DNA from: Hyphomicrobiales bacterium | GTDB taxonomy: Bacteria > Pseudomonadota > Alphaproteobacteria > Rhizobiales > Beijerinckiaceae | Direction of reading: 5' to 3' | Assembly (NCBI GenBank): GCA_027488155.1 | Contig: JAIYCE010000059.1 | Location: forward strand, 22,692 to 86,691 | DNA: 64,000 nucleotides | Shown here: positions 1-64,000 of the stretch, piece after piece | Numbering within the stretch: the stretch's first letter is position 1 | Layout of the letters: the number at the start of each line of letters is the position of its first letter | Program-made: the position numbers and the translations under genes | The notes under the pieces: generated by a model | What the model was told of the DNA's origin: nothing | What the model saw: only the letters and a program-made list of their open reading frames with translations | The model's database searches: none

Positions 1-342
1 ATCGCGAATACGGACGAACGCCTTGTTCAGCTGCACCCCCTCCGCCGTGGAGAGGAAGTCGACCACATAGGTCGCCTCGGTTTCATTGGCAGGCAGCATC
101 GGCGTAGTCTCTTCTTGTGGCATCCCGTCAAAGAAGTAATCGACCGGGACACCGAGAATATTGGCGATGGCCTGCAACCGGCTTGCACCGATACGGTTCG
201 TGCCCTTTTCGTATTTCTGCACCTGCTGAAAGGTTAGGCCCAGCGCATCGCCCAGCTTCTCTTGGCTCATGCCCACAAGAATGCGCCGCATCCGAACGCG
301 GCTGCCAACATGCACATCGACTGGATTGGGACTCTTCTTCAT
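1..342 (-). CDS. XRE-family helix-turn-helix regulator, PraR-like (truncated by window start)
   Basis: Minus-strand translation from ATG at 342 reads MKKSPNPVDVHVGSRVRMRRILVGMSQEKLGDALGLTFQQVQKYEKGTNRIGASRLQAIANILGVPVDYFFDG..., a classic XRE HTH; open to position 1. Confidence 0.88.
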   Translation of the reverse strand, partial: MKKSPNPVDVHVGSRVRMRRILVGMSQEKLGDALGLTFQQVQKYEKGTNRIGASRLQAIANILGVPVDYFFDGMPQEETTPMLPANETEATYVVDFLSTAEGVQLNKAFVRIRD

Positions 343-456
343 TTTTGCGTCCTCTGCGGAGACAATGGCCAACGCGCGACGCAACGGGAACAAAGACTTC
401 GCAATCCGGCCTAATCAATTCCAGGTTGCATAACAATGATTAAACAATTTCTACGA

Positions 457-470
457 TAATACTCGTATTA
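457..470. promoter_or_regulatory. Dyad TAATAC-TC-GTATTA upstream of the XRE gene; candidate operator
   Basis: Perfect 6-bp inverted repeat with 2-bp spacer in an AT-rich interval between lnt and the XRE gene. Confidence 0.4.
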
Positions 471-506
471 ATCACATAAATACACTCTACACTTTCTAAG
501 AGTAAG

Positions 507-2087
507 TCAATCGAAATGACGTCCCAACAAGGCTATAACGCCTAGCAAAACAAGCATTAACATTAAGGGAAACGATTGCATTTGAGTAAAAATCGGCGGA
601 TCGATGGCGCCGGGCAGCGGCCCATCGACTGTTCCCGTTTCACCAAGGTTGAGCTGCGCGCGAAAACGACCGAACGAATCAACGATCGCTGAAATGCCAT
701 TGTTGGCAGCACGCACCAAAGGCAAGCCTTCCTCAATGCTACGCAAACGCGCTTGCGCGAAATGCTGATGCGGCCCGGGCGTAATGCCAAACCATGCATC
801 ATTCGTGACGTTCAACAACCAAAGAGGGCGTGCACCATCTGGCAAAACCTTGCCGGGGAAAATCGCTTCATAGCAAATCAGCGGCGCAGCATCTGGCAGA
901 CCCGGCACGGGAAGCGCCACGCGCTTTTCGCCAGGGGTAAACACGCCGGGCACCGGAACGAATGTGCGCAGGCCCAACGCCTCAAGCCAATCGGCAAGCG
1001 GCAAATACTCGCCAAACGGGACGAGATGCACCTTGTCGGCATGGCCCAAAACTTGGCCCGCGCTGCCAATCACCTGAATGCCATTGAAATAGGCGTTGCT
1101 GACTTCACCCGGCAGAACAGGGCGCGCGCGGACAGCCCCGGTCACCAGCACGGCGCGGCCTTTGAGCATGTCAGCAATCTGCTCGAGAGCCTTCGCGTCG
1201 CGGGTCAACAAAAACGGGAAAGGCGATTCCGGCCAGATGTAATGCGTGACCTTCTCCGCACCGGGTGCCGACGAAACGGAGAAATAGCGCGCCATAATCG
1301 CGTCGCGATTTTGCGGTCGGAATTTAGCGTCCTGCGGAACATCGGGTTGCATGATCCTGAGCATGACACCGGCCCTATCGGGCGGTGTGGGCTGAGACAG
1401 CCGCCATTGCCCGAAGCCAACCATCGCCACCATCACACACGCCGACGCAATGAGAGGTCCCGCGCGCCGAATCCATGAGCCAGGGCCGAGAAAGGCAGCC
1501 GGCGCAGCGGCAGCGAAAATCGCGATAACATTCAACCCATACGCGCCAATCAGAGATGCCGTTTGCGAAAACGTCAGCGATCCCGCGAGCGCCATTCCTG
1601 GCATGTTCCACGGGAAGCCGGTGAAGACATAGCCGCGAATCCACTCGATCAGCGCCAACGAAAACGCGAAGGCAGCAATCCGCGCCGGGCCGGACGACCA
1701 GAGAACAGACGCGAGCACGAAAGCCAGCCCGTAGAAGATAGCTAGCACCGCCGGAAGACCGAGTACGCCGAGCGGCAAAAGCAAAGCGAATTGATCGGGT
1801 TCGACGAGGAAGGCCATGCCAAGCCACCACAGCCCGGCGACGAACCAGCCAAACCCAAAGCTCCACCCCGCTATGAAAGCTGCGCGCCAGCGCGCACGAC
1901 CTTTTGACGTCCGTGCTGCGACACCATCGAGCATGACGATGGCAGTGCTCATGGCAATGAAAAGGGTGGGCCAAAAATAATAAGGCGCGAGTGCAAACGA
2001 TCCAATCGCACCGGCGACCATGCCGAGTATCACGGCGCGCCATCCGGCCAAAGTGCCAGCAAGGCCGGTCGTACGTTTTTCCATCAT
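507..2087 (-). CDS. lnt: Apolipoprotein N-acyltransferase
   Basis: Multi-TM N-terminus plus carbon-nitrogen hydrolase motifs (IWPESPFPFLL, KVHLVPFGEYLP, ICYEAIFPG, NVTNDAWFG). Confidence 0.95.
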   Translation of the reverse strand: MMEKRTTGLAGTLAGWRAVILGMVAGAIGSFALAPYYFWPTLFIAMSTAIVMLDGVAARTSKGRARWRAAFIAGWSFGFGWFVAGLWWLGMAFLVEPDQFALLLPLGVLGLPAVLAIFYGLAFVLASVLWSSGPARIAAFAFSLALIEWIRGYVFTGFPWNMPGMALAGSLTFSQTASLIGAYGLNVIAIFAAAAPAAFLGPGSWIRRAGPLIASACVMVAMVGFGQWRLSQPTPPDRAGVMLRIMQPDVPQDAKFRPQNRDAIMARYFSVSSAPGAEKVTHYIWPESPFPFLLTRDAKALEQIADMLKGRAVLVTGAVRARPVLPGEVSNAYFNGIQVIGSAGQVLGHADKVHLVPFGEYLPLADWLEALGLRTFVPVPGVFTPGEKRVALPVPGLPDAAPLICYEAIFPGKVLPDGARPLWLLNVTNDAWFGITPGPHQHFAQARLRSIEEGLPLVRAANNGISAIVDSFGRFRAQLNLGETGTVDGPLPGAIDPPIFTQMQSFPLMLMLVLLGVIALLGRHFD

Positions 2088-3103
2088 TCCTGCGACACGG
2101 GTTTTTTCATCCCCTCAGATGGCTTGATGCCCCCTTGCGTCTCTGACGTTCCAATGCCGTAATGAATCCGTGCTTTCTTGACCCGACGTGGATCTGCGTC
2201 CAGCACTTCGAATTCGAGGCCAAGCGGGCCTGCGATGATTTCACCGCGGACCGGCACGCGCCCGGCAAGCGTCGCCACAAGGCCGCCAACCGTGTCCACA
2301 TCCTCGGCTATATCGATTTCGTCGAAACTCAGACCAAGCAATTCGCCGACATCCTCAAGCGAAGCACGGCCATCGGCGACATAGATTTCATCGCTCTCGC
2401 GTGTGATGAGTTGCGTTTCGGCATCATCATGCTCATCCTCAATATCGCCGACGACGATCTCCACAAGATCCTCGATCGAAACGAGGCCGTCAGTGCCACC
2501 ATATTCGTCGATGACAAGCGCCATATGGGTCCGCGTGGTCTGCATCTTCACAAGCAGATCGAGCGCCGGCATGGATGGCGGTACGTAAAGCACGGAGCGG
2601 AAGATGCGTGCGTCCGCCAGCGTCATCGTCAGATCGATACGGCCAAGATCAGGTGAGGACGTGGCAGTCTCCTGTCCCAGTGCCGCTTCAGCGCGGGCGG
2701 CGATGTAATCGAGGAAGTCGCGGATGTGCACCATGCCACGCGGATCATCGAGCGTGTCCGAGTAAACAGGCAGACGCGAATGGCCCTCGGTGCGGAAGAG
2801 CCGAAGCAATTCACCCAGCGATGTGTCGATCTCCACCGCGACGATATCGGCACGCGGCACCATAACATCATGGACGCGCTGGATGCGCAGGCGCAGGACG
2901 TTGCGCAGCATCTCGCGCTCTTCCGGCGAGAAGCCGCCATCATTATCGCCCTCTTCGAGCGCATCCTCCAAATCGCCACGGATAAACGCACCCGAACGCA
3001 AGCCCATCTTACCGAGGAGACGATCGATCAGACTTTCGCTGTCACGCTCGGGGAGCGGCGGAATCTTATTCTGATCGGCGGCGTTTCTGGATTCATCAGA
3101 CAT
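2084..3103 (-). CDS. Hemolysin-family CBS-domain/CorC transporter-associated protein
   Basis: [29 protein letters not shown] pair, [34 protein letters not shown] and C-terminal CorC_HlyC domain; likely start at MSDESRN. Confidence 0.92.
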
Positions 3104-3113
3104 AATCGATTCC

Positions 3114-3590
3114 TCAATGCTCCTCCGCATAGGGGTCGGCAATGCCGAGCGCAGCCAGAATGCGGGTTTCGAGTTCTTCCATCATTTCTGCGTCTCTGTC
3201 GTTCATATGATCATGACCGAGGAGATGCAAAAATCCATGCACGACCAGATGGGCGGCATGGTCATCAAAATTCTTCCCTTCGTCTTGCGCCTCACGCTCG
3301 ACGGTCTCGCAGGCAAGCACGATGTCGCCAAGAAACGGCGCATGGGCGAGGCGTTCGGGGAGTACGGATTGAAAAGAGAGGACATTGGTCGGCTTGTCCT
3401 TCTCACGCCATTCGCGATTCATCTCGCGCATCCGTGCGTCGTCGACGAGCAGGAGTGACACTTCTACTCCGTCGAGCAGAGTGATGCCGCAATCGCGGGC
3501 CGCCTGCATAAGCGCGCGTTCGGCCACCGCCTCCATCCCGGGATGGCGTTCCCACAGCGGACTTTCGCTGACGCAATCGAGCACGATCAT
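3114..3590 (-). CDS. ybeY: Endoribonuclease YbeY
   Basis: Zinc motif HLVVHGFLHLLGHDH; position between phoH and the CorC-like gene. Confidence 0.95.
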   Translation of the reverse strand: MIVLDCVSESPLWERHPGMEAVAERALMQAARDCGITLLDGVEVSLLLVDDARMREMNREWREKDKPTNVLSFQSVLPERLAHAPFLGDIVLACETVEREAQDEGKNFDDHAAHLVVHGFLHLLGHDHMNDRDAEMMEELETRILAALGIADPYAEEH

Positions 3591-4696
3591 GCGCGCGGCG
3601 GCTCTCCGCGACCTTGCGCCTCATAGGCCGTCACGATGCGGCGCACGAGATCGTGGCGCACGACATCGGCCTCAGCAAATGTGACGCGGCCAATCCCTTC
3701 CACGCCATTGAGCACCCGCACCGCCTCGACGAGACCGGATTTCTGCCCGGGCGGCAAATCGATTTGTGTCGGATCGCCCGTGACGATCATGCGTGAACCT
3801 TCACCCAAACGTGTCAGAAACATCTTCATCTGCATCGATGTGGTGTTCTGCGCCTCGTCGAGCAAGACCATGGCATTTGTGAGCGTGCGTCCGCGCATGA
3901 AGGCAAGCGGCGCAATTTCGATCATCCCAGTCTGCAGGCCGCGCTCGACATGGCGCGCTTCCATGAAATCGTAAAGCGCGTCATAGATTGGGCGCAGATA
4001 GGGATCGACTTTCTCGCGCATGTCTCCCGGTAGGAAGCCGAGACGCTCGCCCGCTTCCACCGCAGGGCGCGAGAGGATCAGGCGTTCGACGGCGCCCTGT
4101 TCGAGGAGTTGCACCGCATGGCCAACCGCCAGCCATGTCTTGCCTGTCCCGGCGGGCCCTTCGGCGAAAACAAGTTCATGCTTCTTCAAAAGCTTGAGAT
4201 AGCGATGCTGCGCAGCATTGCGGGCGCGCACGCGGCGCTTGCGCGTGCCGACCTCATCGAAGCTCGTTACGACCTCCTCACCTTCTGGGAAGAGTGAACC
4301 TTGCATGAATTGTTCTTCGATCATGCCATCAACATCGCCGGTCGAGATAGCACCCGCCTGCCGGACACGATCATAAAGGCCTTCGAGAATCCGGCGCGCC
4401 TGTTCTGTGACGTCCGGCGCACCCTTGATCGTGACCTGATTGCCGTTGACATGGGCGGTCACGCCAATCCTACGCTCGAGATGCGCAAGGTTCTGATCGT
4501 AATGGCCGAAGACGAGACCCGCGAGCTTATTGTCGTCGAAGGAGAGTTTGATCTCGGCCGTTTCAGCGAGCCCTTCACGGGGCCGGACTTCGGTGCGGGT
4601 GAAGCGATTCAAACCGTCCTGCGCTTTCAACGGGGGCTCCTTGCTGGGTGCTTCATGGAATTTGCGTGCTCCTGACCGGACCTGCAACCCGTCCAT
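3587..4696 (-). CDS. phoH: PhoH family ATPase
   Basis: Walker [49 protein letters not shown], Walker [11 protein letters not shown]. Confidence 0.94.
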
Positions 4697-6029
4697 TCAG
4701 GCTGTTGGCTACGATCGAAATGATTTCCACCGGAACGATGTCACCTGTGTGAACCTCATGCTCGACCACAACGGGCTGGAGATAGGGCGATTTGCCGGTC
4801 CATTGACCGGGGTGACGCCCACGCTTCTCGATCAGCACGTCGACCGTCTTGCCGATCGTGGCGGCATTGAAAGCGGTTTGTTGCTCCATGATCAGGGCCT
4901 GCAACGCATAAATCCGCTCGTTCTTGACACTCTCAGGGATTTGTTCGGTCAGTTCGGCGGCAGGCGTGCCGGGCCGTTCGCTATACTTGAACGAAAAGGC
5001 CGAGCCGAAGCCCACCTGACGGACCAGATCCATCGTGTCTTCAAAATCGTGATCCGTCTCGCCCGGGAAGCCGACGATAAAGTCCGACGACAGCGCAATA
5101 TCGGGCCGCACCGCACGAATGCGGTCGATCAGGCGCAGATAATCTTCGCGCGTGTGTTTGCGATTCATCGCATCCAGGATGCTATCGGAACCCGATTGCA
5201 CCGGCAAATGCAGATAAGGCATGAGCTGCGGCAGATCGCGATGGGCGGCAATCAGGCTGTCATCCATGTCGCGCGGATGGCTCGTGGTGTAGCGCAACCG
5301 TTCGAGCCCCGGGATCTCGGCCACAGCATAAAGCAGTTCACTGAGGGTCGAAGTCGATCCATCGCGGCCTTTGCCGTGCCAAGCATTCACATTCTGGCCG
5401 ATCAGCGTGACTTCGCGAATGCCAGCCTCGGCGAGATGGCGTGCCTCACGCAGGATTGCGTCCATGTCGCGCGACATTTCAGCACCGCGCGTATAAGGCA
5501 CGACGCAGAAGGTGCAGAATTTGTCGCAGCCTTCCTGCACGGTGAGAAAGGCGGAAACGCCGCGCGCCAGCGTCTTTTTTGCGCTCGGCATCGGCAAAAC
5601 GGAAAATTTGTCGTCAGCCGGAAACTCCGTATCGACAACGCCGCGGCGCGCTTCCGCGCGTTTCAACAGGTCGGGCAGCCGGTGATAATTCTGCGGTCCG
5701 ACAACGAGATCGACGGATGGCGCGCGGCGGGTGATTTCGACGCCTTCGGCTTGGGCGACGCACCCGGCGACAACGATCTTGGTGTCTCGACCCGCAGCAT
5801 TGCGCTCCTTGCGGAGTTCCCGGACACGGCCCAGCTCCGAATAGACCTTTTCGACCGCCTTTTCGCGGATATGACAGGTGTTGAGGATGACGATATCGGC
5901 ATCTTCCATCGCCTGCGTCTCGACGAATCCTTCCGGAGCGAGAACGTCCGCCATGCGCTGGGCGTCATAGACGTTCATCTGGCAGCCATAGGATTTGACG
6001 AAGAGTTTTTTCGGGTCCGTCGCGGTCAT
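4653..6029 (-). CDS. miaB: tRNA-2-methylthio-N6-dimethylallyladenosine synthase
   Basis: [17 protein letters not shown]-terminus, radical [19 protein letters not shown]-terminal TRAM-like domain. Confidence 0.96.
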
Positions 6030-6115
6030 GGTTCAAGATCGGGCTGGGTTGCGGCCTGTTCTTATCCGCTCTTGGCGATCAAGAGAACCGATTTCGGAGA
6101 ACCCGATCCGCTCAG

Positions 6116-6892
6116 TCAGGCGAGGCCCGCCCGCAGCGTATCGTAAGTGCGGGCAATCTCGGCCTCGAGATCGCGCGCTAACGCCTTGCGATCGACCTCG
6201 GGCGTGATCGCGACCGGTTCACCGAAGCGCAGTACGGCCCGAATGGGTGGGCCGGTGATGACATCGTTGAGATGGGGCAGGAGATCCATATCGCCGTGCC
6301 ATGCAAGGTCAGGCCCGGGCAGCGGGCTCACGGCCCCCGCCCGACCGGGATAGGCAACAATGAGCGGCTGGACGCGGGCGGCGCCTTCCTCGGTAGCCAC
6401 GCTTGTGGCAGCTCCTATGAGCGCCGAGCGGAAGGGCAGGACGCGATGGCCGTCCGACGTCGTCCCTTCTGCAAAGAGCACCAGCGGATCGCCTTGCGCG
6501 AGCCGTTTGGCCACTTGTGCATGAGCGTCGCGCGTGGCCGTGCGGCGCGTCCTATCGATGAAGACCGAGCGTTGCATCCGCGCGAAGGTTCCAATCACAG
6601 GCCAAGTGCCGACTTCCGCCTTAGCGATGAAGCTCACTGGAAAGGCCGCGCCGATGACGACGATATCGAGCCACGACAGATGGTTCGACACAAGCAGCAA
6701 AGGCCGATCCGGTGCAGGCGTACCTTCGATATGAACGCGCACGCGCAGCAGTTTCAAAACGAGTCGATGAAACCAGAGCGGCATTTTGTGTGCGATACGC
6801 CAATCATATTTCAAAGCAAGCGCCTGCACCGCCATCATGGGCGGCGTCACTTGCGCGAGCACCGCCAGCACGAGAGAAACACGCCAGCGCAT
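6116..6892 (-). CDS. Lysophospholipid (1-acyl-glycerol-3-phosphate) acyltransferase family protein
   Basis: PlsC motifs SNHLSWLDIVV and LFAEGTTSDGHRVLPFRSALIGAA. Confidence 0.88.
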   Translation of the reverse strand: MRWRVSLVLAVLAQVTPPMMAVQALALKYDWRIAHKMPLWFHRLVLKLLRVRVHIEGTPAPDRPLLLVSNHLSWLDIVVIGAAFPVSFIAKAEVGTWPVIGTFARMQRSVFIDRTRRTATRDAHAQVAKRLAQGDPLVLFAEGTTSDGHRVLPFRSALIGAATSVATEEGAARVQPLIVAYPGRAGAVSPLPGPDLAWHGDMDLLPHLNDVITGPPIRAVLRFGEPVAITPEVDRKALARDLEAEIARTYDTLRAGLA

Positions 6893-6895
6893 GGA

Positions 6896-7384
6896 TCAAA
6901 AATTCCGGCGCATGACAATGGCTTCCGCCGTACTCCCATCGGCCTTGCGATAATAAGCAGGGCGGCGGCCCACTTCCTCGAAACCGAAATGGCGATAGAG
7001 TTTCAGCGCCGGCAGATTTTCCGCCTCGACTTCGAGAAAGAGCGAACGGACGCGTTCGACGCCAAGGCCTGCGATGCCGCGCGCCAGCATCGCCTTGGCG
7101 ATGCCACGTTCGCGCGCATGGCGCGCCACAGCGATGGAGAGGATTTCCGCCTCATCAGCCGCAATGCGACACAAGAGAAATCCGCAGAGATTTTTTTCGC
7201 CCGGCAATTGCGCGCCGACGCCGTAGCAGGTCGCGTCCGCGATCAGATTTTCGCATTCGGGCACTGACCAGCCACGATCGAAATTGTCGCCATGGAGAAA
7301 AGCGACATCGTCTGCATCGGCCGGTTTCAGCCTAGCAATGACGGGCCGCTTCGAACGGCCGAACAGGCGGGCGAACAATCCCAT
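6896..7384 (-). CDS. rimI: Ribosomal-protein-alanine N-acetyltransferase (GNAT)
   Basis: GNAT core EAEILSIAVARHARERGIAKAMLARGIAGL...LFLEVEAENLPALKLYRHFGFEEVGRRPAYY; adjacent to tsaB; start taken at MGLFARLFG. Confidence 0.88.
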   Translation of the reverse strand: MGLFARLFGRSKRPVIARLKPADADDVAFLHGDNFDRGWSVPECENLIADATCYGVGAQLPGEKNLCGFLLCRIAADEAEILSIAVARHARERGIAKAMLARGIAGLGVERVRSLFLEVEAENLPALKLYRHFGFEEVGRRPAYYRKADGSTAEAIVMRRNF

Positions 7385-7385
7385 A

Positions 7386-8096
7386 TCACGTCTCTTGCTC
7401 CGCGCGCGCGATCCGCGCATGGGCCTGCGGCTTGGCATCGGGCGCGCGCAAATAATAAGGACGTGGCGGTGCGCTCGCCGGATCGGCAACGAGACCCAGA
7501 CGTGCGACATAGACGATGTCAGGATAGGGCGCTGGGTCGGACGCAATCACGTTGAGACCGAAGGCGCGTGCATCCTGCGCAAAAATCTCGGCACCGGTTC
7601 CCACAACACGGATCGACGCCTGCCCTAGCATACGCACCGCCTCGCGCACCGGCGCAATCCGCGGCGTGATCAACGTCATGCTGCGCGGGGCCACCGCTTG
7701 CACATAAACCTGCCCATGCCGCGCATCAATGGCGGCAACGCAAACCGAGGCATCCTGCAACATGATTAAGGGCGCAGCATAGGCGGCTAGTGTGGTCACG
7801 CCCACGCAAGGTACGTTGGCGGCCAATGCAATCGCGCGCGCGGCCGAAATTCCAACACGCAGACCCGTGAAGCTGCCGGGCCCAACGGTGACGGCGATGC
7901 GATCGAGCGAAGCGAAGCCACCCTCCACTTGTGCCATCACGCGTTCGATGAGCGGCAACAGCGCCTCGGCATGGCCGCGCTCGATCGGCAGCGTTTCCAT
8001 GGCAAGAGGCTCCGTCGCGCCCGTATCGAGCACGCAGGCAGAACAACCGTTCAGCGCCGTATCAATCGCAAGACAACGCAAGCGCGAATCCTCCAT
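7386..8096 (-). CDS. tsaB: tRNA threonylcarbamoyladenosine biosynthesis protein TsaB
   Basis: LAIDTALNGCSACVLD..., VTVGPGSFTGLRVGISAARAIAL. Confidence 0.95.
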   Translation of the reverse strand: MEDSRLRCLAIDTALNGCSACVLDTGATEPLAMETLPIERGHAEALLPLIERVMAQVEGGFASLDRIAVTVGPGSFTGLRVGISAARAIALAANVPCVGVTTLAAYAAPLIMLQDASVCVAAIDARHGQVYVQAVAPRSMTLITPRIAPVREAVRMLGQASIRVVGTGAEIFAQDARAFGLNVIASDPAPYPDIVYVARLGLVADPASAPPRPYYLRAPDAKPQAHARIARAEQET

Positions 8097-8191
8097 CCGC
8101 TTCGTCTAGCGCATTTGGCATGGCCAATCCACTCGGAGCCCGCCAAGGACGGGGGCGCACTTCATACACTTATGGACGCGCGCCGTCGTCT

Positions 8192-8785
8192 TCAAACGAT
8201 TTTAGCGACATCCGCAAAAGCATGGCGCGGCGAGCGCGGGAACATTCCCTTCGGATCGCCATGGCCGATATTGCAGAGGAAATTCGCCTTCACATGGCCG
8301 TCAGGGAAGAAGGCCTTTTCCACCGCCGATTTGTCGAAGCCCGACATCGGCCCGCAATCGAGCCCAAGCGCGCGGGCGGCAAGAATGAGATAGCCGCCTT
8401 GCATTGAAGAATTCCGGAACGCAGTTTCCTCGATGAAATCGGGCTTACCATCGAACCAGCTCTTGGCATCGGCATGCGGGAAGAGCTTCGGCAGATGGTG
8501 ATGGAACTGCGTATCGTAGCCGATGATGGCTGTGACAGGGGCTGCCATCGTCTTATCGACATTGCCGGGCGAGAGTGCCGGACGCAGCTTTTCCTTCGCC
8601 TCTTTCGAGCGGACAAAAACGATGCGCGCGGGCAACGCATTCACGCTCGTCGGGCAGAGCTGCATCAGTTCGACAAGGCGTTCTAGTTCGCCATCGCTGA
8701 CGGGCCTGTCCATCCAAGCATTCTGCGTGCGGGCATCGAGAAACAATTGACGCAAAGCGTCATCCGACAAGGGCGTATCAAACAT
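8192..8785 (-). CDS. Nitroreductase family protein, RutE/malonic semialdehyde reductase-like
   Basis: [60 protein letters not shown]...; start placed at MFDTPL. Confidence 0.85.
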
Positions 8786-8826
8786 GAAATCAATTCCAGA
8801 GCTGGAAAGAGGCAGGCGATGCGCGA

Positions 8827-9387
8827 TCACATCGCCTGAACTTCGCGCACATCCGGCAGGAAGTGGCGGAGAAGATTTTGAATGCCATGCTTGAGCGTGG
8901 CCGTAGAAGACGGGCAGCCGGAGCAGGACCCCTTCATCGCCAGATAGACGATGCCGTCCTTGAAGCCGCGGAAGGTGATGTCGCCGCCATCGCCCGCCAC
9001 TGCAGGGCGAATACGCGTTTCGAGCAGCTCCTTGATCGTGGCGACGGTTGCGCTGTCCTTATCGTCGAAGAATTCCTCTTCGTCAGCGGATGCGGCATCG
9101 GCCTCGCCTTCGAGGATCGGATCGCCCGAGAGGTAATGCTCCATGATCGCCCCGAGAATGGCGGGCTTCATGTGCTGCCATTCGCCCTCATCCTTCGTGA
9201 CGGAGACGAAATCGGAGCCGAAAAACACGCCAGTGACACCGGGCACCGCATAGAGGCGGCGCGCCAGAGGCGAACGTTCGGCGGCGCGGGGATCGCGAAT
9301 GTCGAGCGTGCCATCGGCCATGACGGTGCGGCCGGGCAGGAATTTCAGCGTGGCGGGATTGGGGGTGGCTTCGGTCTGGATAAACAT
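8827..9387 (-). CDS. NifU family Fe-S scaffold protein
   Basis: [21 protein letters not shown]-terminus and C-terminal [39 protein letters not shown]. Confidence 0.93.
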
Positions 9388-9598
9388 GGCTCTCTCGGCT
9401 CCTCATGACCGGTTCAAGGCCGGTTGAGATATCTCCTTATGTGTGGCGGGAAGCCGGAAAGATCAATGGAAAAAGGGCATGACCCTTCAAAACCGGGCTT
9501 GCCAGAACCGCACATGACAGACGCGCCTTTGGCGACGGCATCTATCTGGGTACGGGCTAGGACCGCCGGGACGTGGCGGGTTTCGGGACAACCAAGCG

Positions 9599-11515
9599 CT
9601 ATCGGCGCGGCGCGGCCTCGGTATAGGGCGAATGCGGCATGGCCTTGCGGCGAAACTGGTCCGGATGGGCCTTGCCTGCTTGTTTAGCTCGCCGGGACAT
9701 CGCGATATCCGGTGCGATGGCGGGGCTGGCACCGTGCGGTGTCTTGTTCCAGCGGAAGGGATGGCAGACAAGCTCCCAAAGTGCGAGCCATGCGCACGCA
9801 CTCATCAGCAAAACATAAAGCGGCGAGCCGATCATCGCGTACCAACGCGCACGGCGCGAGAGATGAGGCTCAGCACTGACAAGCAGCGCCGCCAGCGCCG
9901 TTATGCCCGCCAGCGCCAAAGCAGAGCCGAATGCGATCATGCTTTCATGCACCGGGCTCGTGAATTCGCCATTCCATCCTACCACCAGCGCAAGCGCAAA
10001 AAGTGGCGTCAGCAAAGCGGCGATCGGGGTGCCAATAAGGTGGTGCAGCATCGCCAGCTTTTGAAACATGTTCAGCCCGTGCCAGCGTGGACCAGCCGCG
10101 CGCAGATGAACGAGTGCGGTTTGCATCCAGCCTTTGATCCAGCGCACGCGCTGTTGCCGCCAGATTTTGTAATTGTTCGGCGCTTCTTCCCAAGTCCGCG
10201 ACGGCAGATAGGCAATGCTATAGCCGTGCCAAGCAAGACGCAGACCGAGATCGGCATCTTCGGTGACGTTCCACGCATCCCAACCGTGTAAGGCTAGCAA
10301 GGTCGCGCGGCGAAAATGATTTGACGTGCCACCTAGCGCAACCGGAAGATTGAACGCGCACAGAGACGGCACAATCAACTGAAATAAAATCGCATATTCA
10401 AGCGCGAACCCGCGCGTGAAAAAATTTTCATCGGCTTTTTCGATGGTCAGTTCGGCTTGCAGGCAGGCCACATCGTCAGGCAGAACCCGAAAAAGCGCTG
10501 CAGCCTTGGCAAGTTGATCAGGATCGGGCCGATCTTCCGCATCATAGATGGCAACGTATTCGCCACGGCATTCGTTCAGCCCGATATTGAGTGCACGCGG
10601 CTTGGTACGCGGCGCACCATCAGGACAGACTAAGACCCTCATGAAGGGCGGCAGGCTGAAGCGATTAAGTGCCTTGCGCGTGATCTCATCCTGCACCTCG
10701 ACGAGAAACATGATTTCAAGTTTTTCTGGCGGATAGTCCAACCGCGCGAGTGCCTCGACCAAAGCGCCGATGACCTCGTCTTCGCGATACAGCGGAACGA
10801 GCACCGAATAAAATGGCAAATCTCCCGGCGCGAGCAGCGGGGCCGGCTGGGCGCTCGGAGAAAGGCGTTTGGCGGCCACCGCCACAATCCTCTGGGCGAT
10901 CGTCCAAATGAAAAGCATGAAGAGCGGCACAGTGACCGGCAGCGACAAGATCGGCTCGCAAAACATGATTGCGATTAATGCCAGCAACCATGCCGCAACA
11001 ACGAAGCCTGAGGCGCTCCCATCACGATGAGCGGTTTCGTGCGGCGCAAGCAGACCGAGTTCACCGGCAGCAGCAAGCGCCTGCGCATGACACAAGGCAA
11101 TGCGCTGGCTTTCGCGCAGAATGGTCGGCGTTGTGAGCAGGCTGAAGGCAGGACGCGATGCAAGAAAGCGATTGAGCGCATCACCCTGCGGCGCGGCGAT
11201 GAGGCGACCGCGGTCGTCACGCGTCAAGCCGGCTTCGTTGGCGTAAGGGGAGACGAAGTGCCTGTCGATCGGGAAAGGATGGCGTATGAAGCCAATCCCG
11301 AGCGCGCGAGCCAAACCGGCATAAAAGGCGTCTTCCGTCACCAGCCCCCATGCGATTGCCACCGCTTCCGGACCCGTCTTCAACGCCGTGGCCCGGGCCG
11401 CGATATTGGCGCATTGGCGCGATGTGAGACCCAGACGGCGGAGTACGCCGAGTGCTGAAACAGGCACACTCGCGGTTTGTGACGGAATTGGAGGCAGAAA
11501 GGCAGCGCGCGGCAT
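9599..11515 (-). CDS. Family 2 glycosyltransferase, multi-TM, with an N-terminal domain resembling the N-terminus of type II secretion ATPases
   Basis: GT2 core YSVLVPLYREDEVIGALVEALARLDYP, YDAEDRPDPDQL, TEDADLGLRLAWHGY, QQRVRWIKGWMQT; N-terminal ~170 aa before the first TM. Confidence 0.85.
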   Translation of the reverse strand: MPRAAFLPPIPSQTASVPVSALGVLRRLGLTSRQCANIAARATALKTGPEAVAIAWGLVTEDAFYAGLARALGIGFIRHPFPIDRHFVSPYANEAGLTRDDRGRLIAAPQGDALNRFLASRPAFSLLTTPTILRESQRIALCHAQALAAAGELGLLAPHETAHRDGSASGFVVAAWLLALIAIMFCEPILSLPVTVPLFMLFIWTIAQRIVAVAAKRLSPSAQPAPLLAPGDLPFYSVLVPLYREDEVIGALVEALARLDYPPEKLEIMFLVEVQDEITRKALNRFSLPPFMRVLVCPDGAPRTKPRALNIGLNECRGEYVAIYDAEDRPDPDQLAKAAALFRVLPDDVACLQAELTIEKADENFFTRGFALEYAILFQLIVPSLCAFNLPVALGGTSNHFRRATLLALHGWDAWNVTEDADLGLRLAWHGYSIAYLPSRTWEEAPNNYKIWRQQRVRWIKGWMQTALVHLRAAGPRWHGLNMFQKLAMLHHLIGTPIAALLTPLFALALVVGWNGEFTSPVHESMIAFGSALALAGITALAALLVSAEPHLSRRARWYAMIGSPLYVLLMSACAWLALWELVCHPFRWNKTPHGASPAIAPDIAMSRRAKQAGKAHPDQFRRKAMPHSPYTEAAPRR

Positions 11516-11688
11516 AATCGCACTCTGGCGAGCGGAGTGGCCGCGATCTGTCCTGTTGATGAGTACCCCCCATATCGCCCCGCCGGATTGGACGGGCAGT
11601 GCACGCTTGGGGTATGTCCCGCGCCTTGAGCCGGGCGGCCGCTGTCTCTATTGTCCGGCGCTCCCTGTCCGATCCGTATTGAAAGTTT

Positions 11689-13383
11689 ATGCCCGTGACC
11701 GACCCTGCTCTCCGCGAAGCCGCCCTCCAGTCTCCCGCCTGGCCCTTCGAGGAAGCGAAGAAACTCGTCGCGCGGGCGGAGAAGCTAGGCAAATCGGAGA
11801 TTATCTTCGAAACGGGCTATGGCCCATCGGGTCTGCCGCATATCGGCACGTTCGGCGAGGTGGCGCGCACCACCATGGTGCGTCAAGCCTTCCGCCTCCT
11901 AACAGGCGACACGATCAAGACCCGTCTGATCGCCTTCTCCGACGATATGGATGGGTTGCGCAAAGTGCCGGACAATGTGCCGAAACAGGACGAGATGCGG
12001 CTCGCGCTCAATCTGCCGCTGACGAAAGTGCCCGATCCGTTCGGCACGCATCCCTCCTTCGGCGAGCATAACAATGCGCGCCTGCGCGCCTTCCTCGACG
12101 CGTTCAACTTTGAATATGAATTCCTCTCGGCAACCCAATGCTACAAGGATGGCCGCTTCGACCAAACCTTGCTGCTGATGCTCGACCGCTATGACGCGAT
12201 CATGGAGATCATGCTGCCGTCGCTGCGGGCCGAACGTGCACAAAGCTATTCGCCCTTCCTGCCGATCCATCCTGTCACCGGCCATGTCATGCAGGTGCCG
12301 ATCGATGAAGTGCTGACAGCGAAAGGCGCTGTCGTGTGGCGCGATCCCGCCACAGGAGAGCGCTACGAAACCTTGGTGACCGGCGGCCATTGCAAGCTGC
12401 AATGGAAGCCCGATTGGGCGATGCGCTGGACGGCGATGGGTATCGATTATGAAATGGCCGGCAAGGATCTGATCGATTCGGTGAAGCTTTCTTCGGAAAT
12501 CTGTCGTGCGCTTGGCGGCACGCCGCCGGATGGATTCAATTACGAACTCTTCCTCGACGAAGAGGGCAAGAAGATTTCCAAATCGAAGGGCAATGGGCTG
12601 ACGATCGAGGATTGGCTGGGCTATGCCAGCCCGGAAAGCCTCTCGCTGTTCATGTATTCGAAGCCGCGCGAAGCCAAGCGCCTGCATTTCGATGTCATTC
12701 CGCGCAATGTCGACGATTATCTAACCTTCCTAGAGAAGTACCCCAACCAAGCGCCGCGCGAGCGCTTGATGAATCCTGTCTGGCACATTCATAGCGGCCA
12801 TCCGCCCGCGGCTGAACAATTGGCGAATGCCGCCGGGCAGGGATCGACCGTGTCTTTCGGCATGTTGCTCAATCTCGTTGCGGTTGCCAATACCGAAGAC
12901 AAGAATGTTCTCTGGGCTTTTCTGCGCCGCTATGCGCCGGATGCGTCGCCAGACAAATATCCGCGTCTCGACAAGCTCGTCGGCTACGCCGTCAATTATT
13001 TCCGCGATTTCGTGCGGCCGTCGAAAGTATACGAAACGCCTGACGATCAGGCGCGCGCCGCGCTTCAGGATTTGTCCGAGACGCTCGCCGCCCATGCGGG
13101 ATCGACCGATCCGGAAGCGCTGCAGGGCGTCGTCTATGAAGTGGGCCGCCGCCATTATCCGGATCTCTCCGGCAAATCGAAAAGTCCGGATGGGCGGCCC
13201 GGCGTTTCGCAGCAATGGTTCACAACGATCTATAAAATCTTGCTCGGGCAGGAGCGTGGACCGCGCTTCGGTTCCTTCGTGGCGCTTTATGGCGTCAACG
13301 AAACGCGTGCCTTGATCGAAAAAGCGTTATCGGGCGAACTTGCGGGTGAACACGAATCGTTTCTCGCAAGCCGTAAGGCTTAA
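11689..13383 (+). CDS. lysK: Lysyl-tRNA synthetase, class I
   Basis: Class I signature [17 protein letters not shown] (HIGH-like) and [17 protein letters not shown]. Confidence 0.94.
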
Positions 13384-13434
13384 GTTAAACCGCGGAATAG
13401 TACCGACGCGCGCCGCTGTGAATGCGCGTCGGTA

Positions 13435-14100
13435 ATGACTGGCACAGATGAATTGACCATGTGGACGTTGTATCTCGCGACATGGGGCGGTTTGATCTTG
13501 GCGCAGATTGCACCGGGTCCGAATTTCATTGCCGTGTCCGGAGCCGCGCTCGGGCGCGGATTTAAGCCAGCCTTTTTCATGACCTGCGGCGTTGCGACGG
13601 CGACGTTTGTATGGGGCGCGGCAACAGCGCTTGGCCTTGCGTCATTGGTTGCTTTGTATCCCGGTACGTTGACGCTTTTGCGTATCATCGGCGGCGGCTA
13701 CCTCACATTCATGGGCTACAAGGGCTTGCGCTCCGCTTTGCGCGCGAGCGGGCCCAGCATTGCGCCCAGCGCGCTCGCTCTGACGCCTGCCGCCGCGTGG
13801 CGGCGCGGATTTCTCATCAACATGACGAATCCGAAATCCGCATTGACTTGGGGCGCGATCACATCGTTTCTGCTTGGGTCTGGTTTTTCGTCAATCCATG
13901 CGTTCGGCATGGCACCGCTCGGTGCAATCTCCGCGCTTGGTGTTTACATCACCTATTCATTCCTGTTTTCGCGCGGATTGGCACGCCAGCTTTATGGGCG
14001 CTTCACACGCATTGTGGATGGACTTTTTGGCCTCGCTTTCGCAATTTTTGGATGCAAATTGCTAAAGGATGGCATTGAAGAATTCGTCCGTCGTGCATGA
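13435..14100 (+). CDS. LysE family translocator
   Basis: IAPGPNFIAVSGAALGRGFKPAFFMTCGVATATFVWGA, NMTNPKSALTWGAI. Confidence 0.92.
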   Translation: MTGTDELTMWTLYLATWGGLILAQIAPGPNFIAVSGAALGRGFKPAFFMTCGVATATFVWGAATALGLASLVALYPGTLTLLRIIGGGYLTFMGYKGLRSALRASGPSIAPSALALTPAAAWRRGFLINMTNPKSALTWGAITSFLLGSGFSSIHAFGMAPLGAISALGVYITYSFLFSRGLARQLYGRFTRIVDGLFGLAFAIFGCKLLKDGIEEFVRRA

Positions 14101-14104
14101 GTAG

Positions 14105-14431
14105 TCACGCTGAACGCGGACCAAACAAAATCACACATGATCCCACAAGACAGATCGCAGCCCCGGCAAGATCCCAGCGATCAGGGCGGTGATGTTCCAC
14201 CAACCACATCCAACCGATTGATGTGAGGATATAGATACCGCCATAGGCGGCAAAGGCACGTCCAGCGAAGTTCGTGTCGATCCGGGTCAACAACCATGCA
14301 AACAAAAGAAGGGACGTAAGGCCCGGCACAAGCCACCATGGCGATTTGTCGAGCCGCCAATAAGCCCAGAACGCAAAACAACCTGCAATTTCGGCACAGG
14401 CCGCAACCACATAGAGCGGAAATGCAATCAT
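14105..14431 (-). CDS. YnfA/UPF0060 family small membrane protein
   Basis: 108 aa, [66 protein letters not shown]. Confidence 0.94.
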
Positions 14432-14455
14432 GCTTGAAAGCGCCCTTCACATATG

Positions 14456-14485
14456 ACGAAGCCGCCCCTTGCAGAGCGGCTTCGT
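14456..14485 (-). terminator. Perfect 10-bp hairpin downstream of cysK; possible terminator without a clear T-run
   Basis: ACGAAGCCGC - CCCTTGCAGA - GCGGCTTCGT between cysK stop and ynfA. Confidence 0.5.
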
Positions 14486-14517
14486 AGACAGTGCCGGGCT
14501 TGCGTGGTTTTGTAAAA

Positions 14518-15501
14518 TCAAAGCCCTTCGAAAAGCGCCGTCGAGAGATAGCGTTCGGCGAAGGACGGGATGATCACCACAATCGTCTTGCCTGCATTCT
14601 CAGGGCGTGAGCCGAGTTCCAACGCCGCCGCCGTGGCCGCGCCAGCAGAAATTCCCGTTGGAATACCTTCGAGGCGTGCCAGTTTGCGCGCCGTGTCGAA
14701 GGCCGTCTGGTTGCCAACAGTGATCACTTCATCGATCACGCTGCGATCGAGAATGCCAGGCACAAAGCCCGCACCAATACCTTGAATTTTGTGCGGGCCG
14801 GGCGCACCGCCCGACAGGACCGGAGAATCTTCCGGCTCCACCGCCACAACTTTTACGGCTGGCTTGTATTTCTTCAAGACCTGACCGACGCCGGTGATGG
14901 TGCCGCCCGTGCCGACACCCGACACGAAGATGTCGACCTTGCCGTTCGTATCGTTCCAAATTTCTTCCGCCGTCGTCGCACGGTGGATGGCCGGATTCGC
15001 CGGATTTTCGAATTGCTGCGGAATGACGGCGCCCGGGATCGAGGCCTTCAATTCCTCAGCGCGCGCAATTGCGCCCTTCATACCAAGGGGGCCTGGTGTC
15101 AGTTCAAGTTCGGCACCCATGAGCGCGAGCATCTTGCGACGCTCAACCGACATGGTCTCCGGCATCACGAGGATGAGACGATAGCCGCGCGCCGCCGCAA
15201 CGAAGGCGAGCGCAATACCGGTATTGCCCGATGTCGGCTCAATCAGCGTCGCGCCCGGCTTGATGGCGCCAGACGCCTCGAGCGCCTCGATCATCGCGAC
15301 GCCGATGCGATCCTTAACGCTCGCGATCGGATTGAAGAATTCGAGCTTTGCCAGAATGGTGGCTTTCACGCCGCGCTCATCTGCAATGCGATTCAGCTTG
15401 ACCAGCGGCGTATCGCCAATGGTCTCGGTAATGGATTCGTAGATCCGTCCGCGGCCGGCAGGGCGGGATGCGGGGTCAATTCTGCGGGCAGGTTCACTCA
15501 T
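14518..15501 (-). CDS. cysK: Cysteine synthase A (O-acetylserine sulfhydrylase)
   Basis: [64 protein letters not shown]. Confidence 0.96.
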
Positions 15502-15605
15502 GGCGCGATCTCCCTGTGATGGGGCTCATGCCGCCCCGTCTGGACCATGCCGGAGAACTTAAGAAAAAGTACACTCCCCGTCGAGGAATAAAGATATTCT
15601 ACAGG

Positions 15606-16058
15606 TTAAATTGTATAATCGAGCGGACTGTGCGCGCCCGCAAATACGTTCCGCTCCTCAGCCCAATGACAGAGATCCTCGACCGTATGCTTGTCGAGAG
15701 ATGCGAGGAAGACGTCGCCCGCCTCGCGTACGATGGGCCCGACGACGAGATCCACCAGCTTCGATTCCGGGATCGGTGGAATGGAATCCTCTCCCGTTGA
15801 GCTCATGGCGGCACGGACAATATCGCCCGCCGTAATCTTGCGGCGCTCTTTTGCCAGTTCGTAGCCACCGCGCGGGCCGCGCACGCCCTTCAGAATACCG
15901 GCGCGGACGAGAGCCTGCAGCATGGTTTCAAGATGGCGGGGCGGGAGATTGTGGCGGGCCGCCAAAAGCTTGGCGGCAGCGGGCGCAGGGCGTGCATGAA
16001 GCGCAATATCAACAACGGCGGCGATGGCCAGCAGGCTGCGACGCGACAGGAGTATCAT
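15606..16058 (-). CDS. Rrf2 family transcriptional regulator
   Basis: AAKLLAARHNLPPRHLETMLQALVRAGILKGVRGPRGGYELAKERRKITAGDIVRA; adjacent to cysK. Confidence 0.88.
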   Translation of the reverse strand: MILLSRRSLLAIAAVVDIALHARPAPAAAKLLAARHNLPPRHLETMLQALVRAGILKGVRGPRGGYELAKERRKITAGDIVRAAMSSTGEDSIPPIPESKLVDLVVGPIVREAGDVFLASLDKHTVEDLCHWAEERNVFAGAHSPLDYTI

Positions 16059-16094
16059 CAGAACCGCCCTTGCCTATGGCAGGGTCGGCTCCGG

Positions 16095-16544
16095 TTAAAT
16101 GCCGGTCGATCCGAACCCGCCTACGCCCCGCTCGGAGGCCTCTACACTGTCAACCGCGATGAGATCGACCCGACTGACCGGTGCGATCACCATCTGCGCA
16201 ATCCTCAGACCGCGCGTAATCTCAAAGTCCCCCTCGCCGAGATTGACGAGGATCACACCGATTTCGCCGCGATAATCGGCGTCAATCGTGCCCGGCGCAT
16301 TGACCAGCGCGATGCCGTTCTTGAGAGCCAAGCCGGACCGCGGCCGGACCTGCGCCTCATATCCTTCAGGGAGATGAATTTGCAGCCCGGTCGGAACCAG
16401 AGCTCTTTTCCCCGGTTTCAATGTGATTTTCTCATTTTCACCGATTGCAGCGGATAAGTCGAGGCCTGCTGCGCCCGGCGTGGCATAATGCGGCAGTGGG
16501 AGACCCTTGGCGTGTTCCAATTGGCGGATCGCAACCTTCACCAT
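16095..16544 (-). CDS. dut: dUTP diphosphatase
   Basis: [47 protein letters not shown]-terminal GFGSTG. Confidence 0.97.
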
Positions 16545-17755
16545 CAGACCCAGCGCCCCTTCAAAGTTGCAGCGATCCGGGCAACGAGTTTTTCAGCCAC
16601 GGCATCCTTCCCCATCTTCGGCCAATCTTCGACGCCGTCTCTGGTCACGAGGTGGACGGTGTTCATGTCGCCGCCCATCACGCCGCCTTCATGCGAGACA
16701 TCGTTGGCGACGATCCAGTCGCAGCCCTTGCGCGCCAGTTTTGACTGGGCATGCGCGATGACCTTCTCCGTCTCGGCCGCGAAGCCAATCACGAGCTCCG
16801 GCCGATTGTCGCTCATGTGCGACAAAGTCGCGAGGATGTCGGGATTTTCGGTGAGAGAGAGAGCAGGCAGGCCGCCTGACTCTTTCTTGAATTTCTGCCC
16901 GCCCTCATTGGCAACGCGCCAATCGGCCACCGCTGCGCAGAATATGGCGCAATCTGCCGGCATAGCGTTCTGTACGGCCTGCATCATTTGACGCGCTGTC
17001 TCAACCCGGATCGTCTTTACGCCGGGCGGATTGGGGATCGCCACAGGGCCGGAGACGAGGATCACTTCGGCACCAAGCCGGGCCGCCGCTGCGGCGATCG
17101 CATGGCCTTGTTTGCCCGACGAGCGGTTGGCGATGTAACGCACCGGATCGATCGGCTCATGTGTCGGCCCCGACGTTACCAGAATGCGCCGTCCACTCAG
17201 CGGGCCTTCCGCAACGAGCATTCGGGCCGCAGCATCGGCGATGGCCGCAGGTTCAGCCATCCGGCCCGGACCAAATTCACCGCAGGCCATCTCGCCCTCG
17301 TCAGGCCCCACGAAAGTAATGCCGTCGCTTTTGAGCGACGCGCAATTTCTCTGCGTGGCTGCATGAGTCCACATGCGGACATTCATAGCCGGTGCCACTA
17401 GGACCCGCTTGTCAGTAGCCAGAAGGGCCGTCGAAGCGAGATCGTTCGCCAAGCCATGCGCCATCTTGGCAAGCAGATCAGCGGTGGCAGGGGCCACAAT
17501 CAGAAGGTCAGCATCGCGCGAAAGCTCAATGTGCCCCATCTCCGCTTCGTCCGTCAGGGAGAAGAGATCGGTGTAGCATTTGTCGCCGGTCAGCGAGGCG
17601 ATGGAGAGCGGCGTCACGAATTCCGCTCCGGCCTTGGTGAGGATGGCACGGACCGACGCACCGCGTTTGCGAAAGTCGCGGATCAATTCCAATGCTTTAT
17701 AGGCGGCGATGCCGCCGCCGATGATCAGGAGAATACGCTTGCCTGCGAGCGCCAT
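16544..17755 (-). CDS. coaBC: Bifunctional phosphopantothenoylcysteine decarboxylase/phosphopantothenate-cysteine ligase
   Basis: [52 protein letters not shown]. Confidence 0.96.
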
Positions 17756-17800
17756 CCGACAGACTCCGGTCGAAACTTTGCCCCTTTTACCATGAGGCGA

Positions 17801-19369
17801 TCAGAAATGGCGAAGGACGGCGTAAAGAAGGGTTAAGGCGATCAGCCAGAGCGCAGCATTACCCCAACGATTGCGCCGTGCTTCGGCATCGCCGATGGCC
17901 TGAACACTCTCAGGATCGAGCCGGAATCCACGCCGCGTGGCACGATCGAGATGCTCCGCGACACGCTCGACGCGGCCAGTCAACTCGGGCAGGTTGGCGA
18001 TCATGTTGGCGAAGGAACGCGCGCCGCGTCCCGCATCTTCAATACGACCGACAGGGCCGAGATTACGCTCAATCCATTCGCGCACCACGGGTTCAGCCGT
18101 TGTCCACATGTTCAGTTTCGGATCGAGCGAGCGGGCGACACCTTCGACGACGACCATCGTCTTTTGCAGCATCACCAATTCGGTGCGCGTCTTCATATCG
18201 AACAGCGCAGTGATCTCGAACAAAAGCGTCAGCAGCTTCGCCATCGAAATCTGATCGGCGGTACGGCTATGGATCGGCTCGCCAATAGCGCGGATCGCTT
18301 GGGCGAAATCCTCGACGGAATGATGGGCCGGAACATAGCCCGCCTCGAAATGCACTTCCGCCACTCGGCGATAATCGCGCGTGATGAAACCGAGCAAAAT
18401 TTCGGCAAGGAAGCGCCGCTCTTTTGGGCTTAGACGACCCATAATGCCGAAATCGACTGCGCAGAGACGCGATTGATCGTCGACAAATAGATTGCCGGGA
18501 TGCATGTCGGCATGGAAGAAACCATCACGCAGAGCGTGGCGTAAAAATGACTGAATGACCGTGCGCGCGAGCGTCACACGATCAATACCAGCCGCTTCGA
18601 TCCGCGCAATATCGTTGAGCGGAATGCCATCGATCCACTCAAGCGTCAGCACGTCTCGTGCGGTCCGATTCCAATCGACGGAGGGAACACGAAAATCGAC
18701 ATCGTTGCGGCAATTCTCTGCCATTTCCGACAGGGCCGCCGCTTCGAGGCGCAAATCCATTTCCATCGTGACGGATCGCGCCAACGTATCGACAACGTCG
18801 ACGGGCTTGAGGCGACGCAGGTCTGGAACATGCTGCTCAAGCTGTGCCGCTGCAAAATGCATGGCATTGAGATCGCGTCGGAAGCGCGCACGCACGCCAG
18901 GACGCAAGACCTTGACCGCGACGACACGCGCCGTATCATCATCGGCGATCATGCCTTGATGCACTTGTGCAATTGAGGCGGCGGCCATCGGTGCGCCAAG
19001 CTCTATATATAATGAATCGAGCGGGGCCCCGAACGATTGCTCAATCGTGCTTACGGCCTCGCTGCGCGGGAAAGGTGGCAGGCGATCCTGCAATTGCTCA
19101 AGATCGCGCGCAACGCGGACACCGACGACATCGGGGCGTGTAGCGAGGAATTGGCCGAATTTCACATAGGACGGCCCAAGGCGTGTCAGCGCTTTGGCGA
19201 GGCGCTGCGCGCCATCGCCCGCATCGCGACGCTCGATGAGACGCGCCATTCGCAAGAGAACGCGGCCCCCGCTCGGTAGATCGTTCGGGTCGACGAGTGC
19301 AAGCGCACCTTCTCGGCCCAGCACGAAGCCGACGCGCATCAAACGCAGCGCATTGAGAAAGGATGACAT
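17801..19369 (-). CDS. ubiB: Ubiquinone biosynthesis protein UbiB (ABC1/ADCK kinase-like)
   Basis: LGPSYVKFGQFLATRPDVVG, PMAAASIAQVHQG, FFHADMHPGNLFVDD, AVDFGIMGRL. Confidence 0.95.
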   Translation of the reverse strand: MSSFLNALRLMRVGFVLGREGALALVDPNDLPSGGRVLLRMARLIERRDAGDGAQRLAKALTRLGPSYVKFGQFLATRPDVVGVRVARDLEQLQDRLPPFPRSEAVSTIEQSFGAPLDSLYIELGAPMAAASIAQVHQGMIADDDTARVVAVKVLRPGVRARFRRDLNAMHFAAAQLEQHVPDLRRLKPVDVVDTLARSVTMEMDLRLEAAALSEMAENCRNDVDFRVPSVDWNRTARDVLTLEWIDGIPLNDIARIEAAGIDRVTLARTVIQSFLRHALRDGFFHADMHPGNLFVDDQSRLCAVDFGIMGRLSPKERRFLAEILLGFITRDYRRVAEVHFEAGYVPAHHSVEDFAQAIRAIGEPIHSRTADQISMAKLLTLLFEITALFDMKTRTELVMLQKTMVVVEGVARSLDPKLNMWTTAEPVVREWIERNLGPVGRIEDAGRGARSFANMIANLPELTGRVERVAEHLDRATRRGFRLDPESVQAIGDAEARRNRWGNAALWLIALTLLYAVLRHF

Positions 19370-19377
19370 TCAGCGCC

Positions 19378-20160
19378 TCAGATCGACCAGCCGGAATGCA
19401 AGCGCACGATGCCGCCCGTCATCGGACGATGCGTGACATTGGCGAAGCCTGCGGTGCGCATCATTTCGGCGAAGCGGTCTGGCTCGGGAAATTGGCGGAT
19501 CGATTCAACCAGATATTGATAAGGCTGCGCATCGCCGGTGACGAGCCGACCCATCGGCGGCACGAGATTAAAAGAGTAGAAATCATAAATCCGATCAAAG
19601 CCCGGCACGTCGACACGCGAGAATTCGAGGCAGAGAAAATGGCCGCCGCGCTTAAGCACGCGCTTAGCCTCGCTCAACGCCTTATCAATGCGCGGCACAT
19701 TGCGGATGCCAAATGCAATCGTATAGGCGTCGAAGCTCCTATCGGGAAAAGGCAGGTCTTCAGCATTGCCCTCGACAAAAGTGAGGCGGTCGGCAATTTG
19801 CGCAGGCGCGCGTTCACGACCAACGGCCAACATGTCGCCATTGATGTCGCACACGGTTGCGCGGGCCTGAGGCGAAGCGGCTTCCAACACACGGAAGGAA
19901 ACGTCGCCGGTGCCGCCGGCAACATCGAGAAGATCAAACGAGCCTTGTTTTGGCGGACGCAAAGCGGACACAAGCGCGTCCTTCCATGCCCGGTGAAGAC
20001 CCGCCGACATCAGATCGTTCATCAGATCGTAGCGGCGTGCCACTTTGTGGAACACATCGTCGACCATATCCTGCTTCTCGCCGAGTTTGACCGTCGAAAA
20101 GCCGAAATGAGTGTCGTCGTCCCTGCCCGGTGCCGTTTGGACCATGGATTGCCCCTTCAC
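19378..20160 (-). CDS. ubiE: Demethylmenaquinone/ubiquinone methyltransferase
   Basis: [74 protein letters not shown]. Confidence 0.97.
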
Positions 20161-20232
20161 GATTGCGCGCGGACCATAGCGCCGGACGCGGCTTGAGGCT
20201 ATGGCAGAGGGGGAGATTTTACGAAAGACGCC

Positions 20233-21114
20233 ATGCCAGAGTTGCCCGAAGTCGAAACCGTCAGGCGCGGCCTCGCGCCCATCATGGAAGGCCGCCGCCT
20301 GATCAGGGTGGAACAGAGGCGGCCGGATCTGCGCTTTCCGTTTCCAGACCGGTTCATCGAGCGGCTTGAAGGCCAGACCCTCACCGCGATGGGACGGCGA
20401 GCCAAATATTTAATCGCGGACCTCTCTTCCGGCGAAACGCTGATCATGCATCTCGGTATGTCGGGCCGTTTCACCATCGTGGAAGGCGGACAGAGCGCTC
20501 TCCAAGGCGAATTCGTCCATCAGGCCGGCGGGATCGCTGCGCATGACCATGTCGTGTTCCATATCGAGGGCGGGGCGCGGGTCATCTATAATGACGCACG
20601 GCGCTTCGGTTTCATGGATCTTGTGCCGCGTACGGCCTTGGCCGAGAGCCGCCACATGAAAGCGCTCGGGATCGAACCACTCGGCAATGAGTTAGACGGC
20701 GCAAGGCTCGCCGCGCTGTTTGCCGGCAAGAAGACGCCGCTGAAAGCCGCGCTCTTGGACCAAAGCCTGATTGCCGGACTGGGCAACATCTATGTTTGCG
20801 AAGCGCTGCATCGCGCCGGGCTTTCGCCACGACGGGCGGCGGGAAAGCTGGCGCTCAAAGGCGGGAAACCGCATGCCAAAGCGGATCTGCTGGCCACCGC
20901 CATTCGTGACGTCTTGGTCGAAGCGGTCGCAGCAGGCGGCTCGACCTTGCGCGATTATGCGCAGGCGGATGGCTCGCTCGGCTATTTTCAGCATGCCTTC
21001 CGCGTTTATGATCGCGAGGGAGTCGCCTGCCCAACGGCCGGTTGCAAGGGAACAATCAAGCGCATCGTGCAATCGGGGCGATCGACCTTCTTCTGCGCAT
21101 CGTGTCAGAAATAG
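20233..21114 (+). CDS. mutM: Formamidopyrimidine-DNA glycosylase
   Basis: [15 protein letters not shown]-terminus and C-terminal zinc finger C-x4-C...C-x2-C. Confidence 0.98.
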
Positions 21115-21187
21115 CCATGCACAAAGGATGATTGCCGGTTTCACAATGATCGTTTAGCCAAGACATAAGCAACAGGGAGGTGTCACC

Positions 21188-21961
21188 ATGGCTTATGAAA
21201 ACATCATTGTTACGCAGGAAGACCGGGTCGGCATCATTACGATCAACCGTCCGCAAGCGATGAATGCGCTCAACTCTAAGGTGATCGCCGAAATCAATGC
21301 GGCACTCGACGGTTTTGAGAAAGATCCCAATATCGGCTGTATGCTGATTACAGGCTCGGAAAAAGCCTTTGCCGCAGGCGCGGACATCAAGGAGATGCAA
21401 AACCTCTCCTTCCCCTCCACCTATCTCGACGATTTCATTACCCAATGGGATGGCATTTCGACGCGCCGCAAGCCTTTGATCGCGGCGGTGGCCGGATTTG
21501 CACTCGGCGGCGGGTGCGAAATGGCAATGATGTGCGATTTCATCTTGGCCGCCGACAATGCGAAATTCGGCCAACCTGAAATCAAGCTCGGCGTGATGCC
21601 AGGTGCAGGCGGCACGCAACGTCTGACACGCGCCGTCGGCAAGGCAAAGGCGATGGAAATGTGCCTTACCGGACGCATGATGGATGCCGCAGAAGCTGAG
21701 CGTTCAGGCCTTGTGGCGCGCATCATTCCTCTGGCAGACCTCCTCACAGAAGCAAAAAAGACGGCAACAACCATTGCCAACATGTCGCTGCCGATCGCAA
21801 TGATCACCAAGGAAAGCGTCAACCGCGCATTCGAGACGACATTGGCCGAAGGTCTGCGCTTTGAGCGCCGCCTCTTCCAACCCATGTTCGCGATTGCCGA
21901 CCAAAGAGAAGGCATGACGGCTTTCGTTGAAAAGCGCCCTGCAAAATTCTCGCACCGCTGA
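21188..21961 (+). CDS. Enoyl-CoA hydratase
   Basis: Crotonase motifs [62 protein letters not shown]. Confidence 0.96.
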
Positions 21962-21976
21962 TCGCGCCGTAAACCT

Positions 21977-22759
21977 ATGGAGTTCAGCCCCGAGATTCTG
22001 GCGCTTCTGGCGTTAGCGGCCTTTTGCGCAGGGCTGATCGATGCAATCGCAGGCGGCGGCGGGCTGATCACAGTCCCTGCCCTTCTTCTAGCAGGGGCAG
22101 ACCCGGTCACCGCGGTGGCCACCAACAAGCTCCAAGGTTCCTTCGGCACGGCATCGGCCACGCTTGCCTTTGCCCGTGCCGGGCAAATTGACTGGAGTAG
22201 CGCTGCCCCTCTCGCTGCGATCGCAGTGTTGAGTTCGGCTCTAGGGGGCTTAGCCGTCGCAACCTTGCCCTCCCATTGGCTCGGCGCCGTCATACCCGTC
22301 CTGCTGGTAGCCGTGGCCTTATGGTTCGCGCTTTCGCCCCGTTTTGGCCAAATCGACCGGCCAGCCCGGGTCTCGCCAGCCTTTTTCGCCCTCGCTGTGG
22401 TGCCGCCGATCGCGTTCTATGACGGGTTTTTTGGCCCAGGAGCCGGATCCTTCTACATACTCGGCTTTGCGGCGCTGATGGGATTGAGCGGGATCCGAGC
22501 GGTCGCGCAGACAAAACTCCTGAATCTGGCCTCGAATGGCGGCGCGTTGGTCTTTTTTGCACTTTCGGGCCATATCGTATGGGCTGCCGGATTGGCGATG
22601 GGGCTTGCGGCCTTTGCGGGGGCTCAATTGGGCTCGCGCCTCGTCCTCAAACATGGCGCAAGGCTGATCAGGCCGCTCGTGGTGATCGTATGCCTCGCAG
22701 TATCTGTCCGGCTTCTGGCCGACCCCGCCAATCCTCTCCGGGCACTTTTAGGTATCTGA
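21977..22759 (+). CDS. TSUP family (TauE/SafE-like) membrane transporter
   Basis: AGLIDAIAGGGGLITVPALLLAGADPVTAVATNKLQGSFGTASATL. Confidence 0.93.
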   Translation: MEFSPEILALLALAAFCAGLIDAIAGGGGLITVPALLLAGADPVTAVATNKLQGSFGTASATLAFARAGQIDWSSAAPLAAIAVLSSALGGLAVATLPSHWLGAVIPVLLVAVALWFALSPRFGQIDRPARVSPAFFALAVVPPIAFYDGFFGPGAGSFYILGFAALMGLSGIRAVAQTKLLNLASNGGALVFFALSGHIVWAAGLAMGLAAFAGAQLGSRLVLKHGARLIRPLVVIVCLAVSVRLLADPANPLRALLGI

Positions 22760-22803
22760 ACCAAGCAGTCGCATGAAAAGACTCATTCTTTCCGCCACAG
22801 CCG

Positions 22804-22832
22804 TTGACGCCGCCGGAGGCTAAAGCTATAAG
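22804..22832 (+). promoter_or_regulatory. Candidate sigma70-type promoter upstream of rpsT
   Basis: TTGACG - exactly 17 nt - TATAAG, ~106 bp upstream of the rpsT ATG. Confidence 0.6.
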
Positions 22833-22937
22833 CCGCGCCACGCCGGTCGCATCCTTTGCGTCCGCAAACCCTTTCCGTTTAACGTGAGGCGCCTTGGGCC
22901 CTAATCGGGTCTCCGCTTCGCATGAGGATCAAAAGTC

Positions 22938-23204
22938 ATGGCGAATACGAAGTCCGCCAAAAAAGCGACACGCAAGATTGAGCGCCGTACGGCGGTGAAT
23001 CGTATGCGCCGCTCGGCCCTGCGCACGTCCATCCGCAAAGTGGAAGACGCGCTGAAGTCCGGCGACAAGACAGCCGCAGCGGCTGCGTTGAAAAATGCAG
23101 AGCCCGTGATCGCGCGCATGGCGCAACAGGGCATTGTCCACCGCAATACTGCATCGCGTAAAATCTCGCGCCTCGCTCATGCGGTGAAGATACTCGGCGC
23201 ATAA
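22938..23204 (+). CDS. rpsT: 30S ribosomal protein S20
   Basis: [36 protein letters not shown]..., [20 protein letters not shown]. Confidence 0.98.
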
Positions 23205-23234
23205 TTGCCGCATGGAGCTTCGACGTATTCTAAG

Positions 23235-23258
23235 AACCCGGCGAGAGCCGGGTTTTTT
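23235..23258 (+). terminator. Rho-independent terminator downstream of rpsT
   Basis: AACCCGGC-GAGA-GCCGGGTT followed by TTTT; perfect 8-bp stem. Confidence 0.92.
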
Positions 23259-24022
23259 GTTATGCGGCAACATTTATTCTTGCCTGCAATGTGGCTGAAA
23301 CGCCCCAATTTGCGCCATTACATCACACTTATTTCACTTGACTCGGCAAAGTTTAGAATCGGATTTCTCCGCGCTTTTCGCGCGCAAAAAAAGCCGACTA
23401 GAATCAAGGTTTTACGGGCTAAGACCCGAACCTGCGCGACAAGACGCGCCGACGTGCAACAGACCAAGCCGCGCAAATCGGGATTTGAACGGCTGGGTTC
23501 TTCCTGCCAATTGTTAAAGAATGATGAATATCATCAACACTTTGCGGAAGCGTAATCGGTATTTAGTCCTGTCAAGAGGGAGCATATGGCAGGGGTTTCA
23601 ACACCTGCAATTTGCAACCCGTGTTGCGTGCCTATGTGGCGCTGTGTAAGGTCACTTCACTTCAGCACGCGATGTGCTGACGTTTCAAAAAACCTATACG
23701 GGCGTTGCGTTTTCTCGATTCGAGAGAATGCAGATGTGTGTATGAAAAACAGTGGCGTGCAAACAGCCATTTGATTTTGAGAATGCTCATCCGGTCTACT
23801 TCCGGATGAGGTGGATGACCAAGACGTTCGGCCGATTTCAACGGCTGGCGATTGCAGCGGGGGTAGTGATGACACGTTCCAGCGAAATGCGGCTTAGTTC
23901 CCATTTGTCGCTTTTTTGCAGCGGTCACGCCCCTCGGCCTTCCGGCGCGTAAGCTTTCGATTTTCATCCCTTTTGATGCTTGCTCCTGACAAGAGCAGCG
24001 AAGCCTATGCGCGCGAGTACTT

Positions 24023-25501
24023 TTGACAATGTTGGAATCGTCTCCTCTTCCTTCCTCCTCCCAAGCCGCTCAGGACTCTGACATGGCAGGCCAACGCGAC
24101 ACGCAGGAGGCCTGGGATCGCGTGAAGCGTCGCTTGCGTGCCGAGCTTGGCGAAGACGTGTTTTCCAGCTGGTTCGGTCGCTTGGAACTGGCCTCGCTTA
24201 CCGATGGTGTGGCGCACCTATCAGTGCCGACACGCTTTCTCAAAAGCTGGATCGAGAGCCATTATATCGACCGTTTACGCCTGCGCGTGTCGGAAGAGAT
24301 GCCGACTGTAACCAATGTTCATCTGGCCGTTCGTAGCGCGATGCAACGTCAGGCGCAGCGCCCGGCCGAGGCTCCTATCCCGAACAAGGCGCGTCAGATC
24401 GAAAAGCCGAGCCTGCCGACGATCGAAAGCCGGGCCGTATCGACGGATCAGGAAGGGTTGGCTGGATCGCCGCTCGATCGCCGCCTGACATTTGCAAGCT
24501 TCCTCGTCGGGCGTTCCAATGCGCTGGCACACGCAGCAGCAGAGCGTGTCGCGCGCCATGAGCCGGGACAGACGCCGCTCTATAACCCGCTCTATATTCA
24601 CTCTTCCGTCGGCTTGGGGAAAACCCATCTTCTTCATGCCATCGGGCATGAGGTGATCGCTTCCGGTCGTCGGGTGATTTATCTCACGGCCGACCGTTTC
24701 ATGTACGGGTTTGTCGCCGCGCTGAAAGCGCAGACGGCGCTCGCTTTCAAGGAACGCCTGCGCGGTATCGATCTTCTGATCATCGACGATGTGCAGTTCT
24801 TGCAAGGGAAATCGATCCAGCAGGAATTCTGCCACACGATCAACGCGTTGATCGATGCGGGTCGCCAAATCGTGATCGCCGCGGACCGTGCACCCTCCGA
24901 TCTCGAAAGTCTCGACGAACGCGTGCGTTCGCGACTTGCCGGTGGCCTTGCGGTCGAAATCGGGGGGCTCGACGAGGCCCTGCGCGCCCAGATCATCGAG
25001 GCGCGCATTGCGGCGGCACGCCAGCATCAGCCTTCGTTTGAGGTAAGCCCAGCAGTCATCGCCTATGTGGCCCGCGCGATCACGACAAATGGCCGCGATC
25101 TCGATGGCGCCGTGAACCGACTCCTCGCCCATTCGACCCTGTCGCAGACCCCGCTCACGATCGATGCGGCCGAAACCGCGATCCGGGACCTTGTTCGTTC
25201 GCGCGAGCCGCGAAAGGTCAAGATCGAGGATATTCAGAAGCTGGTCGCGACCCATTTCAATGTTAGCCGGGCCGACATTCTGTCGTCGCGCCGCTCGGCT
25301 AGCGTGGTGAAGCCACGCCAGATCGCGATGTACCTGTCCAAGGTGCTCACCTTGCGGTCCTTACCTGAAATCGGACGGCGTTTCGGCGGGCGCGACCATA
25401 CGACCGTGCTGCACGCCGTCCGTAAGATCGAGACAGCAGTGCAAGCCGACACCACGCTTCGTGACGATGTGGAGCTCCTGAAGCGGATGCTACAGGAATA
25501 A
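24023..25501 (+). CDS. dnaA: Chromosomal replication initiator protein DnaA
   Basis: [53 protein letters not shown]-terminal [20 protein letters not shown]. Confidence 0.98.
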
Positions 25502-25686
25502 GAAGCGGTCATTGCAGACAAAAACCTGTTGAGAGACCGGCTTCGACAGGGGTGCAAACGCCCCTGCGCTGCCCTATCTGCTTGCCTTGAACCGGACTGC
25601 TTGCGATTGTGCGGTCCCATTGGCTCCCTGCACGCAAGGTGCGGGCTCCGGGCTGGCCCGGAAGATTGATCGTGCGGATTGGTTCC

Positions 25687-26805
25687 ATGCAGGTGACAGT
25701 CGAACGCTCGGCGCTTCTGAAATCACTCGGTCACGTGCACCGGGTTGTCGAACGGCGCAATACGATTCCGATTCTTTCTAACGTGCTCTTGCGCGCCTCG
25801 AGCGGAACGTTGGGACTAAAGGCGACCGACCTTGATCTCGAAGTCACCGAAAGCCTGCCAGCCGATGTGACGCAGCCGGGTGCAACCACCGTACCCGCAC
25901 ACATGATCTATGACATTGTGCGCAAACTGCCTGATGGTGCGCAGGTCTCTCTCGAGACCACTGGCGAAACGGGGCAGATGCTGATCCGTTCGGGACGCTC
26001 GCGCTTCACGCTGCAGACGCTGCCGGAAAGCGATTTTCCCGATCTCGCAGCCGGCGACATGACGCATCGCTTCAACCTCCCGGCGCAGGAATTGCGCCGC
26101 CTGATTGAGAAGACGCAATTCGCGATCTCGACAGAAGAGACGCGGTATTATCTCAATGGCATTTATCTGCACACCGCAGAAAACGATGGCGGACCTGTGA
26201 TGCGCGCTGTCGCTACTGACGGGCATCGTCTCGCACGCGTTGAAACAGCAGCGCCAGCAGGCTCTGCTGGAATGCCCGGCGTGATCGTACCACGCAAGGC
26301 GGTGGCCGAAATTATCAAGCTCGTCGAGACGGCGGGAGAAGATGTCGGTATCGAACTAAGCCCGGCGAAAATCCGCATCACTTTCGATTCCGTTGTGCTG
26401 ACATCGAAGTTGATCGATGGCACCTTCCCTGATTATCAGCGCGTCATTCCCGCAAACAATGACAAGACGCTGATTGTCGAGCGAAGCGACTTCGCAGCTG
26501 CAGTTGATCGCGTTTCGACGATCTCGTCCGAACGCGGCCGCGCCGTGAAGCTCGCCGTATCGGACGGTCAGGTGACGCTCTCGGTGACAAATCCAGATTC
26601 AGGGTCGGCTGTGGAAGAATTGCAGGCTGATTATGCCGCAGCGCCGATCGAGATTGGATTCAACGCGCGTTATCTGCTCGATATCACTGAACAACTCGAC
26701 AGCGACACGGCTACATTCAAATTAGCCGATGCCGGTTCACCGACACTCGTTCAGGATCGCGAAGGCGCATCCGCGCTTTATGTGCTGATGCCAATGCGCG
26801 TTTAA
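25687..26805 (+). CDS. dnaN: DNA polymerase III subunit beta
   Basis: MQVTVERSALLKSLGHVHRVVERRNTIPILSNVLL..., C-terminal YVLMPMRV; start at MQVTVERS preferred over the upstream ORF start. Confidence 0.97.
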   Translation: MQVTVERSALLKSLGHVHRVVERRNTIPILSNVLLRASSGTLGLKATDLDLEVTESLPADVTQPGATTVPAHMIYDIVRKLPDGAQVSLETTGETGQMLIRSGRSRFTLQTLPESDFPDLAAGDMTHRFNLPAQELRRLIEKTQFAISTEETRYYLNGIYLHTAENDGGPVMRAVATDGHRLARVETAAPAGSAGMPGVIVPRKAVAEIIKLVETAGEDVGIELSPAKIRITFDSVVLTSKLIDGTFPDYQRVIPANNDKTLIVERSDFAAAVDRVSTISSERGRAVKLAVSDGQVTLSVTNPDSGSAVEELQADYAAAPIEIGFNARYLLDITEQLDSDTATFKLADAGSPTLVQDREGASALYVLMPMRV

Positions 26806-26830
26806 CGCGCGCCCCGCGCGGGGAAGTCCC

Positions 26831-27985
26831 ATGGTGAGTTCCATATCCGACGGCGCGCCGATGGTGCGCCGTCTCATTTTGTCGGAGTTTCGCTCCTACC
26901 CAGCGCTCGATCTTGCATTCGGGCAGCGGTTGATTGCGTTCATGGGCGAGAATGGCGCGGGCAAAACCAATCTCCTCGAAGCGCTCTCGCTGTTCTCGGT
27001 CGGCCGTGGGCTCCGGCGGGCCGATCTACCGGAAATGGCGCGCGAAGGCGGTTCGGGCGGTTTCGCGGTCTCCATCCTCGTCGAGGCGGGTGGCGGCGAG
27101 CATCGTCTCGGCACCGCACTCGAACCTGCCAAGAGCGGCGGCCTCGAACGGACGAGCCGGATCGATCGTAATCCCGTCTCATCGGCCTCCGCCTTTGCGG
27201 ATTTCGTCCGCTTCGTTTGGTTGACCCCCGCGCTCGACGGGCTTTTCACCGGTGCGCCGGGCGATCGGCGACGCTTTCTCGACCGGCTGGTCTTGGCCGT
27301 CGACCCGGCCCATGGCAGCCGCGTCAACGCGCTCGAAAAGGCACTGCGCTCACGCAACAAGCTTCTGGAGGCCGAGCGGCTCGACGCGGCCTGGCTCGAT
27401 GCGGTTGAGCGCGAGGTGGCAGAGACAGGCGTGGCCGTTGCCATAGCGCGGCAGGAGACAGTGGGGCGGCTTAAGGCACTGATCGCCGACACACGGCAGG
27501 AGGGAGACCCCTTCCCGTGGGCCGCGCTCACGCTGGAAGGGCCTCTCGATGCGGTTTTAGGCACAGCCTCGGCGCTTGAGATCGAGGATCTTTATCGTGG
27601 CTGGCTCAAAGACAACCGGCTCAAGGATCGCGCAGCAGGCCGGACCCTCATCGGCCCGCAGGCGACCGATCTTCTCGTCCGCCACGGCCCGAAAGATGTG
27701 GCTGCCGACCGCGCCTCGACCGGTGAACAGAAGGCGCTTCTGGTGGGGCTCATTCTGGCCCATGCGCGGCTTGTTGCGGCCATGACGGGTTTTGTGCCTC
27801 TCGTGCTGCTCGACGAGGTCGCAGCGCATCTCGACCCACGCCGCCGCGCAGGTCTCTATGCAGCACTCGACGCGCTTGGCGCGCAGGTTTTCATGACGGG
27901 GGCCGACCCAGCACTGTTCGGCGATCTACCGCCCGACAGCCTGCGCTTAGCGGTGACGGGCGGACGGGTTTTCCCGGCCCCGTAA
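26831..27985 (+). CDS. recF: DNA replication and repair protein RecF
   Basis: LAFGQRLIAFMGENGAGKTNLLEALSLFSVGRGLR, STGEQKALLVGLILAHARL, LLDEVAAHLD. Confidence 0.96.
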   Translation: MVSSISDGAPMVRRLILSEFRSYPALDLAFGQRLIAFMGENGAGKTNLLEALSLFSVGRGLRRADLPEMAREGGSGGFAVSILVEAGGGEHRLGTALEPAKSGGLERTSRIDRNPVSSASAFADFVRFVWLTPALDGLFTGAPGDRRRFLDRLVLAVDPAHGSRVNALEKALRSRNKLLEAERLDAAWLDAVEREVAETGVAVAIARQETVGRLKALIADTRQEGDPFPWAALTLEGPLDAVLGTASALEIEDLYRGWLKDNRLKDRAAGRTLIGPQATDLLVRHGPKDVAADRASTGEQKALLVGLILAHARLVAAMTGFVPLVLLDEVAAHLDPRRRAGLYAALDALGAQVFMTGADPALFGDLPPDSLRLAVTGGRVFPAP

Positions 27986-30532
<2,547 letters not shown>

Positions 30533-30551
30533 GAAATCGGGTGAGGCCGTC

Positions 30552-31784
30552 ATGAATGAAGAGGCGGCCTCGTCCAACGCCTTCGCCTCGCGCGATTATC
30601 GGCGATTCTTCGCAACACGCATCGTCTATGGCCTCGCCTATCAGATGAACATCGTTGCACTGGGGTGGCTGGTCTATTCTGTCACCGAAAGTGCGTTTGC
30701 GTTGGGCACGGTGGGGCTTGTTTCCTTCCTGCCTGTGCTGGTCGCATCGCTGATCTCCGGCCATGTGGCCGACCAATATGACCGCCGCCTCATTACGATG
30801 ATTGGACATTCCGTCCTGGCGATCTGCTCGCTTGGGCTGCTCTGGTGTGCGTGGGCGGGCGAAAGCGGATTGCCTTTCATCTACGCGCTAGCAGGAACGA
30901 TTGGGCTTGCGCGGGCCTTTTCCAATCCTGCCTCGCAAGCGCTTATGCCGACATTGGTTCCGCGCACTGCGCTCGGCAATGCCATCAGCTGGAATTCATC
31001 GGCGTGGCAGACGTCTGCCATTGTCGGCCCGGCCTTGGGCGGTTTGCTTTATGCGCTTGGGCCGGCGGCCGTATTTGGTTCAACAACGGTGATGTTTGTT
31101 ATCGCTACACTCTTGATCGGCTCAATCTCGATGCGTCGCCCGAAAGATATGGCGCGGGAACCCCACACGCTCGAGACGGCGCTCGCTGGATTTCGCTTCA
31201 TCCGCTCGCGTCCTGTTATCTTCGGGGCCATCTCGCTCGATCTGTTCGCCGTTTTGCTCGGCGGCGCATCTGCGTTAATGCCAATCTTTGCCAAGGATAT
31301 TCTTCAAACGGGGCCTTGGGGTTTGGGCCTGTTGCGCAGCTCCATATCGATGGGCGGTGTCTTTATGGCGCTGGCGCTTGCGCGCTGGCCTTTGAAGCGG
31401 CAGGCGGGACCGCGCATGTTGTGGGCTGTCGTGATCTTTGGCCTTGCAACGATTGTCTTCGGGCTTTCAACGGAGTTTTGGTTGTCCATGGCTGCGCTGT
31501 TCATCATGGGTGCAGCAGACATGATCAGCGTTTATGTGCGCCAAACTTTGGTGCAAGGCGAGACGCCAGATGCCATGCGCGGCCGCGTATCAGCCGTTAG
31601 CACAGTGTTCATTGGCGCATCGAATGAGCTTGGCGAGTTTGAATCGGGCATGTTGGCGGCAGCGGTTGGCGCTGTTCCTGCCGTCGTGATTGGCGGTGTT
31701 GGCACCATCGCGGTCGTGGGCCTGTGGGCGTGGCTCTTTCCAGATTTACGCAAGCGCGATCATCTGATTCCAGAAAAACTCTGA
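30552..31784 (+). CDS. MFS transporter
   Basis: ~12 hydrophobic segments; SFLPVLVASLISGHVADQYDRRLI, GLARAFSNPASQALMPTLVP. Confidence 0.88.
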   Translation: MNEEAASSNAFASRDYRRFFATRIVYGLAYQMNIVALGWLVYSVTESAFALGTVGLVSFLPVLVASLISGHVADQYDRRLITMIGHSVLAICSLGLLWCAWAGESGLPFIYALAGTIGLARAFSNPASQALMPTLVPRTALGNAISWNSSAWQTSAIVGPALGGLLYALGPAAVFGSTTVMFVIATLLIGSISMRRPKDMAREPHTLETALAGFRFIRSRPVIFGAISLDLFAVLLGGASALMPIFAKDILQTGPWGLGLLRSSISMGGVFMALALARWPLKRQAGPRMLWAVVIFGLATIVFGLSTEFWLSMAALFIMGAADMISVYVRQTLVQGETPDAMRGRVSAVSTVFIGASNELGEFESGMLAAAVGAVPAVVIGGVGTIAVVGLWAWLFPDLRKRDHLIPEKL

Positions 31785-31866
31785 TCGCCGATCTATCCTT
31801 TGATAAATGACCGCCCGCACTGCGGCAAAGGTGCCAGAGCGCGGGCGCGAAAATGCTAGCAGAAAA

Positions 31867-33447
31867 TTATCCGAGGAGCTTATAGGCCGGGAGCGTGAGG
31901 AATTCCTCGAAATCAGGCGCAAGCGACATGTCTTCGAAGAGTTTCACGGCTTCCGGGAAGCGGCCCTTGTCGTAATTCTCAGAACCGATGGCAGCGCGGA
32001 CCTTCGCCATCTCATCCTTCAACACTTCGCGGAACAGCTCCGGCGTCACTTTGCGACCGTCGCTCAGCGTGGCGCCATGGTAGAGCCATTGCCAAATCTG
32101 CGCGCGTGAGATTTCCGCTGTTGCTGCATCTTCCATGAGATTGTAGAGCGGCACCGCACCGCGACCGCGCAGCCATGCTTCGATATATTGCACGCCGACG
32201 CGGATGTTTTCGCGCAAGCCCGCTTCGGTACGCTCGCCCTTATGCACCGAGAGCATGTCGTCGCGCGTGATGTTCACATCAGCGCGCTTCTTGTCGACCT
32301 GATTGGCCTGCGGCATCACGCGGTTGAACACGTCCATCGCGACCGGCACGAGATCGGGATGGGCGACCCATGTGCCGTCATGGCCATTGGTGGCTTCGCG
32401 TTCCTTGTCAGCACGCACTTTTGCGAAGGCAGCCTGATTCGCTTCATCATTGCCCTTCACAGGAATTTGCGCTGCCATGCCGCCCATCGCGAATGCATTG
32501 CGACGATGGCACGTCTTGATAAGGAGCAGCGAATAGGCGGCCAAGAAATTGGAGCCCATCACCATCACGGCGCGATCGGGCGTGAGGAAGTTCGGATTCT
32601 TACGCAGACGCTTGATGAACGAGAAAATGTAATCCCAGCGGCCGCAATTGAGGCCGGCGATGTGGTCGCGCATTTCGTAGAGGATTTCATCCATCTCGAA
32701 AGCGGCCGGCAATGTCTCAATCAGAATCGTCGCGCGGAAAGACCCGTGCGGCACGCCAAGTGTCTTCTCAGCAAAGGTGAATGCATCGTTCCACAAGCGC
32801 GCTTCGAGATGACTTTCCATCTTCGGCAGATAGAAGCCCGGTGTCTTACCTTTGGCGAGAATGGTCTTGGCATTGTGGAAAACATAGAGACCGAAATCGA
32901 ACAGGCCGCCGGAGATCGGCTCACCATCGACGAGCACGTGATCTTCCGGCAGATGCCAGCCGCGCGGACGCACAAGCAGCGTCGCCGGATTGGGACCGAG
33001 CGCGTAACGCTTGCCGGTTTTTTCATCGGTGAAGTCAATGCTGCCGTTCCAAAGGTCTTTGAGGTTGGCTTGCCCTTCGATCATGTTCGCCCAAGTCGGC
33101 GAGGAGGCGTCTTCAAAATCAGTCATGAAGACCTTGGCGCCGGAATTGAGCGCGTTGACGATCATCTTGCGATCGACAGGGCCGGTGATCTCGACGCGGC
33201 GATCCTGCAGATCGGCCGGAATTGGCGCGACCGTCCAATCGCCCTCGCGGATATGCTTGGTTTCGGGCAGGAAATCGGGCAGTTCGCCCGCGTCGAAACG
33301 CTTCTGACGTTCAGTGCGCTTAGCGAGCAATTCATGGCGGCGGCCATTGAAGTGACGGTGAAGGGCGGCGACAAAGTCGAGCGCTTCTGGGGTCAGGATC
33401 TCATCCTGCCGTGGAACCTTCGCCCCTTTGATTTCAATTCCCGCCAT
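31867..33447 (-). CDS. aceB: Malate synthase A
   Basis: VFMTDFEDASSPTWANMIEGQANLKD, SHLEARLWNDAF, GRWDYIFSFIKRLR, GTWVAHPDLVPVAM; start at MAGIEIKG. Confidence 0.94.
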   Translation of the reverse strand: MAGIEIKGAKVPRQDEILTPEALDFVAALHRHFNGRRHELLAKRTERQKRFDAGELPDFLPETKHIREGDWTVAPIPADLQDRRVEITGPVDRKMIVNALNSGAKVFMTDFEDASSPTWANMIEGQANLKDLWNGSIDFTDEKTGKRYALGPNPATLLVRPRGWHLPEDHVLVDGEPISGGLFDFGLYVFHNAKTILAKGKTPGFYLPKMESHLEARLWNDAFTFAEKTLGVPHGSFRATILIETLPAAFEMDEILYEMRDHIAGLNCGRWDYIFSFIKRLRKNPNFLTPDRAVMVMGSNFLAAYSLLLIKTCHRRNAFAMGGMAAQIPVKGNDEANQAAFAKVRADKEREATNGHDGTWVAHPDLVPVAMDVFNRVMPQANQVDKKRADVNITRDDMLSVHKGERTEAGLRENIRVGVQYIEAWLRGRGAVPLYNLMEDAATAEISRAQIWQWLYHGATLSDGRKVTPELFREVLKDEMAKVRAAIGSENYDKGRFPEAVKLFEDMSLAPDFEEFLTLPAYKLLG

Positions 33448-33530
33448 GATGATCGTCTCCCATTTCCAAGTTGATGGCATTGTGGTGCGCGCGCCCTTTT
33501 TCTCAAGCGGCTGCGAACCCTGCCGGTTGT

Positions 33531-34853
33531 TTATCCGTGAAGGGCTTCCGGCTTCGGCCCACCCGTGGCCCAGTCGAGCAATTCGACCGTATGGACAACC
33601 GCCACATCCTGCTCATGGTCGGCGAACCCTTTGGCAAGCTGCGTCATGCAGCCGATATTGCCGGTTGCGACCAAGGCCGCCTTCGTCTTGGCGATATTTC
33701 CAACTTTGCGATCGCGCAGGCGGCCCGACAGCTCGGGTTGCAGCAGATTATAGGTGCCAGCCGATCCACAGCAGATATGCCCTTCCGGCACATCGCGAAC
33801 CTTGAAGCCTGCCTGTGTCAAAAGCTTTTTCGGTTCGTCGCGCACTTGCTGGCCATGCTGCATCGAGCAGGCAGAATGATAGGCAAGCGGCGCATCGTGC
33901 TTGAACGCCGTCTCGGGCAGGCCGAAGCGGGCGAGCACTTCCGTGATGTCCTTGGCGAGCGACGACACGATCGCAGCCTTGTCCGCATAGGCGTTATCCT
34001 CGCGGAACATGAAGCCGTAATCCTTGATCGTCGTGCCGCAGCCCGACGCCGTGATGACGATGGCATCAAGCGGATCGCGCTGGTGCTCGACAAGCCATGC
34101 ATCGATCAATTGCTTCGCTGTGGCGTGGCTTTCATGCTCCTTGCCCATATGATGGACGAGTGCACCACAGCAGCTTTCATTCTGCGGCAGCACCACTTCG
34201 ACGCCCATGCGATTGAGCAAGCGAATGGTGGCTTCATTGATGTTCGGTGCGAGTACGCTTTGCGCGCAGCCCGACAAAAGCGCAACGCGGCCTTTGCGTG
34301 GTCCTTGAGCAGCAAAAGTCTGCGGCCCTTCATAGCCCGAACGCGACGGCAGGCGCGATGGTGCCAACGCGAGCATCGCACCCAGACGCTGGCCAATAAC
34401 CGGCAAGGCGCGCATCAGCGGCGCGAAAGGCTTCGCCAACCACGCGCCCAAAAGCGCAAAACGGAAGCGGTTGGGATAGGGCAGAATCGCTGCAAGCGTG
34501 TTGCGGAACAGGCGATCAACGAAGGGGCGCTGATAGGTTTCTTCGATATAGGCGCGGCCATGATCGACGAGATGCATATAATTCACGCCGGAGGGACACG
34601 TCGTCATGCAGGAGAGGCACGATAGGCAGCGATCGATATGCTTGACCACTTCGACGCGGGCGGGCGTGCCGCTCTCGAGCATTTCCTTCATCAGATAAAT
34701 GCGCCCGCGCGGGGAATCGAGCTCGTCGCCAAGCAGAAGATAAGTCGGGCATGTTGCGGTGCAGAAGCCGCAATGCACGCAAGCGCGCAGGATTTTTTCC
34801 GACGAGGCCATCGCCGGATCGGCCAATTGTGCGAGAGAAAAATTGGTTTGCAT
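33531..34853 (-). CDS. glcF: Glycolate oxidase iron-sulfur subunit GlcF
   Basis: CVHCGFCTATCPTYLLLGDELDSPRGRIYLMKEMLE, CLSCLSCMTTCPSGVNYMHLVDHGRAYIE, CCG motifs. Confidence 0.95.
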   Translation of the reverse strand: MQTNFSLAQLADPAMASSEKILRACVHCGFCTATCPTYLLLGDELDSPRGRIYLMKEMLESGTPARVEVVKHIDRCLSCLSCMTTCPSGVNYMHLVDHGRAYIEETYQRPFVDRLFRNTLAAILPYPNRFRFALLGAWLAKPFAPLMRALPVIGQRLGAMLALAPSRLPSRSGYEGPQTFAAQGPRKGRVALLSGCAQSVLAPNINEATIRLLNRMGVEVVLPQNESCCGALVHHMGKEHESHATAKQLIDAWLVEHQRDPLDAIVITASGCGTTIKDYGFMFREDNAYADKAAIVSSLAKDITEVLARFGLPETAFKHDAPLAYHSACSMQHGQQVRDEPKKLLTQAGFKVRDVPEGHICCGSAGTYNLLQPELSGRLRDRKVGNIAKTKAALVATGNIGCMTQLAKGFADHEQDVAVVHTVELLDWATGGPKPEALHG

Positions 34854-34856
34854 AAT

Positions 34857-36038
34857 TTACAGTCCCGCGATCATGCGGCCAGTATTGAACAGGCGATCAG
34901 GATCGAACGCATTCTTAATGCCTTCACTCATCACGCGGACGGACGGCAAAGGCGGTTCGAACACATCGACATGCGCGCGGATCGATTGGGGCGCGCGGAT
35001 CAATGTCGCGTGGGCTTTCAATTTCCGCGTGGCCTGGCGCATGAGATCGGCACCGGCATCAGCTTGCGCCTTCGTAGCGATCCAGAGCAGGCCGCCGCCC
35101 CAATCCATGAACCAGCGTTGCGGCAAGGCACCCAATTCTTCCAGAAGAAGCGGGGCTTTCGACGGTGCGACGGAGATACGCCAGATACAATCATCACCCG
35201 CTGCCAGAAAACGCGCATCGCGCACATTCTGCCATAGTGCTTCAGAGGCCTCTTCTGCGACTAAATCAATACTTCCAAAACCAGTCAGCAGCTTGCGGAG
35301 AGAATCGATGCGGTAATTCACCGATGGTACAAAACCTTCCACCCGCAAAAGCGTTTTGGCGACGCGATCGATGCTCGCAGGCAAATGCGCGGCACCGTTC
35401 ACCTCAAACGGTGAACCCAAGGCGCGCGCCATAGCATCGACCGCCTGCGCCGGTGACAAACCGTGAATCATCAAGGTTGCGCTTGTTTCGGTCACCGGCA
35501 AAACCTTGAAGGTTAGTTCCGTCAACAGACCGAGCGTGCCCCAAGAGCCGGCAGCCAATTTGACGAGATCGAGACCGGTGACGTTTTTCATCACGCGGCC
35601 ACCGCTTGCAATCGCTTCACCACGACCCGTGACAATGCGAACGCCAATCAGCGAATCGCGGCACGCACCCACCATGATGCGGCGTGGGCCGGAGATGTTG
35701 GCCGCCACCATGCCACCGACCGTGGGTTCGCCATCGCTGCCCAACAGAACGCGATAATCCATCGGCTCAAAAGGCAGACGCTGGCCCTTGCTGGCGAGCG
35801 TCGCTTCCAGCTCTTTCACCGGCGTGCCGGGCAAAGCCCGGATCATCATCTCGGCAGGTTCGTACAAGGTCACACCGCTCATAGCGCGGGCCGACAAAGT
35901 CAATTCGTCTTGCGCGGGGCGACCGATCTTCGCTTTTGTGCCTTGTCCGGCCAAGTTCACTGTGATTTTGCGCGCGCGCAGATCCTGAACGAGGGCGACG
36001 GCGGCGGCCTCGTCCTTCGGCAACAGAATATCTGTCAT
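34857..36038 (-). CDS. glcE: Glycolate oxidase FAD-binding subunit GlcE
   Basis: LLGSDGEPTVGGMVAANISGPRRIMVGACRDSLIGVRIVTGRGEAIASGGRVMKNVTGLDLVKLAAGSWGTLGLLTELTFKV. Confidence 0.95.
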   Translation of the reverse strand: MTDILLPKDEAAAVALVQDLRARKITVNLAGQGTKAKIGRPAQDELTLSARAMSGVTLYEPAEMMIRALPGTPVKELEATLASKGQRLPFEPMDYRVLLGSDGEPTVGGMVAANISGPRRIMVGACRDSLIGVRIVTGRGEAIASGGRVMKNVTGLDLVKLAAGSWGTLGLLTELTFKVLPVTETSATLMIHGLSPAQAVDAMARALGSPFEVNGAAHLPASIDRVAKTLLRVEGFVPSVNYRIDSLRKLLTGFGSIDLVAEEASEALWQNVRDARFLAAGDDCIWRISVAPSKAPLLLEELGALPQRWFMDWGGGLLWIATKAQADAGADLMRQATRKLKAHATLIRAPQSIRAHVDVFEPPLPSVRVMSEGIKNAFDPDRLFNTGRMIAGL

Positions 36039-37468
36039 GCGAGGCGGCCTTCGAGCGGAAATACTTTGGCCGGATTGAGCAACCAGTTCTGATCGAACAC
36101 GGCGCGCACGCGCTGTTGCTGATGCAATTCCGCTTCGGTGAATTGGTGGCGCATCAGATCACGCTTTTCAATGCCGACGCCATGCTCACCCGTAAGGCAG
36201 CCGCCGACATCGACACACAAGGTGAGAATGTCGTTACCAGCCACTTCAGCTTTGCGCGCTTCGTCGGGATCGTTAACATTGTAGAGAATGAGCGGATGCA
36301 GATTACCATCGCCCGCATGAAATACATTGGCGACACGCAGGCCATAACTCTTCACAATTTCGTCGATACGGCGCAGTACATAAGGCAATTGCCCTGTCGG
36401 GATGGTTCCATCCATGCAGATGTAATCGGCGATGCGGCCTGTCGCGCCGAAAGCGGATTTGCGGCCCTTCCAAATCAACGCCGTCTCAAGCGCGGATTTC
36501 GATTCCTTGATGGTCTTTACATTGTATTGCTGCGCAATAGTCACGATGCGTGCAAGCATCGCATCCATCTCGTCGTCCGAGCCTTCAACTTCGATGATAA
36601 GCAGCGCTTCGACATCGAGCGGATAACCGGCATGTGCGAAGGCCTCGCAGATTTCGACCGCCTGCTTGTCCATGAATTCCATCGCGACGGGAATGATGCC
36701 GGCAGCGATGATGGCAGCCACGCAGGCCCCTGCTGTTTCACTCGAATCGAAACCGAAAAGAACTGGACGCGCGCCTTCGGCCGCACGCAGAATGCGCACC
36801 GTCGCTTCCGTCACGATGCCGAGTTGCCCTTCCGACCCAACGACGAGGCCGAGGAGATCGTAACCGGGTGCGTCGAGCGCATCGCCGCCAATTTCAACGA
36901 CTGTGCCATCGACCAGCACCATGGTAACGCCGAGAATGTTGTTCGTCGTCACGCCATATTTCAGGCAATGCGCGCCGCCCGAATTCATCCCGATATTGCC
37001 GCCGATGGTGCAGGCCAATTGCGATGAAGGATCGGGCGCGTAGAAGAAGCCTTCGCCCATGACATGGTTCGAAATGGCGAGATTGGTGATGCCAGCCTCG
37101 ACACGCATTGTGCGATCGGCAAAGTTGACGTCGAGCACGCGGCTCATCTTAGCAAGGCCGAGAATGATCGCGTCTTCCTGCGGGATAGCGCCGCCGGAGA
37201 GAGACGTTCCCGCGCCGCGTGCAACCACTTTCACGCCAGCCTCATGGCAATAGCGCATGACGGCAGCCACTTCCTGCGTTGAGCGCGGTAACACGACGGC
37301 CAATGGCATTTTGCGATAGGCGGTGAACGCATCTGTTTCGAAAGCGCGGCGTTCTTCCTCGCTCTCAATCACGCATTCAGACGGCAGAAGCGCACGCAGC
37401 GTCGCGACGATGGACTCGCGTCGCGCCAGAATGGCCGCATCGGGCAGGGGGAAAGCGATGGTCATCAT
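36035..37468 (-). CDS. glcD: Glycolate oxidase catalytic subunit GlcD
   Basis: VVARGAGTSLSGGAIPQEDAIILGLAKMSRVL, GGNIGMNSGGAHCLKYGVTTNNILGVTMVLVDG, GCLTGEHGVGIEKRDLM. Confidence 0.95.
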   Translation of the reverse strand: MMTIAFPLPDAAILARRESIVATLRALLPSECVIESEEERRAFETDAFTAYRKMPLAVVLPRSTQEVAAVMRYCHEAGVKVVARGAGTSLSGGAIPQEDAIILGLAKMSRVLDVNFADRTMRVEAGITNLAISNHVMGEGFFYAPDPSSQLACTIGGNIGMNSGGAHCLKYGVTTNNILGVTMVLVDGTVVEIGGDALDAPGYDLLGLVVGSEGQLGIVTEATVRILRAAEGARPVLFGFDSSETAGACVAAIIAAGIIPVAMEFMDKQAVEICEAFAHAGYPLDVEALLIIEVEGSDDEMDAMLARIVTIAQQYNVKTIKESKSALETALIWKGRKSAFGATGRIADYICMDGTIPTGQLPYVLRRIDEIVKSYGLRVANVFHAGDGNLHPLILYNVNDPDEARKAEVAGNDILTLCVDVGGCLTGEHGVGIEKRDLMRHQFTEAELHQQQRVRAVFDQNWLLNPAKVFPLEGRLA

Positions 37469-37525
37469 GGCCTCGCACAATAAGGAATGGACTGTACTTA
37501 ACGGTTTGGACGCGCGTGCGAAAGA

Positions 37526-38818
37526 TCAGGATTTCTCGAACCGCCGCCGGATCTGGCGGACCACGACCGCGATCCCCAGAATTGAGACAGGCACGAACAG
37601 AGCCGTAGCGATGCCCGGATCGACCGGCAGCCAACCAAGATCCTTCAACGCCTTGAAAACATAAGAGCCGAGGCTGACGACATAATAGGAGATGGCGGCC
37701 ACCGACAGGCCTTCGACGGTCTGTTGCAGCCTGAGCTGCATGCGGGCACGGTCGTTCATGGAGTGCAGGAGATCGCGGTTCTGCCGCTCGATCTCGACGT
37801 CGACACGGGTGCGCAGAAGATTGGCGGCACGGGTGAGTTTCCGCGACAGGTCGGCCTGCCGCTCCTGCAGCATCTGGCAGGTGCGCATGGCGGGTGCCAT
37901 ACGGCGGGAGAGGAAGGAGCTGATCGTCGGATAGGCGAGATAGGGCTCTTCCTTGATCGCCTGAAGGCGCTGCTGGACGATGCCATCATAGGCGCGGCTT
38001 GCACCAAAGCGGAAGGCGGCTTCCGTTGCCTCAGCTTCTGTGCGGGCGGCCAGCCCGGTGAGCTGTTCGAGCAGGCGATTATCAGTCTCAAGACCCTCGG
38101 TCGACGTCATCGCATTGCTAATGCGGGCCAATTCCTGCTCGGCGGCACCGACGGAAGGGGACAGGCGCTGGGCCAGCGGCAAGCCATAAAGAGCCAGAAT
38201 CCGGTAGGTCTCGATCTCCAGCAGACGAATGACGAGGGCACCGGCTGCTTTGCCATCAAGCTTCGTGTCCAGAACGGCGATCCGCACGAAACCATCGCGC
38301 ACGGCGCGGAAATCGGTCGCGGCGATGGCGTCACCATTCACGACCTGCGCAGCGGCGAGGCTCATTGGATCAAAAACAGCCTCAAGATCTACTTGCGCGG
38401 CAGCGGGCAGCAGGTGGAGATCGACCGCAACCAGCAGCGGGCCAGGGGCCGGTAGGCCGGTAAAGGGCGTTGGCAGCGCCCGCGGGTCGGGAAAGAAAGG
38501 CCGGGCCGGGTCGCCGGGCACGTCGACCGTGTAGGTCGTGAATTCGCTGTGCTGCTCCCAACGCAGCGACATATCCCCCAACGTCATGCGGTGATGCTTG
38601 GCGTGGTCGCCGGGACCGGGCAGGCCTTGCCGCTCGCAGAAGACGGTGAGGGCCTGCCGATCGGCTCGGGCGGAGGTCGCATCGGTCATGAAGGCGAAAT
38701 GTAAAAGGCGACGCGGCGCGGTGAGCGGATGAAAGGGACGTGCATGGACCTCGCCCAGCACGGCATCGCGCTGTGGATGGGCCTTGATGTCGTCGAAAGG
38801 CAGTCCTGTCGTGGTCAT
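37526..38818 (-). CDS. DUF3422 family protein
   Basis: HPQRDAVLGEVHARPFHPLTAPRRLLHFAFMTD... with C-terminal hydrophobic helices; matches my recollection of the DUF3422 family. Confidence 0.78.
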   Translation of the reverse strand: MTTTGLPFDDIKAHPQRDAVLGEVHARPFHPLTAPRRLLHFAFMTDATSARADRQALTVFCERQGLPGPGDHAKHHRMTLGDMSLRWEQHSEFTTYTVDVPGDPARPFFPDPRALPTPFTGLPAPGPLLVAVDLHLLPAAAQVDLEAVFDPMSLAAAQVVNGDAIAATDFRAVRDGFVRIAVLDTKLDGKAAGALVIRLLEIETYRILALYGLPLAQRLSPSVGAAEQELARISNAMTSTEGLETDNRLLEQLTGLAARTEAEATEAAFRFGASRAYDGIVQQRLQAIKEEPYLAYPTISSFLSRRMAPAMRTCQMLQERQADLSRKLTRAANLLRTRVDVEIERQNRDLLHSMNDRARMQLRLQQTVEGLSVAAISYYVVSLGSYVFKALKDLGWLPVDPGIATALFVPVSILGIAVVVRQIRRRFEKS

Positions 38819-38961
38819 GACCCGCTTCCGTTCAAGCCCTGTTCCGAAGCTGGAGCATGGGGCGGTAAGGCCTTGGCTTCAAGGTCGGAACCACAGAACG
38901 GCGCGGTGAAACACCATCTTGCACTTGCCTTGGGGCTGGGCCATCGTCCCGCCCCTCAGCT

Positions 38962-39768
38962 GTGAAGGAGGCCCTTTTGGCCGCACCAAACTCATCCCGT
39001 CCGCCACGCGTGGCGCTTTTTGCCACCTGCCTCGTCGATCTGATGCGCCCTTCGATTGGCATGGCCACCGCCAAACTGCTCGAAGATGCAGGCTGCGTCG
39101 TCGAAGTGCCATCGCAAACCTGCTGTGGGCAGCCCGCCTTTAACTCGGGCGACCGCGACACCGCGCGTGCGTTGGCCGAGCAAATGATCGCGGCCTTCGA
39201 GGGCTATGATTACATCGTCGCGCCGTCGGGCTCGTGTGCCGGGCAAGTGCGCAAACATTATCCCGAACTCTTCAAGCACGACCCCAATCTCGCACGCCGC
39301 GCTGATGCGCTCGCCGAGAAAACCTATGAATTGACGAGTTTCCTTGTCGATGTGTTGGGCGTGCGCAAGGTTGCTGCATCTGTTGCGGGGACAGCGACCT
39401 ATCACGATTCCTGCTCGGGCCTGCGCGAGCTCAGCGTGAAAAAACAACCTCGCCTGTTGCTGCAATCGGTTGACGGATTAAGCCTGACCGAGATGAATGA
39501 AAACGAAGTGTGCTGCGGGTTTGGCGGGACGTTCGCTGTGAAATATGGCGAGATTTCCGACTCCATCGTGACAAAAAAAGCGGAGAATATCGAGGCTGCC
39601 GAGCCGGATATGCTGCTTGCGGGTGATCTCGGCTGCCTGATGAATATGGCCGGCAAACTCTCGCGCATGGGATCGACAATCGAAGTCCGCCATGTCGCCG
39701 AAGTTCTTGCCGGCATGACGGATCTGCCGCCAATCGGCGCGCCGAGCGGCCAGGAGAAAGCACGATGA
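38962..39768 (+). CDS. lutA: Lactate utilization (Fe-S)-binding protein LutA/LldE
   Basis: VALFATCLVDLMRPSIGMATAKLLEDAGCVVEVPSQTCCGQPAFNSGD, EVCCGFGGTFAVKYGEIS. Confidence 0.93.
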   Translation: MKEALLAAPNSSRPPRVALFATCLVDLMRPSIGMATAKLLEDAGCVVEVPSQTCCGQPAFNSGDRDTARALAEQMIAAFEGYDYIVAPSGSCAGQVRKHYPELFKHDPNLARRADALAEKTYELTSFLVDVLGVRKVAASVAGTATYHDSCSGLRELSVKKQPRLLLQSVDGLSLTEMNENEVCCGFGGTFAVKYGEISDSIVTKKAENIEAAEPDMLLAGDLGCLMNMAGKLSRMGSTIEVRHVAEVLAGMTDLPPIGAPSGQEKAR

Positions 39769-41195
39769 CCGCGCATCCCACCTCGCCCTATTTCAAAGAG
39801 AATGCGCATGAGGCACTGAAGGACGAGCAGCTGCAAATGGCGCTCTCCAATGTGCGGCAAGGCTTTATCGACAAGCGCGCAGCAGTGGCCGCAAAGCTCC
39901 CAGAATTCGAGGCTTTGCGCGATAGTGCGCGCGACATCAAGAACCATACGCTTGCCAATCTCGATCTCTATCTCGAAAAATGGGAGAACAAGGTTCACGA
40001 TGCGGGCGGGCATGTGCATTGGGCCCGCACGGCAGAGGAAGCGCGGCAAGCCATCGTCGATATTTGCCGTAAGGCCGGCGCGAAGACTGTCACCAAAGGC
40101 AAGTCGATGATCTCTGAAGAGATCAATCTCAACGCCGCCATAGAAGCCGCAGGCATGACGCCTGTCGAAACCGATCTTGGCGAGTACATCATTCAACTCC
40201 GTAATGAAGCTCCATCGCACATCATTGCGCCGGCGGTGCATCTCAATGCTACGCAAGTGGAAAGCGATTTCCGCCGCGTGCATACGCATCTCGACCCGAA
40301 CCGCGACCTCTCCGAACCGGTGCAGCTCTTGACGGAAGCACGACAGGTTCTGCGCGAAAAGTTTCTTGCAGCGGATGTCGGCATCACGGGTGCGAATTTC
40401 CTGATCGCCGAGACCGGTACATCGGTCATCGTGACCAATGAAGGCAATGGCGATCTGACGCAGATTCTGCCGAAAATCCATATCGTCATCGCATCGATCG
40501 AAAAGCTCGTGCCGACGCTTGATGACGTCTCGCAGATTCTGCGCGTTCTGGCGCGTTCTGCGACCGGTCAGGAGATGAGCGTCTATACGACATTCTCGAC
40601 AGGTCCGCGCCGTCCCGGCGATGTCGACGGACCCGAAGAATATCACGTCGTCGTGCTCGACAATGGTCGCTCGGCGATGCTCGGCACATCGTTTCAAGAC
40701 ATGCTGCGCTGCATCCGCTGCGGTGCCTGCATGAATCATTGCCCAGTCTATCACGCCGTCGGCGGGCACGCTTATGGCTGGGTCTATCCCGGGCCAATGG
40801 GTGCCGTGCTGTCACCGTCGTTGATTGGCGTCGACAAGGCAGGGCATCTGCCGAATGCTTCGACCTTCTGCGGCCGTTGCGAAAGCGTCTGCCCAGTCCG
40901 CATTCCGCTGCCGAAGATGATGCGGCATTGGCGCGAACAGGAATTCGAACGTCACTTGACGCCCGCGACCGTGCGTTCGGGCCTCGGTGTTTGGGCCTTC
41001 TTTGCAAAACGACCAACGCTTTATCGTTTCGCCAGCAATCTCGGTATGAAGGCACTGGCCTTCTTCGGGCGCGACAAGGGCAAATTTACGTCCCTACCTT
41101 TTGCAGGCGGGTGGACGGATTATCGTGATTTCCCGGCGCCGCAAGGCGGCACTTTTCAAGACCAATGGAAAGCGCGTAAGGGAGCGAAGTCATGA
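39765..41195 (+). CDS. lutB: Lactate utilization iron-sulfur protein LutB/LldF
   Basis: CIRCGACMNHCPVYHAVGGHAYGWVYPGPMGAVLSP, CGRCESVCPVRIPLPKMM. Confidence 0.95.
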   Translation: MTAHPTSPYFKENAHEALKDEQLQMALSNVRQGFIDKRAAVAAKLPEFEALRDSARDIKNHTLANLDLYLEKWENKVHDAGGHVHWARTAEEARQAIVDICRKAGAKTVTKGKSMISEEINLNAAIEAAGMTPVETDLGEYIIQLRNEAPSHIIAPAVHLNATQVESDFRRVHTHLDPNRDLSEPVQLLTEARQVLREKFLAADVGITGANFLIAETGTSVIVTNEGNGDLTQILPKIHIVIASIEKLVPTLDDVSQILRVLARSATGQEMSVYTTFSTGPRRPGDVDGPEEYHVVVLDNGRSAMLGTSFQDMLRCIRCGACMNHCPVYHAVGGHAYGWVYPGPMGAVLSPSLIGVDKAGHLPNASTFCGRCESVCPVRIPLPKMMRHWREQEFERHLTPATVRSGLGVWAFFAKRPTLYRFASNLGMKALAFFGRDKGKFTSLPFAGGWTDYRDFPAPQGGTFQDQWKARKGAKS

Positions 41196-41863
41196 GTGCG
41201 CGCGAAGAAATCTTCGGTGCAGTACGCCGCTCGCTGGGCGTCACAGGTCAAGAGCAACCGCGCCGCGAAGCGGTCAATGAGCGTATTGCGAAAGCGCCAC
41301 GGGGCATTGTGCCCGAACGCGGCCAGCTCTCGGGCGAAGCCTTATTGGCTCTGTTTGAAGAACAGGCCAAAGCGACACTCGCCACGATCGACCGCGTCAA
41401 AGATCGCGCCGCCGTGCCGGACGCGATTGCCGATTTTCTGCGGCGAACCAATTTACCCGCGCGTCTGCGCATGGGTGCCGATCCGCGACTTGGCGAAATG
41501 CCATGGGACAAGACCGCGCTCGAAGTTTCGCATGGCAAAAGCGATGGCGGCGATCTGGTTGCCGTCAATCACGCTTTCGCAGGCGTAGCGGAAACCGGCA
41601 CGCTCATCCTGACGTCGGGACCGGACAATCCGACGACTTTGAACTTCTTACCCGACTACGCGATTGTCATCGTCGATGCGAAGGATGTGCGCGGCTCATA
41701 TGAAGACGTCTGGCAACGCATCCGCGATCGCGATGGCAAGGGCCATATGCCACGCACGGTCAACTGGATCACCGGCCCCTCGCGCTCGGGCGACATCGAA
41801 CAGAAATTATTGCTCGGCGCGCATGGGCCGCGCTCGGTGCATATTGTGCTGGTAGGGGAGTAA
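41192..41863 (+). CDS. lutC: Lactate utilization protein C (LutC/LldG)
   Basis: AVNHAFAGVAETGTLILTSGPDNPTTLNFLPDYAIVIVDA, WITGPSRSGDIEQKLLLGAHGPRSVHIVLV. Confidence 0.94.
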   Translation: MSAREEIFGAVRRSLGVTGQEQPRREAVNERIAKAPRGIVPERGQLSGEALLALFEEQAKATLATIDRVKDRAAVPDAIADFLRRTNLPARLRMGADPRLGEMPWDKTALEVSHGKSDGGDLVAVNHAFAGVAETGTLILTSGPDNPTTLNFLPDYAIVIVDAKDVRGSYEDVWQRIRDRDGKGHMPRTVNWITGPSRSGDIEQKLLLGAHGPRSVHIVLVGE

Positions 41864-41937
41864 ATCCGGCATTCAAGGTGCTGCCACCGAAAGTCTGGTT
41901 GCTCCCTTGGCTGCTCCTCACTAAGGTTCTTCAACCA

Positions 41938-42110
41938 TGTCGGTGCCCCCATGGTGGGGGTGAAACTGGGAATGCGGTGCGGGACGTTGTCCCTATTCCG
42001 CAGCTGCCCCCGCAACTGTGAGCGGCGAGCCTGAAACCGAAACCACTGGATCATCACGATCCGGGAAGGGGTTTTAAGGCTGTGACCCGTGAGCCAGGAG
42101 ACCGGCCGAC
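41938..42110 (+). promoter_or_regulatory. Cobalamin riboswitch
   Basis: Conserved blocks CTGGGAATGCGGTGC, CCGCAGCTGCCCCCGCAACTGTGAGCGG, CCACTGG, GGGAAGG, GTGACCCGTGAGCCAGGAGACCGGCC directly upstream of a BtuB-like receptor; boundaries approximate. Confidence 0.95.
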
Positions 42111-42151
42111 ATATCACGCCAATGCTGTCGGTGGGACGGCTCGAGGTTGAT

Positions 42152-44128
42152 ATGAACGCGCTCTGGCGCTTTGTGCCGCGTCTGCGGCCCAGTCTCTTTG
42201 CAGCCTGCGCTGCACTCTCTTCGCCTGCTTTCGCCCAGTTGCAAGATGCCCCATCATCGAACGAAATCGTGGTGACACCTCTGCGGGCACCGCAAGCCGT
42301 TGCGAAGACTGGATCCTCTGTGACAGTCATCACGCGCGACGAAATCGAAAACAAAGCCGCCAAAAGCCTTGCCGACGTACTCCGCCCGGTCGAGGGCGTG
42401 TTCGTGTCCGAGCGTGGCGGAATTGGCGGAAATACATCGATTACGCTGCGTGGCTCCAAGCCAAGCCAGACCCTGGTTATGATCGACGGCGTACGTGTCG
42501 GCGACCCATCCTCCATCGCGGGCGATTTCGATTTTGGCGGTTATTCGCCTTCCGATATCGAACGCATCGAGATTTTGCGCGGGCCGCAATCCGCACTTTA
42601 TGGGTCGGATGCGATGGGCGGTGTCATCAACATCGTCACGCGGAAGGGGGCCGGTAATCCGAAGGCATCCTTGACGATCGAGGGCGGTTCTTACGGCACG
42701 GCACTCGCGCGCGCCGCGCTCACCGGATCGTATGGCGATTTCAATTACGCCTTCTCGCTGAATGGCTTGCGGACCGACGGATTTTCGAGCTTCGGTTATC
42801 GCATCGGGCGATATGCCGCTTATGGCCCGTTCGGAGCCGATCCGGCACAAAAAATCAATGGTAGCGCTCGCCTTGGCTGGTCCAATGGCAATGGTGTCAG
42901 CATTGAGGCGGGCTATCTCGGCTTCTGGTCAAATGTCCATTACGACAATGCCGTTACCCCGGGCACGACGCCCGAGGATATGCGCTTTGCCGACGTGACG
43001 CTCAACCGGCAGCGCGCCTTTACCAATCAATTCTGGGCGAAGGGTGCCGTCGACGGTCTCGATGGGCGAATGACGACCACGCTCAATGTGTTCGGCAACC
43101 GCTCCGATCGCAATTCCCTCAATGATTGGTCGTCATCATGGGGACCCTATCTTGCCACAAATGATTACAGCGGCCAGCGCTACGGCGCCGAACTGCAGAA
43201 CAATTTCAAGATCAACGAAAGCTTTTTGCTGATCAGCGGCCTCAGAAACGAGACAGAAACGGCGAAGAGCACAACGGGGCCGGTACCGCGCAATGCGGCG
43301 CTCGCCACGATTGATGTCGATGCAAGCCAGGTGACGAATTCAGCCTTCACGATGCTGCAATGGACGCCGACAGATCGGTGGTCGTTCAGTTTCGGCGGTC
43401 GCGTCGACGGCGTCGAGAGCATCGACAATTTTTGGACGTGGCGCGGGACAGCCGCCTACGATCTCACGACGACAACAAAGCTACGCGCCAGCGTCGGAAC
43501 CGGCGCGAAAGCGCCCTCACTCTACCAAATGTATTCAATCTATGGGCCGATCGCCAATAATCTTCCGGCCTTGCAGCCCGAACACAATATCGGCGTCGAT
43601 GCAGGAATCGACCAGACGCTGCTCAATGGCCGTCTTGCGCTGTCCGGCACTGCATTTTGGTCGCGCTACCGCAATCTCATCGATTTCAGCTGCGCCGGCT
43701 TTGCGTGTGTCTATTACAATGTCGGGCGCGCACTCATCTCGGGCGTGGAGACTTCGGCAAAATACAATCTGCTGCCGGGCGAATGGCTCGTGAAAGGCAG
43801 CTATACCTATCTCTATGGCGAGAATCTCGATACGAATTCGCAATTGCTGCGGCGGCCGCGTAATCGTGGCAGCATCAGCGCCATCTATACCGGCATTACT
43901 AATACAGAGATCGAAGCGCAGCTTTATCTCGTCGGCTCGCAACGCGATTACGGCAATGTAACGCTTGCCCCTTATGCGCGGCTCGACCTTTGGGCGCGTT
44001 ACAGATTCAACGACAATTTTTCCGCCTATCTGCGCGCCGAAAACCTGACTAATGCGCAATATCAGGAAGTGTATGGTTATGGCACGACAGGGCGTGCCAT
44101 CTATGCCGGCTTGAAGGCGACGTGGTGA
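42152..44128 (+). CDS. btuB: TonB-dependent vitamin B12 receptor BtuB
   Basis: Signal peptide, NEIVVTPLRAPQAVAKTGSSVTVITRDEIENKAAKSLADVLRPVEGV, plug RGPQSALYGSDAMGGVINIVTRKG, downstream of a B12 riboswitch; start at MNALWRF. Confidence 0.93.
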   Translation: MNALWRFVPRLRPSLFAACAALSSPAFAQLQDAPSSNEIVVTPLRAPQAVAKTGSSVTVITRDEIENKAAKSLADVLRPVEGVFVSERGGIGGNTSITLRGSKPSQTLVMIDGVRVGDPSSIAGDFDFGGYSPSDIERIEILRGPQSALYGSDAMGGVINIVTRKGAGNPKASLTIEGGSYGTALARAALTGSYGDFNYAFSLNGLRTDGFSSFGYRIGRYAAYGPFGADPAQKINGSARLGWSNGNGVSIEAGYLGFWSNVHYDNAVTPGTTPEDMRFADVTLNRQRAFTNQFWAKGAVDGLDGRMTTTLNVFGNRSDRNSLNDWSSSWGPYLATNDYSGQRYGAELQNNFKINESFLLISGLRNETETAKSTTGPVPRNAALATIDVDASQVTNSAFTMLQWTPTDRWSFSFGGRVDGVESIDNFWTWRGTAAYDLTTTTKLRASVGTGAKAPSLYQMYSIYGPIANNLPALQPEHNIGVDAGIDQTLLNGRLALSGTAFWSRYRNLIDFSCAGFACVYYNVGRALISGVETSAKYNLLPGEWLVKGSYTYLYGENLDTNSQLLRRPRNRGSISAIYTGITNTEIEAQLYLVGSQRDYGNVTLAPYARLDLWARYRFNDNFSAYLRAENLTNAQYQEVYGYGTTGRAIYAGLKATW

Positions 44129-44129
44129 C

Positions 44130-45134
44130 ATGACGATGCGCGCCGCCCCCCTCGTACCGGCGCTCATTGCCCTTCTCATCGTGCTAAGCAGCGCATCGCT
44201 CCTGGTCGGTTCGGTTTCGCTCTCATGGAGCGATCTTGGCAAAGGCCTCGTCGGACAGGACCCGATTGCTGCACTGATCCTTTACGACATCCGCCTGCCG
44301 CGCACGGTGCTGGCGCTTGGCGTCGGTTTCGTACTGGGTCTGTCAGGTGCGGCACTGCAAGGGCTTTTGCGCAATCCGCTCGCCGACCCCGCTCTGTTCG
44401 GCGCGCCGCAAGCGGCAGCACTGGGAGCCGTGGCCGTTCTCTACACGGGCATGGTGGAGGCGCTGTCGTTCGCGTTGCCGGTGGCAGCCCTTGGCGGTGC
44501 GCTCTTGTCGGTTCTGCTCGTTCTCGCCGTTGCGGGACGCGTTGCCGGCGTCACCACGCTCATCCTTGCGGGGCTGGCTATTGCCAGCCTCGCCGGGGCC
44601 CTCACATCAATCGTGATTAATCTGTCGGCCAATCCCTTTGCGGTCACAGAAATTGTTTTCTGGCTGCTCGGCTCGTTTGAGGATCGCTCGTTTCGCCATG
44701 TGGCAATGGCAGCTCCTTTTATGGCGATCGGTTCGCTTATCTTGCTGCGCGCCGGGGAAACTTTACGCGCGCTGACACTTGGCGAGGAAACGGCCGAAAG
44801 CCTGGGCATGTCGCTGGTGCGCGAGCGCATTCTGATCGTGCTTGGCGTCGCCTGCGCTTTGGGCGGTGCCGTCTCTGTTTCCGGTGCGATCGGCTTTGTC
44901 GGGCTCGTTGCACCGCATCTGGTGCGTGATGCCGTCAAGGGCGATCCAAAAGCAGTCTTGTTGCCTGCGGCTTTGACTGGAGCAGCGCTGACGCTTGGGG
45001 CCGATATGCTGGCACGGCTTATTCCAGCACCGACGGAACTTAAGGTCGGCGCGCTCACCGCCTTGATGGGTGTGCCATTCTTTCTGGCGATCCTCGCAAG
45101 GCGGCGCGGTGCGATTGCGGCGGATGCATCATGA
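44130..45134 (+). CDS. btuC: FecCD-family ABC permease, BtuC-like
   Basis: LPRTVLALGVGFVLGLSGAALQGLLRNPLADPALFGAPQAAALGAV, GAIGFVGLVAPHLVRDAVKGDPKAVLLPAALTGA. Confidence 0.9.
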   Translation: MTMRAAPLVPALIALLIVLSSASLLVGSVSLSWSDLGKGLVGQDPIAALILYDIRLPRTVLALGVGFVLGLSGAALQGLLRNPLADPALFGAPQAAALGAVAVLYTGMVEALSFALPVAALGGALLSVLLVLAVAGRVAGVTTLILAGLAIASLAGALTSIVINLSANPFAVTEIVFWLLGSFEDRSFRHVAMAAPFMAIGSLILLRAGETLRALTLGEETAESLGMSLVRERILIVLGVACALGGAVSVSGAIGFVGLVAPHLVRDAVKGDPKAVLLPAALTGAALTLGADMLARLIPAPTELKVGALTALMGVPFFLAILARRRGAIAADAS

Positions 45135-45898
45135 CTGAGCTTGCCGCACAACGCCTCTCCGTTTCACTGAGTGGCCGACCCGTCCTGAAGGAGATCGATT
45201 TGATCGCCCGGAGCGGCGAATTGATTTGTATTCTGGGACCGAACGGCGCTGGAAAATCGACTTTGCTACGCGCGCTTGCAGGCCTTCTGAAAACGCGTGG
45301 CGTTACGCTGGATGGTCGCGACATCAACGGCGTGTCGCCAAAAGAGCGCGCCCGTACGATCAGTTGGTTGCCGCAAACGGGACAGGCGGTCTGGCCGCTG
45401 CCTGTACGCTCCCTCGTTGCGCTGGGCCGTATGCCATATGGTGCAACGCTCGACAGTCTGAGCGCACGCGACGATGGCGCGATTGCGGCGGCACTTACAG
45501 CGTGCGATCTCGAGACGCTGGCGGCGCGCGATGTCACCACGCTTTCGGGCGGCGAGCGGGCGCGGGCCTTGCTCGCGCGCGCATTGGCCGTCGAAGCGCC
45601 CATCCTTCTGGCAGACGAGCCCGTATCGGCGCTTGATCCACGCCATCAACTCAGCGTGATGGAGACGCTACAAGCGCAGGCGCAGGCCAACCGGCTCGTG
45701 ATTGTAGTGCTGCATGATCTTGCGCTCGCGGCGCGCTTTGCGGATCGAATCATCCTGATGCAGGCTGGCAGGATCGCAGCCGATGGACCCCCCAATGCGG
45801 TTTTGACGGCAGAGCGGCTCGGCGCGGTGTTCGGGGTCGAGATCGTCACGGTGGAGCGAGACGGCACGCGCGCCGTGCTGCCATGGGCGGCACGCTAG
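45131..45898 (+). CDS. btuD: ABC transporter ATP-binding protein, BtuD-like
   Basis: Walker A GPNGAGKSTLLRAL, LSGGERARALLARALAVEAPILLADEPVSALD. Confidence 0.9.
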   Translation: MTELAAQRLSVSLSGRPVLKEIDLIARSGELICILGPNGAGKSTLLRALAGLLKTRGVTLDGRDINGVSPKERARTISWLPQTGQAVWPLPVRSLVALGRMPYGATLDSLSARDDGAIAAALTACDLETLAARDVTTLSGGERARALLARALAVEAPILLADEPVSALDPRHQLSVMETLQAQAQANRLVIVVLHDLALAARFADRIILMQAGRIAADGPPNAVLTAERLGAVFGVEIVTVERDGTRAVLPWAAR

Positions 45899-45906
45899 AG
45901 CTGACA

Positions 45907-46332
45907 CTAGGCCGAAGTGCGGTTTCCATGGACGCAGAGATCGGTCACAACCCAAGAGCGGTTCACTTTGCGCACAAGGCCCTTGTGCAAAAGGATCTGC
46001 AATTTGCGGCGCACCGTCTCTCGCGAAAGGCCGGTGAGCCGTGCGAGCTCGATAGCGGTAACTGGCGTAAGGGCCAGCATCATCCGGCTAGAATCCCGAA
46101 CATTGCTGAAATAGACGCTGGTCAGCAGAAACCACGACGCGATATCGATCCGGTGGACACGCTGAAACCGGTCAAAGCTCTCAAATACGATGGTAGCAGT
46201 CTCGGCGGGAAAGGCTGGGAGGGACGCGGAAGACGGAACAGTCATAATTGCTTCATTTTTGATCAATGAATTTTCAAGCGCTACGGGCTGGAATGGCGGC
46301 CACAAACGGAGTTTGAGCGGCAGGGTAGCCAC
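45907..46332 (-). CDS. Small winged-HTH protein (Crp-like DNA-binding motif, no sensor domain)
   Basis: LTPVTAIELARLTGLSRETVRRKLQILLHKGLVRKVNRSWVVTDL; start uncertain (alternative ATG at 46245). Confidence 0.6.
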   Translation of the reverse strand: MATLPLKLRLWPPFQPVALENSLIKNEAIMTVPSSASLPAFPAETATIVFESFDRFQRVHRIDIASWFLLTSVYFSNVRDSSRMMLALTPVTAIELARLTGLSRETVRRKLQILLHKGLVRKVNRSWVVTDLCVHGNRTSA

Positions 46333-46491
46333 GGTGTTTCACCCCAACCGGGTGGGATTCAACCATATTTCGATCCAGAAAGGAAATAGCGGCAACGACA
46401 AGGTCCCCATTCAATCCGTTTTGGCATCACAAATCATGGGCACCGGCTGGGCCATGCCATAAACATTGTTCTCCCTAGGCGTAGCGCGTCA

Positions 46492-46833
46492 ATGAACCAG
46501 CCAACTGAAATTCTGAACCTCGCAACACGCGTGAAAAAAGCCCTTGCAGGGGTCTTCAAATTTCGCGCCGCTACCAGCCTCGATATTGAGCAGGTTCTGA
46601 TCTATCTCGCGCTGGGTAGCATGAATTTGGAAGGATCGCACAGCACGGTCGTCACCGTCCAACCGGTCAATATTGCAACACTCTGCCAAGCAATCGACTT
46701 GCCGCGCGAAACGGTGCGGCGAAAGCTCATGCAGCTTGAAGACCAAAAATTTGTACGACGGTCGGCCGCCGGATTTTTCATCGACGATCTCAATCGCTGG
46801 AGCGAACTCGCAAGTCGTCTTGGCTTGTTATAA
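46492..46833 (+). CDS. Small winged-HTH protein, apparent paralogue of 45907-46332
   Basis: VQPVNIATLCQAIDLPRETVRRKLMQLEDQKFVRRSAAGFFIDDLNRW; shares RETVRRKL and layout with the divergent neighbour. Confidence 0.65.
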   Translation: MNQPTEILNLATRVKKALAGVFKFRAATSLDIEQVLIYLALGSMNLEGSHSTVVTVQPVNIATLCQAIDLPRETVRRKLMQLEDQKFVRRSAAGFFIDDLNRWSELASRLGLL

Positions 46834-46886
46834 GAAAACGGCCAGGACTGGCCCGGCCGCTCTCTCATTCTTCATAGAAGCTGACT

Positions 46887-47861
46887 TTACTGCGCAACCG
46901 CGCCCGCGGCCTTGATCACCGGCGTCCAACGGGCGACTTCCTGCGCCACGAAGGTGCCAAGTGCTTCCTGCGTCTGGCCAGCCTTGTCCGGCAGGACAGC
47001 GCCAAGATCGAGCAGGCGCTTGCGCGTATTTTCATCGCTCAACGCTTTACCGAGCGCATCGTTAAGCTTCGCCGTGATGTCTTTCGGCGCACCCTTCGGC
47101 GCGAAAACGGCGTTCCACGCGCTAACCTGATATTCGGGAAGACCCGCTTCCTTCGTGGTTGGCACGTCTGGCAAGGCCGGCGAGCGCTCAGGTGTCGCAA
47201 TCGCATACGCCTTGATGTTGCCACCCTTAATCTGTTCGACAAGGTTGACGATCTGGTCGCACATGAAATCGACCTGACCGGAGACAAGGTCGTTCAGCGC
47301 AGGGCCGGTGCCCCTGAAGGGAACCTGTGTCGGCTTGAGACCAGCCTGCGCATTCAGCAGCAAGCATGTGGTGTGCGAGACAGAGCCGATACCGGCATGA
47401 GCCTCGTTGATTTTGTCTCCATCCGCTTTCGCCTTAGCGAGGAATTCCTTCAAATCCTTGGCCGGAAAATTCTTCTTCGCGACGATCAAGATCGGCGTGC
47501 CAGCGGCCATTCCGATCGGTTCGAAATCTTTGGTCGGATCGTATTTGAGATTGGGATAGAGCGCAGGTGCAGCACCATGCGTTCCCATGTGTCCCATCAT
47601 GATTGTGTAGCCATCGGGGGCCGATTGCGCCGCGCGAGTCGTACCCGTGGTGCCGCCTGCACCGGCGACGTTTTCGACAACGATCTGCTGGCCGAGCGTT
47701 TTCGACATACTGTCGGCGACGATGCGCGCGATCACATCGGTCGGCCCGCCAGCTGCAAAAGGCACGATCATGGTGATCGGTTTCGCAGGATAGGATTGAG
47801 CCCAAGCGGGTCCGGCAGCCAGAACGGCCGCCAAGCCCAGAGCCGATAGTATGGATTTCAT
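46887..47861 (-). CDS. tctC: Tripartite tricarboxylate transporter substrate-binding protein (TctC/Bug)
   Basis: Signal peptide, YPAKPITMIVPFAAGGPTDVIARIVADSMSKTLGQQIVVENVAGAGGTTGTTRAAQSAPDGYTIMMG. Confidence 0.95.
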   Translation of the reverse strand: MKSILSALGLAAVLAAGPAWAQSYPAKPITMIVPFAAGGPTDVIARIVADSMSKTLGQQIVVENVAGAGGTTGTTRAAQSAPDGYTIMMGHMGTHGAAPALYPNLKYDPTKDFEPIGMAAGTPILIVAKKNFPAKDLKEFLAKAKADGDKINEAHAGIGSVSHTTCLLLNAQAGLKPTQVPFRGTGPALNDLVSGQVDFMCDQIVNLVEQIKGGNIKAYAIATPERSPALPDVPTTKEAGLPEYQVSAWNAVFAPKGAPKDITAKLNDALGKALSDENTRKRLLDLGAVLPDKAGQTQEALGTFVAQEVARWTPVIKAAGAVAQ

Positions 47862-47941
47862 GGCATTCTCCCTTGAGATGTTCTTGTTTTCAATTCCGCC
47901 GTCCCAGTCAGATTCCGCGGACGGCTTGGTCCGTGAACAGC

Positions 47942-49444
47942 TTATTCCGTGAATACCTCGTCACGGCCCTTACGGATCGCGGGCAAGAGCGCAATGACCA
48001 ACATGATGGCAGCCACCAGCAACAACCCACCCGAAACAGGTCGCTCCACAAATGTGGCAAAACTGCCGCGTGACAAGATGAGCGCTTGTCGCAGCTTCTC
48101 TTCCATCAACTTGCCGAGCACGAAGCCAAGCAGCAATGGGGCAGGCTCATAGCCGAATTTGAGCAGGGCATAGCCGACCAGACCGAAAAAGGCGGTGAAT
48201 ATCACGTCCGATGTCGAATTGTTGATCGAGTAGATCCCGATGCAGCAGAACAGCAGAATAGCCGGATACAGCAGGCTGTAGGGCACCTTCAGCAGGCGGA
48301 CCCAGAGCCCGACGAGCGGGAGGTTGATGATGAGCAGCATCAGATTGCCAACCCACATCGAAGCGATCATGCCCCAGAACAATTGCGGGTTCTTCGTCAC
48401 GACCTGAGGGCCGGGAATAATGCCGTGAATGGTCATGGCACCGACCATCAACGCCATCACCGCGTTCGGTGGGATGCCCAGCGTGAGTAATGGGATAAAG
48501 GCCGTCTGCGCCCCGGCATTGTTCGCTGCTTCAGGACCGGCAATGCCCTCGATGGCGCCGCGGCCGAAACGCGACGGCTCCTTTGCGATCTTCTTTTCAA
48601 GTGTGTAGGACGCAAAAGGCCCCAGCACAGCGCCATTGCCCGGTAGAATGCCGAGAACGGCACCAAGACCCGTTCCGCGTAGAATTGGCGGCAAAGCCTG
48701 CTTGAAATCCTCTTTGCTCGGCAAGAGGCGTCCGATTTTGCCGCGCACCACATCACGCGTTTCAGGATTTTCGAGATTGCGGATGATTTCGGCGAAACCG
48801 AAAATACCCATCGCCAAGACTGCAAAATCGACCCCATCCGACAATTCTGCAATACCGAAGGTGAGGCGTTCTTGACCCGTTTCGAGATCGGTGCCGACGG
48901 TCGAGAGCAACAATCCAACCACAATCATCGCGATCGCTTTAGGCAATGAACCACGTGCGAGCACGACGGCAAACACAAGGCCCATAACCATCAACGAGAA
49001 ATATTCCGCCGGGCCAAACAAAAGTGCGAGCTTGGTGAGCGGTGCGCCGAGCGCGGCAATCACCAGCGTGGCAATGCTGCCCGCGATGAACGATCCGATG
49101 GCCGCGATCCCGAGCGCAACACCGGCCCGGCCTTGCCGCGCCATCTGGTGACCATCGAGCGTGGTGACCACACTCGTCGCCTCGCCTGGTATGTTGACGA
49201 GGATCGCCGTCGTCGAGCCGCCATATTGCGCGCCGTAATAAATGCCGGCGAGCATGATGAGCGCGCCTGTCGGATCGATTCCGAACGTGACTGGCAACAA
49301 CATCGCAATCGTAGCGATCGGGCCAACGCCGGGTAGAACGCCGATTAACGTACCAACGAGGCAGCCAAGAAAACAAAGACCAATATTCTTGAGGCTCAGC
49401 GCAGTTGAAAAACCCAGCGCGAGATTATCGACGAATTGTTCCAT
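47942..49444 (-). CDS. tctA: Tripartite tricarboxylate transporter permease TctA
   Basis: GCLVGTLIGVLPGVGPIATIAMLLPVTFGIDPTGALIMLAGIYYGAQYGGSTTAILVNIPGEATSVVTTLDGHQMARQGRAGVAL. Confidence 0.97.
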   Translation of the reverse strand: MEQFVDNLALGFSTALSLKNIGLCFLGCLVGTLIGVLPGVGPIATIAMLLPVTFGIDPTGALIMLAGIYYGAQYGGSTTAILVNIPGEATSVVTTLDGHQMARQGRAGVALGIAAIGSFIAGSIATLVIAALGAPLTKLALLFGPAEYFSLMVMGLVFAVVLARGSLPKAIAMIVVGLLLSTVGTDLETGQERLTFGIAELSDGVDFAVLAMGIFGFAEIIRNLENPETRDVVRGKIGRLLPSKEDFKQALPPILRGTGLGAVLGILPGNGAVLGPFASYTLEKKIAKEPSRFGRGAIEGIAGPEAANNAGAQTAFIPLLTLGIPPNAVMALMVGAMTIHGIIPGPQVVTKNPQLFWGMIASMWVGNLMLLIINLPLVGLWVRLLKVPYSLLYPAILLFCCIGIYSINNSTSDVIFTAFFGLVGYALLKFGYEPAPLLLGFVLGKLMEEKLRQALILSRGSFATFVERPVSGGLLLVAAIMLVIALLPAIRKGRDEVFTE

Positions 49445-49453
49445 AACTGTGGC

Positions 49454-49936
49454 TCACAAAAACGTGATGACAGGGATCGGCAAACGCAGAGCCACTTTGA
49501 AAAGCAGGATACAAAAGGCCGTGAGCACGACCGAGAAGATCAGCGTATGCTTCCAATTGGTTTGCGGATCGGCCGCTCCAGCGATCAGCATGGTCAGCGG
49601 CCCAGCGACCACCAGACCGAAGAGGCGAACCGTGAGCGCGAAGGTGATGATCGAGCCTAAGACGAACAGAAGGCCGCGGAAGCTCCAACGTTCGAAAGCG
49701 ACCCCGGGCCGCAAAGCGCCGATTAGAGCGATGGCGATACCGAACGCGCCCAAAAGGACGGCAAGCGCCGTGGGCAACATGCCCGCACCCATCGAACGCA
49801 AGGTGCCGAGCGGTAAGCCCTTGGCCTGCCAAAACGCAATCAACGCCACCGCAATCAAAAATAGGCCCGCAGCAATATCCTGCGTTCCGCGCGCGGCATG
49901 AGGGACGGATTGATCCCCTGTCTGATCTGGCGCCAT
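49454..49936 (-). CDS. tctB: Tripartite tricarboxylate transporter small membrane subunit TctB
   Basis: Four-TM small protein next to tctA: DIAAGLFLIAVALIAFWQAKGLPLGTLRSMGAGMLPTALAVLLGAFGIAIALIG; start at MAPDQTG. Confidence 0.88.
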   Translation of the reverse strand: MAPDQTGDQSVPHAARGTQDIAAGLFLIAVALIAFWQAKGLPLGTLRSMGAGMLPTALAVLLGAFGIAIALIGALRPGVAFERWSFRGLLFVLGSIITFALTVRLFGLVVAGPLTMLIAGAADPQTNWKHTLIFSVVLTAFCILLFKVALRLPIPVITFL

Positions 49937-50072
49937 AGTCTCCCCCCGTCGAACCGATCTTATGACCGTTTGATCTTTACCTTCAGCATACCATGAGGGG
50001 TGCATTTGGCCAGAGCGCCCGAAATAGGTCCGGGGTCTTGCGCCGGTCGCGGATTCACGGTAGCGGGCGCTC

Positions 50073-50753
50073 ATGGACACGCTTCTTCAATCCGCCATTC
50101 CCATCCTCCAGATCATCTGGATCGACCTTGTGCTTTCGGGCGACAATGCGGTGGTCATCGCATTGGCATGCCGGGATTTACCGCCCAAGCAAAAGCGCAT
50201 GGGGATGATCTTAGGGGCCGGCGTTGCCATCGGCCTGCGGGTCCTGTTCGCGCTGATCGTGACGCAGCTCATGGCGCTGCCCTTCCTCAAGATTGTCGGC
50301 GCGCTGCTCCTGTTCTGGATCGCCTCGAAAATGCTCGTTGAGGAAGAGAGCGAAAAGGACATTCCGGCCAGCGACAAGCTGTGGCAGGCCGTGAAAACGA
50401 TTGCCATCGCCGATGCTGCCATGAGCCTGGACAATGTGCTGGCACTTGCTGCGGTCGCCCGCGGCGATGCCGGTCTTCTGATCTTCGGCCTGGTTGTTTC
50501 GATCCCCCTGATTATTGCAGGCGCTACCTTGGTGATGGCCATGGTTGCCCGCTTCCCCATCCTCGTTTGGGCTGGCGCGGCACTGTTGGGCTGGATTTCT
50601 GGCGAGATGTTCGTTTCCGACCCATATCTTGTGGGCCAATTCGGAGAAGAACTCACCAAAAAGCTCCATTATCCGGCGGCGCTTCTCGGGGCTGTTGTCG
50701 TGGTCGGGATCGGCTACATGCTACGGCGCAAACAAGGGCATCATTCGGCCTGA
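50073..50753 (+). CDS. TerC family (YjbE-type) integral membrane protein
   Basis: IIWIDLVLSGDNAVVIALACRDLPPKQKRMGMILGAG, AIADAAMSLDNVLALAAVARGDAGLLIFGLVVSIPLII. Confidence 0.93.
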   Translation: MDTLLQSAIPILQIIWIDLVLSGDNAVVIALACRDLPPKQKRMGMILGAGVAIGLRVLFALIVTQLMALPFLKIVGALLLFWIASKMLVEEESEKDIPASDKLWQAVKTIAIADAAMSLDNVLALAAVARGDAGLLIFGLVVSIPLIIAGATLVMAMVARFPILVWAGAALLGWISGEMFVSDPYLVGQFGEELTKKLHYPAALLGAVVVVGIGYMLRRKQGHHSA

Positions 50754-50760
50754 CCGTAGC

Positions 50761-51483
50761 ATGAGGCCTTCCGAGAAGCCGGGCATTACACTCACGCGCG
50801 CTGGCCTTGCGGAAGGGGTGCGCCTGACCCTGCCAATTCTACCCAGCATGTCATTGTTCGGGATGGCTTATGGTGCTGCAGCTGCGCAGACCAGCATGAG
50901 CCTTCTTGAAGCTGTGCTCTCATCGTGGATCGTCTTTGCAGGCGCGGCCCAGATGGTGGGGCTAGAACTGTGGCGCGAAGATTGGACCCTCGCGGCCATT
51001 TTAGGCATCGCGCTTATCGTAGGCACTGTGAATTCGCGTCTCATTCTGATGGGCGCGTCCCTCCATTCTTGGCTTGGCGGTCTGCGACCGCTGCTGCGCT
51101 GGCCAAGCCTGTTCTTTCTCACCGATGCGAGTTGGATCATTTCTGAGCGCTATCGTGCACAAGGCGGAACCGACGCCGGAATCTATCTAGGTGCCGGCCT
51201 CCTGTTGTGGCTGGTTTGGGGCGCTGTGACGATCCCCGGCTATTTGATTTCTAGCCTTGTGCCAGATCCGAACAAATTCGGGCTCGACCTTGTGATGCCG
51301 CTGTTCTTCATTCTGATGCTAGTGCCGATGTGGAAGAGCAGTGCCGATCTTGTGCCATGGTGTGTCGCCGGCGCCGTTGCCTCGCTCGTCTGGATGACCG
51401 TGCCGGGCTACGCGTTCATCGTGGCAGGCGCGCTTGCCGGAGCGCTGACCGCAGCCTTTCTGCCGGAGCGCGCGCGTGTCTGA
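50761..51483 (+). CDS. azlC: AzlC family branched-chain amino acid exporter subunit
   Basis: GVRLTLPILPSMSLFGMAYGAAAAQTSMSLLEAVLSSWIVFAGAAQMVGLELW; overlapped by azlD; start at MRPSEKPG. Confidence 0.92.
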   Translation: MRPSEKPGITLTRAGLAEGVRLTLPILPSMSLFGMAYGAAAAQTSMSLLEAVLSSWIVFAGAAQMVGLELWREDWTLAAILGIALIVGTVNSRLILMGASLHSWLGGLRPLLRWPSLFFLTDASWIISERYRAQGGTDAGIYLGAGLLLWLVWGAVTIPGYLISSLVPDPNKFGLDLVMPLFFILMLVPMWKSSADLVPWCVAGAVASLVWMTVPGYAFIVAGALAGALTAAFLPERARV

Positions 51484-51805
51484 GCGTATCGACGAATGGT
51501 TCGCCATCACACCGCTCTCTTTCCTTGCCATTTGTGCCATGATGGCGGCGACCTATTGCTGCCGTGCAGGTGGCTTCTGGCTGATGCAGCACGTACCGTT
51601 GACAGCGCGCGTGCGGCGGGGATTGGCGGCACTCCCGGGCTCAATCGTAATGGCGACCGTCATACCGCTGATGTTGCGCGGCGGGTGGCCCGCAACCATT
51701 GGCATTACGCTCGCCTTTCTTACCATGCTGAAGTTGCGCAATGAGTTAGTTGCGCTCCTCGCTGGGCTTGCCGCCGTTGCAGCCGCCCGCGCGGCTGGAC
51801 TTTGA
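51476..51805 (+). CDS. azlD: AzlD family protein
   Basis: 109 aa small membrane protein, MMAATYCCRAGGFWLM...RRGLAALPGSIVMATVIPLMLRGGWP; overlaps azlC. Confidence 0.9.
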   Translation: MSERIDEWFAITPLSFLAICAMMAATYCCRAGGFWLMQHVPLTARVRRGLAALPGSIVMATVIPLMLRGGWPATIGITLAFLTMLKLRNELVALLAGLAAVAAARAAGL

Positions 51806-51822
51806 GCGGCCCGGCCTCGCAA

Positions 51823-52995
51823 TCAGTTCGGATCGACACCAACCGGCACAATGCCTTTGCCACGGACATAACGAGCAAAGAATACATTATCAGGCCGGAG
51901 CGCATCATGATCGGTTGGCGTGAAAGCAGGATCGTAATTGCGGACCAGACCTTGCCAAGGCGGCAGGCGCTCAAGCGCATCGCGCACGGCGGCAGGTTCA
52001 ACACTCCCTGCCTTCTCAATAGCATAAGCAGCCGCGTACGTTAGATCATAAGCATGAGCAATTCCCACCGGGCTTTCAATGGCCTCAACCGTGGCAAGCG
52101 CGAAACGCTCTTTCAGTGCCGCAAGCACGCGCGTCTTGACCGGGTTGGGCGGGCCATAAAATGAATAAGTTTGAATAACTTTCAAATCGATAGAATGTAA
52201 GGCCTCTCCCACCATTCGCTCGAATGCACCGCCGGTAATTCCCCAATGCGCTAGAATGGGAACATTGCGATGGCGGCTCGCTGCAACTTCACGCGTGAGA
52301 ATAGCCCCTTCCGCTTCGTTGCCAACGAAAATAATGGTTTGTGCGCCATGGCTAACGAGACTGTCGAAATGGGCAATCAAAGTTTTGTCACCCCAATGAT
52401 ACCATTCATTGCCAATGACAGTGACGCCTGCGGCGCTGGCAGCCTTATCGATAGCTGCAACATTGCTACGCCCCCATGCCGTGTTGGGCGTGATCACGCC
52501 AATCTTCTGATGTCCCGATTTGACTGCTTCTGCGATGAATGCAGGGCCGGCCCATGAATCCTTCAACGACAGACGAAACACCCAAGATGGTTTGATCGAC
52601 ATATCGGTGATGGCATCGGCGGAGCCCCATGGATTGAGTAGAAGCGTTTTCAATTCATTGGCGATAGGGGCAACTTCGATATAGGTCGGGCTGAATTTTC
52701 CACCAAACACACCAAGGATTGTGGGGTCTGCCCCGGCTACACGAAAATTATCGACGCCGATGGCCGTAATGCCCTTATTGTCCGATGTCTTGAGTTCAAA
52801 CCGCCGACCGAGCACGCCGCCTTTGGCATTGATCTCATCCATCGCAATGCGAATGCCGCGCTCTATAGACTGGGCAGATGTGCTCGTCTTGTTCCCATAC
52901 TCGGCATCGAGCAACAAATAGACTGGCTCCGATGCCATAACCGATGTGGTTATAACAAGACCGAGAAGCTTGAGGACGATGAAGCGCAACGACAT
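51823..52995 (-). CDS. Periplasmic ligand-binding protein (branched-chain amino acid/Peripla_BP_6 type)
   Basis: Signal peptide, IERGIRIAMDEINAKGGVLGRRFELKTSDNKGITAIGVDNFR...; start at MSLRFIVLK. Confidence 0.9.
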   Translation of the reverse strand: MSLRFIVLKLLGLVITTSVMASEPVYLLLDAEYGNKTSTSAQSIERGIRIAMDEINAKGGVLGRRFELKTSDNKGITAIGVDNFRVAGADPTILGVFGGKFSPTYIEVAPIANELKTLLLNPWGSADAITDMSIKPSWVFRLSLKDSWAGPAFIAEAVKSGHQKIGVITPNTAWGRSNVAAIDKAASAAGVTVIGNEWYHWGDKTLIAHFDSLVSHGAQTIIFVGNEAEGAILTREVAASRHRNVPILAHWGITGGAFERMVGEALHSIDLKVIQTYSFYGPPNPVKTRVLAALKERFALATVEAIESPVGIAHAYDLTYAAAYAIEKAGSVEPAAVRDALERLPPWQGLVRNYDPAFTPTDHDALRPDNVFFARYVRGKGIVPVGVDPN

Positions 52996-53024
52996 GGGAC
53001 CCGACCTACAACATGACAATTGAT

Positions 53025-55754
53025 CTACGAGACCTCTTCGGGGAGCGTGCATTTGGCCGCATTCACCTCGAACACATAGGCACGCAATGCGTCGATTGTG
53101 AGAGCGCGGGCGAAAAAGTAACCTTGAACGTAATGACACCGTAGACGTTTAAGCGCATCGAATTGCGCTTTCGTCTCGACGCCTTCTGCCAAGGTTGTCA
53201 TACCGAGAGAATCGGCAATAGTGATGATAGCGTTTACGATTCCATCGGAATCGGTGTCACCCGGCAGACCGGCGACAAAAGAGCTATCGATTTTCAGACG
53301 TGTAACCGGTAGACGCTGCAAGCGGCTTAGCGATGAGTAGCCAACGCCAAAATCATCGATTGCTATTTCGACGCCGCGATCGCGCAATTCTTTCAGTGTT
53401 TCGATGGCTTGGGGTTGATCGCCTGCGAGAACAGTTTCGGTGACTTCGATCTCAAGTCTGTCGAGCGGAAAATCATTGAGCGCTGCAATACGTTCGATTC
53501 GCTCAACGATGTTGTTTTCAGCGCAATCATTCGCCGAGAAATTGACAGCGAGGCGTAATTGGTCGCCGTTCTCGCGAATGATGTGCGCCGTATCGCTCAT
53601 CGTCCGCATGAGCATGGTCTCCGTCAATCGCGGCATGAGACCGCTATCTTCGGCGACACTTGTGGCTTCATAAGCCGGCACCGCGCCAAGCTCGTCGTCA
53701 GTCCAGCGCAATAAGGCCTCAAACCCAAAGACAAATCCCGTTTGGACATCGATCTGCGGTTGATAATGAAACGCGAGGGTGTTTTCATCGAGCGCTTGAC
53801 GTAAACGCGCTTCGACCCGGTAGCGACGATCGTTGATATTGCGAATATGCGTGGAGAATAACTCGGCACGCCCCTTACCCGCGCCTTTTGCATAGTTCAA
53901 CGCAAGATCGGCATGGCGCATCAAATCATCGACATTACCCGCATCGTCGGGGAAGAGGCTGATTCCGATCGTCATGCCGACCGTGACAGTCTCGCCTGAT
54001 TCAATTGTAATCGGCATGCTGACGATATCGATCAACGCATTTGCAAGTGTAATTGCCGCATCGGGATCAGCGACTGTATCAAGAAGCACCATGAATTCAT
54101 CGCCACCGCGCCGTGAAACAATGTCCGATGCACGCAAACGTGTCTTTAAGCGATCGGCAACGACTCGGATGATCTCATCCCCCGCCGAATGGCTGAAGAC
54201 ATCGTTGACGATCTTGAAACGATCAAGATCAAGAAAAAGGAGAGCCAGCTTTTCGCCGGAGCGCGAAGCACGGCTCATAGAGCGGGCGGCGGTTTGCTCG
54301 AAGAAGTTTCGATTGTAAAGCCCCGTTAACCCATCATGATGGGCCACATAAGCAAGAGCCTTCTGCGCATTCTTCTGTGCTGTGATATCGGAAAGAACGC
54401 AGACATATTCCGTTGTGAGGTCATCATCCTGCGTTGCAACCGGGCTCAGGGTCATCTGAAGGTTCAATGCCTCCGTCTGGGATTGAAATAGCAATTCCCG
54501 TTTGACAACCTCACCACGCCGGGCCGCCTTCAAGGCGTTGGCGATAGCGCCCTCTGCGTCGGCAAATGGCAATGTCCAAATGGCCCGGCCGATGAGATCG
54601 CCAGGTGTGAGATTTACCAACCTTTCAAAAGCTGCGTTGGATTCAATGATACGCCCATGCCGATTAAGCACCACGATTCCCTCGCCGGACGAGCGGAACA
54701 CGGCAGCGGTTTGTTCGAGATTATGCATCAAGCGGCGTTGCTGCATGAACGCGCTGTTCAGCGTATCGGCGAGAATCTTTAATTCGCTTGACCATCCACG
54801 CGGCGTCAGCGTGGCGGGTTCACCTGCAGCAAAACGCGTAGAGGCCTCTGTTAGCAGAGCAAGCTGCCATGTGATGCGGTCTGCAAAACGACGGGCCATG
54901 AGCGCACTCAACGCCGAAAGCAGCAATGCGGCTGCTAACCCCATCAGCGTAAACTGGCGCGCAATATCGGCAAGCGGATCACCGATAAAATAGAGACTGA
55001 TTGTGAGGTTGAGCGAAGCATCTTCATAGGCGATGCGAATCTGGCGCTGGACTGCGAGACGCCCAAGGATTGAATCGTTGGGCTCGAGCTGTTCGCCACT
55101 CGGCTCGATCGTTATGGCGAAATCGCGACCGCCAAAGCGTTGAACGGGGGCCATAATGGCACCAAAATCATAGGTCTGAGCGAGCACGCCCATAGACCCT
55201 TCAAGATAGGGGTATGAAACGGAGGCTGCGATGGCAAGGCGGCGTTGCGCACCGGTTTGACCTGGCTGCGGCGGCAGCATCGTAACAATGGGCTTGGCAT
55301 CCCGTAGCGCCTGCGCAGCCATGATGCTTACGGCGGCTGGGCCAGCCCGCATATTCTGTTCCGTCGAAAGGACAGGGCGAGCGCGATAATCGAACAGGTA
55401 GGATTGGCCACCCAAAGCATAAGCGGCTTCCGATTGCAGGCTCCTCAAAAAGGGGAGAAGCACCGCGCCGCGATCTTTCGTGTCCATGAGCGCCGTCGAA
55501 ACAATCGGCGAACGCGCCAAGCGCACAGCATCGCGGATCAGACCCTCAATGACGAGAGACAGGCGCTCTTCAACGAGGCGGCTCGTAAACTGCGCTTCGC
55601 CGACAAGGCGTTCGCGCGCAAAGCTGATGGCGGCCACAACCGAGACAAGCGTGAGCAGGACCACAATTGCCGTCGTACTGAGGCTCGCCAGAAGCGCGAT
55701 GCGCCCGCGCAAAGTAGGCGGCAAAGGCAGGATGGTTCGAAAACGATCTGGCAA
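53025..55754 (-). CDS. Membrane-bound PAS-GGDEF-EAL cyclic-di-GMP protein with periplasmic sensor region
   Basis: N-terminal TM plus extracytoplasmic region, second TM/HAMP-like region, PAS, GGDEF (RRGGDEFMVLLD) and EAL (FGFEALLRW, IDDFGVGYSSL) motifs. Confidence 0.96.
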   Translation of the reverse strand: MPDRFRTILPLPPTLRGRIALLASLSTTAIVVLLTLVSVVAAISFARERLVGEAQFTSRLVEERLSLVIEGLIRDAVRLARSPIVSTALMDTKDRGAVLLPFLRSLQSEAAYALGGQSYLFDYRARPVLSTEQNMRAGPAAVSIMAAQALRDAKPIVTMLPPQPGQTGAQRRLAIAASVSYPYLEGSMGVLAQTYDFGAIMAPVQRFGGRDFAITIEPSGEQLEPNDSILGRLAVQRQIRIAYEDASLNLTISLYFIGDPLADIARQFTLMGLAAALLLSALSALMARRFADRITWQLALLTEASTRFAAGEPATLTPRGWSSELKILADTLNSAFMQQRRLMHNLEQTAAVFRSSGEGIVVLNRHGRIIESNAAFERLVNLTPGDLIGRAIWTLPFADAEGAIANALKAARRGEVVKRELLFQSQTEALNLQMTLSPVATQDDDLTTEYVCVLSDITAQKNAQKALAYVAHHDGLTGLYNRNFFEQTAARSMSRASRSGEKLALLFLDLDRFKIVNDVFSHSAGDEIIRVVADRLKTRLRASDIVSRRGGDEFMVLLDTVADPDAAITLANALIDIVSMPITIESGETVTVGMTIGISLFPDDAGNVDDLMRHADLALNYAKGAGKGRAELFSTHIRNINDRRYRVEARLRQALDENTLAFHYQPQIDVQTGFVFGFEALLRWTDDELGAVPAYEATSVAEDSGLMPRLTETMLMRTMSDTAHIIRENGDQLRLAVNFSANDCAENNIVERIERIAALNDFPLDRLEIEVTETVLAGDQPQAIETLKELRDRGVEIAIDDFGVGYSSLSRLQRLPVTRLKIDSSFVAGLPGDTDSDGIVNAIITIADSLGMTTLAEGVETKAQFDALKRLRCHYVQGYFFARALTIDALRAYVFEVNAAKCTLPEEVS

Positions 55755-55952
55755 GCCCTACCCCGAAGTTCCCTTTCGACAGGCCCTTTTTTCTTATCCG
55801 ATTTCTCGACCGTTGCGTGACGAAACAAAGGTCAATTCTGCGGAAGATTACCAAAACGGGTCAGGCGCGGCGCTTCCGGGCCGACCCGCAACACAAAATC
55901 GAAACGCCGTTCGCCGAGCTTGATCGAGCGCAAACGCAGACGCGCTCCTTTG

Positions 55953-55970
55953 TGTCAATTAAATTGGACA
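55953..55970 (+). promoter_or_regulatory. PpsR/CrtJ-type operator, TGTcN10gACA
   Basis: TGTCAATTAAATTGGACA = TGT-C-AATTAAATTG-G-ACA, 14 bp upstream of the GTG of the bchE-like remnant. Confidence 0.6.
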
Positions 55971-55984
55971 GTCGAAGAGGCAAT

Positions 55985-56376
55985 GTGCGCAGTCTGTTCG
56001 TCTGCCCAAACTTTCATTCTAGTGGTGCCCAGATTGCCGGATCATGGCCACCCGCATGGGGCACTTATCTTTCAGACCATCTCCGACAGGCAGGTTTCGG
56101 CCAAATTCATTTCATCGACACGATGAGGCAGAATGTCTGCGATGAGGACGTTTTGAAGATTGCGTCCGAAATGGCTCCCCGTGCGGTATCGTTTTGAGCG
56201 GCGCAAAAACGAACCTTCTCGACAAGCAAGCGCTGAGCGAAGCGCCGTGTGTCGGCGTGATTGTGCGCGGCAAGGGCGAGCAAGCCTGCACCGCATCGAT
56301 GAGCGCGATCTGCAACGGACGTTGGCCGCATATCTTTTATCGCGTGCCATCGCATAACATGTTTGGACCTTCATAG
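55985..56376 (+). pseudogene. bchE: Degraded 5' fragment of bchE (anaerobic Mg-protoporphyrin IX monomethyl ester cyclase), frame-broken
   Basis: Frame 1 from GTG 55985: VRSLFVCPNFHSSGAQIAGSWPPAWGTYLSDHLRQAGFGQIHFIDTM...EMAPRAVSF*; frame shifts near 56191 to VLSGAKTNLLDKQALSEAPCVGVIVRGKGEQ...ICNGRWP. Both match the BchE B12-binding N-terminus (NYHSGGAEIAGNWPPAW; LGGxHATFMYxQVLxEAPWIDxIVRGEGE) as recalled. Confidence 0.65.
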
Positions 56377-56724
56377 GCTCAGGACAATTTTGTATCAGCA
56401 CGCCGTGGCAATGCGAGCTCGCGCATAATGCACCGATCCACAGAGAACGCGCCTAGAGCTGTCTATGCGCTTGGCATGCGGCTCCATGCGAGTGGCACTG
56501 TCGCGTGCCGGTATCGCGCCACGCGTATTGCGAGGAAACGGAATGCTGCACACATAAAGATGTGTGGTTCGCCACTTTCGTACTGACGCGTTAGTCAGGG
56601 TAGCAAAATTGAACCCATTTTGAGTTTCCTCCGCTCCCCGGTTGGGTACGGTGCGATTGATTAAACCTGTCCTGTCTGAAAAGACGTTTCTTTCAGAATT
56701 CAGTTCGGTCGGGATCAAAGCACA

Positions 56725-58047
56725 ATGAAATCGAAGATACTCAAGGCTATGCTGGGTTGCGCCACTGCAGCGTTTCTCTGCGCCGGCACGATGGCACAGG
56801 CCGATATGTATCTGCCGCCCTTCTATGCGGCCGCGACGCAAATAAAGCCGCAAGGAAAACTCGGCCAAATTGTCAGGAAGGAAAAGATCCCGACAGCGAT
56901 TGCCAATGCGCAGGCCTGGCGCATTGCCTATGTCTCGTCCGACATGACGGGGAAGAAAACGATCGTCACCGGTATCGTCATCGCACCCAAGGGACCGGCA
57001 CCGAAAGCCGGGCGCCCCATCATGTCATGGGCGCATGGCACGACAGGAACCGCGCAGAATTGTGGCCCCTCGCAAGTTGGCAATGCCACTGCGCCGCTCA
57101 ACGAATATTTCCTGATGAGCGGAAATGCATGGACCGATTATGGTGTTCCCGCGATCAATGAATTCATCAAGGCAGGTTACGTCGTCGTCGCGACCGATTA
57201 TCAAGGTCTCGGTGGCGGCGGACAACATCAATATCAACTTGCCGTGACGCAGGCGCATGACACGATCGATGCGATCCGCGCAGCAGGCAGCCTCAAAGCC
57301 ACGGGCGCAGGCAAGACCGCCATTCTCTATGGCTGGTCGCAGGGTGGCAGTGCAGTGACAGCGGCGGCGAGCGCGCCCGATTATATCAATCAAAAGGGAA
57401 CGGCTTTCGACGGCATCACGATTGCCGGCGTTGTGGCGATGGCACCGCCCGATTTTAAAACGCTGACGCCACCCGGCGGACTGACCGATGCCAATGCACC
57501 GATCATGATGACCAATATTGCAAAATCCTTTTCGGCGAGCCTGCCCAACTTCACGCATTTCACGATGACCTTGTGGGGGGCGCAGGCGGCGTTTCCCGAC
57601 AAGTTGAAACTGAGCGATGCGTTGACGGACGAGGGCGTCAAAGCGGTTGAAACCATCATGCGTAACAAATGCGTCCATGGTTCAGCCGATGCGTTCAACT
57701 ATGCGTATGGCGATCAGTTCGCCACATTGATCAAGCCGAACATCGACAATGCCAAGGCATGGGGGCAGGCGCTGATCGACAGCGCCGGAACGAACGTGAA
57801 ACCGGTCGCGCCCGTCATCATCTATTGGGGCACGAAGGACATCGTCGCCCCGCCGATCATGCACAAGATCTACCGGGAAGAGATGTGCAAAATGGGCGGC
57901 AATGTCGCGCGCGTTCAACTCGCGGGCGAAAAGACGCATTTCGCAACGCCGGGCGCGTCGCAGCCGCTCTATCTACCTTGGATCGCCGACCGTCTAGCGG
58001 GCAAGCCCGCACCCGATGGCTGCGTGGCAGAACAGGTTCAGAAATGA
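56725..58047 (+). CDS. Secreted lipase/alpha-beta hydrolase (secretory lipase family-like)
   Basis: Signal peptide MKSKILKAMLGCATAAFLCAGTMAQA; nucleophile elbow ILYGWSQGGSAV; MSWAHGTTGTAQNCGPS. Confidence 0.82.
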   Translation: MKSKILKAMLGCATAAFLCAGTMAQADMYLPPFYAAATQIKPQGKLGQIVRKEKIPTAIANAQAWRIAYVSSDMTGKKTIVTGIVIAPKGPAPKAGRPIMSWAHGTTGTAQNCGPSQVGNATAPLNEYFLMSGNAWTDYGVPAINEFIKAGYVVVATDYQGLGGGGQHQYQLAVTQAHDTIDAIRAAGSLKATGAGKTAILYGWSQGGSAVTAAASAPDYINQKGTAFDGITIAGVVAMAPPDFKTLTPPGGLTDANAPIMMTNIAKSFSASLPNFTHFTMTLWGAQAAFPDKLKLSDALTDEGVKAVETIMRNKCVHGSADAFNYAYGDQFATLIKPNIDNAKAWGQALIDSAGTNVKPVAPVIIYWGTKDIVAPPIMHKIYREEMCKMGGNVARVQLAGEKTHFATPGASQPLYLPWIADRLAGKPAPDGCVAEQVQK

Positions 58048-58196
58048 TGTGCTGGACTAAGCGCCGGTTCTGATTATGGGCGGGGGAGACCCCGCCCTTT
58101 TACATGCGGCACCCGCCCGCAAGTGCGCTTCGTTGACCGGAAGCCCCATTTCCGACACAACACCGGGCTGAAGATCCCCCGCTTCCCCATCGTCCG

Positions 58197-60329
58197 GTGA
58201 TGAAGATGTCCATCCATGCCGAACACGCCGCGCCCAACGCCGCGGCTGCCGCTGCCCTCAAAGGCAAGATCCTGCCGGAGGCGAAGCCGCTTTTCGCCTA
58301 TCGCAAGCATTGGGCGCATCGGTTCGGGACAGCACCCTTCTTCCCGATGACGCGGGCGGAGATGGACACGCTGGGTTGGGATTCCTGCGATGTCATTCTC
58401 GTCACGGGCGACGCCTATATCGACCATCCGAGTTTCGGCATGGCGCTGATCGCGCGGCTTCTAGAAGCGCAGGGTTTTCGCGTCGGTATCATCGCACAGC
58501 CCGATTGGCGCGACGCCTCGGCCTTCAAGGCGCTCGGCAAGCCGAATGTCTTTTACGGCATCACCTCGGGCAATATGGATTCGATGGTGAACCGCTACAC
58601 CTCGGATCGTCGCCTGCGCCACAATGACAGTTACACGCCGAGCGGCGAAGGCGGGAAGCGGCCCGACCGCGCCGTCATCGTTTACGCGCAGCGCTGCCGC
58701 GAAGCCTTTCCCGATGCGCCGATCGTTCTGGGCGGCATCGAAGCCTCGCTGCGTCGGATCGCGCATTATGATTATTGGTCAGACAAAGTCCGTCGCTCAA
58801 TCCTGATGGATGCGCGCGGCGACATTCTGCTCTACGGCAATGCCGAGCGTGCGCTTGTTGAAGTGGCGCACCGGATTGCCAAGCGCGGCATCGATCAGGA
58901 TTTTTCCGATGTGCGTGGTGTGGCCTTCGTGCGCGACGGGACACCGGAAGGTTGGGCCGAAGCCTCCGCCGATGACATCGAAAGCCCCGATGAAGGCATT
59001 CGCCGCAAACAAATGGGCGATGCGCCCACCGTCATCCGTATGCCGTCTTACGAACAGGTGGCGGATGACAAGGAACTTTATGCGCGCGCCTCGCGTGTGC
59101 TGCATAAAGAAGCCAATCCCGGCAATGCGCTGCCGCTCATCCAGCGCCATGGCGACAAGGAAATCTGGCTGACGCCGCCGCCCGTGCCGTTGACGACGGA
59201 AGAGATGGACGGTGTCTACGATCTTCCCTATGCGCGTGCGCCGCACCCCTCCTATGCCGGACAGAAAATTCCAGCATGGGAGATGATCCGCCATTCCGTC
59301 ACCATCATGCGCGGCTGTTTCGGCGGATGCTCTTTCTGCTCCATCACCGAGCATGAAGGCCGCATCATCCAATCGCGCTCGGAAAAATCGATCCTGAAAG
59401 AGATCGAAACGATCCGCGACAAGACGGAAGGCTTCACCGGCGTCATTTCCGACATTGGCGGGCCGACCGCCAATATGTACCGCATCGCCTGCAAGGACCG
59501 CGAGACAGAGGCGCTCTGCCGCCGTCCCTCCTGCGTTTATCCCGACATTTGCAAAAACCTCAATACGAGCCACGACCCGCTAATCCAGCTTTATCGCAAG
59601 GTGCGCGCCGTGCCGGGCGTGAAGAAAGTGAACGTCGCCTCAGGCGTGCGCTACGACCTCGCCGTCGAAAGCCCGGAATATGTGAAGGAACTCGTCGAGC
59701 ATCATGTCGGCGGCTATCTCAAGATCGCGCCAGAACATACGGAAGATGGCCCGCTCTCGAAGATGATGAAGCCGGGCATCGGCAGCTATGATGCGTTCAA
59801 AAAATTGTTCGACGAAGCGGCCCAAAAGGCAGGCAAGAAGTATTTTCTTATTCCCTATTTCATCGCGGCCCATCCCGGTACAACGGATGAGGACATGATG
59901 AATTTGGCGCTGTGGCTGAAGAAGAACGGCTATCGCGCCGACCAAGTGCAGACCTATCTGCCCTCACCCATGGCGCTTTCAACCGCGATGTATCACACTG
60001 GCTTCAATCCGCTGCGCCCGGTGCGCCGCGGTGCATCCGAGCCGGTCGACACCGTACGTAATCTGCGCCAACGGCGTTTGCACAAAGCGTTTTTGCGCTA
60101 TCACGATGCTGAGAATTGGCCGCTCCTGCGCGAAGCGTTGAAAGCGATGGGCCGCGCCGATCTCATCGGGCCGGGCAAACATCAGCTGGTGCCGAATTGG
60201 CAACCGGCAAGAACAGGCGTGCAAGGCGAAGGCAAACGCGTGGGCCATAAGGGCAAGCAACGCCCCGGCGCACCGACAGTGCAAAAATTCACGACCAAAG
60301 GCGTGTTCGGGAAAAAGCCGAAAAAGTGA
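58197..60329 (+). CDS. YgiQ family radical SAM protein
   Basis: [57 protein letters not shown], radical [22 protein letters not shown]. Confidence 0.95.
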
Positions 60330-60586
60330 CGTGATCTGAAGAAATTATGCGAACGGCCAGCGATCCAACTTACAAGACCTGTATCGTTGATCTCACGCCT
60401 CCTGCGATAAATTGTATGGGTTCTATCCTTAAGACTGCAAAGGAAACGCGTGAGACTGGCGATCAAAGGCGACTGGTGGCGTCAAAAAACAGTACAAAGG
60501 TATTCATGTTTTCGTTGTGACGCATTTAAAAGCATTGTTACGCGCTCCAAAATTTGAGGCTAAACAACGAGACGAGATTTATCTGA

Positions 60587-61276
60587 ATGGATACTTGCCG
60601 AAATAAGCCTGACGCAACAGTGACCTTAGTCGATGGGTTTCCTGAAAGTGACAGGGATGAAGTCGCTCGCATGTATTGGGCTGCTTTTGGCAGTAAACTG
60701 CGGCTCATATTGCGCCCGCCAGACAAGGCGGTCGATATCTTGGCCGAGGCCCTCAACCCGAATTTCGCGATTGGAGCACGTGCCGCTGAAGGACAATTGC
60801 TGGGCGTCGCTGGCTACAAAACGCATGAAGGATCTTTCATGGCGATTAGCTTTGATTGCCTCAGGCAGCATTTCGGCATTGTCGGCGCCGTTTGGCGCGG
60901 ATTGTTGCTGACTTTCCTCTTGCGTCAACCCAATGCCGGGACGCTGCTGATGGATGGTATCTTCGTAGCTGAGCATGCCAGAGGACAAGGCATAGGCAAA
61001 TTGCTCTTGAGCGCCATCAAACGGAAAGCCAAGACATACGGTTGTTCACGTGTTCGCCTTGATGTCATCGATACTAATCTGCGGGCAAAGCAGCTTTATG
61101 AACGTGAGGGTTTCCGGGCGATAGCGAGCCGCGACCTCGGACTGCTTCGACACGTTTTCGGCTTTCAACGCGCGACGACCATGATCGCCGATTCCGGCGA
61201 AAGATATCTCAAACGAAGGAGCAGAAAAAATTTTCATTCGAGCGTGATGGTGGTGCTGTCAGACAAACCGAAATAG
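60587..61276 (+). CDS. GNAT family N-acetyltransferase
   Basis: MDGIFVAEHARGQGIGKLLLSAIKRKAKTYGCSRVRLDVIDTNLRAKQLYEREGFRAI. Confidence 0.85.
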   Translation: MDTCRNKPDATVTLVDGFPESDRDEVARMYWAAFGSKLRLILRPPDKAVDILAEALNPNFAIGARAAEGQLLGVAGYKTHEGSFMAISFDCLRQHFGIVGAVWRGLLLTFLLRQPNAGTLLMDGIFVAEHARGQGIGKLLLSAIKRKAKTYGCSRVRLDVIDTNLRAKQLYEREGFRAIASRDLGLLRHVFGFQRATTMIADSGERYLKRRSRKNFHSSVMVVLSDKPK

Positions 61277-61305
61277 TCTCAGAAATCACCCAAATCCAGC
61301 ATTGC

Positions 61306-61362
61306 TCAGGCAGCGCAGAGTTGGCGCCATGCGGTTAGCGCGGGGGTGCGTGGATCCTTGAA
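61306..61362 (-). pseudogene. C-terminal remnant of an IS6-like transposase
   Basis: Minus-strand FKDPRTPALTAWRQLCAA* resembles the C-terminus of IS6-like transposases (FKxxRxAALAEWRxLxxA*); it abuts the left IR of the IS3 element. Confidence 0.5.
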
Positions 61363-61404
61363 CTGAACCACCCTGAGTTCGTCGGAGGCTCGATTGCTTG
61401 AGTC

Positions 61405-62304
61405 CTACGCGGCCATTTCGATGTTCTCAAGGGCTGCATAGTAGTTTGCTTCGGCCTCGGCAGGCGGGATGTTGCCGATCGGCTCCAGCAGGCGCTGGTG
61501 ATTGAACCAATCGACCTATTCGAAGGTCTTGTACTCGACGGCCTCAAAGGACTTCCACGGCCCGAGCCGGTGAATAACCTCAGTTTTGAACAGCCCGATC
61601 ACGCTCTCGGCGAGGGCGTTATCGTAACTGTCGCCGACGCTGCCGACGGACGGATCGATGCCGGCTTCCGCCAGCCGCTCGGTGTAGTGGATGCTGACGT
61701 ATTGCGATCTTCAATCGCTGTGGTGGATGAGGTTCTCGGTAGGCCTGCCGGCATGCAGGCCCTGCTCTAGGGCATCGAGGACGAACACCGCCGTCGGGTT
61801 GCGGCTGACCCGCCAGCCGACGATCCGTCTGGCGAAGACGTCGATCACGAAGGCTACGTAGACCATGCCGGCCAAGGCGCTCACGTAAGTGAAGTCGGAG
61901 ACCCACAGCATGTTCGGCGCCAGAGCGTGGAACTGCCGGTTGACCAGATCGAACGGGCAAGCGGCTGCCTTGTCGAGCGTGGTCGTACTGACCACCTTGC
62001 CGCGCACCACGCCTTCCAGCCCGAGCCGCGCCATCAGCCGAGCGACGCGATCACGCCCGAGCTTGAAGCCTTTGCGGTTGAATTGCAGCCAGACCTTCTT
62101 TGCGCCATAGACGCCGAAATTCTTGGCGTGGCCCCGGACAATCTCCTTCGACAGCCGCTCGTCTTCCTTCGCCCGCGTGGAGCGAAGGTCGGGATCGGCC
62201 TTGCGGCGAACGTGCGCGTGCCAGGTGGAGGGGTCGATCCGCAGAACCCTGCACATCGGCTCGACCCCGTAGCTATCCACATGGGCCTCCATAAAGGCCG
62301 TCAT
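61405..62304 (-). pseudogene. IS3-family orfB transposase (DDE) with two in-frame stops
   Basis: ORF reads to ...ENLIHHSD*RSQYVSIHYTERLAEAGIDPSVGSVGDSYDNALAESVIGLFKTEVIHRLGPWKSFEAVEYKTFE*VDWFNHQRLLEPIGNIPPAEAEANYYAALENIEMAA*; stops where R and W are expected. Confidence 0.9.
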
Positions 62305-62570
62305 TTCCGAAGCGGGCGGTCGAGCTCCGCCTGGGCGAAATAGGCGCTCGCCTTACACAGGATCTCGTTCGTCTGCCGCAGCTCGCGGACCTCGCGCTCC
62401 AAGGCCCTCATCCGCTCGGCCATCTCGGTCGGTACGCCAGCGCGCTTGCCGGCGTCGACCTCTGCCTTCTTGACCCACTCGTTCAGCGTTTGCGCCGTGC
62501 AGCCGATCTTGGATGCGATCGACGAGATCGCCGCCCAGCGGGACGGATGCTCACGCTCGTGATCCAGCAC
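62301..62570 (-). CDS. IS3-family orfA (HTH subunit); reading frame extends upstream to about 62627 without ATG
   Basis: [97 protein letters not shown]. Confidence 0.85.
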
Positions 62571-62681
62571 CAGCCGGATTGCCCGCTCGCGGACTTCGGG
62601 AGAAAACTTGTTGCTCGTATTGCCAATGGTGGCTCCACCTTCTCGGGAGTTGGGGCCTCCGGCAAACCCAGGGTGGTTCAG

Positions 62682-62755
62682 AGGTACATCATCACCGCCA
62701 GACGGATGATCTCTGGACTGGTCTTGAAGTAGCGGAAGATGCGCGGATTGCTCAT
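62682..62755 (-). pseudogene. N-terminal remnant of an IS6-like transposase, cut by the IS3 element
   Basis: Minus strand from ATG 62755: [24 protein letters not shown] then directly into the IS3 right IR. Confidence 0.75.
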
Positions 62756-62897
62756 GCCCGGGAGGCTATCGGCTCACGCTTCGCGCACAAGCCGATTTTC
62801 CTCTTACAGCGCCGTTGCGAGCGTCATCTGTCTGTCGCTAAAGGTCCCTAAATTTTTGACGCCTATTACGCTGTCGGGCATCCAGGGGGACAAGATA

Positions 62898-63923
62898 ATG
62901 TTGAAGCCGATCCTTGCCGCGGCGATCGTGGCACTTGCTCAGTTCATGCCTTGGGCCGCCGAGGCCCAGCAGCGCCAGTTGACTGTTTACTCATCGCTTG
63001 ATGAGGATCAGGCAAAAGCCCTGATCAAAGGTTTTGAAGCCAAAAATCCGCAGATCAAGGTCAATGCCATCATCGGCTCGACTGCGCCGATCATCGCGCG
63101 CGTCATCGCGGAAGCGGCCTCGCCGCAGGCCGATATCATTATGGGAAATGCGGTTTCGGCTCTGATGGCCGCCGATGCCCGCGGCCTCCTTCTGCCTTAC
63201 AAGCCAGCCAGTTTTGACAAGATTTCTCCCGTGATGCGCGACAGCCGGGCTGAGCCGGTCTGGGTGGGCATCGATGCCTGGGCGTCGTCGATCTGCTTCA
63301 ATACCGTCGAGGCGGCAAAGAAGAACATTCCGGTGCCGAAGACCTGGGCCGACCTCGCCAATCCTGTCTACAAGGGCCACATCACGATGCCTTCTCCACT
63401 TTCCTCTGGGACAGCGCTACTTGCCGTCAACGGCTGGCTGACGATTTTCGGTGAGGCAGGAGGCTGGGACTTTATGGACAAGCTACACGAGAATGTCTCG
63501 AAATATGGACATTCCGGTTCGGCCCCGTGCCGGCAGGCCGGCTCCGGCGAGACGATCATCGGCATTTCCTACGCGACGCCGGGTGTCAAAGCGATCAATG
63601 AGGGAGCCCCGATCCAGATTATCCTGCCGTCTGAAGGCTTGGGTTGGGAAATTGAGGCCGCGGCCATCGTCAAGGGTGCCCGCAATCTGGCCGATGCGAA
63701 GGCGATGGCAGACTGGATTTCCTCACGCGAAGCTGCCGAGATCTCGGCCAAGTTTCTCCCTATCACGGCCTATGATGACATCCAGGTCCTGCCGAAGAAC
63801 TATCCGGCTGATGAGAAGGCGAAGCTTCTAAAGATGGATTTTGCTAAGCTTGCCAGCAGCCGCGATGCCGTCATGGCCGAGTGGCAGAAGCGTTACGGCG
63901 TCAAGGTTCCACCCAAGAACTGA
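62898..63923 (+). CDS. ABC transporter substrate-binding protein (putative 2-aminoethylphosphonate / Fe3+-type)
   Basis: Signal peptide, QRQLTVYSSLDEDQAKALIKGFEAKNPQIKVN..., NPVYKGHITMPSPLSSGTALLAVNGW; C-terminal VLPKNYPADEKAKLLKMDFAKLASSRDAVMAEWQKRYG typical of the putative 2-AEP binding proteins I recall; start at MLKPILAA. Confidence 0.8.
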   Translation: MLKPILAAAIVALAQFMPWAAEAQQRQLTVYSSLDEDQAKALIKGFEAKNPQIKVNAIIGSTAPIIARVIAEAASPQADIIMGNAVSALMAADARGLLLPYKPASFDKISPVMRDSRAEPVWVGIDAWASSICFNTVEAAKKNIPVPKTWADLANPVYKGHITMPSPLSSGTALLAVNGWLTIFGEAGGWDFMDKLHENVSKYGHSGSAPCRQAGSGETIIGISYATPGVKAINEGAPIQIILPSEGLGWEIEAAAIVKGARNLADAKAMADWISSREAAEISAKFLPITAYDDIQVLPKNYPADEKAKLLKMDFAKLASSRDAVMAEWQKRYGVKVPPKN

Positions 63924-64000
63924 TGATGGCCGGGCTTGCCGTTGCACTTTCGGTTGTTTCTGAACCAGAGAAGAACGGGGCGGCGGCAAGCGCTGCGAGC

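Follow-up and report, generated by a model that had tools for sequence, protein, structure and literature searches.

A putative PpsR/CrtJ operator stands before a decayed bchE-bchJ operon in a bacterium that is still an anoxygenic phototroph

A palindrome of the kind bound by the photosynthesis repressor PpsR/CrtJ lies directly in front of what appeared to be a remnant of bchE in the stretch of DNA analyzed here (64 kb, referred to as the window). This raises the question whether the palindrome is a PpsR operator and, if so, whether it is a regulatory fossil or a live site, two options between which a sequence-only reading of the locus had not chosen. The sequence TGTCAATTAAATTGGACA was found to match TGTC-N10-GACA exactly at positions 55953-55970 of the forward strand and is separated by fourteen bases from the GTG at 55985, as that reading had claimed. 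It conforms to the TGTN12ACA pattern that defines PpsR/CrtJ operators (PMC5362033), also in the stricter TGTC-N10-GACA form, and is an imperfect palindrome with 12 of its 18 positions symmetric. When the window was scanned with a PpsR-site matrix trained solely on bchE promoters from other genera, TGTCAATTAAATTGGACA obtained the top score (19.9 bits). Three exact matches to TGTC-N10-GACA were present in the window compared to 0.59 expected from shuffles, and the remaining two (16807 in coaBC and 63494 in an ORF of the periplasmic-binding type) are within coding sequence. The latter match (63494-63511, inside ORF 62739-63923) was also the second best in the matrix scan with 15.6 bits, and is probably due to chance.

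The frame starting at 55985 matches a BchE N terminus (TIGR02026, E=5e-16 over 70 residues), and the congeneric genomes G001 and G002 each carry an intact, syntenic bchE that is divergent from the same PAS-GGDEF-EAL gene (Table 1). The identification as a bchE remnant is therefore well founded. About 100 recognizable codons are left of the 541-codon gene, which has a frameshift and an altered start codon and lacks ~81 nt internally. Through a further deletion of ~1.5 kb, bchE has been joined directly to the second half of bchJ. The order in G001 is bchE, bchJ (TIGR02019), and then lipase-like and ygiQ genes, and lipase-like and ygiQ genes also flank the bchE-bchJ remnant in the window. The sequence-only reading had missed that bchJ is a remnant as well, and that the genome is still photosynthetic.

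Table 1. Positions in the window of the putative operator, the bchE-bchJ remnants and the flanking genes.
Feature	Positions	Strand	Remarks
PpsR/CrtJ-type operator TGTCAATTAAATTGGACA (putative)	55953..55970	+	14 bp before decayed bchE start; position kept in G001 and G002
PAS-GGDEF-EAL gene, intact, divergent	53025..55754	-	Pfam; purifying selection; shares the 230-bp intergenic region; same neighbour in G001 and G002
bchE remnant, 5' part	55985..56188	+	ATG changed to GTG; ~codons 52-78 deleted; TGA at 56195-56197; TIGR02026 and alignment to G001/G002 bchE
bchE remnant, second part, other frame, ~codons 97-142 of 541	56191..56328	+	Remainder of bchE deleted
bchJ remnant, ~codons 102-193 of 195, two in-frame stops	56310..56585	+	tblastn with G001 BchJ; blastn
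Secretory-lipase-like gene, intact, right flank of lost operon	56725..58047	+	

The changes unique to this genome, polarized against the congeners, were distributed over codon positions 1, 2, and 3 of the bchE remnant as 12/11/15. The corresponding numbers were 2/1/12 and 1/0/14 for the bchE genes of the congeners and 42/25/146 for the PAS-GGDEF-EAL gene of this genome, which is under purifying selection. The bchE remnant evolves neutrally, and the comparison of 12/11/15 with 42/25/146 indicates that bchE, and not the whole locus, is free of constraint. No other bchE match was found in the rest of the draft genome, which is 80% complete. With BchE homology carrying disabling lesions, no intact copy in this 80% complete genome and relaxed constraint, the gene is classified as a pseudogene. 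A literature search found no report of a bchE pseudogene in aerobic phototrophs. A possible second bchE fossil, an N-terminal BchE-like match in G032, was rejected since it looks like an unrelated B12-binding-like fragment. An ORF for an IS3-type transposase (by eye, from its translation) is located at 61711-62304 on the reverse strand, ~5 kb from the collapsed operon.

The two congeners both have a palindrome in the equivalent position before the intact bchE, TGTCACTTTTATTGGACA located 15 bp before the ATG in G001 and TGTCAGTTTGATTGGACA located 17 bp before the ATG in G002. Of the 34 intact bchE genes examined in related genomes of the order, 27 (from 17 of 23 genera) were preceded by TGTN12ACA at a distance of at most ~110 bp, the genus count being the fairer of the two because the 34 genes are related. 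The perfect form was present upstream of 19 of these genes, while control patterns (reversed, shifted-gap, and inverted) were found 0 or 1 times upstream of the same set. The association agrees with what is known from Rhodobacter. ChIP-seq in R. sphaeroides detected PpsR at bchEJ, where the motif is TGTCAACTGAAATGGACA; this bound site is near-identical to TGTCAATTAAATTGGACA (PMC4344238). R. capsulatus has CrtJ peaks upstream of bchE, and its CrtJ operon bchEJGP has tandem sites that lie at a distance (PMC5362033; PMC6199135). The putative operator resembles those of Rhodobacter bchEJ(GP) with respect to palindrome family, target operon, and position upstream of bchE; however, Rhodobacter has an intact operon whose sites act in pairs, whereas here the operon is dead and a single site was seen. 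A matrix scan of the ~290 bp surrounding TGTCAATTAAATTGGACA gave no second, cooperative PpsR site above background. A second cooperative site (PMC6199135) is not strictly defining for a PpsR/CrtJ operator, and the R. sphaeroides promoter table, in the part consulted, lists a single motif for most promoters (PMC4344238). A promoter scan recognized no promoter at the locus.

The regulator itself is encoded in the genome. The ppsR gene is full-length (TIGR02040, 383 bits vs. a cut-off of 275), and its product is 89% identical to PpsR of G001 with a helix-turn-helix (HTH) nearly identical to that of the congeners. The genome also contains pufL, pufM, acsF, bchF, bchN, bchB, and bchG, and the organism is an anoxygenic phototroph. 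These genes, together with ppsR, rule out that the operator is a leftover in a non-phototroph; since the genome is still photosynthetic, what was lost is the alternative for one enzyme step. Genome-wide pattern searches found exact TGTC-N10-GACA sequences 38 times compared to 20 for the reversed control pattern. Strong PpsR-like sites were located before bchF/aerR, bchG, bchO, and bchC and between crtA and crtE, and those of bchO and crtA/crtE are perfect in all three species (the AerR-like gene was named from its position and sequence and has no NCBIfam match; bchC was named from sequence). Taken with the congener sites, the order-wide association with bchE and the R. sphaeroides bchEJ site, the presence of ppsR and of the motif near photosynthesis-type genes supports the proposal that TGTCAATTAAATTGGACA is a PpsR/CrtJ operator.

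Some exact matches occur elsewhere in the genome. The conserved matches in coaBC and at the start of a ctaB-like gene (named from sequence) were not counted as operators because they are coding. The latter is a perfect TGTC-N10-GACA overlapping the start codon in all three species (G000:C6:11253-11270, G001:C1:394810, and G002:C37:760). It may be a coincidence because it encodes the N terminus MSLVTDI, and the start of this haem pathway gene would be an unusual location for a PpsR operator. Two species keep a perfect, AT-rich match (G000:C75:10166-10183 and G001:C1:1127656-1127673) that lies between a maf-like gene and a small phasin-like ORF (by eye) and may represent a PpsR target separate from the photosynthesis cluster. 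The sequence TGTCACTATTATAAGACA at G000:C41:41436-41453, close to an Irr/Fur-like regulator ORF and to a fabA-like gene (by eye), had no conserved counterpart in G001 or G002.

The sequence-only reading described the operator as retained. This holds for its sequence and position, both of which are intact, but retention is no evidence of function. Approximately 15% of the remnant sites changed on this lineage (0.149 per site), and at this rate the probability that the eight specified core bases are retained neutrally is about 0.28. The wholeness of TGTCAATTAAATTGGACA is therefore no evidence of use, and selection on the operator was ruled out as a conclusion from its retention.

Selection is nevertheless part of the competing explanation that survives best, which we consider improbable. 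According to this, PpsR at TGTCAATTAAATTGGACA controls the divergent PAS-GGDEF-EAL gene, and the operator was taken over, outlived its operon and is still under selection. The EAL gene is undamaged, is under constraint and starts ~200 bp from the site, the intergenic region is common to all three species, and the operator core bases are unchanged. However, the operator adjoins the start of bchE (15-17 bp in the congeners) and not that of the EAL gene, its retention without selection is expected by chance with the probability given above, and the bchE operator of G020 has a different upstream neighbour gene. If the explanation were true, the photosynthesis repressor PpsR would couple light or oxygen to cyclic-di-GMP turnover in the genus. 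It is less probable still, and in our view highly unlikely, that the bchE lesions are errors of assembly or binning and that, in the living cell, bchE is intact and its operator functional. The genome is indeed a draft of 107 contigs and incomplete, but several independent lesions are spread over two adjacent genes, bchE and bchJ, the substitutions in the remnant are distributed evenly among the codon positions, both flanks consist of intact, syntenic genes, contamination amounts to 0.22%, and the bchE match is the only one in the genome. That TGTCAATTAAATTGGACA resembles a short degenerate palindrome by chance is almost inconceivable, and its position before bchE, shared by three species, together with the association across genera, has already refuted this idea. 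Isolated matches are not unusual, as the genome-wide frequency of the reversed control illustrates, but dinucleotide shuffles of the 230-bp intergenic region gave a perfect match anywhere in only 23 of 20000 cases.

We conclude with considerable confidence that TGTCAATTAAATTGGACA is the ancestral PpsR operator of bchE-bchJ, that the operon decayed while AcsF was kept, and that the site is probably still bound but controls no working bchEJ. In the congeners, PpsR at the operator would repress bchEJ under oxidizing conditions. In the genome analyzed here, bchE-bchJ was lost through small deletions, the frameshift and the ~1.5 kb deletion, while AcsF, the oxygen-dependent cyclase, was kept along with the remaining photosynthesis genes, and AcsF may have relieved the operon of selection. 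Since bchEJ has decayed and AcsF was kept, the fifth ring of bacteriochlorophyll is expected to be made only with oxygen. PpsR probably still binds TGTCAATTAAATTGGACA, because both site and protein are intact, and such binding would no longer control a working bchEJ, leaving an orphan operator. As to the choice between fossil and live site, the operator is thus best read as a relic of bchEJ, which PpsR, judging from its sequence, can probably still bind and which controls no functional bchEJ.

In most aerobic anoxygenic phototrophs bchEJ is missing from the photosynthesis gene cluster or from the genome, and AcsF is used (PMC12654162), 'Ca. Phycosocius' being an example of bchEJ absence with reliance on AcsF (PMC10008586). 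The present genome resembles them in having lost bchE and bchJ and kept acsF. In those organisms the genes are usually simply absent, whereas here remnants and operator are visible beside the intact copies of the congeners. A strong PpsR motif that seemingly controls nothing also has a parallel in R. sphaeroides RSP_2095 and RSP_3000, which are PpsR-bound sites without an effect on expression (PMC4344238). Binding was measured at these two sites, whereas at TGTCAATTAAATTGGACA binding is deduced but the lost target can be seen.

Both PpsR control of bchEJ and loss of bchEJ in aerobic phototrophs are already established, and the present case joins the two. Two congeners keep bchE, and all that is left of it in this genome are remnants behind an intact operator. 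The loss of oxygen-independent bacteriochlorophyll synthesis has here been caught part-way within one genus, and the locus offers a small test case for the persistence of regulator binding sites after their target genes die.
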